Shown: positions 1 through 64,000 of the stretch, one piece after another
Numbering within the stretch: position 1 is the stretch's first letter
Layout: each line of letters opens with the position of its first letter
Source: Natrinema ejinorense
GTDB taxonomy: Archaea > Halobacteriota > Halobacteria > Halobacteriales > Natrialbaceae
Length of the DNA stretch: 64,000 nucleotides
NCBI RefSeq assembly: GCF_002494345.1
Contig: NZ_NXNI01000001.1
Coordinates: forward strand, 310,001 to 374,000
Reading direction: 5' to 3'
Translations under genes and position numbers: made by a program
Notes under the pieces: model-generated
The model's input: the letters and a program-made list of their open reading frames with translations, nothing else
Database searches by the model: none
What the model was told of the DNA's origin: nothing

Positions 1-774
1 TTCGTACTCGACACCAAGTGGCTCGTACAGCGCGCCATCGTAGATAAGCTCGAAGCTCAAGCGGTTCGACGATTCTCGTGTTTCGCTACCTACGTTGTCG
101 ACTGTCAAATCGATAAAGGCAAACTGTTCGCCAGATTCCGCCTGCTTCGTTTCTGTTTCACCGGACCAATTCTCATACTCGTAGCGGTCTGCAAGTCGTG
201 GGTTTTCTGCCGTAAGCTCGAGATTAGTCGGTGTTTGGAACGTGTCACCGAACTCGGTATCGGGCAGTTCGACTACCGTTTCGTGGATGTCCTCGTCGGA
301 GTTGTCCGGCCCTTCCACCCAAAAGCGCCATTCGATGGTCCGCGGTTCGTCAAACGAACCAGTACCCGATTCGGAACTCTCCGATTCACCGGGCTCGAGC
401 TCGATTGTTTCCTCAAACAGCGAGTCTGTGGAACCGCTTCCCCTGTCCGTTGCCTCCAGCCCAAACCGAGCTTCGCCATCTCCCGTGCCATCGCCCTCGT
501 TCGAAATCGTCACCGAATACCGATACTCTTCACCAACACGCAGCTCTTCGGGGACGTCTCCTTCGATCGCGTATTCTGACTCGGAGGTTTCCGTGTCGTC
601 GCTATCATCCGACGGTTCAGTCTCGCCCCCGCTACTGTCTGTGTTGCCGTTCCCGTCCTCGTTTCCGTTGCCATTCCCATTCCCGTTTCCAGCGTTGGTC
701 TGGTCACTCGAGCAGCCAGCAAGGCCGACAGTGAGTGTGGTACCCACTCCAAGGAATAGTTCTCGCCGATTCAT
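1..774 (-). CDS. Secreted lipoprotein, 3' end cut by window edge
   Basis: The first 258 codons are visible and the frame is still open at base 1, so the C-terminus is missing. The N-terminus has a twin arginine (MNRRELFLG), a hydrophobic stretch and the lipobox LAGC with Cys21, as in Tat-exported haloarchaeal lipoproteins. An Asn/Gly-rich linker (about residues 27-45) follows, then an acidic extracellular domain. The last visible part (a pattern like FAFIDLTVDNVG) resembles the DUF4352-type beta-sandwich of surface proteins, which is inference. The start is supported by a TATA-like box about 26 nt upstream. Substrate and function are unknown. Confidence 0.8.
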   Translation of the reverse strand, partial: MNRRELFLGVGTTLTVGLAGCSSDQTNAGNGNGNGNGNEDGNGNTDSSGGETEPSDDSDDTETSESEYAIEGDVPEELRVGEEYRYSVTISNEGDGTGDGEARFGLEATDRGSGSTDSLFEETIELEPGESESSESGTGSFDEPRTIEWRFWVEGPDNSDEDIHETVVELPDTEFGDTFQTPTNLELTAENPRLADRYEYENWSGETETKQAESGEQFAFIDLTVDNVGSETRESSNRLSFELIYDGALYEPLGVEYE

Positions 775-796
775 GTCGTTTCGATTGGATGGTTTC

Positions 797-804
797 GTGA
801 TAAG
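797..804 (-). promoter_or_regulatory. TATA-like box of the lipoprotein gene
   Basis: On the minus strand this reads CTTATCAC, centred about 26 nt before the ATG at 774. That spacing implies a leaderless transcript. Confidence 0.45.
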
Positions 805-817
805 AGTGTCGGCAGAT

Positions 818-830
818 CTGTTTCGAAACG
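818..830. repeat. CTGTTTCGAAACG repeat, copy 1
   Basis: A 13-base sequence containing the palindrome GTTTCGAAAC lies upstream of the Orc1/Cdc6 gene. The same 13 bases recur at 3503-3515, also outside genes. The GTTTC/GAAAC arms resemble the arms of haloarchaeal origin recognition boxes, but the usual adjacent G-tract is missing. Confidence 0.5.
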
Positions 831-843
831 GAGCCCATTACGG

Positions 844-852
844 CTTTTATGA
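844..852 (+). promoter_or_regulatory. TATA-like box of the orc1/cdc6 gene
   Basis: CTTTTATGA is centred about 26 nt before the ATG at 874, which fits a leaderless promoter. Confidence 0.5.
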
Positions 853-873
853 CACCCATCGAAACAGTCGCGT

Positions 874-1950
874 ATGATTGAATCCCGGTGGGTCTTCGAC
901 GACGATTACGATGCCCAGATCCTCCATCGAAACACCGAATTACAGTCACTCTCCCACCTGCTCAGACCAACACAGCACGGGCGGCGAGCACAGGATGTCC
1001 TGATCTACGGGCCGAGTGGCGTCGGGAAGACCGCGTCGGCCCGCTGGATGCTTCGCGATCTCCGCCAGCGGTATGCCCTCGAGTCAGCCGTGATCGAATG
1101 CTCGGGCAAGACACGGAACATGATCCTCCACGAAGCCGTGACCAAACACGACGATGGGGGCGTCGTCCATCAAAACCAGCCGCGGGAGAAACTCGTCGAT
1201 GCCCTCGAGGCTGCCGTCGACGGCCAGCCGTACGTCCTGGTGCTTGACGAGGCCGATGTCATCCCAGACCTGGACGTCCTCGAGGATCTCTTCGCCGTCG
1301 ACGGCGTGTCGGTCATCGCGATCACGCACCAGCAAGTCGAATGGCTCAATCGCGTCGATCGCGATCTCCGGCCCCACTTCCACGGCGAGTCCCAGATCCA
1401 GTTCGGCAAGTACGGCGTCGACGAGCTCGTTGATATCCTCGAGCCCCGCGTCGAGCATGGATTGACCGGTGACCCGACCCAGAACAACCACCTCGAGTGG
1501 ATCGCCGACGAGACTGGCGGGGTCGCTCGGTGGGCGATCAAGTCGGTACTCTCCGCTGCGGAGTTGGCCCTCGAGCGCAACCACGATCACTTCTACGACG
1601 AGGATGTCGCGGATTCGTTCGAGCATGCGATGCAGAAGATTCGGAAGGCGAACCTCCGGTCGCTGCCGCTTCCCCACCAGCGGCTGTACGAAATCGTTCG
1701 AGCGATTGGACCGGCCTCGGGAAACGAAATGCGAGCGGCCTACAGTGAGCACCAGGATGCGATCTTTGAGGGTCGCGGGCACAATGTCGTGGGCTGGCGG
1801 CGTGCGTGGGACTATCTGAGCAAGATGGCTGATTACGATCTCATCAGGATGCCCGGCGAGACGAACGCGAAAGTGTACGAGGTCGTCGACCCAGAGTTAG
1901 AAGCGCCGGTCGAGTTTGGTCCTCGAGAGACTATCAAACATGATACATAA
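874..1950 (+). CDS. cdc6: Orc1/Cdc6-family replication initiator ATPase
   Basis: This AAA+ protein of 358 residues belongs to the archaeal Orc1/Cdc6 family, which binds origin repeats and loads the MCM helicase. Walker A is GPSGVGKT (46-53) and Walker B is LVLDEADV (about 123-130). A sensor-1-like segment is VIAITHQ. The C-terminal third, from about residue 260, looks like the DNA-binding winged helix. It is slightly shorter than typical chromosomal paralogues (about 400 residues). Haloarchaea carry many such paralogues, often encoded by plasmids and integrated elements. The nearby integrase and RHH genes suggest that origin here, but this is inference. A palindromic repeat lies just upstream at 818-830. 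Confidence 0.93.
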   Translation: MIESRWVFDDDYDAQILHRNTELQSLSHLLRPTQHGRRAQDVLIYGPSGVGKTASARWMLRDLRQRYALESAVIECSGKTRNMILHEAVTKHDDGGVVHQNQPREKLVDALEAAVDGQPYVLVLDEADVIPDLDVLEDLFAVDGVSVIAITHQQVEWLNRVDRDLRPHFHGESQIQFGKYGVDELVDILEPRVEHGLTGDPTQNNHLEWIADETGGVARWAIKSVLSAAELALERNHDHFYDEDVADSFEHAMQKIRKANLRSLPLPHQRLYEIVRAIGPASGNEMRAAYSEHQDAIFEGRGHNVVGWRRAWDYLSKMADYDLIRMPGETNAKVYEVVDPELEAPVEFGPRETIKHDT

Positions 1951-1983
1951 CACATATTGGCAACAGCAGCCTACTCTGCACCA

Positions 1984-2541
1984 ATGAGTGAGCGCGTCAC
2001 GCTCCCACAGTTGGTCTTCCGATACATAGTCAACGCCACGACTATGACCACCACCAGCTGTGTGTGGTCGCTCACCTACACAGTCCCAGTTCTCGTCCTC
2101 GCTATTTTGACGGACCTGGTAGTGTTTTATTCAGTTGCTATCATAGCGTTCGGGTTTTCGATGGCGCAAATAATCGTTCGTGATGCGAAACTGGAGTACA
2201 GTTGGACGGGTGGATCGTCCACTGAGAAGTCGAACGACGAGATGGCAAGCCGGTTCATCACGGCGCTCTACACCAATATGATGTTCGCGATGGCCATCGC
2301 GATCGGGAGCGTTACCCTCCAAACCACAGGCAACGCTGCGGTAGCACTCCTACTTGCAGGGTCGTATCCAATAGTAGACACACACCTCCAAGACCTCCGC
2401 TGGTGGCTCAGTCCGTCGATGATCCCACCGGCGATCGTGATGGTCTTAGCTGGTCATGTTTCCGAACTATCCAAGTACCGTTTCCCGCGAAGAAATTACG
2501 GCCAGGAAATACTCACCCGACTCCTTCGCCGTATTGGATAG
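1984..2541 (+). CDS. Multi-pass membrane protein, unknown function
   Basis: The protein has 185 residues from the ATG at 1984; an in-frame TTG at 1957 is a less likely start. Hydrophobic helices lie near residues 22-43, 45-63, 95-113 and 118-133, and a weaker one near 147-160. A hydrophilic loop at about 66-90 separates the two halves, and the C-terminus is basic. I do not recognise the family. It follows the Cdc6 gene by 33 bp and ends 5 bp from the convergent gene at 2547. Confidence 0.7.
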   Translation: MSERVTLPQLVFRYIVNATTMTTTSCVWSLTYTVPVLVLAILTDLVVFYSVAIIAFGFSMAQIIVRDAKLEYSWTGGSSTEKSNDEMASRFITALYTNMMFAMAIAIGSVTLQTTGNAAVALLLAGSYPIVDTHLQDLRWWLSPSMIPPAIVMVLAGHVSELSKYRFPRRNYGQEILTRLLRRIG

Positions 2542-2546
2542 GGTGC

Positions 2547-2861
2547 TCACTCAGGAGTGTGGCGAGTTGTGAAACAGTATTCGACCGAAAAAGCGTAGCC
2601 GGTTAGGAGCGCCCAGATCGCACCCATCCGAAGGTCCGTCGGAACAAACCCTCCTACTGGAAACGCAGACAGCACAATGTAGAGCATCGCCGTCGGGACT
2701 ATAGAAACGAAACCAAGTGCTGGGCCATCAAGGACGAACAGTTTGAGGCCGATCGCTAACAAACGATCTCGTAACCGATCCGATTCATATTTTTCGACTA
2801 ACCACTCCTGCCGTGTCTGGGTAGTTTCAGAATCAGATTTGTGAACGCTCCGCAGCCCCAT
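2547..2861 (-). CDS. Small membrane protein downstream of RHH regulator
   Basis: The protein has 104 residues, with a charged N-terminal 35 residues followed by two or three hydrophobic segments (about 37-66 and 77-95). Its start lies 9 bp after the stop of the RHH gene on the same strand, so the two are probably cotranscribed. The family is not recognised. Pairing with a DNA-binding protein allows a role in a regulatory or toxin-like pair, but nothing in the sequence proves it. Confidence 0.65.
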   Translation of the reverse strand: MGLRSVHKSDSETTQTRQEWLVEKYESDRLRDRLLAIGLKLFVLDGPALGFVSIVPTAMLYIVLSAFPVGGFVPTDLRMGAIWALLTGYAFSVEYCFTTRHTPE

Positions 2862-2870
2862 CCAAAACCC

Positions 2871-3062
2871 TCAGTCAGCTGTCGCTGCCGTCGCCGTCGA
2901 ATCGGATGTCGAGTTTCCCTCTACCCACTCTTCCATGAGGGTCCGAATGACCTCGCTCCTCGAGGCGTCGCGGTCAATCTCCCCCTCCGCCTTTAGCTCG
3001 AACACCTTGTCGTCGAAGTCCTCGAGCAGTTCGTCGGGGACAGTGATCCCAGTATTTGCCAT
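2871..3062 (-). CDS. Ribbon-helix-helix transcription regulator
   Basis: A 63-residue protein starts at the ATG at 3062 (MANTGITVPDELL). An in-frame extension to 3089 is open but would run across the TATA-like box. The beta strand ITVPDEL is followed by an acidic helix, and the conserved SRSEVIRTLMEEWV helix matches the CopG/MetJ-type RHH fold. The C-terminus is a Ser/Thr/Ala tail. RHH proteins dimerise and bind short repeated operators. The 95-bp gap to the divergent RHH gene contains six TGGTA/TACCA half-sites, so autoregulation is likely. It heads an operon with the membrane protein at 2547-2861. Confidence 0.88.
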   Translation of the reverse strand: MANTGITVPDELLEDFDDKVFELKAEGEIDRDASRSEVIRTLMEEWVEGNSTSDSTATAATAD

Positions 3063-3157
3063 ACTACCGGATTGGTAGCTTGGTACCATAAATGCTAGTG
3101 GTCCAAACAGTCTGGTGAGCTACCAAACCTTTATGCTGGTACACTGGTAACGTGGTG
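3063..3157. promoter_or_regulatory. Divergent promoter/operator with TGGTA half-sites
   Basis: The pentamer TGGTA or its complement TACCA occurs at 3073, 3081, 3084, 3121, 3137 and 3145. TTGGTAGC (3072-3079) and GCTACCAA (3119-3126) form an 8-bp inverted repeat. Minus-strand ATTTATG (3087-3093) and plus-strand TTTATG (3130-3135) are TATA-like boxes about 27 nt from the two start codons. The half-sites overlap or flank both boxes. This is a plausible operator for one or both RHH proteins. Confidence 0.7.
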
Positions 3158-3361
3158 ATGATGGCATCTCCAGGGGTAAGCCTCCCGGACGAAATGATCG
3201 ATGAGGTCGACGAGATTGCCTACGAGCGTAGCGAACCGGGCGACTCGGTAAGCCGCTCGGAGGTTATCCGAGAGGCGATCGGGGAGTATCTCGATCGTCA
3301 CAATCGTCGACCAGATCAGTCGGCCGATGACTCGGTCGATGAAGCACCAGCTACCAACTAA
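3158..3361 (+). CDS. Ribbon-helix-helix transcription regulator (divergent partner)
   Basis: This small protein reads (M)MASPGVSLPDEMIDEV from tandem ATGs at 3158 and 3161; in-frame GTGs at 3152 and 3155 are less likely. The strand GVSLPDEM, a short acidic helix and SRSEVIREAIGEYLDRH match the RHH fold. The C-terminus is an acidic disordered tail. It resembles its divergent neighbour at 2871-3062 in layout but not closely in sequence. A TATA-like box 26 nt upstream implies a leaderless mRNA. A hairpin follows the stop codon at 3374-3392. Confidence 0.87.
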   Translation: MMASPGVSLPDEMIDEVDEIAYERSEPGDSVSRSEVIREAIGEYLDRHNRRPDQSADDSVDEAPATN

Positions 3362-3502
3362 ACTGCAGTGAGCCGGGTGTCACCAGCACCCGACTCGCGA
3401 TAGAACCACGGTACGCATGATCCACGACAGCACACGCGGCCATAGTAAACTGGCAGCTACAGCGGGTAACAGCGGTAGTAGAAGCCGGTTACTCGCCAAA
3501 CG

Positions 3503-3515
3503 CTGTTTCGAAACG
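3503..3515. repeat. CTGTTTCGAAACG repeat, copy 2
   Basis: This is an exact second copy of the 13-mer at 818-830, again in non-coding DNA and upstream of an operon. It may be a protein-binding site or an origin-related repeat. Confidence 0.5.
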
Positions 3516-3605
3516 ACGCGGATCACTTTTAGTGTACCGTGGGACCAACAGCAGAACCAAGCACTCGCGGCCATCGCCGGAGCGCGCCAAGGTACCAACT
3601 CTCGC

Positions 3606-3662
3606 GCCCCGGCTGTCCGCGGGTTACAGACGACAACCATCCGGGGCAGATTCCCGCCCCGG
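3606..3662 (+). promoter_or_regulatory. Mutually exclusive leader hairpins
   Basis: GCCCCGG occurs at 3606-3612 and at 3656-3662, and its complement CCGGGGC at 3641-3647. The central element can pair with either flank: the downstream hairpin (8-nt loop) ends 13 nt before the ATG, while upstream pairing would free that region. The arrangement resembles attenuator or translational-switch leaders. Only the sequence complementarity is observed. Confidence 0.45.
3627..3640 (+). repeat. 14-bp direct repeat, copy 1
   Basis: CAGACGACAACCAT at 3627-3640 is repeated exactly at 3683-3696, 56 bp away. The second copy lies inside the first codons of the next gene. The pair could be an operator, an iteron or the result of a small duplication. 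Confidence 0.6.
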
Positions 3663-3675
3663 CACATCCGTAACC

Positions 3676-3987
3676 ATGTACGCAGACGACAACCATACAG
3701 AAGACGATAACGGATCGAATAGTACCAACACCACCCTGCCCGGAGTCGTCCGTGGCTCCCTCGAGCGCCTCGAGGACGGCGGCGTCGACGAGGCGGTCGC
3801 ACTCGTTCGTCGCCTCGAGACCGCCAAGCAGTTCGACGACGCCGAGGCCAACGCCGACACGCCCGAGCTGCTCGAGGGCGGCCCGATGGCCGGCGCACAC
3901 CGCTACTGCATCGAGGGCGAGAGCGACGACGCGTGGCTCGCGAGCAACTATACTGTCCCCATCGGGTTCGACGGGGGTGACGTCTGA
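3676..3987 (+). CDS. Unknown acidic protein, first gene of element operon
   Basis: This 103-residue acidic protein starts at the ATG at 3676. An in-frame open stretch back to 3532 crosses the leader hairpins and has atypical composition. The N-terminal 20 residues are Asp/Asn/Thr-rich. A helical part (VRGSLERL through VRRLETAKQF) follows, then a C-terminal piece with a single Cys. The family is not recognised. Its stop overlaps the ATG of the next gene (ATGGCG at 3987), so it is translationally coupled into the operon that runs to 7463. Confidence 0.65.
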   Translation: MYADDNHTEDDNGSNSTNTTLPGVVRGSLERLEDGGVDEAVALVRRLETAKQFDDAEANADTPELLEGGPMAGAHRYCIEGESDDAWLASNYTVPIGFDGGDV

Positions 3988-4349
3988 TGGCGAACGTTCT
4001 CACACTCGAGCAGTACCGCCAGTGGGTCAACGACTACCTAGACGCGATCGAAGAGGCCACCGAGGAGGAACAGGTGGTCGTCACGGGAGACCTCGAGGGC
4101 GACGTTAACGTCTGGTCCCCGTCCGAGAAGTACGACTCCAAGCGCATCGACGGCTCGCTCGGATACCCCAGCGAACTTTGGAGCGTCCGGGGAACGATGC
4201 CGCTGCGGGACGTCATCGCGGGCTCGATCGAACGCGACCGACTCCTCGGCTCCGCGATCGTCCCGCGCCGGACGATCTCGACGACTGCCGAAGAGATCAT
4301 CGAGGAACAGCAGGGCGATCTCGAGAGTGCGCGGGGTGAGTCGGCATGA
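3987..4349 (+). CDS. Unknown protein, element operon gene 2
   Basis: The protein has 120 residues. The N-terminal helix (LEQYRQWVNDYLDAIEEATE) is followed by a beta-rich middle with a WSPSEKYDSKR segment, and a C-terminal Glu-rich helix. No family is recognised and no catalytic motif is visible. Stop and start codons overlap with both neighbours (1 nt at 3987; ATGA at 4346), indicating tight coupling. Confidence 0.7.
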   Translation: MANVLTLEQYRQWVNDYLDAIEEATEEEQVVVTGDLEGDVNVWSPSEKYDSKRIDGSLGYPSELWSVRGTMPLRDVIAGSIERDRLLGSAIVPRRTISTTAEEIIEEQQGDLESARGESA

Positions 4350-5089
4350 TCGACGGCACGCTCGCGTTCCTCCAGGAGACCGCTGACGAGCCCCTCGCGA
4401 ACTACCACGACACGCACCGCGCACTCCACGTCGAGTCGGCGGTCAGCTACCTCGACGACGAGCTGACCGTCCAGCGCGGACAGGTCGCTGGCCGCGTCCC
4501 GAAGGAAGAGGAGATCGTCGGGATGGACGGTCACGAGATCGAGGTCGAACGCGAGACGCGCAAACGCACGGTCGCCTCGGACTGGATCGCCGACGTCCAG
4601 GACGGCGGGTGGGTCGTCTCCGAGCGCACGCACACACCGCCGAAGAACGACGAACACCTCGAGGTCGACTGGCCGTTCACGGAGTTCGTCAAACGGACTG
4701 GATTCGGGATCGACCCCGTCGGGTTCTCTCCCGCAGAGTTCGTCCGCCAGCAACGCGACGCGGGCCGAGACTACACGATCGAGATGGCCTCCCGCGAGTA
4801 CAACATGGACGATGTCTCGATCGAGTGGGGCAAGGGCGCGCTCAAGAAGGACGGCGTCAAGTCCAACGTTGGCGTCGCCTTGACGACCCACTGGCGGGAC
4901 ATGTTCGTCCGGCTGGTCGTCTACGGCTCCGGTTACTTCGCGATCTGGGAACCCGAGGGCATGACCGTCGAGGAGTTCGCCCGCTTCGTCGACGAAGAGA
5001 TCGTCCCGGTCGCGTACGTCCTCGAGGACGAGGAGAGCGAAGAGGAGACCGACCAGGACACGCTCGAGCGCGAGCGGGTGGAAGCATGA
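4346..5089 (+). CDS. Unknown 247-residue protein, element operon gene 3
   Basis: A soluble acidic protein with no signal peptide or membrane segment. Two regions look folded: residues 1-100, with alternating strands, and 120-225, containing two or more aromatic-rich strands (FVRLVVYGSGYFAIW). The C-terminal 20 residues are almost all Glu/Asp. I do not recognise it; similar-looking proteins are common on haloarchaeal plasmids and proviruses, but no function follows from that. It is coupled by ATGA overlaps on both sides. Confidence 0.72.
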   Translation: MIDGTLAFLQETADEPLANYHDTHRALHVESAVSYLDDELTVQRGQVAGRVPKEEEIVGMDGHEIEVERETRKRTVASDWIADVQDGGWVVSERTHTPPKNDEHLEVDWPFTEFVKRTGFGIDPVGFSPAEFVRQQRDAGRDYTIEMASREYNMDDVSIEWGKGALKKDGVKSNVGVALTTHWRDMFVRLVVYGSGYFAIWEPEGMTVEEFARFVDEEIVPVAYVLEDEESEEETDQDTLERERVEA

Positions 5090-5448
5090 TCGACCCGGAC
5101 GACGCCGGCGACTACGACGAACTCGGCGACGTGATCTCGATCTACCAGTGTCCCGGGTGCGGGGCCGATCTCCGCGTGGAGTTTCGGGAGGACGTACCCG
5201 CCCACGCGATCGGGCTGGCGTGCCCGCACGGCTGTGTCGGGCTGCCGATCCGAGTCCGGGACCCTGCTCGGCTTGACGAGGCGTTCGAGACGCGCCGTCC
5301 GCCCACGTGCTGGGAGTGTCACGAAGAAATCCACAGCGGAGAGCACCCGACGACGGAAGATGGCTACCCGCTGCACTCCGGCGAGTGTACGAAGGCGTAC
5401 CACGAACAGAAAGAGCGGCTCGAGGCACTGCAGGGTGATTCGGCATGA
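5086..5448 (+). CDS. Zinc-ribbon protein, element operon gene 4
   Basis: The protein has 120 residues starting MIDPDDAGDYDELG at 5086. Cysteine pairs CPGC and CPHGC form a first treble-clef or ribbon, and CWEC plus a later Cys/His pair (HSGEC) a second. This suggests one or two structural zinc sites for nucleic-acid or protein binding. The correct frame is fixed by the ATGA overlaps at 5086 and 5445; a longer open stretch upstream in this frame only shadows gene 3. Confidence 0.75.
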   Translation: MIDPDDAGDYDELGDVISIYQCPGCGADLRVEFREDVPAHAIGLACPHGCVGLPIRVRDPARLDEAFETRRPPTCWECHEEIHSGEHPTTEDGYPLHSGECTKAYHEQKERLEALQGDSA

Positions 5449-5600
5449 CCGCCCGCTACGAAGTCGTCGGAGCGCTTGAGCGGTCGGCTGCCGAGCAGAT
5501 CGCGGGCGCGGCGTCGACGATTGGCGACGACATGATCCTCGTCGACGACGGTGACGAGGAAGTCCTGATCGCGCAACCTGCGGGTGGTAACGATGAGTAG
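5445..5600 (+). CDS. Small 51-residue protein, element operon gene 5
   Basis: The protein reads MTARYEVVGALERSAAEQIA and ends GGNDE. It starts in an ATGA overlap with gene 4, and its stop codon overlaps the next coding region (ATG at 5593). It has a simple alpha/beta pattern and no cysteines. The coupling on both sides and GC-rich third positions support it as real. Function is unknown. Confidence 0.6.
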   Translation: MTARYEVVGALERSAAEQIAGAASTIGDDMILVDDGDEEVLIAQPAGGNDE

Positions 5601-6306
5601 AGAGTGCACGCAGTGTGGGCTGCCGACTGCCCCCGGCCGTCGCGTCTGTAAGGACTGTTCGCTTGAGGACCGCCACGGTGTCCCCTCGGATCATTTCGAC
5701 GCCGACGCGGGCATCGTCTGCTGGGTCCAGGACATCGATGGCGACTGGCACGCCTCGATGTACTTCGAGGGAAGCGAGCACGTCAGCGCTTGTGGCGAGA
5801 TCCTCGAGACACCAGTCGCCGACGTTCGTGACGACCCGCGCCGACTCGCCGAGACCCACACTTGTGACGACTGCGAGGTCGCCCTCGAGGCCGACGAGGA
5901 AGAGACCGTCCCTGACGGTGGGGAGTTCTCGAAGGCGAGCAAGCTGGTGACCGACGGCGGTCACGATCCCGACGACCTCGTCGTCCTCGTGTGTGAGCCT
6001 TGCGACTACCAGACGGTCGTTGCCCGCGGTGCGATCCCGGCGACGAGCTGCCCGGACTGCCAGGGCGACCTCGAGATCGACGACAGTCGGACCGCTCACA
6101 GGTGTCCGGACGCGACCGACATCAACCACGTCATCGTCGAGACGGGCGAGCGGTGTCCGCTCTGCCAGACGGTCCAGCAGCGGGCCGGCGTCGTCGCCGA
6201 CGGCGGCCTTGAGGAAGTGTTCCGCCGCGAGACGATCGTCGCGACCGACGACGGCGTCGCGATCGGCGAGGACGCGGTCCCGGATCGGGGTGATCGCGAT
6301 GTCTGA
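5593..6306 (+). CDS. Multi-zinc-ribbon protein, element operon gene 6
   Basis: The protein has 237 residues from the ATG at 5593. At least five CxxC pairs are visible: CTQC and CKDC near the N-terminus, CDDC near 97, CEPC and CPDC in the middle, and CPLC near 190. Two to four zinc ribbons in one chain suggest a nucleic-acid or protein scaffold. Linkers are acidic. No enzymatic motif is seen. It overlaps gene 5 by 8 nt and gene 7 by 8 nt. Confidence 0.75.
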   Translation: MSRECTQCGLPTAPGRRVCKDCSLEDRHGVPSDHFDADAGIVCWVQDIDGDWHASMYFEGSEHVSACGEILETPVADVRDDPRRLAETHTCDDCEVALEADEEETVPDGGEFSKASKLVTDGGHDPDDLVVLVCEPCDYQTVVARGAIPATSCPDCQGDLEIDDSRTAHRCPDATDINHVIVETGERCPLCQTVQQRAGVVADGGLEEVFRRETIVATDDGVAIGEDAVPDRGDRDV

Positions 6307-7003
6307 AGCAGCTACCACCAGCGATGTCGTCGACACGCTGCTGTCGGTCCACGAAGGCGACCGAATCACACTCGAGGCCGAGGGGTACGAGTGGGCGTCG
6401 CCGTTCGAGGTCGCCAAGATCGACGAGGAACCATTCGAAGCGCCGAACGGCGGCGTCTGGAAAGCCCGCCGTGTCACGCTCGCGTCGACAGCCAGGCAAG
6501 GCTCCGACCGGGAGTTCGACGTCTACCCTGCTGCACCGGCCCCGGATGTCGGGCCCGGCTACGGTCGTCTCGTCAGTGCCGGCCTCGTCGACGAAGCAGG
6601 GAGCGGCACCTCCACCGAGGACACACCCACCAGTGATATCGACTCTGAGTCAGAGGCAGAGACCGATGTCCTCGAGGAGGACGCCGCGGACGACGCGCCG
6701 GCCGACGCCGGCGACGACGTCCAGGAAGAAACCGGGACTGACCTTCCCGCTGGCGTAACTGAAGACGACATCGACGAGCTGACCAGCGGCGGGATCGAGA
6801 TGGGCGATCTCGCAGACGAGCTCGGTGTCCACCGCAACCGGGCGCGATGGATCGTCCACGATCTCGGTTACTACAAACGTGTGCGTGAGGTGTGGCGCGA
6901 TCGCGAACGAGCGAGCGTCGATCCGCGACTCGGCGGTGTACTCGTGATGGTCCTCGGCCTCGTCACGATCGGCCTGCTCGCAGTCGGGGTGACCGCCCCA
7001 TGA
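6299..7003 (+). CDS. Membrane-anchored helix-turn-helix protein, element operon gene 7
   Basis: The protein has 234 residues starting MSEAATTSDVV. Residues 1-95 look like a beta-rich domain. An acidic low-complexity linker covers about 98-150. Residues 160-195 (IEMGDLADELGVHRNRARWI) have a helix-turn-helix pattern, and a single hydrophobic helix (about 212-230) lies at the C-terminus. This predicts a DNA-binding module tethered to the membrane. No sensor domain is recognised. It is coupled to both neighbours (8-nt and ATGA overlaps). Confidence 0.7.
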   Translation: MSEAATTSDVVDTLLSVHEGDRITLEAEGYEWASPFEVAKIDEEPFEAPNGGVWKARRVTLASTARQGSDREFDVYPAAPAPDVGPGYGRLVSAGLVDEAGSGTSTEDTPTSDIDSESEAETDVLEEDAADDAPADAGDDVQEETGTDLPAGVTEDDIDELTSGGIEMGDLADELGVHRNRARWIVHDLGYYKRVREVWRDRERASVDPRLGGVLVMVLGLVTIGLLAVGVTAP

Positions 7004-7311
7004 GCATCGTCGAGAGCGACGTCGACGTGACGCCGACGCCGCGCTACGAGGACCTCGAGGTCGATCCGCACTTCCCGGAGCGCTGGACCGAGCGATCGCC
7101 GCGGCCACAGCTGAACCCGGCGGTCGCGTGGCTCGAGGCGATCCCGATCGACTACCCGTCGGCTAGTCCGCCAGCAGAGTGCGTCCGACTTCACGAGGTC
7201 ACGGAGATGATGCTGCTGGCCGAGCCCAACGGTCGGCTCGTGACCTGCATCCCGCTGGAGGATCGCCCGCAAGACGAACAGCAGTACATCCGATCCCAGA
7301 TCGACCAATGA
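7000..7311 (+). CDS. Unknown protein, element operon gene 8
   Basis: A 103-residue acidic protein starting MSIVESDVDVTPTPRYEDL. It has a proline-rich N-terminal half and a C-terminal alpha/beta segment (ECVRLHEVTEMMLLAEP). The family is unknown. ATGA overlaps on both sides place it in the operon. Confidence 0.65.
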   Translation: MSIVESDVDVTPTPRYEDLEVDPHFPERWTERSPRPQLNPAVAWLEAIPIDYPSASPPAECVRLHEVTEMMLLAEPNGRLVTCIPLEDRPQDEQQYIRSQIDQ

Positions 7312-7463
7312 GTACCAAAACCCCTGACCCCGAGACCGAAGCGAAAGAGACCGTCGAAGAAAAGCAGGACCTGTTCGAGCGGATTGCCGAGGCGGACCTC
7401 CCGATCTCGGACGATATCGAACGCGTCCTCGAACTTGTCGATGCCGACGGAGGTGACGAATAG
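7308..7463 (+). CDS. Small 51-residue acidic protein, element operon gene 9
   Basis: This is the last gene of the operon, reading MSTKTPDPETEAKETVEEKQ and ending DADGGDE. It is predicted to be mostly helical and highly charged. Its stop lies 15 bp from the end of the convergent integrase gene, so the two transcripts face each other. Function is unknown. Confidence 0.6.
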   Translation: MSTKTPDPETEAKETVEEKQDLFERIAEADLPISDDIERVLELVDADGGDE

Positions 7464-7478
7464 ATGTTGGCGTCGTCT

Positions 7479-8705
7479 TCAGTCGTCGCCGAGGAGCAGC
7501 TGCCGGAGGGCCGCGTTATCGTCGACGGCGTCTTTCGCCTCCATGATGTCGTCGAGGGTGAGATCCTCAAGGTCGGCGACCTCGCCGGCGCTTTCCATCC
7601 AGCGGCGCTCGAGTTCGTCTTCCTCGTCGATAGCCCGCTGGGAGAGAGCCTGCCCGCACCAGACACAGACATCGTTTTCGCGGGGCGTCTCCCGGTCGCA
7701 GCGGGGGCACTTAAGCGGAGCGAGGTCGTCGTGTTCGTCCTCCTGGACGTCCTTCCCGTGGGCCTTCGCGATCTCCCGGTCGTTCGCCTCGGCGAAGACC
7801 GAGACGTACCGAGCGGCGATGTCCGAGCCACGCGTCCAGCCGTGATGGTCCTCGAGGTGGGCCTGGGAGACCCCCTGACTGGCGAGATGGCTGGCCGAGG
7901 ACTTCCGAAAGTTCGAGGGCGTGACCGGCCGGTCGACATCGGCCTTTCGGGCCTTCTCTTTCAGGATGTCGCGGACACGGTTGTTCGAGATCGAGTCGCC
8001 GGAGTTGAGTTTGCAGAACAGCGGATCACTCCCGCTGCCTGGATGGACCTCGAGCCAGCGGTTAACGTAGGGGACCGACGGGATCAGGACGGGCGACCGA
8101 CGGCCCTGCTTCCCGTCGACGGTGACCTGAAGGCCGTACTTGTGGTCGGAGATCTGCTTCGGCGTGAGGTCGAACAGTTCGTACGGTCGTGGGCCGAGGT
8201 CCCAGGCCAGCGCGATCAGCGCGCGATCGCGAAGGTTCGAGCAGGCGTCGATCATCGGGAGGACGTCCTCTTCCCAGCGGAGCATGTCGCCGGGATCCGG
8301 CGCCGGATCGTAGTTGCTGGGGTACCCGCCCGGGACCCACTCCAGACTCTCGGGGATCTCGTCGACATCGTCGTCGCTGGCGAGCTTGCCGAACTGCCGG
8401 AGAGTAACGCGATAGTCCTTGTTGGTCTCCGGCGAGTCAGCCTTCTCAGTGTTGATCCAAGCGACGAGGCGCTCGGCCGCGTCGCGATCCTCGAGGGCGT
8501 CGGCGAGGCCGCCGACCTCCTGGGCCATCTTGACGCCTCGCATGAGATACTTCTCGTGAGCGAAGTCGGAGTACTTCGACGGGCCGAGGATACGGATGCG
8601 ATCGGACATCCGTCGGAGCGCATCGGCGTCGGCCTCGCTCATGTCTTCGGCCTCGTCGATTCGTTCGCGGAGGCGCTTGATCGACTGTTCCGGGTTCGCA
8701 GTCAT
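7479..8705 (-). CDS. Tyrosine recombinase (integrase) with C-terminal zinc ribbon
   Basis: A 408-residue phage-type integrase. The N-terminal SAM-like core-binding domain covers about 20-120 and the catalytic domain about 140-310. Visible catalytic residues are Arg173 (LGPRPYE), Lys199, Arg267, His288 (EDHHGW) and nucleophile Tyr300 (AARYVSVF). The usual HxxR His is Ser (SNFR, 264-267), as I recall for many haloarchaeal element integrases. The C-terminal extension holds CPRC and CVWC (333-350), a zinc ribbon. It would integrate or excise the surrounding element. A TATA-like box sits 30 nt upstream. Confidence 0.95.
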   Translation of the reverse strand: MTANPEQSIKRLRERIDEAEDMSEADADALRRMSDRIRILGPSKYSDFAHEKYLMRGVKMAQEVGGLADALEDRDAAERLVAWINTEKADSPETNKDYRVTLRQFGKLASDDDVDEIPESLEWVPGGYPSNYDPAPDPGDMLRWEEDVLPMIDACSNLRDRALIALAWDLGPRPYELFDLTPKQISDHKYGLQVTVDGKQGRRSPVLIPSVPYVNRWLEVHPGSGSDPLFCKLNSGDSISNNRVRDILKEKARKADVDRPVTPSNFRKSSASHLASQGVSQAHLEDHHGWTRGSDIAARYVSVFAEANDREIAKAHGKDVQEDEHDDLAPLKCPRCDRETPRENDVCVWCGQALSQRAIDEEDELERRWMESAGEVADLEDLTLDDIMEAKDAVDDNAALRQLLLGDD

Positions 8706-8990
8706 GCTGACTTAACATTCAAGTATGGGCATGTAAAGATCGGGTTCGGAGCCCTCCCCGGGCATGCTTCTCACGAACGTCACGAGTCGAAGACGAGTGA
8801 CGACGCCGTGAAAACGATCGAGGGAGGGCCCGGTGGTCTTCGCCGAGCGAAGCGAGGGCTCTCTGTGGTCGCGTTTCGGACACGCTGGCTACTGACGAGT
8901 GGTCTGGCATAGCGGTTCGGCCCAACATCTTGGTGAAAGTGGCTTCTGTCGGTACGCCATTGATCTACTCCCGCGGTTTCGGAGGAGACA
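8706..8990. other. Gap between integrase and chromosome; possible element border
   Basis: Minus-strand CTTTACAT (8731-8738) is a good TATA-like box for a leaderless integrase mRNA. No credible gene is seen in the 285 bp. GGGTTCGGAGCCC (8742-8754) vaguely recalls a tRNA T-arm but does not fold as one. A GGAGGAG ribosome-binding site at 8981-8987 precedes the next gene. The attachment site of the element could lie here, but I cannot point to repeated ends within the window. Confidence 0.4.
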
Positions 8991-9533
8991 ATGGACGAGA
9001 AACGGATGACGGCCGAGAGAGACGAACCGTTCGTCGTATTCCTCATCGGGATGTGCATCAACAGCTACTGGAAGATACACGAGTGGCTCCCCATCGCGTT
9101 GACGATGCCGCGGATGATACGGGAACTCGAATCTCAGGACGATTCCGGGCTCGTGAGCTACGAGACTACGTTCAACACGCGCACGATTCTGATGGTTCAA
9201 TACTGGGAGTCGTTCGACAGGCTCCGAGAATACGCCCGCGATGCGGACCAGAAGCACGTCCCTGCGTGGGTCGACTACAACCGATCGAGTGGACGAACCG
9301 GAGATGTCGGGATCTTCCACGAAACGTACCTCGTTGACCAGGACGATTACGAGACCGTCTACAACAATATGCCAGCCTTCGGACTCGGCAAAGCGGGAAC
9401 GCTGAAACCAGCGGACGGGCCACTCGAAACGGCGGGCAAACGGCTGGGAACGGACGACGACGGCCCTGTAGTCTCTGAAGACGGCTCACTCACCGGCCCG
9501 ATGCCCGATACCACGGAGGATTGCGACCAGTGA
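8991..9533 (+). CDS. DUF4188 family protein
   Basis: The protein has 180 residues. The pattern FVVFLIGMCINSYWKIHEWLP, a YWESFDRLREYARD segment and the ending NMPAFGLGKAG match my memory of DUF4188 proteins, predicted ferredoxin-fold relatives of antibiotic-biosynthesis monooxygenases. The activity is unproven. The ATG at 8991 is favoured over the one at 9006 because GGAGGAG ends 3 nt upstream. The last 35 residues are an acidic tail. It is probably the first gene of the normal chromosome after the element. Confidence 0.8.
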   Translation: MDEKRMTAERDEPFVVFLIGMCINSYWKIHEWLPIALTMPRMIRELESQDDSGLVSYETTFNTRTILMVQYWESFDRLREYARDADQKHVPAWVDYNRSSGRTGDVGIFHETYLVDQDDYETVYNNMPAFGLGKAGTLKPADGPLETAGKRLGTDDDGPVVSEDGSLTGPMPDTTEDCDQ

Positions 9534-9635
9534 CTCACCGCCCCAGTGCCGTCGGACTCGAGCAGCCGGCGGTCGATCACCGCTCGGTCGTCTCGTCGAC
9601 CGGCTGTCGCCGTCCCGGAGCACGGCATGGTCGTC

Positions 9636-10295
9636 TCACTCGAGGTCCGCGAGGATCGCTGGCACCGCAGTCGCGATCTCGTCCTGGTGGACGGAAGCGG
9701 CTGCGCGCGGATCGGGGTCGGGGCCGCCATCGAGCAGGACCTGAATCGCGGCCATTCCGGCGTCGGTCGCGCCGCGAACGTCGGCCTCGACCTCGTCGCC
9801 GACGTAGACCGCGTCGGCGGGGTCGACGCCCAGTTCGGCCGCGATCGCTTCGAACGCCCGCGGATCCGGTTTGCCGGCCTCGAGTTCGCCGGTGACCAGC
9901 GCGGCGTCGAACGTACCCTCCCAGCCCAAGGTCTCGAGTTTGTCTCGTTGGGCGCGGACGGGACCGTTCGTGAGCAAGCCGACGCGATACTCCTCGCGGA
10001 GGGCTGCAAGCATGGACTCGATGCCCGGCAGCGCCTCGAGGTCGTCGGCGATCGTCTCGCGATAGGCCGTCGCGACGGCGGCCGGATCGGCATCGCTGTC
10101 GGTGTCTGCGAGCAGGTCGGCGAAGATGGGTTCGCGCGTCTCGGTGGTGAGGTTCCGGCGGTGGGCCTTAAGGTACGATTCGCGCGTGAGCGAGGGCGCA
10201 CCCGCCGCGGTCGTGGCTTCCTCCAAGATGGTCGCGCGATCCCGTCCGGGAACGGCGAGCGTGTAATCGAGGTCGAAGACGACCGCCTGTGGCAT
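9636..10295 (-). CDS. HAD-superfamily hydrolase
   Basis: The protein has 219 residues. Motif I is VFDLDYTLA with nucleophile Asp8 and acid/base Asp10. Motif II is LLTNGP, the lysine motif is AGKPDPRAF, and the last motif is YVGDEVEADV. A helical cap lies between residues 15 and 85. This is a phosphatase-type HAD of the phosphoglycolate phosphatase-like group; the substrate cannot be told from sequence. It stands alone, about 100 bp from each neighbour. Confidence 0.9.
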   Translation of the reverse strand: MPQAVVFDLDYTLAVPGRDRATILEEATTAAGAPSLTRESYLKAHRRNLTTETREPIFADLLADTDSDADPAAVATAYRETIADDLEALPGIESMLAALREEYRVGLLTNGPVRAQRDKLETLGWEGTFDAALVTGELEAGKPDPRAFEAIAAELGVDPADAVYVGDEVEADVRGATDAGMAAIQVLLDGGPDPDPRAAASVHQDEIATAVPAILADLE

Positions 10296-10393
10296 AGGTG
10301 TGAGAGAGGGCTCGAGCGAGTTGAAGCTATCCCTTCCGATCCGAACCGTTGGCCGTCACGCCGTGTGTGACTGGGTTCGACGGTTCCAAGCGT

Positions 10394-11725
10394 TCAGTCG
10401 TTCGTCGATCGAGTCGCCCCTGTGCGTCGCCGCTCGAGCAGCGAGACGGCGACGGGTTCGATCCGGCTCGAGTACTGCATGAGCGACGTGCCGAGGATGC
10501 TCATGACGAGGACGTAGCCGACGGCAAAGGCGTAGAGGTCGGTGGCTGTGCCGGTCGCGATACCCGTGCCCGCACCCGACAGGACGAGGCTCGCAATGAT
10601 CAGGGAGAACTCGCCGCGGGTTGCCATGCCGAAGCCGACCCGGAGCGATCGGCGGTCGTCGAGGTCGTAGATTCGCCCGCCGAGATAGCCGCTGATGATC
10701 TTCGTCGGCGTCGTCACGATCACGGCGGCGACGATCAGCCCGAGAATGGGGAGCGTGAACAGTCCCGGATCGGTGACGAGTCCGATCCAGAAGAAGAAGA
10801 TCGCCGCGAAGGCATCGCGGAGCGGCTCGAGCAACCGTTCCAGGTCGTGGACGTGATCGGTCGCGGAGAAGGTCATGCCGACGAAAAACGCGGCGACGGC
10901 CTCGCTGACGCCCAGTGCGAGCGCTGCTCCGGCGACCAGGATCGTGACGCCGAGTGCCCGGACGACCACGAACTCGTTCGTCTCGGCGTCGAGAAAGCGC
11001 TGAAAGGTACCGGTTCCGTAGGTGACGAGCGCGAGCAACGCGAGGATGACGCCGATCGCGATCGCGATCTGCCCCATCGCGTCCCCGAGATCCCCGCCCC
11101 CGAGGACGAGCGCGGACACGATCGCCAGATAGACGGCGATGAACAGGTCCTCGTAGACGAGCGTCCCAAGGATCGGTTCGGACTCGTCGTTTGCGATCCA
11201 CCCCAGATCGATCAGCGACTTCGTGATGATGGCACTCGAAGAGATGTAGACGATCCCCGCAGTGAGAAAGGCCGCGAGGAAGCTCCCGAAGACCAGGTAT
11301 CCGAAGCCCAGCCCGATACCGAAGTTGATGACCAGATCGATGGAGCCGGCCTTGCCGATCCGGTCCTTGCTCGCGATCAGTCGATTCAGGTTGAACTCGA
11401 GCCCGAGGAAGAACAACAGGAGGACGATCCCGATTTCCGCACCGACGACGATGAAGTCGGTTTCGCCGAGTGCGAGCCCACCGAGCGCTGCGAGGAGGTC
11501 GACGCCGCCGACGGCGAGTTCGGGAACGGTGACTGCGAGACCACCGATTCCGATCTCGCTGCCCGCGAGCGTCGGAAGTTCGCCGAGCACGTTCGACCCC
11601 AGCAAGACGCCGGTGACGATGTAAAACGGGATCACCGACTGGTCGATCCGACTCGAGAGGACGCCCGCGAGTGCGACCGCGATAAAGAGAATCCCGACGT
11701 CGACGAGCGCCGTTTCAGTCGCCAC
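10394..11725 (-). CDS. CPA2-family cation/H+ antiporter (KhtU/KefB-like)
   Basis: The protein has 443 residues with about 12-13 hydrophobic helices, including the conserved patterns FFLGLEFNLNRL, GTLVYEDLFIAVYL, FFFWIGLVTDP and MATRGEFSLII of monovalent cation:proton antiporters-2. It lacks the C-terminal RCK domain of KefB/KefC. The separate RCK_C protein encoded 34 bp upstream supplies that function, as in Bacillus KhtTU. It would export K+ (or Na+) in exchange for protons across the cytoplasmic membrane. Confidence 0.9.
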   Translation of the reverse strand: MATETALVDVGILFIAVALAGVLSSRIDQSVIPFYIVTGVLLGSNVLGELPTLAGSEIGIGGLAVTVPELAVGGVDLLAALGGLALGETDFIVVGAEIGIVLLLFFLGLEFNLNRLIASKDRIGKAGSIDLVINFGIGLGFGYLVFGSFLAAFLTAGIVYISSSAIITKSLIDLGWIANDESEPILGTLVYEDLFIAVYLAIVSALVLGGGDLGDAMGQIAIAIGVILALLALVTYGTGTFQRFLDAETNEFVVVRALGVTILVAGAALALGVSEAVAAFFVGMTFSATDHVHDLERLLEPLRDAFAAIFFFWIGLVTDPGLFTLPILGLIVAAVIVTTPTKIISGYLGGRIYDLDDRRSLRVGFGMATRGEFSLIIASLVLSGAGTGIATGTATDLYAFAVGYVLVMSILGTSLMQYSSRIEPVAVSLLERRRTGATRSTND

Positions 11726-11759
11726 TAGCGCTCACCTCGACCGAGGGCATCTGTCGCGA

Positions 11760-12254
11760 TCACTCTTCGAGACCAGCACCGAGCAGGTTTTCGAACTGGG
11801 CGCAGTCCTCGCGGTCGCCGATGACGACTACGGTGTCGCCGACCTCGAGGACGGTTTCCGGCGTCGGCGGCGAGATCAACTCCTCGCCGCGCTGGATCGC
11901 GACGATAGAGACGCCCGTCCGATCGCGGATATTCGACTCGGCGAGGCTCTGGCCGGCGAATTCGGCGCTTTCGGCGACGCCGTACCACTCGAGGTAGGTG
12001 TCGTCTGAGAGCATCGTCTCCACCTGTTCGGCTTGTACCGGCTGGAAGTACGCTCCCTCCAGAATCGTGCCGATTTTCCGGGCGAGGCGGTCCGACGCCT
12101 CGAAGATCTTCTCGCCGTCTGCGTCCCCATCCGGTTTCAGGTACACCTCTCGTTTCCCCGTATTGTGGGTCACGATGACGAGCCGCTCGCCATCCTCGAG
12201 TTCGACCTCGAATTTCTTCCCGACGCCGGGGAGGTCGCTCTCGTATACTGTCAT
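11760..12254 (-). CDS. KhtT-like regulatory subunit with TrkA-C domain
   Basis: A soluble 164-residue protein. Residues 1-80 match the KhtT N-terminal domain (MTVYESDLPGVGKKFEVEL). Residues 85-160 form an RCK_C/TrkA-C domain (VGDTVVVIGDREDCAQFENL). It lies immediately upstream of the antiporter gene on the same strand. In the Bacillus pair, KhtT gates the antiporter in response to ligands and pH. The methylglyoxal synthase gene 99 bp further upstream makes a related role attractive but unproven. Confidence 0.87.
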   Translation of the reverse strand: MTVYESDLPGVGKKFEVELEDGERLVIVTHNTGKREVYLKPDGDADGEKIFEASDRLARKIGTILEGAYFQPVQAEQVETMLSDDTYLEWYGVAESAEFAGQSLAESNIRDRTGVSIVAIQRGEELISPPTPETVLEVGDTVVVIGDREDCAQFENLLGAGLEE

Positions 12255-12353
12255 ACCAGTACCTTCGAAGCCGACGCATTAAATAGCGTTCCCGTCGCAG
12301 AGACGGAATCGGTTTTCAATCCGGACCGATCGCGCCTCGCCGACAGCTGACGG

Positions 12354-12722
12354 CTACTCTGCCAATCCCTCGATGAGGAACTCCGCGGAGGCGAGGTTCG
12401 TCGCCAGCGCCGTGTCGTGGACGTCACAGATCCGCAGCAGCGCCGAGATATCGGGCTCGTGGGGCTGGGCCCGGAGCGGATCCCGAAGGAAGACGACCCC
12501 GTCGAGGTTTCCCTCCGCGATCTCCGACCCGATCATCAGGTCGCCACCGAGGGGGCCGGACTCCTTGCGTTCGACCTCGAGATCGGTCCCCTCCATGAGC
12601 CGTTTCCCAGTGGTTCCGGTCGCGATCAGCTCGTACGTTCGGAGTTGCGCTTCGTGGGTCTGTGCGAACTCGATGAGATCGGGCTTCTTCTCGTCGTGGG
12701 CGATCAGCGCGACACGTGTCAT
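12354..12722 (-). CDS. mgsA: Methylglyoxal synthase
   Basis: The protein has 122 residues and converts dihydroxyacetone phosphate to methylglyoxal and phosphate. Visible family motifs are ALIAHDEKK, TGTTGKRL, SGPLGGDLMIG (catalytic Asp61), FLRDPLRAQPHEPD (Asp81, His88, Asp91) and LLRICDVHDTALATN. It is shorter than E. coli MgsA (152 residues) but all catalytic positions are present. Its strand and neighbourhood tie it to the KhtTU-like antiporter pair. Confidence 0.94.
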   Translation of the reverse strand: MTRVALIAHDEKKPDLIEFAQTHEAQLRTYELIATGTTGKRLMEGTDLEVERKESGPLGGDLMIGSEIAEGNLDGVVFLRDPLRAQPHEPDISALLRICDVHDTALATNLASAEFLIEGLAE

Positions 12723-12817
12723 ACTGACCCATCACCCTCGCGAAAAATAAACGCTCGTCCGGGGGGGCCGATCGCGCTCGCTCGAGCGTCCGCGTCGGCT
12801 CCGGCGGTCCGGACCGA

Positions 12818-13519
12818 TCAGAACTCCTCGACGTGTGGCCTGACGTCGAGTTCGAGCGTCCAGGCCGACCGATCCTGCGTGACGAGGTGCCAGTAGGAGT
12901 CGGCGATCGCGTCCGGATCGAGAAACTCGTCTTCCTCGCGGTCGGGCTGTGCGTCGCGAACCGCCGGCGGTTCGATCTGCCCGTCGATCACCACGTGGGC
13001 GACGTGGATCCCCTCGGGGCCGAGTTCTCGAGCCATCGACTCGGCCAGTCCACGGACGGCGAACTTGGCGGCACTGAATCCGACCGCGCCGCCGCGACCC
13101 CGAACCGCGGAGGTCGCTCCAGTGAAGACGATCGTGCCACCGCCCTCGGCGAGCATGTCGTCGACGGCCGCCTGTGAACACAACAGACCGCCCTGTGCCG
13201 AGACGCGCCACGCCCGTTCGAACTCCGACGGTGAAATGTCCCGGATCCCCTTCCAGGACCCGCCGCTCGCGTGATTGACGAGGATATCGACGGGGCCGAA
13301 GGCGTCCCGAACCGCTCGAAACCCCGCCTCGACCGCGTCGGGATCCGTGATGTCCGTCGGAACGGCGAGTGCGTCGTCGCCGAGGTCGGCCGCCAGTTGC
13401 TCGAGGAAGTCCGCCGAGCGGGCGAACAGTCCCACGCGACAGCCCTCGGCGACGAATTTCCTGGCGATCGATGCTCCGAGTCCCGGACCGACGCCGGCGA
13501 TGACGGCCGTCCCTGCCAT
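12818..13519 (-). CDS. SDR-fold oxidoreductase-like protein with Tyr-to-Phe change
   Basis: The protein has 233 residues from the ATG at 13519. The Rossmann glycine motif is GVGPGLG (9-15), and VNHASGG replaces the usual NNAG. The Ser (137) and Lys (152) of the SDR active site are present, but the catalytic Tyr is Phe148 (GFSAAK). The rest of the fold looks intact (LAESMARELGPEGIHV). It may bind NAD(P) without classical dehydrogenase chemistry, or use a different proton donor. In-frame residues upstream of 13519 are unlikely to be translated. Confidence 0.88.
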   Translation of the reverse strand: MAGTAVIAGVGPGLGASIARKFVAEGCRVGLFARSADFLEQLAADLGDDALAVPTDITDPDAVEAGFRAVRDAFGPVDILVNHASGGSWKGIRDISPSEFERAWRVSAQGGLLCSQAAVDDMLAEGGGTIVFTGATSAVRGRGGAVGFSAAKFAVRGLAESMARELGPEGIHVAHVVIDGQIEPPAVRDAQPDREEDEFLDPDAIADSYWHLVTQDRSAWTLELDVRPHVEEF

Positions 13520-13694
13520 GTCGTGTTTCACGGTGACACGATACAAAACCGTGTTCGTGGCGGTGATCGACAGCCACACGGACCGCTTCGGTGCACGAAC
13601 CGGCGACGGAGGGCGGGTGACGTTTATATTAGCACGGTGCGAGTCGAGACGATCACCCGAGAGCTATCCGCGCTCGCACCGACGGTTCGGTCGA

Positions 13695-14378
13695 ATGTCG
13701 TTCGATCCTGACCGCGTCACGACGATCACGTTCGACTCTTACAGCACCATCGTCGACGTCGATGCGGCCATGCAGGCATTGGCCGATCGCGTCGACGATC
13801 CCGAGCCGGTATCGACCCTGTGGCGCCACCGGTCGCTCGAGTACACGCTCGTCGCGAACTATCTCGACGCCTACCAGCCGTTCTACGAGATGAACCGCGA
13901 CGCGCTCCAGTACGCGCTGGACGTGTTCGGCGTCGACATCACCGAAGCCGAACGCGACGAAATTCTGGCGGTCTACCACGAACTCGAGGTCTTCGACGAC
14001 GTGCGAGACGGAATCGAACGGCTTCGGGACGGTGGCTACGACTGTTATGTCGTCTCGAACGGCGATCCCGACATGCTGTCATCGATGATCGACCACGCCG
14101 ATATCGACGATCTCCTGGCGGACACGATCAGCGCTGACGAGGTAGCGACGTTCAAACCCGCCGCCGAACTCTATCGTCACGCGGCCGCGAGGACCGGAAC
14201 GCCGATCGACGAGATGGTCCACGTCACCGCCATCTGGTACGACGTCATGGGTGCCAAACACGCCGGCATGCAGGGTGTGTGGGCCGATCGAAAGGGACGA
14301 CCGTGGGAATCGGTCGCCGGTCGGCCGGATCTAACCGTCGAATCGTTCCACGAGCTGGCCGACGCGCTCGGGGTGTGA
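13695..14378 (+). CDS. Haloacid dehalogenase type II (HAD superfamily)
   Basis: The protein has 227 residues from the ATG at 13695. TITFDSYSTIVDV holds nucleophile Asp14. VVSNGDPDML is motif II, TFKPAAELYRHAA the lysine motif, and VTAIWYDVMGAKHAG the C-terminal motif, as in L-2-haloacid dehalogenases. Those enzymes hydrolyse 2-haloalkanoates to hydroxy acids, but many relatives act on other substrates. The next catalytic gene downstream encodes a haloalkane-dehalogenase-like hydrolase. Confidence 0.88.
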   Translation: MSFDPDRVTTITFDSYSTIVDVDAAMQALADRVDDPEPVSTLWRHRSLEYTLVANYLDAYQPFYEMNRDALQYALDVFGVDITEAERDEILAVYHELEVFDDVRDGIERLRDGGYDCYVVSNGDPDMLSSMIDHADIDDLLADTISADEVATFKPAAELYRHAAARTGTPIDEMVHVTAIWYDVMGAKHAGMQGVWADRKGRPWESVAGRPDLTVESFHELADALGV

Positions 14379-14482
14379 TCCCCGCTGCCCTGTTCGGTCC
14401 CCCGGTCGTCCGGACAACGGTTGTGCAGACCCGATGCATTGCAGAGGATCATTGAAGACGGTCCGTGGCGAACGCCCGGTAC

Positions 14483-14770
14483 ATGACTGAGCAGGTCGTT
14501 CTCACGTCGACAACCGCGCCGGCTGCCGTCGATGACGTTCCGCCGAGCGCCAAACTCGTGTTGACTGTCCTCGCACACGAGGGATCGCTGACGCAATCCC
14601 AACTCGCCGAGGAGACGTTGCTCCCGACTCGAACGGTTCGCTACGCGATGAACAAACTCGAGGACCACGACCTCGTGGACTCGCAGATCTCCTTTACGGA
14701 CGCCAGACAACACGTCTACTCCCTCAACACCGATCGCTTTGCGGACGCGACACAGGAACTGCAGCCGTAA
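14483..14770 (+). CDS. Winged helix-turn-helix regulator
   Basis: The protein has 95 residues from the ATG at 14483; an in-frame GTG at 14465 is possible. PPSAKLVLTVLAHEGSLTQS, QLAEETLLPTRTVRYAMNKL and DARQHVYSL match the small MarR/TrmB-like wHTH proteins common in haloarchaea. The recognition helix is about TRTVRYAMNKLEDH. It lies between two hydrolase genes and might control them; the sequence shows no clear operator. Confidence 0.85.
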   Translation: MTEQVVLTSTTAPAAVDDVPPSAKLVLTVLAHEGSLTQSQLAEETLLPTRTVRYAMNKLEDHDLVDSQISFTDARQHVYSLNTDRFADATQELQP

Positions 14771-14863
14771 TCGACTCGAGCAACGGCGCCCGGCGACGCG
14801 AATCCGTCCGCATTCCGACGGACGCCAATCACTAATGTCACCGGCGTGGCAGCGCGACACGGC

Positions 14864-15700
14864 ATGGAGTACGAAACCTGGTCCGAGGCTCAAGAGACGA
14901 CGACCGTTACCGTCGACGACCACGACCTCGAGGTGGCCTACAACGACGACGGCGACGGCGAGCCGGTGGTGTTCTGCCACGGCATTCCGACGTCGTCGTT
15001 CCTCTGGCACGAGGTCGCACCGCCGCTGTCGGACGAGTACAGAGTCATCGCGCCGGACATGATCGGCTACGGCAACTCGGCGATGCACGACGGCTTCGAC
15101 CGTTCGATCCGGGCACAGGAGGCCATGATCGACGGCCTGCTCGAGGAACTGGGACTCGAGACGATCACGTTCGTGGGACACGACCTCGGCGGTGGCGTGG
15201 GGCTGCGGTACGCCGCTCACAATCCCGACGCGGTCGACGATCTCGTCCTCTCGAACGCGGTCTGTTACGACTCGTGGCCGATCCAGACGATCGTCGATCT
15301 CGGCCTCCCCTCGACGATCGAGGGGATGAGCCCCGACGACTTACAGGAGATGTTCGAGGGGCTCTTCCGGGATACCCTGGCCGGCGAACCGGACGAAACG
15401 TTCGTCGAGGGGATGCTCGCGCCCTGGGACTCCGAGGAAGCGGTCGTCTCGCTCTCGCGAAACGCGATCGGGACGAACACGAGTCACACGACCGAGATCG
15501 ACCCGAGTGAGATTACGGCCCGGACGCTCCTGCTGTGGGGTGCCGACGACGAGTTCCAGCCGGTCTCCTACGCCGAACGACTGAACGAGGACGTCGCCGA
15601 CGCGGAACTCGTCGGACTGGACGATGCGAACCACTGGGTCATGGCCGACCGACCGGACGCCTACGGTGCTCGCCTTCGCGAGTTCCTCGAGGCGGTGTAA
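14864..15700 (+). CDS. Alpha/beta hydrolase, haloalkane dehalogenase/epoxide hydrolase-like
   Basis: The protein has 278 residues from the ATG at 14864. The oxyanion motif is CHGIPTSSFLW. The nucleophile elbow GHDLGG has Asp107, the mark of haloalkane dehalogenases and epoxide hydrolases rather than Ser esterases. WGADDEF supplies a likely acid and DANHWV the catalytic His. The halide-binding Asn of HGNPTSS is Ile here, so dehalogenase activity is uncertain. It lies in the same direction as the HAD and wHTH genes. Confidence 0.87.
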   Translation: MEYETWSEAQETTTVTVDDHDLEVAYNDDGDGEPVVFCHGIPTSSFLWHEVAPPLSDEYRVIAPDMIGYGNSAMHDGFDRSIRAQEAMIDGLLEELGLETITFVGHDLGGGVGLRYAAHNPDAVDDLVLSNAVCYDSWPIQTIVDLGLPSTIEGMSPDDLQEMFEGLFRDTLAGEPDETFVEGMLAPWDSEEAVVSLSRNAIGTNTSHTTEIDPSEITARTLLLWGADDEFQPVSYAERLNEDVADAELVGLDDANHWVMADRPDAYGARLREFLEAV

Positions 15701-15771
15701 CCTGAACCGGTTCACCGTCCTCGCCTCGGCCGGCCGCGGGATTATTCCACTCGAACCGCGTACAGGCTCGT

Positions 15772-16698
15772 ATGCCCGCGGACATTCCCGGCATCCACCA
15801 CGTAACTGCCATCGGCAGCGATCCCCGCCGCAACCTCGAGTTCTACACCGAAACGCTCGGACTCCGGCTGGTGAAACGAAGCGTGAATCAGGACGACGTC
15901 GCCGTCTATCACCTGTTCTACGGGGATCACGGCGGGAGCCCCGGAACGAGCATGACGTTCTTTCCGTATCCCGACGCCCGACAGGGGCAGGTCGGCACCG
16001 GCCAGGCCAGTGCGGTCGCCTTCCTGATTCCCGAGCGGGCAGTCGAGTTCTGGACGGATCGGCTGGCAGCAGCCGGCATCGACGCCGAGGAACACGACCG
16101 GTTCGGCGACACCGTCGTTTCCTTCGAGGATCCGGACGGCCTCCCGATCGAACTCGTCGCTCGAGGCGACGCACCTGCCGGTGATCTGCCCCAGGGGCCG
16201 GTTCCCGACGAACACGCGATTCGGGGCTTCTTCGGCGTGACGCTGTCGCTGGCGACGGCCGGGCCGACCGAGGGCGTCCTGCAGACGATGGGGTACAGCG
16301 AAACCGGCGCCGACGGTAGCCGCCGCCGATACGAGAGCAGCGGTGATCTCGGATACGTCGTCGATGTCCTCGAGGAGCCCCAGGCACCCCGGGGCCAGCC
16401 CGGTGCCGGGACCGTCCATCACGTGGCGTTCCAGACGACTGCGGAGGACCAGTCCGAGTGGCGCGACGTCCTGTCCGGACAGGGGCTCCGGCCGACCGAA
16501 ATCATCGACCGGAAGTGGTTCGAATCCGTGTACGTCCGCGAACACGGCGGCGTTCTCTTCGAATTCGCCACCAAAGAGCCAGGGTATACGGTCGACGAGG
16601 ACCTCGAGTCCCTCGGTGATCGACTCGTCCTCCCCGAGTGGCTGGAAGACCGACGCGACGAGATCGAAGCGGGGCTGCCGGAGCTGTCAGCGGAGTAA
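15772..16698 (+). CDS. Ring-cleaving dioxygenase, VOC family (MhqO-like)
   Basis: The protein has 308 residues with two vicinal-oxygen-chelate modules: 7-130 (GIHHVTAIGSDPRRNLEFY; LPIELVARGD) and 150-270 (TVHHVAFQTTAEDQSEW; GGVLFEFATKEPGY). The His and Glu metal ligands are in place. LVKRSVNQDDVAVYHLFYGD and the conserved C-terminal EPGYTVDE pattern are typical of MhqO/LinE-like hydroquinone dioxygenases. It probably protects against quinones or aromatics; the substrate is inferred from family only. Confidence 0.9.
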   Translation: MPADIPGIHHVTAIGSDPRRNLEFYTETLGLRLVKRSVNQDDVAVYHLFYGDHGGSPGTSMTFFPYPDARQGQVGTGQASAVAFLIPERAVEFWTDRLAAAGIDAEEHDRFGDTVVSFEDPDGLPIELVARGDAPAGDLPQGPVPDEHAIRGFFGVTLSLATAGPTEGVLQTMGYSETGADGSRRRYESSGDLGYVVDVLEEPQAPRGQPGAGTVHHVAFQTTAEDQSEWRDVLSGQGLRPTEIIDRKWFESVYVREHGGVLFEFATKEPGYTVDEDLESLGDRLVLPEWLEDRRDEIEAGLPELSAE

Positions 16699-16794
16699 CT
16701 CGCTGACGACGAGCGAGATGCCCCAAAATCGACCTGTTCGGACGACCGGCCCGCAGACGGAAGCGTTTTTCACGCGCGCTCGTACCACCTGACA

Positions 16795-17220
16795 ATGGCA
16801 GATCTCAGTACCCATCACGTCGGTATCACCGTCTCGGACCTCGAGGAGACGCTCGCGTTCTACCGGGACGTCCTCGGACTCCCGGTCGCCGATCGGTTCG
16901 GCGTCGGCGGCGAGGCGTTTTCCGACGCCGTCGGTGTCGAGGGTGCAAGCGCCGACTTCGCCCATCTCGAGGCGGACGGAACCCGGATCGAACTCGTCGA
17001 GTACGAGCCCGAGGCGCGGGGCTCTCCGGCGGCGGGACTTAACCAACCGGGCGCAACGCACGTCGCCCTCTCGGTCGACGATCTCGAGGCGTTCGCCGAT
17101 GCCCTCCCCGCGGACGTCCCGACGATCAGCGGACCCCGGACGACCGAGAGCGGGACGACGATCATGTTCCTGCGCGATCCCGAAGGAAACCTGATCGAAG
17201 TACTCGAGCCGTCCCAGTAG
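16795..17220 (+). CDS. VOC family protein (glyoxalase-like)
   Basis: The protein has 141 residues and a single pair of beta-alpha-beta-beta-beta modules. Likely metal ligands are the His in HHVGITVSDLEE, the Glu in RIELVEYEP, the His in THVALSVDDLE and the Glu in LIEVLEPS, an intact HEHE set as in glyoxalase I and methylmalonyl-CoA epimerase. Substrate assignment is open. It follows the MhqO-like gene by 96 bp on the same strand. Confidence 0.88.
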   Translation: MADLSTHHVGITVSDLEETLAFYRDVLGLPVADRFGVGGEAFSDAVGVEGASADFAHLEADGTRIELVEYEPEARGSPAAGLNQPGATHVALSVDDLEAFADALPADVPTISGPRTTESGTTIMFLRDPEGNLIEVLEPSQ

Positions 17221-17260
17221 ATGACGGTTTCGAAGACGGCGGTATCGACGGTCGAGTGTG

Positions 17261-17521
17261 TTATCGGTCGTTACAGGAAAGGGTGGACCGAACCTGGTCG
17301 ACTTCCGTCTCACACTGGGAGCAAACGCGCTTCTCGGTGGCGATATAGACGGCACTGCACCGAGAGCAGTGAAACAGATTGCCGTGCGACTCGACCGCGG
17401 TTTCCGCCTCGTCGTCGGGGTCCGTTCCGTTTCCCCGTTCGTTTCCGGGGCCGCGGAGCGTCGACCGGACCAGTTCACGGAGTCGGCGTGAGAGCGACAC
17501 CGCGTTCTGTCGAATTCCCAT
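17261..17521 (-). CDS. Small zinc-ribbon protein
   Basis: The protein has 86 residues from the ATG at 17521. A basic N-terminal part (MGIRQNAVSLSRRLRELVRS) and an acidic linker precede one zinc ribbon with CSRC and CSQC. The same architecture occurs in many haloarchaeal small zinc-finger proteins. Function is unknown. It is convergent with the VOC gene. Confidence 0.75.
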   Translation of the reverse strand: MGIRQNAVSLSRRLRELVRSTLRGPGNERGNGTDPDDEAETAVESHGNLFHCSRCSAVYIATEKRVCSQCETEVDQVRSTLSCNDR

Positions 17522-17689
17522 ACGGTAGTCGATCACGATACGAATGAAGTAGCTGCTGTCTAAAGGATTTGGAACGGCCACTGTTCACAACGCTCACGAG
17601 TGATGATCGGTGAGACGGTCGCTCCATCGTCGAGCCGTCTCGTCCAGCGGTATAGCAACCTTTTCGACCGTCGGGAGGCCACTTCCGGC

Positions 17690-18487
17690 ATGAACTTCTT
17701 CGATCGCTTGCACGACCGCATCCGAACGGTCGACAGCGTCGTCTCGGTCGGCCTCGATCCCGACCCGTCCCGTCTCCCCGACCACCTCCGGGAGTACGAC
17801 CTTCCCCGGTGGGCGTTCAACCGCCGCATCATCGACGCGACCCACGAACACGCCGCCGTCTTCAAGCCGAACGCGGCCTTCTACGAGGATCCCGACGGCT
17901 GGGCCGCCCTCGAGGAAACCGTCGCCTATGCCCACGGCAAAGACGTCCCCGTCCTGCTGGACGCCAAACGCGCCGACATCGGCAACACGACCAGACAGTA
18001 CGCACAGCTGCTCGAGACGGTCGACGCGATCACCGTCAATCCTTACATGGGGCGGGACTCCCTGCAGCCGTTTCTGGCCAACGAGGAGTCGGGCGTCTTC
18101 GTCCTCTGTCGGACCTCGAACCCGGGCGGGGCCGACATCCAGGATCTCGAACTCGAGACGGGCGAACCCGTCTACGAGCGCGTCGCGGCGCTGGCGGATC
18201 TCTGGAACGAGAACGACAACGTCGGCCTCGTCGTCGGCGCGACCCAGCCCGAAGAGCTCGAGGAGTTGCGCGAGCAGGTACCGGATCTCCCCTTCCTCGT
18301 CCCCGGTATCGGGGCACAGGGGGGCGACGCCGAGGCGGCCGTCGAGTACGGACTGGCCGACGGCGTCGGGCTGGTCAACTCCTCGCGGGGAATCATCTTC
18401 GCGGGCGAGGACGACGGCGAGGAGTTCGCCAGCGCCAGCGGACAGGCCGCAAAGCGACTCAAAGAGCGGCTGAATCAGTATCGGTAG
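17690..18487 (+). CDS. pyrF: Orotidine 5'-phosphate decarboxylase
   Basis: The protein has 265 residues from the ATG at 17690 (MNFFDRLHDRIRTVDS). It carries out the last step of UMP synthesis. The catalytic motif DAKRADIGNT is intact, and FKPNAAFYE, VNPYMGRDSL and the phosphate-binding LVPGIGAQGGD with a late NSSRGI motif mark the OMPDC-2 (mycobacterial/archaeal long) branch of the TIM-barrel family. It stands alone. Confidence 0.96.
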   Translation: MNFFDRLHDRIRTVDSVVSVGLDPDPSRLPDHLREYDLPRWAFNRRIIDATHEHAAVFKPNAAFYEDPDGWAALEETVAYAHGKDVPVLLDAKRADIGNTTRQYAQLLETVDAITVNPYMGRDSLQPFLANEESGVFVLCRTSNPGGADIQDLELETGEPVYERVAALADLWNENDNVGLVVGATQPEELEELREQVPDLPFLVPGIGAQGGDAEAAVEYGLADGVGLVNSSRGIIFAGEDDGEEFASASGQAAKRLKERLNQYR

Positions 18488-18554
18488 TGGCTTCGACGGC
18501 GGCTCGAGTTGCCGGATTCGACGAGAACGCTCTCGGTACTCGAAAGCGTACCGA

Positions 18555-18959
18555 TCACGAGTCACAGAGCGACTGGTTCGTCGACATCGTTGCGTGGATC
18601 TCGTCTTCCGTGATCCGGTAGTCGAGTTGGAGACAGGTCTGCTCGTCCCCCTGTCCCAGTAGCGTTCCGGATACCTGGTTGTCGCCCGCGACGGCGTGAA
18701 ATCCCGCCCACTCACGCTCTGATTCCGGTTCGATAACGACTTCGCGGTACCCAGCGGCAGCGAGTTCGAAATCGTGCCACTGGCCGAGACCGTCGTCCGC
18801 TTCCAGCGCGAAGTGAAACGTTTGCGACTCGTCTGTCCGATTCGACAACACCAGATGTACTTCCTGGAGCGAGTCGGCATCCATGGAACCGCTACAGCCG
18901 GCGGTTCCGAGCAAAGAGACGGTGCTGGCAAGAGCGAATCGACGACGGCTGAAGGGCAT
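18555..18959 (-). CDS. Secreted lipoprotein, unknown function
   Basis: The protein has 134 residues from the ATG at 18959. MPFSRRRFALASTV carries a Tat-type twin arginine, and the lipobox ends at Cys22 (GTAGC). The mature domain is about 110 residues with a beta-sandwich pattern (VHLVLSNRTDESQTFHFALE) and two further cysteines near the end. Similar short haloarchaeal surface lipoproteins are common; no ligand is known. Confidence 0.78.
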   Translation of the reverse strand: MPFSRRRFALASTVSLLGTAGCSGSMDADSLQEVHLVLSNRTDESQTFHFALEADDGLGQWHDFELAAAGYREVVIEPESEREWAGFHAVAGDNQVSGTLLGQGDEQTCLQLDYRITEDEIHATMSTNQSLCDS

Positions 18960-19104
18960 AGTTATCACTGCAGTAGATCGAACAAAAAGTTGACTGTCTG
19001 TCCGTAATCGCCGTTTCGACACGAATTCGCCGAGTAGAACCGGACATTACGCGTCCGTTCGTCCGCCCGTCTGCGAGTCAGAGCCGCGATAGGCGCGGTC
19101 TCGG

Positions 19105-19371
19105 TTACGAGGGCGACCCGGGCTCACGTTCCGCACTAACCACTCGCCCGACCACCCGACCGTCGACCACTCGAGCGACGATTTCGACGCTGACCGGCTC
19201 CGTCGGCGGCCGCTCCTCGAGCCGCTCGAGTCCCTCGACGACGGCGATGTCCAGCGGACTCGAGTCGTTCGGATGGGCAGCGACGAGCCGTCCGTCGCGC
19301 TCCTCGAGTCGGAGGCGATACGTCTCGCCGACGCCGAGGGCCTCGCGAAATCGGTCACGTATCGAGGTCAT
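19105..19371 (-). CDS. Conserved-looking small protein, probably cotranscribed with zinc-finger gene
   Basis: The protein has 88 residues starting MTSIRDRFREALGVGETYRL at 19371. It looks like a small beta-rich domain with two VEIVARVVDGRVVGRVVSAE-like strands. A longer open frame extends upstream but crosses other genes. It lies 22 bp after the zinc-finger gene at 19394-19573. I do not recognise a family. Confidence 0.6.
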   Translation of the reverse strand: MTSIRDRFREALGVGETYRLRLEERDGRLVAAHPNDSSPLDIAVVEGLERLEERPPTEPVSVEIVARVVDGRVVGRVVSAEREPGSPS

Positions 19372-19393
19372 GCCGTGGATTCGTCGCTCCGGA

Positions 19394-19573
19394 TCAGAAC
19401 CGGTTGATCTCGACGTCGTCGTTTCCGGGTCCCGGCTGGGCTTGCGAGGCACAGTCGGCACAGAGTCGCAGGCTCTCGTCGAAGTGGGCCTCGCACGCGA
19501 GCGTGCCGCAGTTGGGGCATTGCTTCTCTGCGGGCCGGGACTCGCAGATCTGACAGAGACCGCTGACGCACAT
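19394..19573 (-). CDS. 59-residue HIT-type-like zinc-finger protein
   Basis: The protein reads MCVSGLCQICESRPAEKQ to VEINRF. Cys at 7/10, 19/22, 27, 38/41 and His30 give the CxxC-CxxC-C-H-CxxC spacing of zf-HIT or B-box-like double zinc fingers. It ends at TGA 19394-19396. It is probably cotranscribed with the 88-residue gene downstream. A protein-binding role is likely but unproven. Confidence 0.7.
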   Translation of the reverse strand: MCVSGLCQICESRPAEKQCPNCGTLACEAHFDESLRLCADCASQAQPGPGNDDVEINRF

Positions 19574-19768
19574 AGGGGACGGTACGAACTCGAGGGGCTT
19601 GAAAGCGAGCCTGGCACGCTCGGACCGCTGGTCGTCGTCGAATCAGCGAACTCACGAACCGGCTGGCTGACGCGGTCGACGGCGTATTTCCCGATTCGAG
19701 AGCCGTAGTGTGGTATATTGTGGCAACCCACGAGAAGCCTTTTGCCGTGTGCCCGTCTACCAGGGGAT

Positions 19769-21370
19769 ATGAGCCGTGACCGGGCCCTCCTCGAGCGGGC
19801 CCTGGAACGTGGCGAACAGGACGGTGGTAACGTCGAGTTCAAGGAACGACTGTCACGAGACGTCCACCTCGAGGGTGGGCGACGGGAGAGCCTGGCCGCG
19901 CAACTGCGACACCGCCTCCTTTCGGGCGACGGCGAGGCGACGTACGTCGTCGGCGTCACCGACGACGGCGGCCTGGCCGGGGTCGATCCCGACACGTTCT
20001 CCGAGACGATGGACGTCCTTTCGCTCCTCGCGGAGGAGGCCGACGCGCACATCGAAGACGTCCAGACCTGGGGCATCAACGACGGGTTGGTCGGCGTCGC
20101 ACAGGTCCGCGAGGGGGGCGTCCTCGAGACGGACGACGAACACGTCGTCGTCGGGACGGCGGGCCACGTCGACCACGGGAAGAGTACCCTCGTGGGGTCG
20201 CTCGTCACGGGCAAACCCGACGACGGGGACGGCGCGACCCGCGCGTTCCTCGACGTCCAGCCCCACGAGGTCGAACGGGGCCTCTCCGCCGATCTGTCCT
20301 ACGCCGTCTACGGCTTCGACGACGAGGGGCCGGTCCGGGTCCGGAACCCCAACCGCAAGGCAGACCGCGCGGAAGTCGTGCAGGAAGCCGATCGGCTCGT
20401 TTCGTTCGTCGACACCGTCGGCCACGAGCCGTGGCTCCGGACGACGATTCGCGGGCTCGTCGGACAGAAACTCGACTACGGCCTGCTGGTCGTCGCCGCC
20501 GACGACGGGCCGACGCGAACGACTCGAGAGCACCTCGGCGTGTTGCTCGCGACCGACCTCCCGACGATCGTCGCGATCACGAAGACCGACACGGTCGACG
20601 AAGAGCGCATCGAAGAGGTCGAACGCGAGGTCGAAGGACTCCTCCGCGAGGTCGACAAGTCGCCGCTGCGGGTCGCTCGTCACGGCATCGATGCCGCCGT
20701 CGAGGAGGTCAGCGAGCGGGTCGTCCCGATCGTCGAAACCAGCGCGATCACCATGGACGGCCTCGCGACGCTCGACGAACTGTTCGACCGGCTCCCCAAG
20801 ACGTCCCAGGACACCGGCGAGTTCCGAATGTACGTCGACCGCAGTTACTCGGTCACGGGCGTCGGCGCAGTCGCCTCGGGAACGGTGATGGCCGGCGAGG
20901 TCGAGGCCGGGGACGAACTCCTGATCGGGCCGATGGCCGACGGCCGCTTCCAGGAGGTCGAGGTCCGGTCGATCGAGATGCACTACCACCGGGTCGACCA
21001 GGCTCAGGCGGGCCGGATCGTCGGCATCGCACTCAAAGGCATCAAAGAGAGCGCGATCGAGCGCGGCATGGTCTTGCTGCCTCGAGACGCCGACCCCGAT
21101 CCGGTCCGGGAGTTCGAGGCCGAAGTCATGGTGCTCAACCACCCCACCCGAATCGGTGAGGGGTACGAACCCGTCGTCCACCTCGAGACGATCGGCGAGG
21201 CCGCCGCCTTCTATCCCGAAAACGGCCGCCTGCTGCCGGGCGATACCGGCAAGACCACCGTCGAGTTCAAGTTCCGACCGTATCTCGTCGAGGAGGGCCA
21301 GAAGTTCGTCTTCCGCGAGGGTCGCAGCAAGGGCGTCGGGACGGTGACCGACGTCTCGCCGATGGAGTGA
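19769..21370 (+). CDS. Translational GTPase, archaeal GTPBP1-like
   Basis: The protein has 533 residues from the ATG at 19769. Residues 1-120 form a specific N-terminal domain. The G domain starts with GHVDHGKST (132-140), followed by DTVGHE (G3) and TKTD (G4 variant). EF-Tu-like beta-barrel domains 2 and 3 follow (SVTGVGAVASGTVMAGEVEAG; the C-terminus ends VGTVTDVSPME). It belongs to the EF1A superfamily branch related to eukaryotic GTPBP1/2, probably linked to ribosome or mRNA quality control. Confidence 0.9.
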   Translation: MSRDRALLERALERGEQDGGNVEFKERLSRDVHLEGGRRESLAAQLRHRLLSGDGEATYVVGVTDDGGLAGVDPDTFSETMDVLSLLAEEADAHIEDVQTWGINDGLVGVAQVREGGVLETDDEHVVVGTAGHVDHGKSTLVGSLVTGKPDDGDGATRAFLDVQPHEVERGLSADLSYAVYGFDDEGPVRVRNPNRKADRAEVVQEADRLVSFVDTVGHEPWLRTTIRGLVGQKLDYGLLVVAADDGPTRTTREHLGVLLATDLPTIVAITKTDTVDEERIEEVEREVEGLLREVDKSPLRVARHGIDAAVEEVSERVVPIVETSAITMDGLATLDELFDRLPKTSQDTGEFRMYVDRSYSVTGVGAVASGTVMAGEVEAGDELLIGPMADGRFQEVEVRSIEMHYHRVDQAQAGRIVGIALKGIKESAIERGMVLLPRDADPDPVREFEAEVMVLNHPTRIGEGYEPVVHLETIGEAAAFYPENGRLLPGDTGKTTVEFKFRPYLVEEGQKFVFREGRSKGVGTVTDVSPME

Positions 21371-21572
21371 CTGGTGGCTCGGAACGCGATTCCCAATCGG
21401 TAAGCCGACTCGGCCAACCGCCCGTCGTTCGACGTGCTCACGGCAACACGTCCGCAGTTTGGCCCATGATACGTATCCATTAGACGATAACACATATACA
21501 TTAGACGCGACTAAACCGCGACGTGATCGGTGACATCGCTGTGCGACAGCATTCCCACAGCACCTTTCACGC

Positions 21573-22274
21573 ATGACCGGCTGGCTCGAGATCCTCGTCG
21601 CCGCGTTCGTCCTGCAGCTGTCGGTGCTCCCCGGCGAGAAGGTGCAGTTCATCATCGCGGCGCTGGCGACACGATACGATCCTCGGATCGTGGTCGCCGC
21701 CGCGGCGAGTGCCTTCGCCGGCTGGACGGCCCTCGAGATCCTCTTCGGAGCGGCGATCCAGGGCGTGTTGCCGCCCGTCTACCTCGACGCGGTCACGGCG
21801 GGGTTGTTCCTGCTCTTTGCGGCGTTGCTCGTCAGGTCCGCCCCCGAGACGAGCGCGCGGCCGGCGGTGGCCAACGGCGGCGCGGCGACGGCCGACGCGA
21901 TCGAGATCTCCCTTTTCGGCTACGACGTGCCGCCGTACCTCCGCGGGTTCGTCCCGATCTTCGCCCTGATGGCTGTCGGGGAGTTCGGTGACAAAACGCA
22001 GTTCGTCACGATCGGGCTCGCGGTGCAGTATGGTGCCCATCCCGCGATCTGGGCCGGCGAGATGCTCGCGATCGTGCCCGTGAGCGCGGCCAACGCCTAC
22101 TTCTTCGATCGGTTCTCCCACCGCTTCGACGCCAGGCTGGCCCACCTCGCCGGCGCGGGACTCTTCCTCTTTTTCGGGCTCGATACCGTGTTGCAGATCC
22201 TGACCGGGATTTCGGTCTGGGAGACGATCGTCGAGGGGATCTCCTCGGTGCTTCTCGGATTCGGCCGAGTGTGA
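21573..22274 (+). CDS. GDT1/TMEM165 family cation transporter
   Basis: The protein has 233 residues and about six membrane helices in two repeats. The second repeat carries the signature GEFGDKTQF. The first repeat has LPGEKVQF at the equivalent place, lacking the canonical acidic pair. Family members move Ca2+ or Mn2+ in exchange for protons. A long cytoplasmic loop with SLFGYDVPPYLRGF joins the repeats. It stands alone upstream of the proline operon. Confidence 0.88.
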   Translation: MTGWLEILVAAFVLQLSVLPGEKVQFIIAALATRYDPRIVVAAAASAFAGWTALEILFGAAIQGVLPPVYLDAVTAGLFLLFAALLVRSAPETSARPAVANGGAATADAIEISLFGYDVPPYLRGFVPIFALMAVGEFGDKTQFVTIGLAVQYGAHPAIWAGEMLAIVPVSAANAYFFDRFSHRFDARLAHLAGAGLFLFFGLDTVLQILTGISVWETIVEGISSVLLGFGRV

Positions 22275-22332
22275 CTGCGGGGGATCGAAACCAAAGTTGG
22301 TATGTCTCCCTCGGTTCCTCACCCTAGACAAG

Positions 22333-23109
22333 ATGGTACAGACGAGCGTTATCGGTTGTGGCAACATGGGGAGCGCCCTGATCAAGGGCCTCTGGCGGGC
22401 CGGGAACCACACGGTGATCGCGTGTGATCTCGATCCCGACGCACTCGAGTCGGTCGCTGACTACGTCGACCGGACGACGTCGGACGTCTCGGAGGCGGCC
22501 GACGCCGACGTGGTGGTCGTCGCGGTGAAACCGGACATCGTCGGCGCGGTGCTGGACGATCTCGATCTCTCGCCCGAGCAGACACTTCTCACCATCGCTG
22601 CGGGCGTCTCGACGGACTACGTCGAAGCGCGGACCGACGCGAACGTCGTCCGAATCATGCCGAACCTCGCGGCCGAGACGGGCGATATGGCGGCGGCCGT
22701 AACCGGCGACGACGTTCCCGACGAGGTGCGAACGCTGCTCGACGACGTCGGCGAGTTCGCAGAGATCGACGAGCGTCAGATGGACATCGCGACCGCGGTC
22801 AACGGGAGCGGCCCCGCCTTCGTCTTCTATCTCATCCAGGCGATGGCCGAAGCGGGCGTCGATGGCGGCCTCGAGGCCGACGACGCCGAGACGCTGGCCG
22901 CACAGACGTTCAAAGGGGCGGCCGAGACCGTCCTCCGCTCGGAGCGGAGCGTCGACGACCTGATCGACGCCGTCTGTTCCCCCAACGGGACGACCATCGA
23001 AGGGATGGAAGTCCTCTGGGACAGCGAGGCCAAGGCGGACGTCGTCGAGGCGGTAACGGCGGCCGAAGAACGCTCCGCGGAGATCGCGGCCGAATTCAAC
23101 GATGAGTAA
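22333..23109 (+). CDS. proC: Pyrroline-5-carboxylate reductase
   Basis: The protein has 258 residues from the ATG at 22333. The Rossmann motif is [18 protein letters not shown] and [10 protein letters not shown] are family blocks, and the signature [20 protein letters not shown] is present. It makes the last step of proline synthesis. Its stop overlaps the proB start by 8 nt, so proC-proB-proA form one operon. Confidence 0.96.
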
Positions 23110-23935
23110 GGGGCTCGAGGAGGCGGCCGTCGCAGAGGCGCGACGGCTGGCGGCCGACGCCGATCGCGTGATCGTCAAGGCGGGGACGAACTCCCTCACC
23201 GACGCGGACTCCAATCTGGACGACGAGAAGCTCGACAAGCTCGTCGACGACATTGAGGATCTCCTCTCGCGGGGCAAGCAGGTGATCCTCGTCTCGTCGG
23301 GCGCGGTCGGGGCCGGGATGGGGCGGATCGCACAGGGCAGCGAGACCCTCGAGGAGACCCAGGCCCTCTCGACGGTCGGCCAGAGTACCCTCATGCACCG
23401 CTATACCGAGAGCTTCGCGCGATACGATCGGACGGTGGCCCAGCTCCTCCTGACCCAGCACGACCTCGAGAATCCCGAACGGTTCACGAACTTCCGAAAC
23501 ACCGTCGAGACGTTGCTGGACTGGGGCGTCGTCCCGATCATCAACGAGAACGACGCCGTCGCGACCGAGGAGCTCAGGATCGGTGACAACGACATGCTCT
23601 CGGCGGCGGCGACGATGGGCGTCGACGCGGACTTGCTGGTCACGCTGACCGACGTCGGCGGCGTCTACACCGGGAACCCGAAAGAGGATCCCGACGCCGA
23701 GCGCATCGAGGCCGTCGGACGCAACTACGATACGGTTCAGGACATCATCTCCGAGAGTACGACCGACGGGTTCGGCGGTATCCAGACGAAAGTCGAGGGG
23801 GCGCGCGACGTCAGCGAACACGGGGTTCCGGCCGTCATCGCGAAGTCGACCGAGCCCGACGTGCTCGAGCAGATCGCTACTGCCAAACCCGTGGGTACCA
23901 TATTCGTCCCCATCAACGGTGTGAGCGATGACTGA
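23102..23935 (+). CDS. proB: Glutamate 5-kinase
   Basis: The protein has 277 residues of the amino-acid-kinase fold. Visible are [12 protein letters not shown] (phosphate binding), [31 protein letters not shown] and [20 protein letters not shown]. The C-terminal PUA domain of bacterial ProB is absent, as usual in archaea. It overlaps proC and proA by 8 nt each, indicating translational coupling. Confidence 0.96.
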
Positions 23936-25265
23936 GACCGACATCGAACGCGACGTCGACGAGGCACAGACCGCGGCCCTCGAGCTCGCGAAACGCTCCG
24001 ACGAGGAGCGGAAGGCGGCGCTTCACGAGATCGCCGACGCGATCGAAGCCCGCACCGACGAGATCCTCGCGGAAAACGAGACGGACGTCGCCGAGGGCGA
24101 ACGACTGCTCGAGGACGGCGAGTACACGCAGGCGCTGGTCGACCGGCTGAAGCTCTCCGAGTCGAAGATCGAGAGCATCGCGGCGATGGTCCGCAGCGTC
24201 GCCGAGCAGGCGGACCCGCTCGGAAAGACGCTCTCGGCCAGAGAGCTCGACGAGGACCTCGAACTGTACAAGGTCGCCGTCCCGATCGGCGTCGTCGGAA
24301 CGGTCTTCGAGTCCCGGCCCGATGCGCTCGTCCAGATCGCCGCACTCGGCCTGAAGTCGGGGAACGCGGTCATCCTCAAGGGCGGCAGCGAGGCGCTCCA
24401 CTCCAACCGAATCCTCTTCGAGATCATCGAGGAGGCCGCGGCCGACGCCGGGGTCCCCGACGGCTGGGCCCAGCACATCGAGGCCCGCGAGGACGTCGAT
24501 GCGCTGCTCGAGATGGACGACGCGATCGACCTCCTGATGCCGCGGGGCAGCTCCGAGTTTGTCAGCTACATTCAGGACAACACGAGCATCCCCGTGCTGG
24601 GCCACACGGAGGGGATCTGTCACGTCTACGTCGACGACGAGGCCGACCTCTCGATGGCCGAAGACATCGCCTTCGACGCCAAAGTGCAGTATCCCGCGGT
24701 CTGTAACGCCGTCGAGACGCTGCTGGTCCACGAGGCCGTCGCCGAGGACTTCCTGCCCGCGATCGCCGACCGCTACGAGACCGCCGGTGTCGAGATGCGC
24801 GGCGACGAGGCAACTCGCGAGATCGTCGACGTCGAGGCCGCGACCGACGCGGACTGGGACACCGAGTACGGCGATCTGATCGTCTCGATCCGGGTCGTCG
24901 ACTCGCTCGAGGCCGCGATCGATCACGTCACGAGCCACGGCTCGAAACACACGGAGTCGATCGTCACCGAGGACGCCGACCGCGCGAGTGCGTTCATGCG
25001 AAGCCTCGACTCGGCGAGCGTCTTCCACAACGCCTCGACCCGCTTTGCCGACGGCTACCGATTCGGCCTCGGTGCCGAGGTCGGGATCAGTACGGGCAAG
25101 ATCCACGCTCGCGGCCCCGTCGGCCTCGAGGGGCTGACCACCTACAAGTACCACCTCGAGGGCGACGGCCAGCTCGTCGCCACCTACGCCGGCGAGGACG
25201 CCGCGCCGTTCATCCACGAGGAGTTCGAGGGCGAGTGGTCTCCCGGCCGGCTCTCGGACGAGTAG
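23928..25265 (+). CDS. proA: Gamma-glutamyl phosphate reductase
   Basis: The protein has 445 residues of the aldehyde dehydrogenase fold. It reduces glutamyl-5-phosphate to the semialdehyde. Blocks [41 protein letters not shown] and the catalytic-Cys region [14 protein letters not shown] are clear. It is slightly longer than many ProA (about 415-420). It is the last gene of the proline operon. Confidence 0.96.
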
Positions 25266-25361
25266 CGCCTCGAGAGGTTTTCCTTTCTCTACTCGCCCGC
25301 CCGACGGCCTCGACGAACTCGAGCTCCGCGGGGGGTTCCGGAACCGGATTGAACTGTCCGG

Positions 25362-26294
25362 CTACAGGTCAAAGGAGTCGACGAGCAGCTCCTCGTCCGT
25401 CTCGCCGTGGACGTAGGTCGGGCCGCCGATCACGTCGATCGTCACCGCTGCGGGCGCGAAGAGGTCCGAGGGAACTTCCCCGAAATCCCAGTCGAGATCG
25501 TCGAAGACCGCACCGAACGGTCGGCCGTGATCCTCGGCGGCGGTCGACGGCACCGAGTCGAAGAGATCGGCGTCCTCCCGAACGGTGAGGTGTGCGCGTC
25601 CGCCGTAGGCGATCGCGTCGTTCGTCCGCGCGATGGCCGTCCGCTCGTCGTCCGCGACGGGCGCGACCGGGGCGCGACCGGTCGCCGAGACGATGTCGAG
25701 GGGATCGTACCCCAACTCGGCGAGCCGGAACGTCGCGAGCTCGGCGGTTCGGGCGGCGTTCGTGATGCTACCGGCGAGGCTCGCGGTCCGGTAAGCGAGC
25801 AGGAAGACGCTGCTCGTCTCGACCTCCGCCAGTTCGGCGACCTGCTCGGCCGCGGATTCGGTCGGTTCCTCGTCCGTCTCGACGGCCAGCGCGGTCAGAT
25901 CGAAAGCGTCGGTGTAGCCGACGCGCCGGAACTCCTCTTCTTTGGCTACCAGCGCTCGAGCGGGACCGCTTCCCAGGCCCTCGAAGTCCTCGGTCGTCAG
26001 CTCCCAGCCCGCCTTCTGGGAACACAGCAGCGAGAGCGCGGGCTGGTCGGTCGAGAGCTCGACGTACGGGAGCGATGCATCGCCCAGCTCGCCGAGCTCG
26101 TAGCTCGGCGTCGCCATCCCAGCCGTCTGGATCTCGGTCAACAGGAGTCCGGCCTCGATACCGCCGTCGAACTCGAGGCCGAAATCCAGTACCGTCGCGT
26201 CGTTTTCGAGGTCGTAGCCGCCGATGTTCAGCTCCTCGGCGTAATCGAGGGCCTCGTCGACCAGCTCGATCGCCATCCGATTGAGACTTTCCAT
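25362..26294 (-). CDS. mch: Methenyltetrahydromethanopterin cyclohydrolase
   Basis: The protein has 310 residues from the ATG at 26294 (MESLNRMAIELVDEALDYAE). Conserved Mch patterns are DFGLEFDGGIEAGLLLTEI, SQKAGWEL, GSGPARAL and GRAPVAPVADDE. The enzyme interconverts methenyl- and formyl-pterin C1 carriers. In non-methanogenic haloarchaea it probably works with tetrahydrofolate-type C1 metabolism, which is inference. Confidence 0.93.
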   Translation of the reverse strand: MESLNRMAIELVDEALDYAEELNIGGYDLENDATVLDFGLEFDGGIEAGLLLTEIQTAGMATPSYELGELGDASLPYVELSTDQPALSLLCSQKAGWELTTEDFEGLGSGPARALVAKEEEFRRVGYTDAFDLTALAVETDEEPTESAAEQVAELAEVETSSVFLLAYRTASLAGSITNAARTAELATFRLAELGYDPLDIVSATGRAPVAPVADDERTAIARTNDAIAYGGRAHLTVREDADLFDSVPSTAAEDHGRPFGAVFDDLDWDFGEVPSDLFAPAAVTIDVIGGPTYVHGETDEELLVDSFDL

Positions 26295-26457
26295 GGGCCG
26301 TGATTCACCCCCCGTCGTAAAACCGTTTGTCCGTTCGTGTCTGACCGATGTCTGACGGGAGCCATCGCCGTATCCCGTCTCCTGTAACGATTTCCCGCCG
26401 ACCCGTGAGCCGGCTTGCGGGTACACCGCCAACGATTTACAGCAGACCGGATACTCG

Positions 26458-26772
26458 TCACTCCTCGCGACTTCGGGCCGGCCGACCGAGGTGTTCTTCG
26501 ACGACGTCGACCTTTCGTGCTGCGTCGACGTCCCGCGTTCGTTTGTCGTCGATCTTCAGGACCGTACTCACGCGGTCGGCGTCGACGGCGTCGTGGGCCG
26601 CCTGTGCGGCCGCGAAGAGTTCGTCCGTCGTCTCGGCTTCGATCACCGTCCCCATCGGGTTCGTCTCGTAGCTGACATCGTAGCCCTCGAGGGCGTCGAC
26701 CGCTTTCGCGACCTCGCCGGCCATGCTGTCCTCGATCACCGGTGCGACGCTCAGTAGTGCGACTACCGTCAT
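26458..26772 (-). CDS. MTH1187-family thiamine-binding protein
   Basis: The protein has 104 residues. It starts MTVVALLSVAPVIEDSMAGE and includes YETNPMGTVIEAETTDELF, matching the MTH1187/YkoF ferredoxin-like family (DUF77) whose members bind thiamine or its pyrimidine. It stands alone. The C-terminal 15 residues are basic. Confidence 0.88.
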   Translation of the reverse strand: MTVVALLSVAPVIEDSMAGEVAKAVDALEGYDVSYETNPMGTVIEAETTDELFAAAQAAHDAVDADRVSTVLKIDDKRTRDVDAARKVDVVEEHLGRPARSREE

Positions 26773-26928
26773 ACCGTTCGATAACGCTCGGCGGGATCCT
26801 AAACTCGTTCCATACGACTCGTCCCGATCACTGCCTCGAGCGGGGACAACTGGCCGGCGCTCGCGGTGGGCGGTAACGGTCGTGGCAAAAACGATCAGTG
26901 CTGACTCGGCGGCGGCGACCGGGCCCTC

Positions 26929-27282
26929 TCAGTTCGTCGTGGGCGTCCGAGGCGTCTCCGCGGGCGGGTAGATGATAACATCACCGTTCGCGTAGACGTA
27001 CACCTCGTGCTCCAGGGCGGTAAACGCGATGTGGCCCCCCGTCCGGTCGGTCCCGTCCGCCTTCGGGCTGAAGACGCGATCGAGCGCGTCGGGATCGACG
27101 CTATCGTACAGGGAAAACTCCCCCTGTGAAACGTCGGTCTCCGCGATCGAGGCGAGCGCGTGGACGATCGTGGTGGTGATCGTCGCAGTACCGTCACTGT
27201 CGTGGTGGAAGACGTAGCGGTCGTTTGGCTGGTCGTACTGGAGGTCGTCCGTGCCGTCTGCGGGTGTAGTTTCCGTCTGCAT
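26929..27282 (-). CDS. HalOD1 output-domain protein
   Basis: The protein has 117 residues. The domain VHALASIAETDVSQGEFSLY, DSVDPDALDRVF and GGHIAFTALEHEVYVYANGD matches the haloarchaeal HalOD1 output domain, often attached to signalling proteins and here standalone. Minus-strand TCTAATAC near 27308-27315 is a plausible TATA box for a leaderless mRNA. Function unknown. Confidence 0.87.
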   Translation of the reverse strand: MQTETTPADGTDDLQYDQPNDRYVFHHDSDGTATITTTIVHALASIAETDVSQGEFSLYDSVDPDALDRVFSPKADGTDRTGGHIAFTALEHEVYVYANGDVIIYPPAETPRTPTTN

Positions 27283-27692
27283 TGCTATATCTGATCGTTC
27301 AATCGTGTATTAGACTGTAGTTATCCAGGGTATAAAAGCCACTCGTAAGCGACAATGGTAATCGTATGTGAAGTAAAACTCGGCATGAGTGTGGATTAAT
27401 AAATACTGTGGCCGTCGATCGGTCACGGTCATCGCGTTGCTCTCATCCCGCTGTTCGCGAGGGAGCGCACGTGAGGGTGTCCGACGACAACACGAGTTTT
27501 TGTTCGCTCAATTAGTGATTCACTCGTCGAATCCGATACGGTAACCGGGAGGCCTGCCCCAACAGTATGGCTACTCGGTTCCCACGAATCGGCTTCTCGA
27601 GGTAGTCCGGCCGGCGCTCCGGATCGAAGGTCCGTCGACCCCTTGCCAGGGCCGCCGCGGGGCTTATTCACGTCCGCCGTCAATCGGTACGT
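27283..27692. other. 410-bp non-coding interval
   Basis: Apart from the HalOD1 promoter region, I see only an A/T-rich stretch TTAATAAATACT (27396-27407) that could be a plus-strand TATA box without an obvious gene behind it. Open frames here have atypical composition. Confidence 0.45.
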
Positions 27693-28139
27693 ATGACCAC
27701 CGACTCAGCCGCACCCATTCGTTCGGAACTCGAGTCCTTCGAGGGCGACCTCCCCGCCGGCGTCGACGAGGCGGCGATCAAGCGGATGCACGTCGTCGCT
27801 CGCGCGCTCGACGAGGGGGTTCGCGTCCCGGGAACGGGGTTCAAGATCGGACTCGATCCGCTCGTCGGGATCCTGCCGGGGGCCGGCGACGCCGCTGCGG
27901 CGGCCGTCTCACTGTACATCGTCGTCGAGTCCGCTCGCATGGGCGTTTCCCGGTCGACGCTGGTCCGCATGCTTGCGAACATCGGCGTCGACGCCGTCGT
28001 CGGCTCCGTCCCCCTCCTCGGCGTCCTCTTCGACGCCGTCTGGAAGGCGAACAAGTGGAACCTGCGACTGGCGCTCGAGGACCTCGCCGACGGGAGCGGC
28101 GAGTCGCAACGCGGGTCCGAGACCGTAACGATCGACTGA
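27693..28139 (+). CDS. DUF4112 family membrane protein
   Basis: The protein has 148 residues. ARALDEGVRVPGTGFKIGLD, PLVGILPGAGDAAAAAVSLY and NIGVDAVVGSVPLLGVLFDA are the hallmarks of DUF4112. It probably contains two hairpin-like membrane helices (about 53-75 and 95-115). Function is unknown. Confidence 0.88.
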   Translation: MTTDSAAPIRSELESFEGDLPAGVDEAAIKRMHVVARALDEGVRVPGTGFKIGLDPLVGILPGAGDAAAAAVSLYIVVESARMGVSRSTLVRMLANIGVDAVVGSVPLLGVLFDAVWKANKWNLRLALEDLADGSGESQRGSETVTID

Positions 28140-28501
28140 GCCGTCGGTTCGCTCGAGCCGATTGGTTCGGCAGCATGGCCGTCGTAACGTGTCTCGAACG
28201 ATGGTACAAACGCTTCACGCTGATCGCGACGCCATCGTGCCTCGGACGTGGATTGACTTTCAGTGGCTACTGTCGCGTGGATAAGCGAGTCCGAGCCGGC
28301 CAGGCCGACAGTCGTGACTGGCGATTCGTGGCGGTCGAACGGGAAACGCGCTGGCTGGGATTTGAACAACGCGAAGACGTTCCTCTCACTCACTTCGTTC
28401 GCTCGAGGCTGCGACTTCTCTCGTTCAAATCCAGATCCGATTTCTCTGAACGCGGCTACTCGCGTTGCTACGCAACGCTCGTAATATTGTGTTCAGAGAA
28501 A
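28140..28501. other. Non-coding interval with tRNA-Gly 3'-end remnant
   Basis: No gene is visible in these 362 bp. The stretch 28348-28501 holds a 20-bp duplicate of the tRNA-Gly 3' end, an inverted partial T-arm (GTTCAAATCCAG, 28423-28434) and a nested inverted repeat abutting the tRNA. Together these resemble the footprint of past integration events. Confidence 0.6.
28348..28367 (-). repeat. Duplicate of tRNA-Gly 3' end (candidate att scar)
   Basis: GCGCTGGCTGGGATTTGAAC on the plus strand is identical to 28503-28522, the 3'-terminal acceptor and T-arm part of tRNA-Gly, 155 bp away in the same orientation. tRNA-targeting integrases leave this kind of direct repeat. Confidence 0.65.
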
Positions 28502-28502
28502 T
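28440..28502. repeat. Nested inverted repeat next to tRNA-Gly
   Basis: ATTTCTCTGAAC (28440-28451) and GTTCAGAGAAAT (28491-28502) are perfect 12-bp inverted repeats. Inside them GCGTTGC (28462-28468) and GCAACGC (28472-28478) form a second hairpin with loop TAC. The outer arm ends at the tRNA discriminator base. It may terminate the tRNA transcript or be a recombination arm. Confidence 0.6.
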
Positions 28503-28572
28503 GCGCTGGCTGGGATTTGAACCCAGGTTGTGACCATGGCAAGGTCACGTGATACCACTACACTACCAGCGC
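28502..28572 (-). tRNA. tRNA-Gly (GCC)
   Basis: The 71-nt gene folds as a cloverleaf. The acceptor GCGCTGG pairs with CCAGCGC, with discriminator A. The anticodon stem TGACC/GGTCA encloses the loop TTGCCAT with anticodon GCC. The T-loop is TTCAAAT between CTGGG and CCCAG. CCA is not encoded and no intron is present. A TATA-like CTTATACA lies upstream at 28604-28611. Confidence 0.96.
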
Positions 28573-28630
28573 CCTGCTGCACTCATACCTACTGCCGGAC
28601 GGATGTATAAGGGTTGCGAATCGGACCGGC

Positions 28631-28654
28631 ATCGCCATGCTGCAGCATGGCGAT
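28631..28654. repeat. 24-bp perfect palindrome
   Basis: The half-site ATCGCCATGCTG is followed directly by its exact reverse complement. It lies 59 bp upstream of tRNA-Gly and about 220 bp upstream of the SPOUT gene. Perfect palindromes of this length are typical dimeric regulator sites or cruciform elements. It is not part of a gene. Confidence 0.75.
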
Positions 28655-28810
28655 TCTCGAGTAACCAGGGAGACAGTTTCCGGTCAGAATCGGCAACATG
28701 GTCCGGATACTATCTCAGACGATCGTGACTAGTCGTCACACGCGAGTGTGTGTCCGTTCGGCACGAATTCGGGAGTGTGAGCGGTTGACAGCCGGAATCG
28801 AATCCGCTAT

Positions 28811-28872
28811 TCTTTTAAGACCCTCTCCGCAATACATCGCTACAGTCTAGTGACGCGGCGCCGAAGCGTCAC
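28811..28872 (+). promoter_or_regulatory. Promoter and leader hairpin of the SPOUT-L3 operon
   Basis: TCTTTTAAG (28811-28819) is a TATA-like box. GTGACGC (28850-28856) and GCGTCAC (28866-28872) form a 7-bp hairpin ending 3 nt before the ATG at 28876. The implied leader of about 30 nt is mostly taken up by the hairpin, which could limit translation initiation. Confidence 0.5.
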
Positions 28873-28875
28873 GGC

Positions 28876-29781
28876 ATGACTGTCAGCGTACTCGTGCCGT
28901 CGTCGCTCAGCCGGGAAGCCGAGGACAAACGCGAGGCCACTCGCAAACTCGGATACGTCGCCCGCGCGGCGACGATCTTCCGGGCGGATCGCCTGATCGT
29001 CTATCCCGATCGGGACGGCGAAACAGGGCGATTCGACGGCGGGTTCGTCACCACCGTGTTGCGGTACGCCGCAACGCCCCCATACCTCCGCAACGAGGCG
29101 TGGGGGATGCGGGACGAACTCGAGTACGCAGGCGTCTTGCCGCCGCTCCGCGCCATGTCACAGACCGGCTCCGAATCTACCGGTTCGGGGTCGTCAAGAC
29201 AAGGAATCGTGACCGAGGTCGGACCTGAAGGACGCGTCCGGGTCAATTGCGGACTGCAACACCCGATCTCCCTCAACGTACCGCCGAACATGGCGGTCGA
29301 GGAGGGGGAGCGCGTGACCGTCAGGATCTCTTCGCGACGACCGGTCCGGGCGAAGCTCGAAGACGTTCCCCTTCCGGGGCTCTCGATCGAGCAGACGGAC
29401 CTGCGGGCAGCACTCGGCCGTGAGGACGCCGGCGTTCGTATCGCGGCCTCCCGATTCGGTGAGCATCTCACCGTCGGGCGGCTCGAGACGCTGGCCGGAC
29501 GCGTCCAGCGCGATGGGATGACCGTCGCCTTCGGCGCGCCCGAGAGAGGGCTGCCGGCTATCCTCGGAATCGAGGAATCGGCCATCGACGCGTCGTCCGG
29601 ACAAGACGGCGCAGTCGAACCGTCGTCCAACCGGGACGACGCAGCCGATAACGGAGTCGAACCCACCGCCGATCCGGGGTTCGACCTCTGGCTAAACACG
29701 GTTCCGGATCAGGGAAGCGAGGTCGTGCGAACGGAGGAGGCTCTGTTCGCGACCCTCGCTCCCCTCTCACTGAGAGAGTGA
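28876..29781 (+). CDS. Putative SPOUT-type RNA methyltransferase (RNA uridine N3-methyltransferase family)
   Basis: The protein has 301 residues. MTVSVLVPSSLSREAEDKRE, KLGYVARAATIFRADRLIVY and TPPYLRNEAWGMRDELEYAG match the DUF171/SPOUT family that precedes L3 in archaeal ribosomal operons. An inserted OB-like domain covers about 105-160. The trefoil-knot part should be formed by the two ends; AFGAPERGLPAIL is the likely SAM-site loop. The acidic insert near 235-265 is haloarchaeal. It probably modifies rRNA. Confidence 0.88.
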   Translation: MTVSVLVPSSLSREAEDKREATRKLGYVARAATIFRADRLIVYPDRDGETGRFDGGFVTTVLRYAATPPYLRNEAWGMRDELEYAGVLPPLRAMSQTGSESTGSGSSRQGIVTEVGPEGRVRVNCGLQHPISLNVPPNMAVEEGERVTVRISSRRPVRAKLEDVPLPGLSIEQTDLRAALGREDAGVRIAASRFGEHLTVGRLETLAGRVQRDGMTVAFGAPERGLPAILGIEESAIDASSGQDGAVEPSSNRDDAADNGVEPTADPGFDLWLNTVPDQGSEVVRTEEALFATLAPLSLRE

Positions 29782-29785
29782 TAGA

Positions 29786-30805
29786 ATGCCACAAGCAAAT
29801 ACACCACGCAAAGGCTCACTCGGGTTCGGCCCACGAAAGCGTGCGACCAGCGAGGTCCCACGCTTCAACTCGTGGCCGGACACTGACGGACAGCCGACGC
29901 TGCAGGGCTTCGCGGGCTACAAGGCCGGCATGACCCACGTCGTCATGGTCGACGATAAAGCGAACTCGCCGACCGAAGGGATGGAAGAGACCGTCCCCGT
30001 GACGATCGTGGAGACGCCGCCGATGCGCGCCGTCGCGCTGCGAGCGTACGAAGACACGCCGTATGGTATGAAGCCGATAACCGAGGTCTGGACCGACGAG
30101 TTCGTTCCCGAACTCGATCGCGTACTGGACCTTCCCGGTGACGACTACGACACCGACGCCGCCACGGACGAGCTCCGTGGCCTCCACGAGGAGGGCCGCG
30201 TCGACGACGTCCGCGTCATCACCCACACGGTTCCGGGGGACGTTCCCTCGGTGCCCAAGAAGAAACCGGACGTGATGGAAACGCGCGTCGGCGGCGGCTC
30301 CGTCGACGACCGCGTCGACTTCGCCCTCGAGACAATCGAGGACGGCGGCGAACACGTCATGAACGACGTGTTCCGCGCCGGCGAGTACGTCGACGCAAGC
30401 GGCGTCACGAAAGGGAAAGGGACGCAGGGCCCCGTCAAGCGATGGGGCGTCCAGAAACGCAAGGGCAAACACGCCCGGCAGGGCTGGCGTCGCCGTATCG
30501 GCAACCTCGGCCCCTGGAACCCGTCCCGCGTCCGCTCGACGGTCCCGCAGCAGGGCCAGATGGGCTACCATCAGCGGACGGAACTGAACAAGCGCCTCGT
30601 CGACATCGGCGACGGCGCGGACGCGACGGTCGACGGCGGCTTCGTCAACTACGGCGAAGTCGACGGACCACACGCGTTGATCAAGGGCTCGCTCCCCGGG
30701 CCACAGCAGCGTCTCGTACGCTTCCGCCCGGCGATCCGACCCGGAGACCAGCCGCGCCTCGATCCCGAGGTGCGCTACGTCTCCACCGCATCCAACCAGG
30801 GATAA
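29786..30805 (+). CDS. rpl3: Ribosomal protein uL3
   Basis: A large-subunit protein of 339 residues that binds the 3' half of 23S rRNA and reaches the peptidyl transferase centre. PRKGSLGFGPRKRA at the N-terminus and the tip sequence TQGPVKRWGVQKRKGKHARQ are typical of archaeal L3. It starts 4 bp after the SPOUT gene and opens the ribosomal string. Confidence 0.98.
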   Translation: MPQANTPRKGSLGFGPRKRATSEVPRFNSWPDTDGQPTLQGFAGYKAGMTHVVMVDDKANSPTEGMEETVPVTIVETPPMRAVALRAYEDTPYGMKPITEVWTDEFVPELDRVLDLPGDDYDTDAATDELRGLHEEGRVDDVRVITHTVPGDVPSVPKKKPDVMETRVGGGSVDDRVDFALETIEDGGEHVMNDVFRAGEYVDASGVTKGKGTQGPVKRWGVQKRKGKHARQGWRRRIGNLGPWNPSRVRSTVPQQGQMGYHQRTELNKRLVDIGDGADATVDGGFVNYGEVDGPHALIKGSLPGPQQRLVRFRPAIRPGDQPRLDPEVRYVSTASNQG

Positions 30806-30808
30806 CAC

Positions 30809-31561
30809 ATGGACGCAACAGTACGAAACCTGGACGGCTCGGACGCGGGCACGGTCGAGCTCCCGGCGGTCTTCGAGACTACCTACCGCCCGGACTTGAT
30901 CGGCCGCGCCGTGCGCGCCGCGCAGGCAAACCGAAAACAGGACTACGGTGCCGACGAGTTCGCCGGCCTTCGAACGCCGGCCGAATCGTTCGGTAGCGGC
31001 CGCGGGATGGCCCACGTTCCACGACAGGAGGGTCGCGCTCGCCGCGTTCCCCAGGCCGTCAAGGGACGCAAGGCCCACCCGCCGAAAGCCGAGAAAGACC
31101 AGTCCGAATCGATCAACACGAAAGCAAAGAAACTGGCCGTCCGCAGCGCGATCGCTGCGACGACCGACGCCGAACTCGTCGCCGAGCGCGGCCACGAGTT
31201 CGACGAAGACGTCGAGATTCCCGTCGTCGTCGACGACGAGTTCGAGGACCTCCACAAGACGCAGGAGGTCGTCGACTTCCTCGAGGCAGCCGGCCTCGCG
31301 GACGACATCGAACGCGCCGACGAGGGTCGAAGCGTTCGCTCCGGTCAGGGGAAAGCCCGTGGCCGCAAGTACAAGACGCCGACGTCGATCCTCTTCGTCA
31401 CATCCAGCGAGACCGGCCCGTCCCGTGGGGCCCGGAACCTCGCCGGTGCCGACGTGACGACGGCCGCGGAGGTCAACGCGGAGGATCTCGCGCCCGGCGC
31501 ACAGCCGGGACGGCTGACGGTCTGGACCGAGAGCGCACTCGAGGAGGTGGCCGACCGATGA
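30809..31561 (+). CDS. rpl4: Ribosomal protein uL4
   Basis: The protein has 250 residues. The extended loop (FGSGRGMAHVPRQEGRARRV) lines the exit tunnel, and KARGRKYKTPTSILFV marks archaeal L4. It overlaps the L23 start by ATGA. In some organisms L4 regulates its own operon; nothing here proves that. Confidence 0.98.
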   Translation: MDATVRNLDGSDAGTVELPAVFETTYRPDLIGRAVRAAQANRKQDYGADEFAGLRTPAESFGSGRGMAHVPRQEGRARRVPQAVKGRKAHPPKAEKDQSESINTKAKKLAVRSAIAATTDAELVAERGHEFDEDVEIPVVVDDEFEDLHKTQEVVDFLEAAGLADDIERADEGRSVRSGQGKARGRKYKTPTSILFVTSSETGPSRGARNLAGADVTTAAEVNAEDLAPGAQPGRLTVWTESALEEVADR

Positions 31562-31812
31562 GTTCGGCCATCGAACACCCGCTCGTGACGGAGAAGGCGA
31601 TGAACGACATGGACTTCGAAAACAAGCTCCAGTTCGTCGTCAATCCGGACGCGACCAAACCCGAAATTCGGGACGAGGTCGAAGAGCGGTTCGAGATCTC
31701 GGTCGAGAACATCAACACGCAAATGACGATGAAGGGCAAAAAGAAAGCGATCGTCCGCCTGAGCGAGGACGACGACGCACAGGAAGTCGCTTCGCGAATC
31801 GGGGTGTTCTGA
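31558..31812 (+). CDS. rpl23: Ribosomal protein uL23
   Basis: The protein has 84 residues. IEHPLVTEKAMNDMDFENKL and VENINTQMTMKGKKKAIVRL identify L23, which sits at the tunnel exit and contacts SRP and SecY. Normal archaeal length. It is coupled to L4 by an ATGA overlap and lies 2 bp from L2. Confidence 0.98.
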   Translation: MSSAIEHPLVTEKAMNDMDFENKLQFVVNPDATKPEIRDEVEERFEISVENINTQMTMKGKKKAIVRLSEDDDAQEVASRIGVF

Positions 31813-31814
31813 GA

Positions 31815-32537
31815 ATGGGACGACGCATTCAAGGACAACGACGCGGTCGCGGGAGCTCCACGTTCCGTGCCCCGTCACACCGATACAAGGCGAAGCTCGA
31901 GCACAAAAAAGAGGAAGACGACGACACCATCCGAGGGACGGTCGTCGACATCGAACACGATCCAGCCCGATCGGCGCCGATCGCGGCCGTCGAGTTCGAA
32001 GACGGCGATCAGCGCCTCATCCTCGCACCCGAAGGAATCACCGTCGGCGAGGAGTTGCAGGTCGGCGTCTCCGCGGAGATCAAGCCGGGCAACACGCTCC
32101 CGCTCGCGGAGATTCCGGAAGGAGTGCCGGTCTGTAACGTCGAGGCGAACCAGGGCGACGGCGGCCGGTTCGCCCGCGCCTCGGGGACCAACGCTGACTT
32201 GATCACCCACGACCGCAACGCAGCGGTCATCCAGCTTCCCAGCGGCGAGGTCAAGCGCCTCGATCCGCAGTGTCGTGCCACTATCGGCGTCGTCGCCGGC
32301 GGCGGCCGAACCGAGAAGCCGATGGTCAAGGCAGGGAACAAGTATCACAAGATGAAGGCCCGGGGCACGAAGTGGCCTCGCGTCCGCGGTGTCGCGATGA
32401 ACGCCGTCGACCACCCGTTCGGTGGCGGCGGCCGACAACACCCCGGCAAACCCAAGTCCGTCTCGCGGGACGCCCCGCCGGGACGGAAGGTCGGTGACAT
32501 CTCGTCCCGACGCACCGGTCGAGGTGGCGACAAATGA
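31815..32537 (+). CDS. rpl2: Ribosomal protein uL2
   Basis: The protein has 240 residues, with an RNA-binding N-terminus ([20 protein letters not shown]) and the conserved block [14 protein letters not shown] with His200, equivalent to the E. coli His near the peptidyl transferase centre. ATGA overlap with S19. Confidence 0.98.
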
Positions 32538-32956
32538 GTCAGGAGTACCGAACCGGCCGTGAAGGTGAGTTCACCTACCGCGGCCACACGCTCGAGGAGC
32601 TGCAGGAGATGGAGCTCGACGAGGTTGTGGAACTGCTCCCCGCACGACAGCGGCGAAGTATCCAGCGCGGTCTCTCCGTCGAGAAGCAAAAGCTTCTCGA
32701 GGAGGCCCGCGAGAAGGGCGAAGAAGAGACGGCGAACGACCCGATTCGAACGCACCTGCGGGATATGCCGATCCTGCCTGAGTTCGTTGGTATTACCTTC
32801 GAGGTCTACAACGGACAGGCGTTCGAGCGCGTGCGCGTCGAACCGGAAATGATCGGCCACTATCTCGGCGAGTTCCAGCTGACACGGACCTCCGTCGAGC
32901 ACGGACAGGCCGGCATCGGCGCGACCCGATCGTCGAAGTTCGTCCCACTGAAGTGA
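32534..32956 (+). CDS. rps19: Ribosomal protein uS19
   Basis: The protein has 140 residues. [20 protein letters not shown] is the archaeal N-terminal extension; the S19 core ends [12 protein letters not shown], the family signature. It sits in the head of the small subunit. Confidence 0.98.
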
Positions 32957-32963
32957 TCATCGT

Positions 32964-33440
32964 ATGGGAATCAACTACTCAGTCGACGCCGATCCCGACG
33001 CCACCGCGAAAGCGATGCTTCGGGAGCGTCACATGAGCAACAAGCACAGCAAGGAGGTCGCACGCGAGATCAAGGGCCGAACCGTCGGCGAGGCCCAGGC
33101 GTACCTTCAGGACGTAATCGACGAGACCCAATCGGTGCCGTTCAAGTCCCACAACGCCGGTGCCGGACACCGCTCCGACATCGACGGCTGGGACGCCGGC
33201 AAGTACCCCGAGAAAGTCTCCAAGGAGTTCCTCGACCTGCTCGAGAACGTCGAAGCCAACGCGGATCATCAGGGATTCGACGGCGAATCCATGGAGATCG
33301 TCCACGTCGCCGCCCACAAGGTCGGCGAGTCCGTGGGTCGCAAGCCCCGCGCGATGGGGCGGGCGTCGGCCTGGAACACGCCGCAGGTCGACGTCGAGAT
33401 CGTCGTCGAAGAGCCCGAAACCGAGGAGGACGATAACTAA
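32964..33440 (+). CDS. rpl22: Ribosomal protein uL22
   Basis: The protein has 158 residues. [20 protein letters not shown] and the tunnel loop [11 protein letters not shown] identify archaeal L22. It ends with an acidic tail. Its stop codon shares 1 nt with the S3 start. Confidence 0.98.
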
Positions 33441-34405
33441 TGGCTGACGAACACCAATTCATCGAAAACGGCCTGCAGCGGTCCCAGATCGACGAGTTCT
33501 TCCAGGAAGAGCTCGGTCGTGCAGGCTACGGTGGTATGGACGTCGCCAAGACGCCGATGGGCACGCAGATCGTCCTCAAGGCCGAAAAGCCCGGGATGGT
33601 CATCGGCAAAGGCGGCGAGAACATCCGGAAGGTCACGACGGCCCTCGAGGAGCGGTTCAACCTCGAGGACCCCCAGATCGACGTCCAGGAGGTCGACGAA
33701 CCCGACCTCAACGCACGGATCGTCGCGGACCGACTGGCCAACGCACTCGAGCGTGGCTGGTACTTCCGGAAGGCCGGTCACACGACGATCGACCGGATCA
33801 TGGAAGCCGGCGCGCTGGGCGCGGAGATCGTCCTCTCGGGGAAGGTCACCGGCGCACGATCGCGCGTCGAGAAGTTCAACCGCGGCTACATCAAGCACAA
33901 CGGCGAGCCCGCCGAGGAGGTCGTCGACCACGGCCAGGGCGTCGCGGTCATGAAACTCGGCACCATCGGTGTCGACGTCAAGATCATCCCGCCGGGCGCG
34001 GAACTGCCCGACGACTTCGAGGTCAGCGAGGACATGGATCCGGAAGAAGTCGTGCCGGACGCCGTCGAAGTCAACGCGGAAGGCGGCGTCGAGGAGCTCC
34101 TCGAGGGCGAACCCGAGGAAGCCGAGGCTGCCGAGGCCGAGGCCGACGCTGCGGACGCCGACGAGCCCGATGCCGAGGCTGACCTCGACGAAGACGTCGT
34201 CGAGGAGGTCATCGAGGAAGAGGTCGAGGCCGACGCCGACGAGGAGTTCGAGGAAGTCGAGGTCCCCGGCGGCGACGAAGACGTCGAGGAAGAGCTCGAA
34301 GAGCTCGAGGAAGACGTCGAGGCCGAAGCCGAAGACCTCGTCGAAGAGATGGAAGCGGAAGAGGAAGCCGACGCGGACGACGCGGACGAGGGAGGTGACG
34401 CCTGA
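33440..34405 (+). CDS. rps3: Ribosomal protein uS3 with long acidic tail
   Basis: The protein has 321 residues. The KH domain has [14 protein letters not shown], and the C-terminal S3 fold ends near residue 195. The remaining roughly 120 residues are almost all Glu, Asp, Ala and Val, a haloarchaeal extension with no known fold. Third-base composition stays GC-rich, so the tail is genuine coding. It overlaps L29 by 1 nt. Confidence 0.98.
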
Positions 34406-34620
34406 TGGCGATCCTCCACGTCGAAGAGATCCGCGACATGACCCCCGCCGAACGGGCGGAGGAACTCGAGGAACTCGAGACCGAACTGCTGAACCAGAAG
34501 TCCGTCCTCGCGGCCGGTGGGGCCCCGGAGAACCCGGGCCGCATCGGCGAACTGGGTCGCACCGTCGCGCGGATCAAGACGATCCAGCGCGAGGAAGGCG
34601 ACCTCGAAGACGACGAATAA
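34405..34620 (+). CDS. rpl29: Ribosomal protein uL29
   Basis: The protein has 71 residues. It starts [38 protein letters not shown] is the family signature. A helical hairpin protein near the tunnel exit. Confidence 0.97.
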
Positions 34621-34627
34621 CACAACA

Positions 34628-35149
34628 ATGGCACTGACACCCGAGACGCTGCCACGACACGAACTCAACGGGCTCCCCGTGCGAGTCGTCGAGAGCGACG
34701 ACTCTTCGCGGGTCGGCCTCGAGGGGCGCGTCGTCATCGAGACGACCAAGACCCTCTCGATAGAGGTTTGCGTTCCGCCGGAGGCGGAACGCTGGCGAGG
34801 CGGTGCAACCGCCGAGCGTCGCGACGGCGAGTCTCGGGTCCTGATGGTGCCGAAGTCGGGCTCGACGTTCGAGTTCGCGATCACAGATGACGCCGCCGAT
34901 CTCGCGAAGGGATCGGGGACTGCGTCCAAACTGGCCAACACTGAACCCGCTGTGGCATCCGAGGAACGATCCTCGACCGCTGCGGACCGAGCCGGCGGCG
35001 ACGCCGCCGGCTGTCGCGACGACGACCCTACCCGGGACCGCCGTCGCGCTGCTGGCGAGGACGTAGCCTACGTTACGGTCGATGGATCGCGGCTGCTCTC
35101 ACGGCCCGCCCGACGCACGGAAACGAATGGTGACTCACCATGGCAATAG
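34628..35149 (+). CDS. rnp1: RNase P protein component 1 (Rnp1/Rpp29) with inserted segment
   Basis: The protein has 173 residues from the ATG at 34628. The Sm-like barrel has its first strands in LNGLPVRVVESDDSSRVGLE and GRVVIETTKTLSIEV, and its last in VAYVTVDGSRLLSRPARRTE. Between them a disordered, charged insert (about residues 90-145, Ser/Ala/Asp/Arg-rich) lengthens the protein beyond the usual 95-140 residues. It is an RNase P subunit (tRNA 5' maturation). It overlaps S17 by 10 nt. Confidence 0.93.
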   Translation: MALTPETLPRHELNGLPVRVVESDDSSRVGLEGRVVIETTKTLSIEVCVPPEAERWRGGATAERRDGESRVLMVPKSGSTFEFAITDDAADLAKGSGTASKLANTEPAVASEERSSTAADRAGGDAAGCRDDDPTRDRRRAAGEDVAYVTVDGSRLLSRPARRTETNGDSPWQ

Positions 35150-35577
35150 GACTAGACGTTGAAACCCCTCCGGAACCCGAAAACCCGGAGGAATACGACT
35201 ACGAGAAATGTCCGTTCTACGGCGAACTCTCCGTTCGAGGGCAGATCCTCGAAGGGACGGTCGTCTCGACGGACATGGACAAGACCGTAGTCGTCGAGCG
35301 AGAGTACGATGTGGCGGTCCCGAAGTACGACCGACACATGAAACGACGCTCGCGCATCCCGGCACACGTACCGGGCGTGCTCGAGCCGCTCTCGGTCGGT
35401 GACACGGTCAAGATCGCAGAGACCCGACCACTGTCGAAGACGAAATCGCACGTGGTCGTCGAAGTAACCCAAGAAGCAACCGCGGAGGACGTCGCTGAAC
35501 TCACGAGCCAGGCCGAGCCTGAGCCGGAGCTTTCCGACGAGGACCTCGCCGCGGCCGCGGACGAGGGTGATCAGTGA
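35140..35577 (+). CDS. rps17: Ribosomal protein uS17
   Basis: The protein has 145 residues. The core is [20 protein letters not shown] and [20 protein letters not shown], an OB fold binding 16S rRNA. The C-terminal 35 residues are an acidic haloarchaeal tail. The N-terminal [20 protein letters not shown] is archaeal-specific. Confidence 0.97.
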
Positions 35578-35975
35578 TGGAGGCGATGAAAGCCGACGTC
35601 ACGCAGGGCCTGAAGAAGGGATCCCTGATCACGTGTGCCGACAACACCGGCGCGCGTGAGCTGAAGGTCATCAGCGTCGCGGGCTACCACGGCACCAAGA
35701 ACCGCCAGCCGAAGGCGGGGATCGGTGACAAGGTGACCGTCTCGGTTACCAAGGGTACCCCGGAGATGCGCCGCCAGGTTCTCGAGGCCGTCGTCGTCCG
35801 CCAGCGGAAGTCGATCCGCCGGCCCGACGGCACGCGGCTGAAGTTCGAGGACAACGCGGCGGTCATCATCGACGAGAACGAAGAGCCCCGCGGCACGGAG
35901 ATCAAGGGGCCGATCGCCCGCGAAGTCGCAGAGCGCTTCGGAGCAATCGCCAGTACGGCGACGATGATCGTATAG
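35577..35975 (+). CDS. rpl14: Ribosomal protein uL14
   Basis: The protein has 132 residues from the ATG at 35577 ([15 protein letters not shown]); the preceding in-frame GTG would add one residue. [20 protein letters not shown] is the family signature. It forms an intersubunit bridge. Confidence 0.97.
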
Positions 35976-35977
35976 AT

Positions 35978-36334
35978 ATGACTGAACAACCACACAAACA
36001 GCGAACGCAGACGAGAAACGCGCCGCTGCACGAGCGACAGAAGCAGCTCCACGCGACGCTGTCCGACGAGCTCCGCGAGGAGTACGACACCCGTCGAACC
36101 CGCGTCAACGCGGGCGACACGGTCGAGGTCATGCGCGGCGACCACGCCGGCGACGAAGGCGAGGTCATGCGCGCGATCCTCGAGGATGGGACCATCCACG
36201 TCGAGGACGTGACCGTCGAGACGGCCGACGGCGAAGAAGTGCCACGGCCGCTCGACCCCTCGAACGTCCGGATCACCGAGCTCGATCTCGAGGACGAGCG
36301 TCGCGAGGCGCGTCTCGAAGGTGATAGCGAATGA
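35978..36334 (+). CDS. rpl24: Ribosomal protein uL24
   Basis: The protein has 118 residues. The KOW motif is [20 protein letters not shown]. It starts 2 bp after L14 and overlaps S4e by ATGA. It initiates large-subunit assembly. Confidence 0.97.
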
Positions 36335-37029
36335 CGAAACACCAGAAACGACTCTCAGTACCGAAGTCCTGGCCGGTCGAGCGAAAGACCGAGACCTTCA
36401 CGGTCAAGGCCGACGCCGGTCCCCACGGCGAAGACGGCGTGCCGCTCGTCGTCCTCCTGCGGGACGTGCTCGGCTACGTGGACTCGCGCAAGGAAGCACG
36501 ATACGCGCTCTCGGAGGATGCGATCCTCATCAACGGGGACGCGATCAACGACGAACAGCGCCCGATCGGCATGTTCGACATCGTTGCGTTCCCCGGACGG
36601 GACGAGTACTACCGCGTCTTCCCCGACGAGGGCGGTCGGCTCGCACTGACCGAGATCGACGAGGAGTCGGCACAGAGCCGCCTCGGCAAGATCGTGAACA
36701 AACAGCAAGTGCCGGGTGGCGACACCCAGCTGACGCTGCACGATGGCACGAACGTCATCACCGACGGCGATTACGATCCGAAGGATTCGATCGTCGTCGA
36801 CAACGACGACAAGTCCGTCGTCGCGCACTTCCCCTACGAGGACGGCGCACTCGTGACCGCCGTCCGTGGCAACCACGGCGGCAAGGTCGGCGAGATCGAC
36901 GCGATCGACGTCACGCCGGGCAGTGGCTCGAACAGTGTCGGCGTCTCGACCGACGACGGTGGCTTCGAAACCGTCGAAGAGTACGTCGTCGTCATCGACG
37001 AGAACTTCACTGGTGATGACGATGAGTGA
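36331..37029 (+). CDS. rps4e: Ribosomal protein eS4
   Basis: The protein has 232 residues. The S4-like domain is [20 protein letters not shown] and the KOW segment is [18 protein letters not shown]. An archaeal/eukaryotic protein absent from bacteria, which helps place the organism. It overlaps L5 by 8 nt. Confidence 0.97.
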
Positions 37030-37558
37030 AGCCGAATCCGGAGAGTTCCACGAGATGCGCGAACCACGCGTCGAGAAAGTCGTCGTCCATATGGGCGTCG
37101 GCCAGGGTGGTCGCGAACTCGGCAAAGCCGAGGACATCATCGAGGAGGTAACGGGTCAGGAGAGCGTCCGGACCCAGGCGAAAAAGACCGAACCCGACTT
37201 CGGCATTCGCCAGGGCGATCCGATCGGTACGAAGGTCACCCTTCGTGGCGACGACGCTCACGCGTTCCTCGAGAAGTCGCTGTCGCTTGCGGACGTATCC
37301 CCGGCGCAGTTCGACGACACGGGGAACTTCAGCTTCGGTGTCGAGGAGCACACCGACTTCCCGAGTCAGGAGTACGACCCGAGTATCGGGATCTTCGGGC
37401 TGGACGTCACCGTCAACCTGGTGCGTCCGGGCTACCGGATCGCCAAGCGCGATAAGGCCACCCGATCGATCCCGTCGAAGCACCGATTGACTCCCGAGGA
37501 CGCCATCGGGTTCCTCGAGGCCAACTTCGACGTGAGCGTGGAGGCAGACGATGAGTGA
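37022..37558 (+). CDS. rpl5: Ribosomal protein uL5
   Basis: The protein has 178 residues from the ATG at 37022. [37 protein letters not shown] and [19 protein letters not shown] are L5 motifs. It binds 5S rRNA. It overlaps S14 by 8 nt. Confidence 0.97.
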
Positions 37559-37736
37559 AAGCGAAACGGAAGAAAACGACCGCACGGGCGAGCACGCGGC
37601 AAAGCGGACGGGACAGATCGAGTCCTGTCAGCGCTGTGGCCGCGAGCAGGGACTCGTCGGGAAGTACGACATCAATCTCTGTCGGCAGTGCTTCCGCGAG
37701 ATCGCCCGCGACATGGGATTCAAGAAGTACAGATAA
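37551..37736 (+). CDS. rps14: Ribosomal protein uS14, zinc-binding type
   Basis: The protein has 61 residues. CQRC and CRQC flank a 14-16-residue loop ([14 protein letters not shown]), the C+ zinc-binding form. It ends [15 protein letters not shown]. The N-terminal acidic extension is haloarchaeal. Confidence 0.97.
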
Positions 37737-37737
37737 T

Positions 37738-38130
37738 ATGACCGGAAACGATCCACTCAGCAACGCGCTCTCGGGACTCGATAACGCCGAGAGTGTGGGT
37801 CATCTCACCCACGAGGTAACGCCCGCCTCGAACGAAATCGGCAGCGTGCTCGAGGTCTTCTACGACCGCGGGTACATCGACGGCTTCGAGTACGTCGACG
37901 ACGGTAAAGCCGGTCAGTTCGAGGTCGAATTGAAAGGAGCGATCAACGAGTGCGGCCCCATCAAGCCCCGCTACGCCGTCGGCTCCGAGGACTTCGAGAA
38001 GTGGGAGAAGCGCTATCTCCCCGCTCGAGACTTCGGTGCGCTCGTCGTCACGACGAGCAGCGGCATTATGAGCCACTACGAGGCTCGCGAGCAGGGTATT
38101 GGGGGCCAGGTGATCGCATACGTCTACTAA
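37738..38130 (+). CDS. rps8: Ribosomal protein uS8
   Basis: The protein has 130 residues from the ATG at 37738. [38 protein letters not shown] and the C-terminal [20 protein letters not shown] are diagnostic. It binds 16S helix 21. Confidence 0.97.
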
Positions 38131-38132
38131 TC

Positions 38133-38666
38133 ATGCGAGTCGAACTGGAAATCCCCGAGAACGTAACCGTCGAGGTCGACCGTTTCGATGTGACCGTCGA
38201 GGGCCCGGAAGGCAGCGTCACGCGCCGCCTCTGGTACCCCGACGTGACCGTCGAGACCGACGACGACCAGGTGGTAATCGAGAGCGGTGCCGAGGACGCG
38301 AAGACGAATTCGACCGTCGGCACCTTCGAGAGCCACATCACCAACGCCATCCACGGCGTGACCGAGGGCTGGGAGTACGAGATGGAAGTCTTCTACTCTC
38401 ACTTCCCGATGCAGGTCCGCGTGGACGGCGACGAGGTCGTCATCGAGAACTTCCTCGGCGAAAAGGCACCGCGACGAACGACTATCCACGGTGAGACCGA
38501 CGTGACCGTCGACGACGAGCAGCTCGTCCTCTCCGGTCCCAGCAAGGAAGACGTCGGCCAGACGGCCGCCGACATCGAGCAGCTGACGAAGGTCCGCGGC
38601 AAAGACACCCGAATCTTCCAGGACGGGGTCTACATCACCAACAAACCCGCCAAAGGAGGTGCCTGA
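38133..38666 (+). CDS. rpl6: Ribosomal protein uL6
   Basis: The protein has 177 residues from the ATG at 38133. Two repeated L6 folds are visible (VTVEGPEGSVTRRLWYPDV; VIENFLGEKAPRRTTIHGE), with the C-terminal FQDGVYITNKPAK. It contacts the factor-binding region. Confidence 0.97.
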   Translation: MRVELEIPENVTVEVDRFDVTVEGPEGSVTRRLWYPDVTVETDDDQVVIESGAEDAKTNSTVGTFESHITNAIHGVTEGWEYEMEVFYSHFPMQVRVDGDEVVIENFLGEKAPRRTTIHGETDVTVDDEQLVLSGPSKEDVGQTAADIEQLTKVRGKDTRIFQDGVYITNKPAKGGA

Positions 38667-38669
38667 TAG

Positions 38670-39395
38670 ATGGCAGACGATCAATCGAACGACGAACCCC
38701 AGGAACTCGAGGACATCAGCGGCGTCGGCGCGAGCAAGGCAGACGCGCTTCGTGACGCCGGCTTCGAGTCCATCCAGGACGTCAAGGAAGCCGATCAGGA
38801 CGACCTCGCCGAGGCCGACGGCGTCGGGAACGCACTCGCCGCCCGTATCAAGGCCGACGTCGGTGACCTCGAGGTCACCGAGGAGACCGAGGCCGAAATC
38901 GAAGACGAAGGCGTCGAGGAGGAAGCCGAACCCGACGAAGACGTCGAGACGGAGCTGCAACCCCGCGGGCTGACCGAGAAGACGCCCGAGCTCTCCGACA
39001 CCGAGGAACGACTCCTCAACCGTCGGAAGAGCGAGGGGAAACCGCAGTTCAACCGACAGGACTACCACAAGAAAAAGCGGACGCCGGAATCCTGGCGTCG
39101 ACCCCGCGGTCAGCTGTCCAAGCAGCGCCGCGGCGTCAAGGGCAAGGGCCCGAAAGTCCAGGCCGGTTACCGCACGCCCAAAGAAGTCCGTGGGAAACAC
39201 CCCAGCGGCTTCGAAGAGGTCTACGTCGAGAACACGGACGACCTCGAGGGCGTCGACGGCTCTCGCGAGGCAGTTCGGATCTCCTCCTCGGTCGGTGCGC
39301 GCAAGCGCGAACGGATCGAGGAACTCGCCGAAGAGCAGGACGTTCGCGTCCTGAATCCGACCTACGAGGAAGTCGAGGTGGAATCCAATGACTGA
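38670..39395 (+). CDS. rpl32e: Ribosomal protein eL32 with N-terminal helix-hairpin-helix
   Basis: The protein has 241 residues. Residues 12-65 are a helix-hairpin-helix domain ([20 protein letters not shown]), an acidic linker follows, and the eL32 core runs from about 105 ([20 protein letters not shown]) to the end. The extra domain is known in haloarchaea. It overlaps L19e by 8 nt. Confidence 0.96.
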
Positions 39396-39837
39396 TCTCT
39401 CAGCACAGAAACGACTCGCTGCCGACGTCATGGACGTCGGGAAGAACCGCGTCTGGTTCGATCCGGAGGCGCAGGGAGACATCGCCGAAGCGATCACGCG
39501 CGACGAGATCCGCGAACTCGTCGACGAGGGTCGCATTCAGGCCGACGACCCCTCGGGCAACTCCCGGGGCCGCGCTCGCGAACGGAACGCGAAGCGCGCC
39601 TACGGCCACCAGAACGGACAGGGCAAGCGCCGCGGCAAGAAAGGCGCACGCCAGAACGAGAAAGACGAATGGCAGAACAAGATTCGCGCACAGCGCCGGA
39701 AGCTGCGCGAACTCCGCGACAAGGGCGAGCTGACGCCCACGCAGTACCGCCAGCTCTACAAGAAGGCCGGCGGCGGGGAGTTCCGTAGCGTCCGGTACCT
39801 GTTGAACTACATCGACGACAACTACGGTGACCAATAA
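39388..39837 (+). CDS. rpl19e: Ribosomal protein eL19
   Basis: The protein has 149 residues. [20 protein letters not shown] and the basic helix [20 protein letters not shown] identify eL19, an intersubunit-bridge protein of archaea and eukaryotes. It shares 1 nt with L18. Confidence 0.97.
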
Positions 39838-40385
39838 TGGCGACAGGACCACGATACAAAGTACCAATGCGGCGTCGCCGTGAGGTCCGGACGGACTACC
39901 ACCAGAGGTTGCGCCTGCTGAAATCGGGGAAGCCCCGCCTGGTTGCTCGCAAGAGCAACAAGCACACTACGGCGCAGCTGATCACTCCCGGACCTCAGGG
40001 AGACGAGACGCTTGCAAGCGCACACTCGAGCGATCTGGCGGAGTACGGCTGGGACGCACCCACGAGCAACATTTCCGCGGCGTATCTGACCGGCCTGCTG
40101 GCCGGTACACGGGCCGTCGAGGCAGGCCTCGAGGAGGCGGTCCTCGATATCGGTCTCAACACGGCCACGCCCGGCAACAAGGTGTTCGCGGTACAGGAGG
40201 GCGCGATCGACGCCGGCCTCGAGATCCCGCACAACGACAGCGTGCTCGCGGACTGGTCGCGCACGCGCGGCGAGCACATCGCCGAGTACGCAGAACAGCT
40301 CGACGAGCCGCTGTACAGCGGCGATTTCGACGCAACTGACCTCCCCGAACACTTCGACGAGGTACGAGAGGCGATTCTCGAATGA
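39837..40385 (+). CDS. rpl18: Ribosomal protein uL18
   Basis: The protein has 182 residues. [20 protein letters not shown] and [20 protein letters not shown] are the 5S rRNA-binding archaeal L18/L5e N-terminus. ATGA overlap with S5. Confidence 0.97.
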
Positions 40386-41038
40386 GTGGAAACAACTACA
40401 ACGACAGCGGATGGGAACCCGTCACCCGTCTCGGCCGGATGGTCCAGGAGGGCGAAATCGAGGACATGGAGACCGCCCTCAACTCGGGCCTCCCGCTGAA
40501 GGAACCCGAACTCGTCGACCAGCTCCTGCCCGGACTGGAAGACGAAGTGCTGGACATCAACATGGTCCAGCGGATGACCGACTCCGGACGACGCGTGAAG
40601 TTCCGTTGTGTCGTCGCCGTCGGCAACCGCGACGGCTTCATCGGCTACGCGGAAGGCCGCGACGACCAGGTCGGGTCTGCCATCCAGAAGGCGATCGGTA
40701 TCGCGAAACTGAACATGATTCAGGTGCCCCGCGGCTCGGGCTCCTGGGAGGACCGTTCGGACCGGCCACACTCGCTGACCCGACGGACGACCGGCAAGGC
40801 CGGCTCCGTCGAAGTCGAGGTCATCCCCGCCCCCGAAGGGCTGGGGCTGGCCGCCAGTGACACCGTCCGTCACGTCCTCGAGCTGGCCGGCATCGAGAAC
40901 GCCTGGACCAAGAGTCACGGCAACACTCGAACGACGGTCAACCTGGCGAAAGCCACCTACAACGCGCTCGAGAACGCCTCGCAGTCGCGCCACCCACAGC
41001 GACGACCCAACCGAGAGGAAGCTGAGGTGAGCGAGTGA
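40382..41038 (+). CDS. rps5: Ribosomal protein uS5
   Basis: The protein has 218 residues. The double-stranded-RNA-binding part ([20 protein letters not shown]) and the C-terminal domain ([20 protein letters not shown]) are clear. It is involved in decoding accuracy. Confidence 0.97.
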
Positions 41039-41505
41039 TGAAGGCGATCGTTCAGATTCGCGGCGAAGTCAATCGACAGGAAGACGTACAGGATACCCTG
41101 AAGATGCTCAACATCCACAACGTCAACCACTGCGCGCTCGTCCCCGAGACCGACACCTACGAGGGGATGATCGCGAAGGTCAACGATTACGTCGCCGTCG
41201 GCGAGCCCGACGCCGACGTCCTCGAGACCCTGCTCGCGAAGCGAGCCGAACCCCTCGAAGGCAAGCAGGCGGACGTCGACGGGGAGTGGCTCGGAGACAA
41301 CACCGACTACGACGACTTCGGTGCACTCGCCGAGGCGCTCCTGGCGGAGGAGACGACGCTTCGTGACGAGGGGCTGTCACCGACGCTTCGACTTCACCCA
41401 CCGCGGGGCGGTCACGATGGTATCAAAAAGCCGACCGTCGAGGGCGGCCAACTCGGAAAGCATACAACCGGGGAGATTAACGACCTCCTAGAATCGATGC
41501 GATAA
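41038..41505 (+). CDS. rpl30: Ribosomal protein uL30
   Basis: The protein has 155 residues from the ATG at 41038, which overlaps the S5 stop; an in-frame GTG at 41035 is possible. [20 protein letters not shown] and LRLHPPRGGHDGIKKPTVEG match archaeal L30, longer than the bacterial form. Confidence 0.97.
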   Translation: MKAIVQIRGEVNRQEDVQDTLKMLNIHNVNHCALVPETDTYEGMIAKVNDYVAVGEPDADVLETLLAKRAEPLEGKQADVDGEWLGDNTDYDDFGALAEALLAEETTLRDEGLSPTLRLHPPRGGHDGIKKPTVEGGQLGKHTTGEINDLLESMR

Positions 41506-41507
41506 CC

Positions 41508-41996
41508 ATGACGAGCAAAAAACGACGCCAGCGCGGATCGCGAACCCACAGCGGCGGTTCCCACAAGAACCGACGCGGTGCGGGCCACCGTGGTGGCCGC
41601 GGCCGTGCCGGGCGCAGCAAACACGAGTTCCACAACTACGAACCGAAGGGCAAACACGGCTTCAAGCGACCCCACGATATCCGCGAGACGGTCGCGGAGA
41701 TCGACGTCCAGAAGCTAGACGAGGACGCGATCCTCTACGTCGCCGAGGACCTCGCCGAGGAAACCGACGGCGGCTATCGACTCGACGCACGCGATATCGT
41801 CGAGGACGGCCACGAGGTCGACAAAGTGAAGGTCCTCGGGTCCGGCCAGGTCCGGAACACGCTCGAGGTAACGGCGGACGCCTTCTCCGATGCAGCCCAG
41901 GAGAAACTCGAGGCTGCCGGCGGTGAGGCGGTCATCTCGGAGCGTGCGCAGGCGGAGGACGACGACGAAGCCGAATCCGAACAGAACGAGGACTAA
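41508..41996 (+). CDS. rpl15: Ribosomal protein uL15
   Basis: The protein has 162 residues. The glycine/arginine-rich N-terminus (RGSRTHSGGSHKNRRGAGHR) contacts 23S rRNA; the C-terminal globular part ends in an acidic tail. It lies 3 bp before secY. Confidence 0.97.
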   Translation: MTSKKRRQRGSRTHSGGSHKNRRGAGHRGGRGRAGRSKHEFHNYEPKGKHGFKRPHDIRETVAEIDVQKLDEDAILYVAEDLAEETDGGYRLDARDIVEDGHEVDKVKVLGSGQVRNTLEVTADAFSDAAQEKLEAAGGEAVISERAQAEDDDEAESEQNED

Positions 41997-41999
41997 CAT

Positions 42000-43463
42000 A
42001 TGGGATGGAAGGAAGCCGCTGAACCGGTCTTGACGCGGATGCCAGCAGTGCGCCGTCCGGAGGGACACGTTCCCTTCAAGCGGAAGCTGATGTGGACGGT
42101 CGGCATCCTCATGTTGTACTTTTTCCTGACGAACATCACCCTGTTTGGCCTGCAGGCCGGACAGGCAAACGACCTCTTCGGGGAGTTCCGTGCGATCCTC
42201 GCCGGCTCCCAGGGGTCAGTGTTGCAGGTCGGTATCGGCCCGATCGTCACCGCGAGCATCGTCTTGCAGCTGCTCGGCGGTGCGAACCTGCTCGGACTGG
42301 ATACGGATGACCCGCGGGATCAGGTCCTCTATCAGGGCCTCCAGAAGCTGCTGGTCGTCCTGATGGTGATTCTGACCGGGCTCCCGATGGTGTTCGCCGG
42401 CGGCTTCCTGCCAGCCCAACAGTCGTTACAGCTCGGAGGGCTCACCTTCGGTCAGACGCAGGTCCAGATCCTGATGTTCGCCCAGGTCTTCGTTGGCGGG
42501 GTCCTCATCCTCTACATGGACGAGGTCGTCAGCAAGTGGGGCGTCGGCAGCGGGATCGGTCTGTTCATCATCGCCGGCGTGAGCCAGCGACTGGTTACCG
42601 GGTTCATCCAGCCCGCTCAGGGTGGGTTCTTCTTCGACTGGTATCGCATCCTGACGGGACAGGTCGACGTCGGGTCGCTGCTCTCGACTGGCGGTCTGCA
42701 GACGATGTTGATCGGCGACGGGCACATCATCGCCCTCCTGACGACGCTCCTGATCTTCGGGATCGTCGTCTACGCCGAATCCGTCCGGATCGAGATCCCG
42801 TTGAGCCACGCCCGGGTCAAGGGTGCGCGCGGTCGCTTCCCCGTGAAGCTCATCTACGCGAGCGTCCTGCCGATGATCCTCGTTCGTGCAGTGCAGGCGA
42901 ACGTTCAGTTCCTCGGCCAGATCCTCAACCGACAGTTGGGGAATATGCCCAGCTGGCTCGGCACCTACTCGGCGCAGGGCCAACCCACCGGCGGGTTCTT
43001 CTACTACGTCGCGCCGATCTACTCACCCAACGACTGGATGTGGTTCTCGGCGAGCGTCGCCCAGGAGTGGTGGCAAGTGCTGATTCGCATCAGTATCGAC
43101 GTTACCTTCATGGTCGTCGGCGGCGCGATCTTCGCCATCTTCTGGGTCGAGACCACTGACATGGGTCCCGAATCCACGGCGAAACAGATCCAGAACTCCG
43201 GGATGCAGATCCCCGGCTTCCGACAGAACGTCGGCGTCATCGAGAAGGTCATGGAGCGATACATTCCGCAGGTGACCATCATCGGCGGCGCGCTGGTCGG
43301 TCTGCTGGCCGTCTGGGCGAACATGCTCGGTACTATCGGTGGCATCAGCGGAACCGGACTGCTGCTGGCCGTCTCCATCACGTACAAACTGTACGAGGAG
43401 ATCGCCGAGGAGCAGATGATGGAGATGCATCCGATGATGCGCGAGATGTTCGGCGGCGACTAA
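42000..43463 (+). CDS. secY: Protein translocase subunit SecY
   Basis: The protein has 487 residues with about ten membrane helices. Blocks include RPEGHVPFKRKLMWTVGILM, GIGPIVTASIVLQLLGG, KWGVGSGIGLFIIAGVSQR and the cytoplasmic ESVRIEIPLSHARVKGARGR. It forms the Sec61-type protein-conducting channel and ends the spc string. A 9-bp stem follows the stop codon. Confidence 0.97.
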   Translation: MGWKEAAEPVLTRMPAVRRPEGHVPFKRKLMWTVGILMLYFFLTNITLFGLQAGQANDLFGEFRAILAGSQGSVLQVGIGPIVTASIVLQLLGGANLLGLDTDDPRDQVLYQGLQKLLVVLMVILTGLPMVFAGGFLPAQQSLQLGGLTFGQTQVQILMFAQVFVGGVLILYMDEVVSKWGVGSGIGLFIIAGVSQRLVTGFIQPAQGGFFFDWYRILTGQVDVGSLLSTGGLQTMLIGDGHIIALLTTLLIFGIVVYAESVRIEIPLSHARVKGARGRFPVKLIYASVLPMILVRAVQANVQFLGQILNRQLGNMPSWLGTYSAQGQPTGGFFYYVAPIYSPNDWMWFSASVAQEWWQVLIRISIDVTFMVVGGAIFAIFWVETTDMGPESTAKQIQNSGMQIPGFRQNVGVIEKVMERYIPQVTIIGGALVGLLAVWANMLGTIGGISGTGLLLAVSITYKLYEEIAEEQMMEMHPMMREMFGGD

Positions 43464-43523
43464 CGCCTCTCTCGTCCGTTCTTCTTTCGAGCCGTGAACG
43501 CGGCCTGTTTCCGCGAGAGGCGT
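43463..43523 (+). terminator. Stem-loop after secY, possible terminator
   Basis: ACGCCTCTC (43463-43471) and GAGAGGCGT (43515-43523) are a perfect 9-bp inverted repeat starting at the secY stop codon. The loop is pyrimidine-rich (CGTTCTTCTTTC). It may mark the 3' end of the ribosomal operon transcript. Confidence 0.35.
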
Positions 43524-44011
43524 CACGAACAGCGTTACGAGGCGCGTTCGCGTCGTAAGCGACGGACTCGAGGGAGCTGTCGTGGCCAATTCGGGCTCGA
43601 GTCTATCGATCCGGGCACGGACGAACGGCGGCTCTCATCGGCCCACTCGGGTCTCATCGCGTTCCTGTACACGAACTCGTGACCGATGGGACAGTGCTGT
43701 CTCGGGATCCGACGACGATCGGTGGCGACTACCGCGGAGCCCACCGGGACGATTATCCAGCACCCTTCGCGGGCGCACCGTCGTTCGAGACGGTATCGGC
43801 GCCTCGAGGGATGTCGCCGTACCGACTGTGCCCGAGTACGGCACAGTCGCTGTCGTCGAGTCGGTGCCCGTGATGGGCCTTGAGTGCTACTGGATCACCG
43901 AGTGCGAGGCTCGCGATCGCTCGAGCGACGAGAGAGCAACGGACTGTAAGACCGAAACGGCGAGAAATCGATTCGAGGGCGCCATCGGACGGTCGAGACC
44001 GTCGCCGTGCC
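43464..44011. other. 548-bp interval without convincing gene
   Basis: Apart from the stem-loop after secY I see no gene. Open frames exist on both strands but lack acidic composition, recognisable domains or good start contexts. GTGCCCGAGTACGGCAC near 43827-43843 is a small imperfect inverted repeat. Confidence 0.5.
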
Positions 44012-44278
44012 CTACTGGATCGAGTACCCTGCGGCGAGGGTCAGCAGGAACACCATGAACGCCGCGGTGAGCATCAGGTAGGTAACCGACCGCGGTTCGT
44101 CTTTCAGGTGCTGGAAGTAGCCGGCGATCAGCGAGACCTTGATGGCTGCTAAGATCAATGTGCCGCCGACTGCTACCTGATAGTTGAAAATCTCCGGGAA
44201 GTGGAAGAAAACGAACTTCCCCGTCGCTAACAGTATCAGTGCTACGTAGATCAGGCTGTACGTCCGGATGCTCGCCAT
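44012..44278 (-). CDS. Cytochrome c oxidase subunit IV-like protein
   Basis: The protein has 88 residues from the ATG at 44278 (MASIRTYSLIYVALILLATG). Three membrane helices and the loop AGYFQHLKDEPRSVTYLML match prokaryotic cytochrome c oxidase subunit IV. It supports oxidase assembly or stability. Minus-strand GTATAAGTAT (44301-44310) is a TATA-like box about 28 nt upstream. Confidence 0.85.
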   Translation of the reverse strand: MASIRTYSLIYVALILLATGKFVFFHFPEIFNYQVAVGGTLILAAIKVSLIAGYFQHLKDEPRSVTYLMLTAAFMVFLLTLAAGYSIQ

Positions 44279-44361
44279 TGATTTTGAATGTGGGTGACGG
44301 ATACTTATACCTTCCTCATACGATCGTTCCGGCGGTCGATTCGCACGGAAGCGACACGTAG

Positions 44362-45792
44362 ATGGGCCGCGAGGACGAATCACCGGCAATGAGTGTACGG
44401 TCGGCTCTCGGTCGCCGAGCCGGTATCGGTCTCGCCGTCTCGCTGATGGTCCTCGCGACCGGCAGCGGTGTCGTCGCCGCAAGCAACGTCGCAGCTGGCC
44501 TCACCGGAGGTGGGTCCGACGTCAGCGTCCCGACGTGGCTCTATCTCGCGACGGGCGGCGGTACCGTCGGGGCGTCCGCCCTGTTGACGATGCTCGTCAC
44601 CGACCGCGACGTGATCGGCAGCTACCACGACCGCACCCTCGAGGCGTCCGTCGACCGACTCCTGTCTGCGGGCACGTTATTGCTGGGCGTGGTCGGCGTC
44701 CTCGGGTTCGGAGTGATCGTCGTGGCCGGTATCGCCGGACCGAACATCGGGCTGGTCAGTGCGACCGTCCTGGTGACGTTCGTCGGCGGGCGCGCGCTGT
44801 TGACGATCGTCACCTACGCGGTCGGGAACCCGTGGCCGGCGCTCAACCCCTGGCGACGGATCGCCGAGGCGCTGCCAACCATCGACGAGCCCTACCCGGA
44901 TGCGTACCGCTCCTGGCCGGCCGTCGTGGCACTGTTGGTTTTCGTCTGGCTCGAGATCGTCGCACCCCTGACGTCGTCGCCACGGGCGTTGCTGCTCGTC
45001 TTACTCATGTATTCGGTGGGGACGATCTCGAGTGCGGTCGTGTTCTCGCCGGCGACATGGTTTCGTCGCGGTGACCCACTCTCGTTGTGGTTTCGGCTCT
45101 ACGGGGCCGTCGCGCCGATCCAGCGGACCGACGACGGCTTCGAACTCCGGTATCCGGGTTCCCGGTTGAGCGAGGCCGACCTCGTCGTCGACGGCTCGCT
45201 CGTAGCCTTCGTGCTCGCGTTGGTCTGGGAACTGACCTTCAGCGGATTCATCGTTACGCCGGTCGGCGTCCGGACGATCGAGACGCTCGTCGGAATCGGC
45301 CTCCCGCCGGCGCTCGTCTATCTGGGGCTGCTCGTCGTCGGGTTCGCCCTGTTCTGGAAGATCTACTGGCTCGCCATCGATCGAACCCGCGAGCAAGCCG
45401 AGACGTACCTCTCTCGAGAGTACCTCGGGCTCAGACTCGCCGCACCGCTGCTGGCGATCGCAGCCGGCTATCACTTCGCACACTACGTCGGGTTCGGGCT
45501 CTCGCTGTGGCCGTCGCTGCTCGATGCCGTCGCGATGCCGCTGAATCCGCCGCCGAACCCGACCCGGTATGCCTTGCCGGGCTGGTTCGGCTACGTCGAA
45601 ATCGCCGGCATCCTGCTGGGCCACGTCCTGGCAGTCTGGGTCGCACACACCGTCTCCTTCGAGCTGTTTCCCGGCAAACTCCAGGCGATCAGGAGTCAGT
45701 ACCCGTTGATCGTCGTGATGGTCTTCTTTACCATGGTGAGCCTGTATCTCGTCTCACAGGGAACGATGAGTCCGCCCTACGTTCCGAGTTAA
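44362..45792 (+). CDS. Multi-pass membrane protein of the oxidase region
   Basis: The protein has 476 residues and about ten hydrophobic helices. TYAVGNPWPALNPWRRIAEA and HYVGFGLSLWPSLLDAVAMP are conserved-looking. Its haloarchaeal relatives lie beside cytochrome oxidase genes and are sometimes labelled fenitrothion hydrolase, a name with weak support. The function is unknown; a role in oxidase biogenesis is inferred from context only. An in-frame ATG at 44389 is an alternative start. Confidence 0.75.
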   Translation: MGREDESPAMSVRSALGRRAGIGLAVSLMVLATGSGVVAASNVAAGLTGGGSDVSVPTWLYLATGGGTVGASALLTMLVTDRDVIGSYHDRTLEASVDRLLSAGTLLLGVVGVLGFGVIVVAGIAGPNIGLVSATVLVTFVGGRALLTIVTYAVGNPWPALNPWRRIAEALPTIDEPYPDAYRSWPAVVALLVFVWLEIVAPLTSSPRALLLVLLMYSVGTISSAVVFSPATWFRRGDPLSLWFRLYGAVAPIQRTDDGFELRYPGSRLSEADLVVDGSLVAFVLALVWELTFSGFIVTPVGVRTIETLVGIGLPPALVYLGLLVVGFALFWKIYWLAIDRTREQAETYLSREYLGLRLAAPLLAIAAGYHFAHYVGFGLSLWPSLLDAVAMPLNPPPNPTRYALPGWFGYVEIAGILLGHVLAVWVAHTVSFELFPGKLQAIRSQYPLIVVMVFFTMVSLYLVSQGTMSPPYVPS

Positions 45793-45839
45793 CGACGAAC
45801 CGCCAACCACTTGCTCGCGCCGCCACAACGATCGATCGA

Positions 45840-46127
45840 ATGGCGACCGATCGCGCGCTCGAGCGAGAGTACGAGGTGCCCACGGACGAAGCCCCCGGCG
45901 CGACCTGCCCGTACTGTGGCCGGCCGTTCCGTTCCGAGCGGTACGCCACGTTTCACGTCGGCGTCGACCACGCCGAGGAGTGTACCGACGGCGAACGCGA
46001 GGCCTTCGACGACGAACGCGACGACGAGGAGTACGAACTGTTCACCTTCCACTTCAAGGCGGCCATCTCCGTCTTTCTGGTGTACTTCCTGTTTACGTTC
46101 ATTTACGCGCTGGTCTGGGCGGGCTGA
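45840..46127 (+). CDS. Small zinc-finger membrane protein
   Basis: The protein has 95 residues from the ATG at 45840. A C2H2-like finger (CPYCGRPFRSERYATFH with a second His at HAEEC) precedes an acidic linker and one C-terminal membrane helix (AISVFLVYFLFTFIYALVWA). It lies 47 bp after the large membrane protein on the same strand, probably in one operon. Function is unknown. Confidence 0.75.
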   Translation: MATDRALEREYEVPTDEAPGATCPYCGRPFRSERYATFHVGVDHAEECTDGEREAFDDERDDEEYELFTFHFKAAISVFLVYFLFTFIYALVWAG

Positions 46128-46262
46128 GTACGCGATCCGCGTACACTGATCGCGTTCCGTGTCGATCGAACTCGCTCCCGTCGTCCCGGGGTGGCCGCCG
46201 TCTTCGTCGACAATCTCCCGATCCAGAATTTCTTTATTCCGTGCTGTCTCAGTGACACCATC

Positions 46263-47912
46263 ATGGCACCTCGCCGCCCCAGTCCGGTATCCCTCCCCGT
46301 TTTCGCAGTCGTCGTCTGTCTGCTACTCGCGTCCGTGTTCGCGCCGGTCGTGCTCGGTCTCAGTGACGGTTCCGTCCTAGAAACCGAATCCGCGGACGAC
46401 GCCATCGTCGTCGACGATGCCCTCCCCACGAACGGAACGACCGTCGAGGCCGTCGTTCGACTCGAGGAGGCGACGGTTCCCGAGGGCATCGGCGAGGCCG
46501 CGGCCGAACGACGGCTCGAGACCCACGCCGAGTCGACGCAGGAGTCGCTCCTCGAGCACGTCAGGGAGACTGACAGGCTGTCCGTCGAGGAGACGTTCTG
46601 GCTGACGAACGCCGTTCTCGTCGAGGTCGACACCGGGGCCGTCGACTACGAGACGTTCGAGCAGTTCGGCGCGGTCGAAGCCGTCCACGAGAACTTCGAG
46701 GTGTCGATCCCGGAACCCCCGCGGCGAGCGAACACGACGGGCTCGGTCGGATCGTCAGGGTCGACAGTGGGCGAACGGAACACGACGGCCGGCGTCGCAC
46801 AGGTAAACGCACCGGCCGTCTGGGAAGAGTACGACACGCGCGGCGAGGGCGTCCGCGTAGCGGTTCTCGATACCGGGGTCGACGTCTCCCATCCCGACAT
46901 CGACCTCGCGACCGACGACCCGTCGGACCCGACCTATCCCGGCGGGTGGGCGGAGTTCGATGCGAGCGGCCAGCGGGTCCCCAGGTCGACGCCACACGAT
47001 ACGGGAACGCACGGGACACACGTCAGCGGAACGGTCGCCGGCGGGGCGACGAGCGGCACTGCGATCGGCGTCGCCCCCGAGGCCGAGTTGCTCCACGGAC
47101 TCGTCATGAGCGAGACCAGCGGCTCGTTCGCGCAGGTCGTTGCGGGGATGGAATGGGCCCTGCGGTCGGACGCCGACGTAATCAATCTCAGCCTCGGGGC
47201 GACCGGGGCGCATCCGGCACTGATCGATCCAGTGCGAAACGCACGCCACAGCGGAGCGGTCGTCGTCGGGGCGGTCGGTAACGAAGGAGCGGGAACTTCT
47301 GACTCTCCCGGCAACGTCTACGAGACGATCAGCGTCGGCGCAGTCGACGGGGTCGGGACAGTCCCCCCGTTTTCCGGCGGTCAACGGCTCAACCGGACCG
47401 ACTGGAACGGGTCGCCGGCCGACTGGGATGCCCCATCGTCGTACGTCGTCCCCGACGTCGTCGCACCCGGCGTGGCGGTCACGAGCGCCGGTCCCGACGG
47501 CGGCTATGCGACCATCCCGGGGACGTCGATGGCGACGCCACACGTCTCAGGGACGGCTGCCCTCCTGTTGTCGGCCGAACCCGACGCCACGCCCGACGAA
47601 ATCGAAACGGCGCTTACCGAGACGGCTCGAGTCCCCGAGAACCGTGTCACGGAGCGCGATGTCACGACTGACGACGGTGACGGGCGGCTAGACACCCGGT
47701 ATGGACACGGTATCGTCGACGCCAGCGCCGCCGCGGACGCGCTCGTTGCTGTGCGGGGCTCGATGGATCCGACCACGGTGCGATCGAGCGATGTCGACAC
47801 GACCGACGATCCCAACTCGACGTGGCCTCCCGTTTTTGCCGCGGGTATTGCCCTCGTCGGGGTTACTTTGACGCTCGCCCTACTGGCCCGGCACCGATTC
47901 GGCGAGCGGTGA
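46263..47912 (+). CDS. Secreted S8 (subtilisin-like) serine protease with C-terminal anchor
   Basis: The protein has 549 residues from the ATG at 46263. A signal peptide (about 1-33) and a propeptide to about 150 precede the catalytic domain. The triad is Asp203 (VAVLDTGVDV), His250 (HGTHVSG) and Ser422 (GTSMATPHVSG), with oxyanion Asn340 (GAVGNEGAG). After the catalytic domain a Ser/Thr-rich linker leads to a membrane helix (AGIALVGVTLTLALLA) and a short basic tail, so it is anchored outside the cell. TTTATTC near 46232 is a TATA-like box. Confidence 0.93.
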   Translation: MAPRRPSPVSLPVFAVVVCLLLASVFAPVVLGLSDGSVLETESADDAIVVDDALPTNGTTVEAVVRLEEATVPEGIGEAAAERRLETHAESTQESLLEHVRETDRLSVEETFWLTNAVLVEVDTGAVDYETFEQFGAVEAVHENFEVSIPEPPRRANTTGSVGSSGSTVGERNTTAGVAQVNAPAVWEEYDTRGEGVRVAVLDTGVDVSHPDIDLATDDPSDPTYPGGWAEFDASGQRVPRSTPHDTGTHGTHVSGTVAGGATSGTAIGVAPEAELLHGLVMSETSGSFAQVVAGMEWALRSDADVINLSLGATGAHPALIDPVRNARHSGAVVVGAVGNEGAGTSDSPGNVYETISVGAVDGVGTVPPFSGGQRLNRTDWNGSPADWDAPSSYVVPDVVAPGVAVTSAGPDGGYATIPGTSMATPHVSGTAALLLSAEPDATPDEIETALTETARVPENRVTERDVTTDDGDGRLDTRYGHGIVDASAAADALVAVRGSMDPTTVRSSDVDTTDDPNSTWPPVFAAGIALVGVTLTLALLARHRFGER

Positions 47913-48314
47913 CTCGTTCGATTCGATTCGAGCCGTCACCCTGGGCGCGGAACGACCGTCCCCAGGCGAGTCTGGGAGAGCCAAACCGAACTGCTATCTG
48001 TCGTGACAGCGGGCCGGCCCTGACGCTGGATCGGACGTCGACGGTACGGGTTGCACACTTCTGTTACCGCAGTTGGCAGACTGTGAGCGGGCCCGTGGGC
48101 CGAGGAATCCCGTTCGAGCAGCGCATCTCGGCGGTTCTGTCGCGTTCGATCTCGAGCGTCGTTTCGTCCTCATCGACGAGAAGGGGTACCGGAATCCCGC
48201 CGCTCATAGCGGACAGGACGGTATCATCTCGCCTGGTTTTCCCGTCGAACCACGTACTCGAGTCGAGAGATGAACCGGAAAACAGCGGATCGAAACCCGT
48301 GTAGCGGCGGGCCG
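47913..48314. other. 402-bp interval between convergent genes
   Basis: This lies between the subtilase and the oxidase gene, which converge. No gene, tRNA or strong repeat is seen. It presumably holds both terminators. Confidence 0.5.
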
Positions 48315-50798
48315 CTACATCAGGTAGAACAGTGGGAACAGGAAGACCCACACGATGTCGACGAAGTGCCAGTAGAGACCGAAGTACTCCACCGGCATGT
48401 GATCCTCGAGATAGGCGTCGATCGAGACGACTCGGTAGATCATGAACAGCGCAACCAGGAGGCCGAGGATGACGTGCAGCGCGTGCAGTCCCGTGGTCAC
48501 GAAGTACAGCGAGTATTCGATCCCGCTGAACCAGTAGTGACCGTCCGAGAACTTGCTGCTGTACTCGAAGGCCTTGACGCTCATGAACACGAGTCCGAGC
48601 AGGACCGTCGCGCTCAACATGCCGAGTAGCCCCTTCTTGTTTCCACGTTCGGCCATCACGTGTGCGAGGATGACCGTGAAACTCGAGGTCAGCAACACGT
48701 ACGTGTTGAACAGTCCGGCATTGGTGATCGTATCGAGATGCCAGCTCCCCCAGCCCATGTGGATACGCATGAAGACGTACGCCCCGATGGCGGCACCGAA
48801 GACGACGACGTCCGAGGCCAGGAAGATCCAGACGCCCAGCTTCTCGTTGCTGATGCCGCCAAAGGGCCAGCGTTCGGCGACGGCCATCTCGGGTGCGGTG
48901 AACTGCTCGCGACCGAACTGGAACAGCGTGACCGCGAGCATCCCCAATCCGAGTGCAATGAGGATCGGGTAGATGATGTTCTGTGCGGGTGCCGAATCGA
49001 GCGTGACGAAGTTGCCGACGCCGCTGTGAATGTGTGACTCGACGAACGAGAAGACGTACGGCGTGACGCCGCTAAGTCCGAGGAAGAAGGTAAACGTCGC
49101 GAGGCCGATGCCAACCGGCCAGATGCTGGCGTGGTCGGCGTGTTCTTCCTCGTGACTCGCGGCCGCCGTGGCGGTCGCTTCCTGTGCGACACCGCCGTCG
49201 GTCGCGGTCGCGGCGTCGTCGACGAACTCGAGGCGGCCGCTGGCGTAGCTGGGCCGGTCGGGCCAGTTCTCGAGGGGCGGTGGCGAGGGGATCGCCCACT
49301 CGGCGGTCCGCGAGTACGTCCACGGGTTGTCGGGGGCGTCGGGGCCCGAGACCAGACTCTTCCCGAGCGTGAAGAACATGATCAGGAAGGAGGCGCCGAA
49401 GACGAACGCGCCGACGGTTGCCAGCTGGTGATAGATCTGGGCACCCTCGGCGTAGTGGAAGACGCGCCGTGGCGTCTCCCAGGCCATGAACATCGGGAAG
49501 TACAGCAGGTTGAAGCCGACGAAGTAGACCGCGAAGTTGAGCTTGCCGAGTCGCTCGGAGTACATCTTGCCGGTGAGTTTCGGCCACCAGTAGTAGATGC
49601 CACCGACTAGTGCGGTGACTCCCGAGACCATCACGTAGTGGAAGTGAGCGACGACCCAGTACGTTCCGCGGAACTCGTAGTCGAGGACGACGGCCCCGAG
49701 GAAGACGCCGGTGATGCCTCCCAGGATGAACAACACGAGCGCGCCAAGCGAGAACAGGAACGGCGTGGTAAAGCGGACGCGCCCTTTGACCATCGTATAG
49801 ATCAGCGCGAAGACCATCAGGTCGAAGGGCAGCGAGATACCGATCGTCGTCGCCATAAAGAGCGTCTTGATCGGGAGGTTGATCGTCGACAGGAACATGT
49901 GGTGCATCCAGACGAGGAACGACTGGACCGCAACGAGGACCATCGCGATGATGACCCACTTGCGGCCGACGAGCCGTCGGCCGGTGAACGTCTGGAACGT
50001 CTCGAACATGATTCCCAAGGCAGGGAAGAAGACGATGTACACCTCCGGATGGCCGAAGAACCAGAAGATATGTGCCCACAGTAGACTCGATCCCTGATCG
50101 GTCGCGAAGTACTGCGTGAGGAACAGCCGATCGACCGAGAGTAACAGCACGGCTGCCAGCAGCGCCGCGAACGCGAACAGCATCATCCAGGCGGTCAGCA
50201 GCCACGACCAGGAGAACATCGGCATGTTCCACAGACCGAGCCCCTCGGCACGGGATCGGTGCATCGTGGTCAGGAAGTTGACCGTCCCCATCGTGATGGA
50301 GATACAGAACAGAACTAAGGCGAGAACCATCGAGTTCCCGCCGGTCATCGCCTGCATCGCCGGCGTATACGTCGGCACGTTCAGCGGGGCATACATCGTC
50401 CAGCCGCCGGAGAACGAGCCACCCTGGAAGAACGAGATCCCCATCAAGATGCCCGAGAACAGGTAGAACCAGTAACTCAGTGCGTTCAGACGGGGGAACG
50501 CGAGGTCCTTTGCGCCGATCTGGAGCGGGACGAAGTAGTTCGCGAACCCGCTGGCGATCGGTGACAGGAACCAGAAGACCATGATGAGCCCGTGGCCGGA
50601 AACGGACTGGTAGAACTGATCGTTGGTGAGCAGCCCCGTCCCGCCGGCTTTCCACAGGTGAGCGCGGAACAGCAGTGCGAGGGTCCCTCCGAAAAGCAGG
50701 AAGAACAGCGACGTCGCGATGTAGAGGATGCCGACGTCCTTGTGGTTAGTCGTGACCAGCCACCGTTTGAGCGACCGCATCGGTGGAAGATCACTCAT
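48315..50798 (-). CDS. Cytochrome c oxidase, fused subunits I and III
   Basis: The protein has 827 residues. Subunit I (about 1-530) has 12 helices with the CuB/heme residues in FFGHPEVYIVFFPALG and VVAHFHYVMVSG. A hydrophilic linker with ATATAAASHEEEHADH follows, then a subunit-III part (about 620-827; VWIFLASDVVVFGAAIGAYV, HALHVILGLLVALFM, HFVDIVWVFLFPLFY). I+III fusions occur in haloarchaea and some bacteria. It is the core of the terminal oxidase in the cytoplasmic membrane. It shares 1 nt with the subunit II gene. Confidence 0.95.
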   Translation of the reverse strand: MSDLPPMRSLKRWLVTTNHKDVGILYIATSLFFLLFGGTLALLFRAHLWKAGGTGLLTNDQFYQSVSGHGLIMVFWFLSPIASGFANYFVPLQIGAKDLAFPRLNALSYWFYLFSGILMGISFFQGGSFSGGWTMYAPLNVPTYTPAMQAMTGGNSMVLALVLFCISITMGTVNFLTTMHRSRAEGLGLWNMPMFSWSWLLTAWMMLFAFAALLAAVLLLSVDRLFLTQYFATDQGSSLLWAHIFWFFGHPEVYIVFFPALGIMFETFQTFTGRRLVGRKWVIIAMVLVAVQSFLVWMHHMFLSTINLPIKTLFMATTIGISLPFDLMVFALIYTMVKGRVRFTTPFLFSLGALVLFILGGITGVFLGAVVLDYEFRGTYWVVAHFHYVMVSGVTALVGGIYYWWPKLTGKMYSERLGKLNFAVYFVGFNLLYFPMFMAWETPRRVFHYAEGAQIYHQLATVGAFVFGASFLIMFFTLGKSLVSGPDAPDNPWTYSRTAEWAIPSPPPLENWPDRPSYASGRLEFVDDAATATDGGVAQEATATAAASHEEEHADHASIWPVGIGLATFTFFLGLSGVTPYVFSFVESHIHSGVGNFVTLDSAPAQNIIYPILIALGLGMLAVTLFQFGREQFTAPEMAVAERWPFGGISNEKLGVWIFLASDVVVFGAAIGAYVFMRIHMGWGSWHLDTITNAGLFNTYVLLTSSFTVILAHVMAERGNKKGLLGMLSATVLLGLVFMSVKAFEYSSKFSDGHYWFSGIEYSLYFVTTGLHALHVILGLLVALFMIYRVVSIDAYLEDHMPVEYFGLYWHFVDIVWVFLFPLFYLM

Positions 50799-51790
50799 CA
50801 GTTCTCACCTCCGCCGTTCGTTTCGTTTGCATTGGTCTCGGATTCCGTTGCGTCTAACTCGAGCGTGTAGGTCTCGCTGACCGGACCGGTCATGTCGATC
50901 TGCTCCTCGATCGGTTCGAACTGCCCGTCCGTCGGCTCGATCGACACGTTGTACTGGCCACCTTGCTCGATATCCGTGATCTCGATCGATCCGTTATCGA
51001 ACTGGTCTGCCGTGTAGCTCTCCTCGAAGTCACTCTCTTGGTGCTCGAGGGTCAGTACGTAGCCGTCCGTAACGGGGGACTCGTTTTGGTCCTCCATCGT
51101 GAACGACATCGTCAGTTGATCGTCCATCCACTGGTCGTACTTTTCGGGCTCCATGACCTCGAGCGTGCCGACCATCGAGGTATGGTACTCGCCACAGAGC
51201 TCGAAGCACTCGATCTCGTACTGGCCGGGTTCCTCGGCCTCGAACCACGTTTCGTCGTACTCGCCCGGAATCGCGTCGGCTTTTACCCGTTGTTCGGATA
51301 TGCCGAACGCGTGCCAGACGTCGCCTGACGTCACCTGTATCCAGATCCGTTCGTCGGCGGGGACCCGAAGGGTTCCCGTCGATTCGATCCCGTTCTCGTA
51401 CTCGAAGAACCAGGCGAAGCTCTCGCCGGTGACTTCGACGTTGAGCGCTTCTGCTTGCTCGTCCGTGCCGTCGGCTGGGTCCTCGACGTACAGGAGCATC
51501 GCGTACGTCCAGATCACCAGCGAGATGACGATTACGGCGCTGATGCCGAACGAGAGAAACAGTTTCTTGCCGCCCTTTCCACCTGTCGGTAACTCCCCGA
51601 CGGAGGGCAGATCTTCGTCGTCGTCGGCCTCACCGGTATCACGGTACTTGTACGCGTTGTACAAGGTGTACGCGATCACGATGACGCCGACGAGCGCGCC
51701 AAGTCCTAAGAAGACCAGGAAGATCTGCTCGAACACGTCGACACGTGTCCCCTGCATCGGGGTCGTCAGTAGGTTGCTGATTGTGTTCAC
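50798..51790 (-). CDS. coxB: Cytochrome c oxidase subunit II with C-terminal beta-domain extension
   Basis: The protein has 330 residues. Two membrane helices (about 23-46 and 78-102) precede the CuA domain with ligands His160, Cys195, Glu197, Cys199, His203 and Met206 (CFELCGEYHTSM). Residues 225-330 are an extra acidic segment with strands resembling a CnaB or carboxypeptidase-regulatory fold. The start is uncertain: GTG at 51790 lies only 20 nt from the TATA-like box, and ATG at 51757 (MQGTRVDVFEQIF) is an alternative. It delivers electrons to subunit I. Confidence 0.94.
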   Translation of the reverse strand: MNTISNLLTTPMQGTRVDVFEQIFLVFLGLGALVGVIVIAYTLYNAYKYRDTGEADDDEDLPSVGELPTGGKGGKKLFLSFGISAVIVISLVIWTYAMLLYVEDPADGTDEQAEALNVEVTGESFAWFFEYENGIESTGTLRVPADERIWIQVTSGDVWHAFGISEQRVKADAIPGEYDETWFEAEEPGQYEIECFELCGEYHTSMVGTLEVMEPEKYDQWMDDQLTMSFTMEDQNESPVTDGYVLTLEHQESDFEESYTADQFDNGSIEITDIEQGGQYNVSIEPTDGQFEPIEEQIDMTGPVSETYTLELDATESETNANETNGGGEN

Positions 51791-52176
51791 CTCTTTTGAA
51801 CTCCGGTTATATGTCGGATGATGCTTGCTGGGTGCACTTATCTATTTGGAAACCGCCCGACTGATGCTGTCTGTCGGGTGACTGGTATGGCAGGTATCGT
51901 CTCGCGTTCCATACCGAATGGGGTGTATCGGTCCGGTGCATCACTGTTGCGTTGGGCCCGATACCCTTTTTTCTGTCGCTGTTTGGACCCCGGTCGTGTC
52001 CGCCCCCGAACGCATTATATATAGTGTGCCGAACCAGTTCGTCTCGAGCCGAACCCGACACGAACGCGCGGTCTGCTGTCAGGTGGATGCGGCCGGAACC
52101 GGTCACCTGCCGAGCAGCGATGGAGAGTGACCGGCATAAGCGCCGACAGCCGACGAGCCACACGAGCTGGTGCGCG
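51791..52176. other. 386-bp interval with two TATA-like boxes
   Basis: Minus-strand CATATAACC (51805-51813) is the likely coxB promoter box. TTATATATAG (52014-52023) is a second strong box with no gene assigned on either strand. The 386 bp contain no credible coding frame. Confidence 0.5.
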
Positions 52177-52608
52177 TTATATCCCAACGGCCCAGACGCG
52201 GACCGACGGCGGCAGATCGTACACCTCGAGGAAGACGTCGTCGACGAACTGGGCGATCCGGTTTGGATCCGCTTTGGCGCTGATCCGGACGTTGACGCCC
52301 TCGGCTTCCTCGGGTCGATTTAGGTCGTCGATCTTGAACGCAGGGAACTCATCGAGAACGCCCTTCAATACGTCCAACTCAGCATCAGTACAGTCGAGAT
52401 TGATCGTGCCGTCACTGAACTGGACCCACGGGGTCCCCAGTTCGGCAGCCGATGCAGCGGCCGATTCGCCTTCGGAGTCACGGCCGACAGCCGTCTCGTC
52501 GTCGGCCTCGAGCGTGAGAAATCCACTCCCACGCTCGCGGTGGGCGGTAATGGCATCGACGTACAGTTTCCGACGGTCGGCGGGCTCGGCTGCGTCGAAT
52601 CGAGTCAT
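52177..52608 (-). CDS. Conserved-looking haloarchaeal protein, unknown function
   Basis: The protein has 143 residues. It starts MTRFDAAEPADRRKLYVDAI and has the pattern DLNRPEEAEGVNVRISAKAD. No membrane segment or catalytic motif is visible. It diverges from adk, and CTTAAAG (52631-52637, minus) lies about 26 nt from its ATG. I cannot assign a function. Confidence 0.75.
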   Translation of the reverse strand: MTRFDAAEPADRRKLYVDAITAHRERGSGFLTLEADDETAVGRDSEGESAAASAAELGTPWVQFSDGTINLDCTDAELDVLKGVLDEFPAFKIDDLNRPEEAEGVNVRISAKADPNRIAQFVDDVFLEVYDLPPSVRVWAVGI

Positions 52609-52630
52609 GGTGATATCGACGGGGCCAATT

Positions 52631-52645
52631 CTTTAAGCCTTTACG
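52631..52645. promoter_or_regulatory. Adjacent TATA-like boxes for divergent genes
   Basis: Minus-strand CTTAAAG (52631-52637) lies about 26 nt from the ATG at 52608, and plus-strand CTTTACG (52639-52645) lies about 26 nt from the adk ATG at 52668. Both imply leaderless mRNAs and could compete for TBP. Confidence 0.45.
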
Positions 52646-52667
52646 TGCCGCCCCTGAACGGTGGCGT

Positions 52668-53303
52668 ATGGCTCAGCCACGAATCCTGATCCTGGGCGCG
52701 CCTGGGGCAGGCAAGGGGACCCAGAGCGCAAAGATCACCGAGGAGTTTGACGTCGATCACATCACGACGGGGGACGCGCTCCGAGCGAACAAGGAGATGG
52801 ACATCTCGGATATGGACACCGAGTACGACACGCCGGTCGAGTACATGGACCGGGGCGAACTCGTCCCGGACGCGGTCGTCAACGCGATCGTCGACGAGGC
52901 GCTCTCGCAGGCTGATGGCTTCGTCCTCGACGGCTACCCGCGGAACTTAGAACAGGCCGAAGAGCTCGAGGACATGACCGTCCTCGACGTCGTACTCTAC
53001 CTCGAGGTCGGCGAGGAGGAACTCATCCACCGGCTGACGGGGCGGCGGATGGACCCGGAAACCGGCGACATCTACCACGTCGAATACAATCCCCCCGAAG
53101 ATCCCGAAGTCGAGGAGCGACTCGTTCAGCGGGACGACGACACCGAAGAGACGGTCACGGAGCGGCTGTCGGTCTTCCACGAGAACACCGAACCGGTTAT
53201 CGAGTACTACGAGGAACAGGGAGCTCTCGAGCGAGTCAACGGTGAGCAGGCGCCCGACGAGGTCTGGGAGGACGTGCGGGCGACGATCGAAGACGCGGCG
53301 TAA
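52668..53303 (+). CDS. adk: Adenylate kinase
   Basis: The protein has 211 residues and converts ATP + AMP to 2 ADP. The P-loop is [23 protein letters not shown] is the AMP-site signature, and the LID region ([20 protein letters not shown]) lacks zinc cysteines. It is the usual spc-region companion of secY, here separated from it by the oxidase cluster. Confidence 0.97.
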
Positions 53304-53309
53304 ATCGGT

Positions 53310-54869
53310 TCACTCGTTTTCGACGTCGAGTTCGTGAACGCCGATCGAGAGGTAGGTCAGCCGCGGCGGAAGCACGCCGTGTCGAACGTCCGGGTCGAAG
53401 CCGGTGAGCTCCGAGTCGTGTTTGACGTCGAAGTTGTTGTCGACGTACATCGGTCCTGACATGATAGTGCCATACATTTGTGCTGCCCCGCCGCCACCCT
53501 CGATACACACGTCCGGTTCCGTTCCGTTCACTTCGTGTGAGCAGTGGTCGATCCCTTCCGTCTCCGCGTACCCTTCGTCCCTGGGAGCGTACAGGATCCC
53601 CTCGAATTTCGAGTTCCCAGTCCCGACATGGACGAGCATCGACGACGTACCGTATATCTGCAGGTCTTTGGCGTCTCCGGCGGCGTAATCACACGCGTTG
53701 ACACACACCTCCTGGTTGTCCATGGACATGTTTCCGGTCGTGAACACCTGGAACGAGGCGTTTTCGTCGGCGGCGGCGGCATCCACAGTGAGGTCGTTGT
53801 TGGTGAAGTCCATATCGCCGTCGACGACGAGCGTCACGTTTCCGTCCTCCAAATCGACGGTGACGTCGTTTTGCAGGTCGAACCCGTGGGGATCGTAGTA
53901 GATGTTACCGCCCTCGAGCGTCGTCTTGTTATCGCCCAGCGCGATCCGTTCGCCCTCTCCTCGCTCGGCGTCCTCGACCTTGGACTCGATTACGCTATCG
54001 AACGACGGGATGGACGTATCGGTGTTCGTCGTTTCGTTGCCGGTAACAGTGCCGGCGCCGTGTATCTCGCCGTCCGTGGTCACGTTCCCGTCGATCTCAG
54101 CGTGGTGATGTCCTAATTCGATTCCGCCGCCACCGGCGTACACTGCTTGACTGAAGTCGCCTTCGACCTCTGTTCGTCCGAGTTCTACGACCAGCGTGTC
54201 GTCGGATCCACATCGCTCTCTGATCGCCTGTCCCTCGGCGTTCTGGGTCTGGCCGTCGAAGTACGTCTCCCAGCCAACGCAGTACTCGCTCGTGATTTCG
54301 ATCGTTACGGTACTCTGTTCGACGTACGTTGCGTTTCTGTACGCTTCCGTGTTCGCGTGGGACATCCGGATGTCGCCCGAATTGAGCTTCGAGTCGTCGT
54401 TAACCTCGGTAATCGGGAACGAGAACGTGTTATCGTCGCTGTCGTAGGAGACGGGCGGTGCGGAGACGACCCGGGTTTCGTTGCCCGTTTCGCGGAAGAC
54501 ACCACCCGCCTGATAGGCGATTCGGGTGCCGTCGTCCCCCACGTATTCGACGGCCCCGATCGGAATCTCGATGGGGTCTTCGAGTCCCTCACTGGAAATA
54601 TTGATCGTTCCGGTATCCGTCATGACGACCGCGCCGCGTTCACCAGCGTCGAACTCCATCGACCGCGTGGTGTCGTTGTTCGACGAGGCTATCACCATCT
54701 GCTGGCTCATCTCGACGAACGATTGCTCGACTCGCTCGTTCTCGGATTGCTGTTCCACGGTGGACATTACGTCCCCGGCGACGAGAAGAATACCGACGCT
54801 GATGGTTGCAACCATCCCGATCAACAGCACGAGACCGAGCACCGCGGATACCCCTCTTTTCGACAGCAT
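53310..54869 (-). CDS. Large pilin-like exported protein (DUF7289-type)
   Basis: The protein has 519 residues from the ATG at 54869. MLSKRGVSAVLGLVLLIGMV is a class-III (archaeal type IV pilin-like) signal with a basic cleavage region before the hydrophobic helix. The remainder is a long beta-rich Thr/Asn/Asp domain with a Cys cluster near VCVNACDYAAG and a Gly-rich C-terminal part (GGGGAAQMYGTIMSGP). Possible role: surface filament component or anchored surface protein. An ATG at 54899 would add 10 residues. Confidence 0.8.
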   Translation of the reverse strand: MLSKRGVSAVLGLVLLIGMVATISVGILLVAGDVMSTVEQQSENERVEQSFVEMSQQMVIASSNNDTTRSMEFDAGERGAVVMTDTGTINISSEGLEDPIEIPIGAVEYVGDDGTRIAYQAGGVFRETGNETRVVSAPPVSYDSDDNTFSFPITEVNDDSKLNSGDIRMSHANTEAYRNATYVEQSTVTIEITSEYCVGWETYFDGQTQNAEGQAIRERCGSDDTLVVELGRTEVEGDFSQAVYAGGGGIELGHHHAEIDGNVTTDGEIHGAGTVTGNETTNTDTSIPSFDSVIESKVEDAERGEGERIALGDNKTTLEGGNIYYDPHGFDLQNDVTVDLEDGNVTLVVDGDMDFTNNDLTVDAAAADENASFQVFTTGNMSMDNQEVCVNACDYAAGDAKDLQIYGTSSMLVHVGTGNSKFEGILYAPRDEGYAETEGIDHCSHEVNGTEPDVCIEGGGGAAQMYGTIMSGPMYVDNNFDVKHDSELTGFDPDVRHGVLPPRLTYLSIGVHELDVENE

Positions 54870-55147
54870 CGCACCTCCGTCATCGCGTCGTGAACCCATC
54901 TCTATCGACGGTTCATTGGTGAATCTGCATGATAAAAGTCCCGACCGATCAAACAGTTTATATCGTCGATCGAATCGAGAACATTACAACCGAGATGAGT
55001 ATCTCGATGGCTGATTGGTTCCGTGCAGTATGGGCCCGACCACCCTCCAACGAACAGCGTATGGGACCCCTACCCCGTCTGACTCGAGGGACGTGTGGCT
55101 ACCGAAGAAAAACACTTGTATACCGGACGGACCCTAGCTTCGAGCAG

Positions 55148-56101
55148 ATGACGCGTACAGCCGAGAAGATCGACGCCCTCGTCAGCGAGGATTCCTCGAT
55201 GGCGGCTGCCCTCGAGGCCATCCGGGAGGAAGCCGATAGGAACGGCGGCGAGGTCCAGTGGGCCGACGTCAGCGACGAACTGACGAGCGGCCAGTGGGGG
55301 CGGTTGATCGAGAAAGGTGTGTTAGTCGACGGCGACCAGGGGTTCGAGATCGCCGACCGCGAGGCCTACGACCGGGCCCTCGACGGTGACGGTGATGGCG
55401 GCAGTGCTGCCGCCGATGTCGACATCGACGAGGAGGAATCGAGCTGGTCGCAATGGGACAAAATAGCCGCCGTTGGTGCCCTCCTGTTGATGCCCGGCTA
55501 CTGGTTCGACTCGATTCAGAACGTCGTCGGCAGTACGGTCAACGCTGTCCTCGGCCCGCTCGATGCGGCATTACCGTTTTACGCTGTGATCCTCTCGGTC
55601 GCACTGATCACGGGCCTCTACTCGTCACTGCTGCAGGCGAACCTGATGAACACGGAGGTCATGGGCAAGTATCAAGAGCGGATGAAAGCAGTCCAAGAGG
55701 AGCAAAAGGAACTCCGTCAGGAGAAGAAAGACGCCGAGGAACGTGGCGCAAGCGACGCCGAGATCGAGCGCCTCGAGAACGAGATCGAACGCGCCCGCGA
55801 AGAGCAGATGGAAGCCATGGCGGACAACCTGGGAATGTTCAAAGAGCAGTTTCGCCCGATGGTCTGGATCATGCTGTTGACGATCCCGCTGTTCCTCTGG
55901 ATGTACTGGAAGATCCGAACGGGCGGCATCGGCGGCGCAGAAGAGACCGTCGTAATGCCCCTCGTCGGCGAGATCGAGTGGCAGGACGGCGTGGTCGGTC
56001 CGATGCAGGCCTGGATCGTCTGGTACTTCCTGTGTTCGATGGGGTTCTCCCAGCTGATCCGGAAGTCGTTGAACATCGACATGTCGCCGTCGAGCGCCTG
56101 A
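55148..56101 (+). CDS. DUF106 membrane protein (Oxa1/YidC-superfamily insertase)
   Basis: The protein has 317 residues from the ATG at 55148. An N-terminal soluble helical part with acidic linker (to about 95) is followed by the DUF106 core: a membrane helix (AVILSVALITGLYSSLLQAN), a cytoplasmic coiled coil (QEEQKELRQEKKDAEER to EEQMEAM) and two helices (MVWIMLLTIPLFLWMYW; AWIVWYFLCSMGFSQLI). DUF106 proteins belong to the Oxa1 superfamily with EMC3 and TMCO1, and insert membrane proteins. It sits between adk and cmk as usual in archaea. Confidence 0.9.
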   Translation: MTRTAEKIDALVSEDSSMAAALEAIREEADRNGGEVQWADVSDELTSGQWGRLIEKGVLVDGDQGFEIADREAYDRALDGDGDGGSAAADVDIDEEESSWSQWDKIAAVGALLLMPGYWFDSIQNVVGSTVNAVLGPLDAALPFYAVILSVALITGLYSSLLQANLMNTEVMGKYQERMKAVQEEQKELRQEKKDAEERGASDAEIERLENEIERAREEQMEAMADNLGMFKEQFRPMVWIMLLTIPLFLWMYWKIRTGGIGGAEETVVMPLVGEIEWQDGVVGPMQAWIVWYFLCSMGFSQLIRKSLNIDMSPSSA

Positions 56102-56197
56102 CCCGTCTCGGCTCCTCGTCGCCGATGGCGTTTCGGTGTCCGTTCCGCTCGCTTGCGGATTCAAAACCCATTTTACCTGCCCCCTCGCAAAGCGAGT

Positions 56198-56773
56198 ATG
56201 TTAGTTACCGTCTCCGGCCCGCCGGGAAGCGGGAAGAGTACGACCGCGGAGTTACTCGCTGAAGCCTTCGATCTCGACCACGTCAGCGGCGGTGACATCT
56301 TCCGGGAACTGGCCGACGAACGCGGCTATACCCCACTCGAGTTCAACAAACTGGCCGAGGAAAACGACGAGATCGATCGGGACCTCGATCGACGGCTGCG
56401 TGAGATCGCCCTCGAGGCGGACGATCTGGTCCTCGAGTCGAGACTCGCGGGCTGGCTGGCCGGCGAGCAGGCCGATTTCCGCTTCTGGCTGGACGCACCG
56501 GCACGGGTTCGCGGCGAGCGTATCGCCGAGCGCGAGGACAAGGATCCCGCGCGTGCGACCGAGGAGACGAAGGCCCGCGAGGCCAGCGAGGCCCAGCGGT
56601 ACGAGGAGTACTACGGGATCGACATTCAGGACCTCACGATCTACGATCTCTCCGTGAATACGGCCCGCTGGGAACCCGACGCCGTCCTCGATATGCTCGT
56701 CACTGCCGTCGAGCGCTACGACGCCGACGGCGACGAAGGGAAGGCACTCGTCGACCTCGAGACCGGGTTCTAA
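56198..56773 (+). CDS. cmk: Cytidylate kinase, archaeal type
   Basis: The protein has 191 residues from the ATG at 56198. The P-loop is [32 protein letters not shown] and [20 protein letters not shown] match archaeal Cmk. It makes (d)CDP. Its stop shares 1 nt with the truB start. Confidence 0.96.
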
Positions 56774-57681
56774 TGACTCTGCGTGGCCCACCAGAGGAGC
56801 GCTCGCCCGCCGAGTTGCTCACCTTCGGCGTCGTCAACCTCGACAAGCCCCCCGGTCCGTCCTCCCATCAGGTCAGCGGCTGGCTGCGAGACGCCGTCGC
56901 CGAGACGATGGCCGAGCGCGGCGTCGAATCGACGATCGATCGCGCGGCCCATGCCGGGACGCTCGATCCGAAAGTGACCGGCTGCCTCCCGATCATGCTC
57001 GGCGATGCGACTCGACTCGCACAGGTCTTCCTCGAAGGCGGTAAGGAGTACGTCGCCGTCCTCGAGTGTCACGCACCGGTTCCCGCCGACGCCGAATCCG
57101 TCGTCGCGGAGTTCGAGGGCCCGATCTATCAGAAACCCCCGCGCAAGAGTGCCGTCTCGCGTCGACTCCGCGTGCGGGAACTCTACGACCTCGAGGTACT
57201 CGAGACCGAGGAGCGGCGACTCCTCGTGCGGATTCGCTGTGAGAGTGGAACGTACGTCCGGAAGCTCTGCCACGATCTGGGGTTGGCCCTGGGCACCGGC
57301 GGCCACATGGGCCACCTGCGTCGCAGCGCGACCGATCCGTTCGACGACCGGACGCTCCACAGCGCCCACGACGTCCTGGATGCGCTCGGATTCTGGCTCG
57401 AGGACGACGATCCCGAACCGCTGTACGACGTCGTCGATCCGGCCGAACGGATTCTCGAGGGGATTCCGAGCGTCGTGATTGCGGAAAGCGCGGCCCGCGA
57501 GGTCGCTGAGGGTGCGCCCGTCTACGCACCGGGAGTCCTCGAGGTCGACGACGGGACCGATCGGGGAGCGCTGGTGGCCTGTTACACGCCCGACGACGCG
57601 GCGGTCTGTCTCGGCGAACTCGTCGGCGACGGCGATGCCGACAGCGGTGTCGTCGTCGACCTCGAGCGCGTACTGGTCTAG
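56773..57681 (+). CDS. truB: tRNA/rRNA pseudouridine synthase TruB/Cbf5
   Basis: The protein has 302 residues. VNLDKPPGPSSHQVSGWLRD and AAHAGTLDPKVTGCLPI carry the catalytic Asp of the TruB family. RIRCESGTYVRKLCHDLG and a C-terminal PUA domain (VVIAESAAREVAEGAPVYAP) follow. In archaea it works alone on tRNA or with H/ACA guide RNPs. It is the last gene of the adk-cmk-truB group. Confidence 0.96.
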   Translation: MTLRGPPEERSPAELLTFGVVNLDKPPGPSSHQVSGWLRDAVAETMAERGVESTIDRAAHAGTLDPKVTGCLPIMLGDATRLAQVFLEGGKEYVAVLECHAPVPADAESVVAEFEGPIYQKPPRKSAVSRRLRVRELYDLEVLETEERRLLVRIRCESGTYVRKLCHDLGLALGTGGHMGHLRRSATDPFDDRTLHSAHDVLDALGFWLEDDDPEPLYDVVDPAERILEGIPSVVIAESAAREVAEGAPVYAPGVLEVDDGTDRGALVACYTPDDAAVCLGELVGDGDADSGVVVDLERVLV

Positions 57682-57829
57682 GAGTTGGTATCGATCACCG
57701 TCGGGTGGACCGCCCACCGATTCGGCCCCGACCGGTGTCACTCGAACGGATCGTGCCTCGGGATCACAAACCATGTCGCTGATGCTCCGTCGCCGGTCGG
57801 ATCGCCATCCGGCGGGTCGAAAACGACAT

Positions 57830-57837
57830 CCTTAAAC
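57830..57837 (+). promoter_or_regulatory. TATA-like box of tRNA-Pro
   Basis: CCTTAAAC is centred about 29 nt before the 5' end of the tRNA. Confidence 0.45.
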
Positions 57838-57862
57838 GGTGGACGCCCATCGGTCCACGTGT

Positions 57863-57933
57863 GGGACCGTGGGGTAGTGGTATCCTCTGCGGATGGGGTC
57901 CGTAGGACCCGAGTTCAATTCTCGGCGGTCCCA
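57863..57933 (+). tRNA. tRNA-Pro (GGG)
   Basis: A 71-nt cloverleaf. The acceptor GGGACCG pairs with CGGTCCC, with discriminator A. The anticodon stem TGCGG/CCGTA encloses ATGGGGT with anticodon GGG. The T-arm is CCGAG TTCAATT CTCGG. CCA is not encoded and there is no intron. Accessory genes begin right after it, as expected if its 3' end is an integration site. Confidence 0.95.
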
Positions 57934-57963
57934 CTCGAAATTATCTACGTGTTCAACTCCTAG

Positions 57964-57983
57964 CGTCTCATACCCCTGAGACG
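57964..57983 (+). terminator. Hairpin after tRNA-Pro
   Basis: CGTCTCA (57964-57970) and TGAGACG (57977-57983) form a perfect 7-bp stem with loop TACCCC. It may end the tRNA transcript or be an att-arm structure. CAATTCTCGG of the tRNA T-arm (57916-57925) recurs at 57994-58003 just beyond it. Confidence 0.4.
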
Positions 57984-58051
57984 GCGGAAAATCCAATTCT
58001 CGGTTTCGGTATATTACCACGCAGTCGACAGACCACTCGGAGGTGGTCGGC

Positions 58052-58282
58052 GTGACGGTCGCACCCTGGCCGTCGGTCGACAACTCGACGTGCGAACACT
58101 GCGGTGCTCACGTCACTGATCGGTTCCGCCGTGTCTTCGGTGACGACGACGATCGCGCTCATCGGTGTGGTAACTGCGATACGTACGCGCGACTGAGCCG
58201 CGGCTCTGCAGCGGGAATCGACGTTTCGGTTCCGGATCCGGAAACGTCACCCGGTCGTCACGGAGGTGAGGCCGATGCGTAG
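58052..58282 (+). CDS. Small zinc-ribbon protein of accessory segment
   Basis: The protein has 76 residues from the GTG at 58052, chosen because GGAGGTG (58039-58045) lies at good spacing. CEHC and CGNC enclose HVTDRFRRVFGDDDDRAHR, a zinc ribbon I associate with the small haloarchaeal DUF7563 group. It opens a same-strand cluster up to 60722. Function unknown. Confidence 0.75.
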   Translation: MTVAPWPSVDNSTCEHCGAHVTDRFRRVFGDDDDRAHRCGNCDTYARLSRGSAAGIDVSVPDPETSPGRHGGEADA

Positions 58283-58679
58283 CGGGTTCGTCCAGGCGAG
58301 CGAACTGTACGATGTCGACAGCCGGACGCCCATCGCCCATCCGGCCCATCAAGCCACCGACGAGGACGTTCGGCAAGCATTCGACGATCGCGAGATTCGC
58401 GCTGACGGTGGACACTCTTCGAGCGGGATCTATCGACTGGTTTCCGAGAATACAGCTACCAACACGACGGCAGTTCCCACGATACCGAGTACTAACCCTG
58501 CTAACGGATACGGGTATAGACCCTCGAAAAAGGTCACGAGTAATAGCCCGACGACCGTCAACTGGATTCCGAGGATTCCTGCTTCAATTGTCTCCATAGC
58601 TGAAAAGACACCAATACGATCAAAAAAGCGGTGGTCAGTTCATACGGGCAGTGATCACAAGGACGGTGGTTCGCGATGA
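58275..58679 (+). CDS. Unknown protein; C-terminal part doubtful
   Basis: The frame starts at the ATG at 58275 with a strong site (GGAGGTGAG, 58262-58270). Residues 1-50 (MRSGFVQASELYDVDSRTPI) look acidic and haloarchaeal. From about residue 55 the translation becomes Asn/Thr/Lys-rich with low GC at third positions, while the opposite strand there encodes a plausible membrane protein (58430-58597). The gene may be a fusion or disrupted frame. Confidence 0.45.
   Translation: MRSGFVQASELYDVDSRTPIAHPAHQATDEDVRQAFDDREIRADGGHSSSGIYRLVSENTATNTTAVPTIPSTNPANGYGYRPSKKVTSNSPTTVNWIPRIPASIVSIAEKTPIRSKKRWSVHTGSDHKDGGSR
58430..58597 (-). CDS. Small membrane protein antisense to the preceding frame
   Basis: The protein has 55 residues, starting METIEAGILGIQLTVVGLLL and ending VFSETSR, with two clean membrane helices (about 8-24 and 32-50). 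Its composition looks more natural than that of the plus-strand frame it overlaps. Minus-strand CTTTTTTGAT about 25 nt upstream could be a promoter element. Both cannot easily be right over their whole length. Confidence 0.5.
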   Translation of the reverse strand: METIEAGILGIQLTVVGLLLVTFFEGLYPYPLAGLVLGIVGTAVVLVAVFSETSR

Positions 58680-58795
58680 GCCGTCTCCTCGAGGCCGACG
58701 AGTGCGAGCGGTGTAGTGATCGCGTCGACGCACTTCGCCGGCTCTGCCCCGAGTGTACGCGCGCGGTTCGGAACGCGCGGGAGGGGCCGCTATGA
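58676..58795 (+). CDS. 39-residue zinc-ribbon microprotein
   Basis: The protein reads MSRLLEADECERCSDRVD to REGPL. CERC and CPEC are separated by 11 residues, a compact zinc ribbon. The start overlaps the previous stop (ATGA), and the next gene begins inside its stop codon (CTATGAGC), so it is well embedded in a coupled cluster. Confidence 0.65.
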   Translation: MSRLLEADECERCSDRVDALRRLCPECTRAVRNAREGPL

Positions 58796-59100
58796 GCGCT
58801 GACGCCAATCGGACCGACCGCGACCTCGAGGCTGAGCTGGCGAGCGCGGCAGCCGGTCAGGTCGGCGTTCCCGTCGACGCTGTCTGCGTGGGCTGTGGGC
58901 GGACGCGCGTCAAGCGCGCGACTCTCGAGGCGATGGACTGCGATCCCGGAGCCGACCCCACGACACTCGAGGCGACGGACTGTACGTCGTTCAAGCACGT
59001 CTGCTATCCCTGCCAGGGTGCGACCTGGTGGAATCCCGTCGCGGTACTCACCGGCTTGCTCGAGAGCGAGCGAGAACGGGAGCGCAAGCGAGGTGAGTAG
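58792..59100 (+). CDS. Zinc-binding protein of accessory segment
   Basis: The protein has 102 residues. CVGC and CYPC flank a 40-residue acidic loop with additional cysteines (AMDCDPGAD, ATDCTSFKHV). The C-terminus is a charged helix. Overlap with the 39-residue gene indicates coupling. AGGTGAG at its end is the ribosome-binding site of the next gene. Confidence 0.68.
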   Translation: MSADANRTDRDLEAELASAAAGQVGVPVDAVCVGCGRTRVKRATLEAMDCDPGADPTTLEATDCTSFKHVCYPCQGATWWNPVAVLTGLLESERERERKRGE

Positions 59101-59102
59101 CG

Positions 59103-60722
59103 GTGTCCCAGGTCGAGACGACACCGCACGAGATCGAGGGGCGATGGAAGTGGCCCGACTGGGGTCGCGGTCCGTATGACGCGCTGTCGTCGGTCATGCT
59201 CGGACCGCCCTTCGAGGGCTACCTCGAGATCACGACCGAGATCGACGGCGAGCCCTGGCACCTCGAAGTGAGCTACAGCAAGTCGGGGTTCGCTCCCCGG
59301 CTGTCCGACGGGATCAACGCCGAACGACTGTACGAGTGGGACATCAAGGGACGCGGTCGTGGCGAGCGGAAAGCGTCGTACAATATCTCACCGCGGTTCC
59401 CGAACATGCGCCACTGGGAGAGTGGCGAGCGGTTGCAACTCCCCTGGGAGAATCAGGTCGGCGAAGTCGACGGCGTCGACGTCGAGTTTCACACCAGCAA
59501 CATCGAACCCGACCGCGGTCTCGAGTTGCTGCCGGAGTTCTTCGTGGCGATCTTCGAGCACGCCGGCGAGCGCATTCATTCGGAGTACTTTCGAACGACC
59601 CCGCACTCGGCAAGCCGGATGTGGGCATACGAGCGGTACGTTCGGATTCGCCGTGAATGGGCTGAGAAGCTCTCGTCGGCGGGTGTTCTCCAAAAGGTCG
59701 CACACTATCTCTCCGACCTCGAGGGAGTGAAAGCGGAACTCCATATCGACAACGAGGAAGTCGTCAACCACCAGAATCGGCTGTTCTTGAACCCCACGTC
59801 GGCCAGTGAACTGCTACCCGGTCACACCTACGGGCGGAAGTTCGAGATCTACCAGCTGGCCGATCCGGATGCGGTCTCGAAAGATCACCCGTCGTACCAT
59901 CCGAAGGTGGAGGTCCTGGTAAACAAGTCGATGAACGATAACGAGGCATGGGCGTGGGCCGATCGGCACGAGGTGACCGTGCAAATAGAGGAGACGCTGT
60001 TGAACGCGCTCCACTGGGAAGACATCCCGCTCGGTCCCGACGGCAGCAGCGTCTACGTCGCAGATGATCACTTCGATGCGGTCGCTCGGGACGAGCCGGT
60101 CGAACTGTACGAAGATCCGACGCCGCGCCTCGAGGCGAAGACGGATCACCTGTTGATGACGACGCTGCGTGATATGGGCGAGACCGCTCGCGACGTTTCG
60201 GAGACAGTCGCAACTGACGGCGGTGCGACCGTCGACGACCTCGCCGACCAGCTGGGGAAACATCCCGCGACGATCTATCGCGCGATCAACGATCTCGGCG
60301 AGATCCTCGAGTTGGACCAGGGCGACGTGTCGTTCCGGGCCCGGAAGTACCGCGAGGAACTGCGAGCGCTCGTCGAGTCCGCTGAGTACGCGATCGAGAG
60401 TTACGCCGATCGGATGCAGCATATCATGGGCTTGGCCGATCACGTCGCCGAGTCCTCTCCCTTTCAGGAGTGGCTCGCGAAGAACGGCGCCGACCTCGAG
60501 TTCGATGATCAGGGCGAACCCCGACGGATGCGGATCGATACGGTTCTCTCTCGACTGAAGGCAGATAGCTTCGAGAACATCTCGACGATCGCCAGTGAAG
60601 CCCTCGAGAAGTGGTCGCGGTCGGGGAACGATCCGACTGCCCTGCGCGGCGTCGAGCTGACCTGGAAGACTCCCGGCGGTGGCACTGAAACCGGATTCGT
60701 CGGCGCAGTCGCGGATCGGTGA
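59103..60722 (+). CDS. Large DUF7845-like protein with winged-helix segment
   Basis: The protein has 539 residues from the GTG at 59103 (AGGTGAG at 59091-59097 upstream). Residues 1-120 resemble the DUF7845 N-terminal domain (LEVSYSKSGFAPRLSDGINA). Residues 120-330 are alpha/beta with no recognised catalytic motif. Residues 345-400 (DDLADQLGKHPATIYRAIND) form a winged helix, followed by helices to the end. I know such proteins from integrated haloarchaeal elements; a replication or regulatory role is possible but unproven. It ends the coupled cluster. Confidence 0.75.
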   Translation: MSQVETTPHEIEGRWKWPDWGRGPYDALSSVMLGPPFEGYLEITTEIDGEPWHLEVSYSKSGFAPRLSDGINAERLYEWDIKGRGRGERKASYNISPRFPNMRHWESGERLQLPWENQVGEVDGVDVEFHTSNIEPDRGLELLPEFFVAIFEHAGERIHSEYFRTTPHSASRMWAYERYVRIRREWAEKLSSAGVLQKVAHYLSDLEGVKAELHIDNEEVVNHQNRLFLNPTSASELLPGHTYGRKFEIYQLADPDAVSKDHPSYHPKVEVLVNKSMNDNEAWAWADRHEVTVQIEETLLNALHWEDIPLGPDGSSVYVADDHFDAVARDEPVELYEDPTPRLEAKTDHLLMTTLRDMGETARDVSETVATDGGATVDDLADQLGKHPATIYRAINDLGEILELDQGDVSFRARKYREELRALVESAEYAIESYADRMQHIMGLADHVAESSPFQEWLAKNGADLEFDDQGEPRRMRIDTVLSRLKADSFENISTIASEALEKWSRSGNDPTALRGVELTWKTPGGGTETGFVGAVADR

Positions 60723-61066
60723 ACCGGCCCGCATAGTGGCAACACTCTCGTTTTCACTGTTTTCTACAAGTCAGCTTGACTAACAGCCTTGCTTAGACAA
60801 ATCTGGTTGTAGCCCGCGCCTCGAGGGCGGGGTCGGCACCGCGATCGCACCGCAATGCCTGCGGGGTCGTTTCGCGCTTCGCGCGAAAGCCCCCTTGGCG
60901 GGTGTCCCCAAGGGGACAGCGCCAAAAAATTACAGCGCCCCACCTCTACCGCTGCACGCAGATCTCCAGTTGATGCACATGAAATAGAGGTTACGCAGAA
61001 TTTTTCTCAAGAGGAGTTGCAAACTCTGAACGCAAGTTTCCATCATCGTCAAAGTTAGCGAATAGC
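60723..61066. other. Structured non-coding region left of the IS element
   Basis: No credible gene is seen. TTTCGCGC (60870-60877) and GCGCGAAA (60881-60888) form a hairpin with loop TTC. A compound hairpin TTGGCG (60895-60900), TGTCCCC (60903-60909), GGGGACA (60912-60918), CGCCAA (60920-60925) follows and leads into A5. The GC-rich block at about 60810-60925 could be a structured RNA or the end of a lost transposon. Confidence 0.5.
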
Positions 61067-61811
61067 GGCACTGTCTAGTTGCGTCAGTTTGAGAAATGAG
61101 CAGGTCGTTGAGTGAATTGGCTAAGATGCTCGCAGACCTGCTCAGCGAGAGCTATGCGACGGATTTAGAAGAATCTTGGGAGAACGAGCGGACGGCGACG
61201 CCCGTCAGGGCGTTCGCCGTCCGCCTCCACCAGACTGGTTGTTCGCTTCGGGAGACAACAACGATCCTCGCTGAATTAGGCGTTGAACGTTCTCACGGAG
61301 CGGTTTGGAACTGGGTTCATCGGCTGTCTGACAGTGGATGCGACCCGCCGACGGCGACGCCGTCGCGGGTCGCTGTCGACGAAACTGCTGTCAAGATCAA
61401 CGGCGAGTGGTCTTGGTTGTATGCTGCAATAGACATCGAGACAAAAGTAATTCTCGACGTTGCGTTGTTTAGTCGACATGGCACCGATCCGGCGGCTGCG
61501 TTTCTGCAGAAACTCCGCGAGAAACATGATCTCTCCGAGGCTGAGTTTCTCGTCGATCAATTTGGCTATCGGACTGCCCTTTCCCGAGTCGGACTGAGCG
61601 GTCGGGTCAACTATACCGACCGAAACCTCATCGAAAAGTGGTTTCATACCCTCAAAATGCGCATCGACCGGTTCCATAATTCATGGGTGGGCAGTCGGTC
61701 AAGCGTCCGAGAGTGGCTTGAACAGTTCGTGCATTACTACAACCACCAAAGACCGCATCAAGCTCTCGATGGAAAAGCGCCAGTCGAGGTGATCCAGAAC
61801 TAGACAGTGCC
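61067..61811 (+). mobile_element. IS6-family insertion sequence, 745 bp
   Basis: Perfect 14-bp terminal inverted repeats, GGCACTGTCTAGTT (61067-61080) and AACTAGACAGTGCC (61798-61811), enclose one transposase gene. The flanking octamers CGAATAGC and CGACCACT differ, so the usual 8-bp target duplication of IS6 elements is absent. This implies replicative transposition with deletion or recombination between copies. Confidence 0.93.
61096..61803 (+). CDS. IS6-family transposase
   Basis: The protein has 235 residues. An N-terminal helix-turn-helix (VRAFAVRLHQTGCSLRETTT) and the DDE catalytic core are visible: Asp95 (RVAVDETAV), Asp154 (FLVDQFGY) and Glu180 (NLIEKWFHTL), with the typical HYYNHQRPHQALDGKAPVEV end. 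Length and motifs are normal, so it is probably active. Confidence 0.95.
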   Translation: MSRSLSELAKMLADLLSESYATDLEESWENERTATPVRAFAVRLHQTGCSLRETTTILAELGVERSHGAVWNWVHRLSDSGCDPPTATPSRVAVDETAVKINGEWSWLYAAIDIETKVILDVALFSRHGTDPAAAFLQKLREKHDLSEAEFLVDQFGYRTALSRVGLSGRVNYTDRNLIEKWFHTLKMRIDRFHNSWVGSRSSVREWLEQFVHYYNHQRPHQALDGKAPVEVIQN

Positions 61812-62153
61812 CGACCACTGAAATTCTTCGCTCATAGTATGTACTGAATTGAGAGCCGAGCTTATTAAACTTGTAAAATAATCAAGTTTACTTGCCAATG
61901 TATACAAGCTGGTACTCTACGGAGATAATTTCGAAAGGAAATCTCAGTATGAGTCCCTGGGGTTGCACGTCAACAGAATCCATTTCCCGAATATGCACAC
62001 GAGCCGCGACTCGCCGTGTGCATATCTCGAGACGATCGGTCGTTTGAATCACTGTTTGTCTCCGAATGAGTGATACGTTCCGCCGATTGTGGGCCGAAAT
62101 GGGCCGTTCAGTGAGTCGAAAAAACTAGGATTTCGGGGGTCGTGTGTACGAGC
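61812..62153. other. A/T-rich non-coding interval
   Basis: TAAACTTG (61866-61873) and CAAGTTTA (61883-61890) form a perfect 8-bp inverted repeat with a 9-nt A/T loop. AAAACTA (62121-62127) is a TATA-like box about 29 nt from the next ATG. No gene is seen in the 342 bp. Confidence 0.55.
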
Positions 62154-62408
62154 ATGCGAATCAGAACCGACGGCGACTATGCGTATCGACGGGATGCGAT
62201 CGAACGCGCAGCTGACTTCTACGACTGTAACAAGACGAAGGCAGTCGTCAGCGCCTGTGACGACGTGCCGAAGTTCGTCCAGGCCATCCGCCAGGTCCTC
62301 GAGCGCGACGACCTTACGCTTGAGCAACGCCGGGAGATCGCCGAGACACTATCGACTCGAGCAGTGACGTTCACTGTTGAGACCGAGATCACTGTTACCA
62401 CTGATTGA
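62154..62408 (+). CDS. Small haloarchaeal protein, RHH/DUF7692-like
   Basis: The protein has 84 residues from the ATG at 62154. The pattern MRIRTDGDYAYRRDAIERAA, DFYDCNKTKAVVSACDDVPK matches small haloarchaeal proteins of the DUF7692 kind often found on plasmids and proviruses. Helical content and size would suit a DNA-binding regulator. The context (TATA-like box, leaderless spacing) supports expression. Confidence 0.7.
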   Translation: MRIRTDGDYAYRRDAIERAADFYDCNKTKAVVSACDDVPKFVQAIRQVLERDDLTLEQRREIAETLSTRAVTFTVETEITVTTD

Positions 62409-62562
62409 CTCTATCTATTTATTCGACATTCTGGGAGGTGAAATAGCCGTTAGGTGGGTATGCTTACTGAGCGACTGCCACAAGCTGTCTCTCACTTAAT
62501 CAAAAACCGGAGTGGTGTGAAAATCTGTAGTGTTAATCCGTATTCGAGACATCAATTCTACT

Positions 62563-62751
62563 ATGCCCAACGGAGAGATTGAACGAACACTCGCTGCATG
62601 TCGCACCTGCGATTCCGTCTACGCGTCTCGAAAATGGAGCGACGGGACAATTCAACCGATCGGGAGGCCTGGCTGTCAATGTGGATCAACACAGTTTCGA
62701 ACAATCAAAAATACGGGTACACCCGTCATCCCAGAGAAGAAAATTAAATGA
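62563..62751 (+). CDS. Small zinc-ribbon protein
   Basis: The protein has 62 residues from the ATG at 62563. CRTC and CQCG frame DSVYASRKWSDGTIQPIGRP, a zinc ribbon-like knuckle pair. The C-terminus is basic (VIPEKKIK). Third-base GC is lower than in core genes, fitting an accessory origin. Function is unknown. Confidence 0.6.
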   Translation: MPNGEIERTLAACRTCDSVYASRKWSDGTIQPIGRPGCQCGSTQFRTIKNTGTPVIPEKKIK

Positions 62752-62920
62752 TCGCTATTGGTTAAACCTGAGCATCGTCTGAATCTACCTGCTGTGTTCC
62801 ACATGCCGTTCTTAATACAGACTCAGTAGGTTACAATCCGTATCATTACATCCTTCACCTATACTTATCAATTCTGTCGAGCACAAGCTATGACCAGAAA
62901 AGGGCTCTTTGCGACCCTGA

Positions 62921-63319
62921 TTAGAAAATCGAATCGATCGAAACCTTCGCCTGTTCGGTTCCGCGGTGATCACCACCACCGTGCCAGCGCATCAACGGGA
63001 GCTCACTCGAGCGGACCATCTTGTCATTGAGGATCGTACAGCCGCTTCGTCCGTGGGGTCGATAGACGACGAAACAGTACCAGCCGTCGTGCCGCCGGAG
63101 TTTCTCGTGATACTGGCGATAGACCTTCCAGTTCCCCGGCTGCCCATCACTGTGCTCGAGCATCGTACTCTTGATTTCGACCGGCGTTCCGTTCCCGAAT
63201 CTCGCGTCGTGCCAACTCGAGCGCTCGAGATCGAAGCGGCGTTTCTTCGCCATCCGCTTTTCGCAGATCGTCCCGAAGTGGTTGGCTCGCTGTGAGCGAT
63301 TCACGCGGACCACGCGCAT
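62921..63319 (-). CDS. PD-(D/E)xK-type nuclease, Hjc-like
   Basis: The protein has up to 132 residues. NHFGTICEKRM (Glu20), WHDARFGNGT (Asp38) and VEIKST (Glu48, Lys50) follow the archaeal Holliday junction resolvase/endonuclease pattern. Its TATA-like box (63330-63339) is too close to the ATG at 63319; GTG 63304 (MNRSQRANHF) fits leaderless spacing better. Element-encoded nucleases of this type may act in recombination or DNA processing. Confidence 0.7.
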   Translation of the reverse strand: MRVVRVNRSQRANHFGTICEKRMAKKRRFDLERSSWHDARFGNGTPVEIKSTMLEHSDGQPGNWKVYRQYHEKLRRHDGWYCFVVYRPHGRSGCTILNDKMVRSSELPLMRWHGGGDHRGTEQAKVSIDSIF

Positions 63320-63479
63320 CGCGCGCCGATATATATACTTCTCCGCTGGTGTCTCGCCGCGATCGCGAGCGATGGGCGAAGATTGTGAGTAATTGAGCGT
63401 GAGTGAGCGCTGGGCGTTGGGCCTGCGATCCCCCTAAACGGGGGTCGATTCCGGTTTACAGGTTTCCACCCCGACGCTC
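63320..63479. promoter_or_regulatory. Promoter and hairpin between element genes
   Basis: GATATATATAC (63329-63339) is a very strong TATA box for the nuclease gene. CCCCC (63430-63434) and GGGGG (63440-63444) form a hairpin with loop TAAAC, possibly the terminator of the gene entering from the right. Confidence 0.5.
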
Positions 63480-64000
63480 TCATGCGATCACCTGTTCGAC
63501 CGTGTTAACCCAATCGGCCTTTTCGCCGCCCTCATCGATGTCGTTCCACCAGTTCGAGACGGTAGCGTGGCTGTAGGGAACGTACTCGGCGGTTTCGCGC
63601 GCCGACATTCCCTGTTGTCTGCAGGTTTCCATCGTCCAGGCAGCGACTCGCTTGACCTCGCTTTCGGCGATTTCCGGCCCGCTGTCGTCGCTCGCGGGAG
63701 CGGACCAGGACCAGTCCGCTTCGTCGTTCGTGTGAGGTTCGAAATCGGCTGGCGGAATACCTTTCAGTGGCCGCGGATCGACGTCTTTCAGCTTCCCGCC
63801 AGCGATCCGCTCGGCGATCAGGGCTTTCCCCTTGTTGTTCCGGTCGGGCTTCTTGAGAATCGTACCGACGCGCCACAGGAGCGGATGGATCGAACTCTCG
63901 TCATGACCGATATAGACGAGTGCGCCGTTGTACTTGCGGATTTTGAACACGAGCGGCCCCATCAACTTCCGGACCTTCTGGCCGTCTTTTCCGGTGCCGC
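63480..64000 (-). CDS. Partial element protein with C-terminal helix-turn-helix, 5' end beyond window
   Basis: The frame is open to base 64000, so this is the C-terminal part (at least 172 residues) of a longer protein. GKDGQKVRKLMGPLVFKIRK and VYIGHDESSIHPLLWRVGTI recall the end of a P-loop ATPase domain of haloarchaeal element proteins, which I cannot confirm. Residues near the end (SARETAEYVPYSHATVSNWW) form a helix-turn-helix. An internal ATG at 63962 exists but is probably not the start. Confidence 0.6.
   Translation of the reverse strand, partial: GTGKDGQKVRKLMGPLVFKIRKYNGALVYIGHDESSIHPLLWRVGTILKKPDRNNKGKALIAERIAGGKLKDVDPRPLKGIPPADFEPHTNDEADWSWSAPASDDSGPEIAESEVKRVAAWTMETCRQQGMSARETAEYVPYSHATVSNWWNDIDEGGEKADWVNTVEQVIA

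Follow-up and report, generated by a model that had tools for sequence, protein, structure and literature searches.

Short two-hairpin units ending in a copy of the tRNA 3' end behind tRNA genes of haloarchaea

Behind the tRNA-Gly(GCC) gene of Natrinema ejinorense, and behind tRNA genes of many types in its order, we found a short unit that starts at the position of tRNA nt 74 and ends with a copy of tRNA nt 53-73, leaving the tRNA itself whole. At several tRNAs one relative has a unit and another lacks it, with exact boundaries, and many tRNA types carry the matching tail together with an inverted T-arm piece that on average matches them better. The units also form tandem arrays in which the inner copies are less decayed. 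Because presence and absence are precise, the tRNA is restored, additional units are tRNA-proximal and cores are shared, we consider the units to be probably small, non-autonomous, gene-less cassettes that insert at the 3' ends of tRNA genes and duplicate the tail.

Anatomy of the unit

The window analysed here is a stretch of 64,000 nucleotides of N. ejinorense (contig NZ_NXNI01000001.1, positions 310,001 to 374,000). Boundaries of its unit were taken from the homology profile and from empty sites at other tRNAs. In window coordinates, the features of the locus are as follows.

28502-28572, minus strand: tRNA-Gly(GCC), the anchor gene (ARAGORN; Rfam RF00005, 66.7 bits)
28502-28522, minus strand: nt 53-73 of tRNA-Gly(GCC)
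28347-28501, minus strand: entire 155-bp unit, running from the first base past the discriminator through the tail copy
28440-28501, minus strand: hairpin hpA, abutting the discriminator base of tRNA-Gly
28440-28451 and 28491-28502, minus strand: arms of the outer stem of hpA, a perfect 12-bp inverted repeat
within hpA, minus strand: inner stem GCGTTGC-GTA-GCAACGC with a GTA triloop
28457-28483: second palindrome, nested within the 12-bp inverted repeat
28423-28434, minus strand: inverted T-arm piece CTGGATTTGAAC (tRNA sense), the left arm of hpB
28348-28434, minus strand: hairpin hpB, with core GAGAGAAGTCGC...CGTCTTCGCG and tip CGAACGAAGTGAG
28347-28367, minus strand: tail copy of tRNA-Gly nt 53-73, the right arm of hpB

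Read in tRNA sense, tRNA-Gly is followed by hpA, by the inverted T-arm piece and by the rest of hpB, which ends in the tail copy. A sequence-only reading of this DNA had described a direct repeat of 20 bases of the tRNA 3' end 155 bp away, an inverted T-arm-like piece between the repeats, a 12-bp inverted repeat ending at the discriminator base and nested palindromes, and we recovered all of these. The 20-nt repeat of nt 53-72 is exact at 28348-28367 with a start-to-start spacing of 155, and its extension to 25 nt has 96% identity. The full tail copy agrees with tRNA-Gly nt 53-73 at 20 of 21 positions, nt 73 being G and not A. The piece CTGGATTTGAAC complements tRNA-Gly nt 53-65, leaving one bulge, and the arm of the hpA outer stem terminates exactly on the discriminator base.

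By an arithmetic estimate, the chance of an exact 20-mer repeat within 1 kb is about 1e-9, and a chance repeat is ruled out by the exact 20-nt repeat together with its spread. A second, decayed tRNA-Gly gene was also rejected, as the inverted piece and the hairpins are foreign to a tRNA body and the homology ends at nt 52/53. A repeat search found no inverted repeat joining the two ends of the window unit. The only Rfam models reaching gathering score in the window are tRNA and an L4 leader; no curated Rfam family matches the unit, and RtT is likewise without a match in the window. The leader match (L4-Archaeoglobi, 75.2 bits, 29225-29324, plus strand) lies inside a predicted ORF at 28876-29781, upstream of an L3-like ORF (ribosomal protein L3 by eye). 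Upstream of tRNA-Gly there is a perfect 24-bp palindrome at 28631-28654 (ATCGCCATGCTG/CAGCATGGCGAT), and palindromes resembling it occur at the equivalent place in some relatives.

Throughout the family the units are gene-less, measure roughly 100 to 200 nt and consist of the two hairpins hpA and hpB; 90% have their tail copy about 80-190 nt past the tRNA. In a set of 154 tRNA-unit pairs, the block of homology corresponds to tRNA nt 53-73 and drops off on both sides: the per-position identity is 0.28 at nt 51, 0.79 at nt 52, 0.99 at nt 53, 0.90 at nt 73 and 0.60 at nt 74, where nt 54-73 belonged to the search query and the drop at nt 51/52 did not. First tail copies are exact in 113 of the 154. 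Of the 148 units left once the 6 of 154 outside 45-260 nt had been dropped, 124 have an inverted piece that pairs with the tail copy, compared to 6 in shuffled regions. The inverted piece also suits the tRNA in front of it better than tRNAs assigned by permutation (0 of 500, 100 units), although this test is weakened by the parser having picked the wrong word in several of the 100 units.

Hairpin tips are GNA in 118 of 167 triloops versus 8 of 63 in shuffles, and GNA triloops are exceptionally stable in DNA. GNRA tetraloops showed no enrichment, with 4 of 58 versus 9 of 106 shuffled under RNA parameters and 2 of 91 versus 8 of 130 under DNA parameters; GNA-triloop hairpins are not enriched in the window as a whole (3 and 3, shuffles 0-5). 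The sets behind the homology, pairing, triloop, mismatch and polarity figures are biased to tRNA-Gly(GCC) and to T-arms GTTCAAATC, because those patterns recruited many loci, and the unbiased counts are those from the genome of the window (G000) and from genome G061. A second kind of unit was seen at the tRNA-Arg(gcg) flank (loci L332-L360), in which the inverted piece GGTCCTGACG complements the acceptor strand and not the T-arm, and the copy is shorter (CTCCGTCAGGACG).

Distribution of the units

The search of the unit genome-wide and in relatives, which the sequence-only reading had proposed, placed units behind 16 of the 44 parsed tRNA genes of the genome of the window, a unit being called by its own 20-nt tail with at most 4 mismatches 60-450 nt downstream. 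The carriers are Ile, two Lys, Gly, Phe, two Val, Arg, two Asp, two Ser, His, two Leu and a diverged Met. Units are single or in tandem, each with the tail of its resident tRNA. Two genomes gave 34 tail-like words downstream of their tRNAs, 32 of which fit the resident tRNA and 2 of which fit another one weakly (4-5 mismatches in 20); movement of whole cassettes with their tails between different tRNAs was rejected, as these two genomes have no foreign tails beyond the two weak words.

For tRNA-Gly(GCC) we searched 60 relatives and kept the better-matching loci of 29, which with the own locus gave 30. One of them (L028, at a contig edge) is unscorable, and 24 of the 29 scorable loci have at least one unit, several in tandem. 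That the arrangement might be fixed at this tRNA in distant species, as a functional terminator would be, held in part: the arrangement is there in other genera and in another family, but it is not fixed. Since the hairpins and the number of units vary and 5 of the 29 loci have no recognised unit, it is not a fixed terminator.

A looser hpB pattern matched 239 of the 293 genomes of the order, across which the reversed control pattern had no match, and 6 of 311 other genomes of the phylum with one or two matches each; one displayed match among those 6 resembles a tRNA T-arm itself. Scanning 84,980 species with the hpB pattern gave at least 120 stretches, and 71 of 80 among the matches listed have haloarchaeal titles. 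A tail copy of the own tRNA lies downstream in 67 of 83 loci checked (the 80 listed matches and 3 viral ones). Haloferax species other than H. volcanii are among the carriers. None of the 3 matches on viral contigs is a unit sited behind a recognised tRNA. A search with the window's unit alone as the query had no phage match, and close carriage of this unit by known phages was rejected. A 987-kb Natrinema plasmid has a related unit behind a tRNA-Glu-like sequence, and the hpB of this unit resembles that of the window (80 bp, 92.5%). The tRNA-Glu-like sequence is rejected as a tRNA by both ARAGORN and Rfam, and the stretch with the plasmid unit gave nothing in Rfam at E 0.1.

Two other loci are described here in their own right. 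In a MAG titled uncultured bacterium (L114, 3604-3880, 43% GC), a tRNA-Asp(GTC) has behind it two hairpins with an inverted T-arm piece between them and then an exact tail copy with about 8 further bases, which is the same layout outside haloarchaea and possibly convergent. In the genome of the window (L043, G000:C1:450335-457087), about 2.4 kb lie between tRNA-Gly(TCC) and a displaced 3' tRNA fragment with a unit still attached, which looks like the integration of an island between the tRNA and its unit.

Gain, loss and arrays

Genomes G000 and G061 carry one species label. For 14 of the 35 tRNA types that are single-gene in both, the two genomes have different numbers of units. Five of these types differ cleanly by one exact tRNA-proximal unit, with a flank identity of 0.86-0.97, and the sequence past the tail copy is the sequence found directly past the tRNA in the other genome. 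Among these, Arg(gcg) and Ser(gga) have a unit in G061 and none in G000, at Phe and His G000 has one unit more than G061, and at Met the additional unit of G061 sits between the tRNA and an older unit common to both. At Ile and Leu(taa) the differing unit is internal (2 of 14), and 7 of the 14 types have no clean junction. The tRNA-Gly locus had no clean empty pair.

At Ser(gga), G000 is empty and G061, G010, G011 and, less cleanly, G015 and G006 have units ahead of the same flank, the number of units being 0, 1 or 2. At Arg(gcg), 15 of the 29 genomes of the genus are occupied and 9 are empty, and 5 with other arrangements were left unscored. The 60-nt flank of G000 is matched past the unit at 0.73-0.98 in 14 occupied genomes, with only 0.63 in the fifteenth (G008), and directly past the tRNA at 0.77-1.0 in the 9 empty ones. 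One genome counted as empty (G017) has a unit further downstream, behind the flank rather than at the tRNA. On a quick tree from upstream DNA, which leaves out the 5 genomes with other arrangements and has two very long end branches (G022 and G019), occupancy needs 6 changes, at least 5 of them on well-supported branches and with gain and loss not distinguished. Occupancy is not clearly clustered on this tree (72 of 500 shuffles were as low), and the sister pairs G026/G007 and G009/G001 differ in it. Within the genus, genomes differ in the family of unit found at Arg(gcg) and at Ser(gga).

Among 78 arrays with at least 2 copies, the second copy is more mismatched than the first in 37, less in 8 and equal in 33 (p=1.5e-5). 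We also compared hairpin cores in ten genomes. At different tRNAs, hpB cores reach an identity of at least 85% in 3 of 497 pairs within one genome and in 12 of 4073 between genomes; one of these 15 pairs is formed by two Lys types, and some pairs have a member in common. For the same tRNA in other genomes the figure is 3 of 232, which is proportionally commoner than 12 of 4073. For hpA there are 7 pairs at least 85% identical, all at the same tRNA type and 0 at different types. In genome G128 almost the same hpB core lies behind tRNA-Lys, tRNA-Met and tRNA-Arg, with flanking arms that differ.

Taken as an inserted cassette, new units would enter beside the tRNA and would be lost through recombination between the 21-nt repeats. 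A putative recombinase or transposase supplied in trans would recognise the hairpins, and the reaction may act on the hairpins of one strand. The tail would originate in the target tRNA or in a pool of cassettes of the same tRNA, and hpB cores would pass between tRNAs. Candidate routes to a matched tail and inverted piece are copying of the target, an exchanged pool of same-tRNA cassettes and continual re-templating of the hairpin arms. Some observations count against the cassette reading. The inverted piece is tRNA-specific, an outcome not expected of plain target-site duplication, and recombination between the 21-nt repeats suffices for precise loss. To these are added the sharing of hpA at the same tRNA only, the proportionally commoner sharing of hpB cores at the same tRNA, the internal and unclean differences, the G017 unit behind the flank, the missing phage match of the window's unit and the arrays, 8 of 78, in which the outer copy is better preserved.

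The ORFs of locus L021 gave no lead to a gene-carrying autonomous relative. In G008 (L011, 1782-2627) an ORF resembling an HNH nuclease by eye lies directly behind a decayed tRNA-Gly unit, but nothing links it to the units.

Alternative explanations and known systems

A single ancient origin followed only by unequal recombination, gene conversion and palindrome correction, with no dedicated mobility, could also account for the units, and we regard it as a serious but rather unlikely account. The 21-nt direct repeats ease precise loss, the Ile and Leu(taa) differences are of internal units, some arrays contain identical tandem units (units 1 and 3 of L249, for example), and template switching could hold the inverted piece matched to the tail. 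Against it, Arg(gcg), Ser(gga) and Phe are occupied in one genome while the other has no template, unless all of these are losses; in addition, hpB cores are common to different tRNA genes, and the family of unit at Arg(gcg) and at Ser(gga) varies between genomes of the genus. The reading as a scar of an excised or decayed element found no support. A private scar is contradicted by units in relatives, at many tRNAs and across the order. A larger virus or plasmid that integrated and was then excised or deleted at tRNA-Gly would leave a direct repeat of the tRNA 3' end typical of integrase-made attL/attR, and larger islands with partial tRNAs are reported for haloarchaeal tRNA-His and tRNA-Glu genes (PMC3119063). 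The same structured content nevertheless recurs at many tRNAs order-wide, an integrase gene would not fit in the unit and the window's unit as the query had no phage match, which together make such a remnant very improbable. The other suggestion of the sequence-only reading, a minimal non-autonomous integrating unit, is well supported by the precise occupied and empty sites and by the duplication of nt 53-73 at several tRNAs.

The units might instead be functional RNA of the tRNA trailer, a dispensable regulatory RNA that is born and lost, in which co-transcribed hairpins aid 3' processing, termination or tRNA folding and the second acceptor strand competes. In its favour, position, strand and anatomy recur across the order. 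In an alignment of 9 Arg(gcg) units, 15 of the 42 predicted pairs changed on both sides and GU outnumbered AC by 26 to 6; for 18 Ser(gga) units the figures were 11 of 21 pairs and 25 to 12. The structures behind these figures were predicted with GU allowed, and the counts are not independent, as related units repeat the same mismatches. These counts conflict with symmetric scoring, in which GU and AC are similar (87 versus 77, p=0.48), unlike in tRNA acceptor stems (GU 23, AC 0). In single mismatches, with the 24 of 148 poorly pairing units left out, hpB has 61 G.A versus 3 C.T, which suggests that the tRNA-sense strand folds; hpA does not show this excess (10 versus 17). When positions 28340-28572 of the window (minus strand) are folded as RNA by prediction, the 5' acceptor strand of the tRNA pairs with the distal tail copy and not with its 3' partner in the tRNA, which might act as a switch if the unit were transcribed. 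TTTT lies within the first 12 nt behind 12 of the 31 tRNAs that have units and behind 6 of the 57 that do not, whereas few tRNAs of either group have TTTTT within the first 100 nt (3 of 31 and 4 of 57). A trailer RNA also has to accommodate the 28 of 44 tRNAs in the genome of the window that lack a unit, exact gain or loss at one tRNA within the genus and the missing enrichment of GNRA tetraloops, and we find it unlikely.

We compared the units to known systems. The 3' ends of tRNA genes are favoured landing sites of prokaryotic mobile DNA. Archaeal tRNA-targeted integrative elements (proviruses and tyrosine-recombinase plasmids) share with the units the tRNA 3' site, the restored tRNA, the direct repeat and the precise empty sites. 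The units differ from them in being made of hairpins, with 155 bp in the window and so too short to encode an integrase, and in forming a family on many tRNAs per genome with own tails, tandem arrays and an internal inverted T-arm piece. The 178-bp repeats of E. coli tyrT (tRNA-Tyr 3' end, rtT RNA) are likewise tandem units behind a tRNA gene, each repeating the tRNA 3' end, and they are known from few operons of one bacterial group; we know of no precise gain or loss of tyrT repeats at many tRNA types and of no inverted T-arm piece in them. Compared to a MITE, which shares its terminal inverted repeats with a transposon, the unit is without an end-to-end inverted repeat, and its duplication is tRNA nt 53-73 instead of a short, fixed target duplication. 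Arrays of CRISPR and of integrons grow with polarity at a fixed anchor and have ordered cassettes, and the integron attC works as a folded single strand. The tRNA units may resemble these in polarised growth beside a fixed anchor (37 versus 8 arrays; clean proximal extras at 5 of 14 types, internal ones at 2), but they carry no gene and resemble one another. CRISPR spacers come from foreign DNA; the window unit, as the query, had no phage match.

Short gene-less elements of haloarchaea are also described in Haloquadratum, namely SMRs of about 80-110 bp and PATEs, some of 52 bp, which are mobilised in trans by an enzyme that is unknown or of IS605 type (PMC3119063). As far as the accessible part of that description goes, SMRs have terminal inverted repeats, neither SMRs nor PATEs have a target duplication, and tRNA specificity does not appear (PMC3119063); the tRNA unit, in contrast to SMRs and to the IS605-type PATEs, has a 21-nt duplication. 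A palindrome motif of one archaeon lies just behind about half of its tRNA genes as well, but according to the partial text available it is short and fixed (two 5-nt words 9 nt apart) and is said to be species-specific, and no tail copy or tandem unit is described there. The unit lacks a defining feature of each mobile family tested, whether the integrase, the terminal inverted repeats or the absence of target duplication, SMRs and PATEs being compared by description. We found no description of such units in the literature searched, of which subscription journals were a thinly covered part and in which only portions of some sources were accessible, and an earlier description is possible; the haloarchaeal unit family is apparently undescribed.

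A more specific proposal, which we hold to be doubtful, is an integron-like haloarchaeal system in which hairpin cassettes of folded single-stranded DNA are loaded beside tRNA genes. The inverted T-arm piece would be a guide pairing with the target tRNA gene, and a change of guide would retarget the cassette. If the cassette reading is true, order-wide gene-less cassettes with polarised arrays and tRNA-matched ends would be a new kind of mobile unit, perhaps with a new recombination chemistry, and they would matter for the annotation of tRNAs, for the processing of tRNA 3' ends in halophiles and for the way in which proviruses hit or miss the tRNAs that they target.
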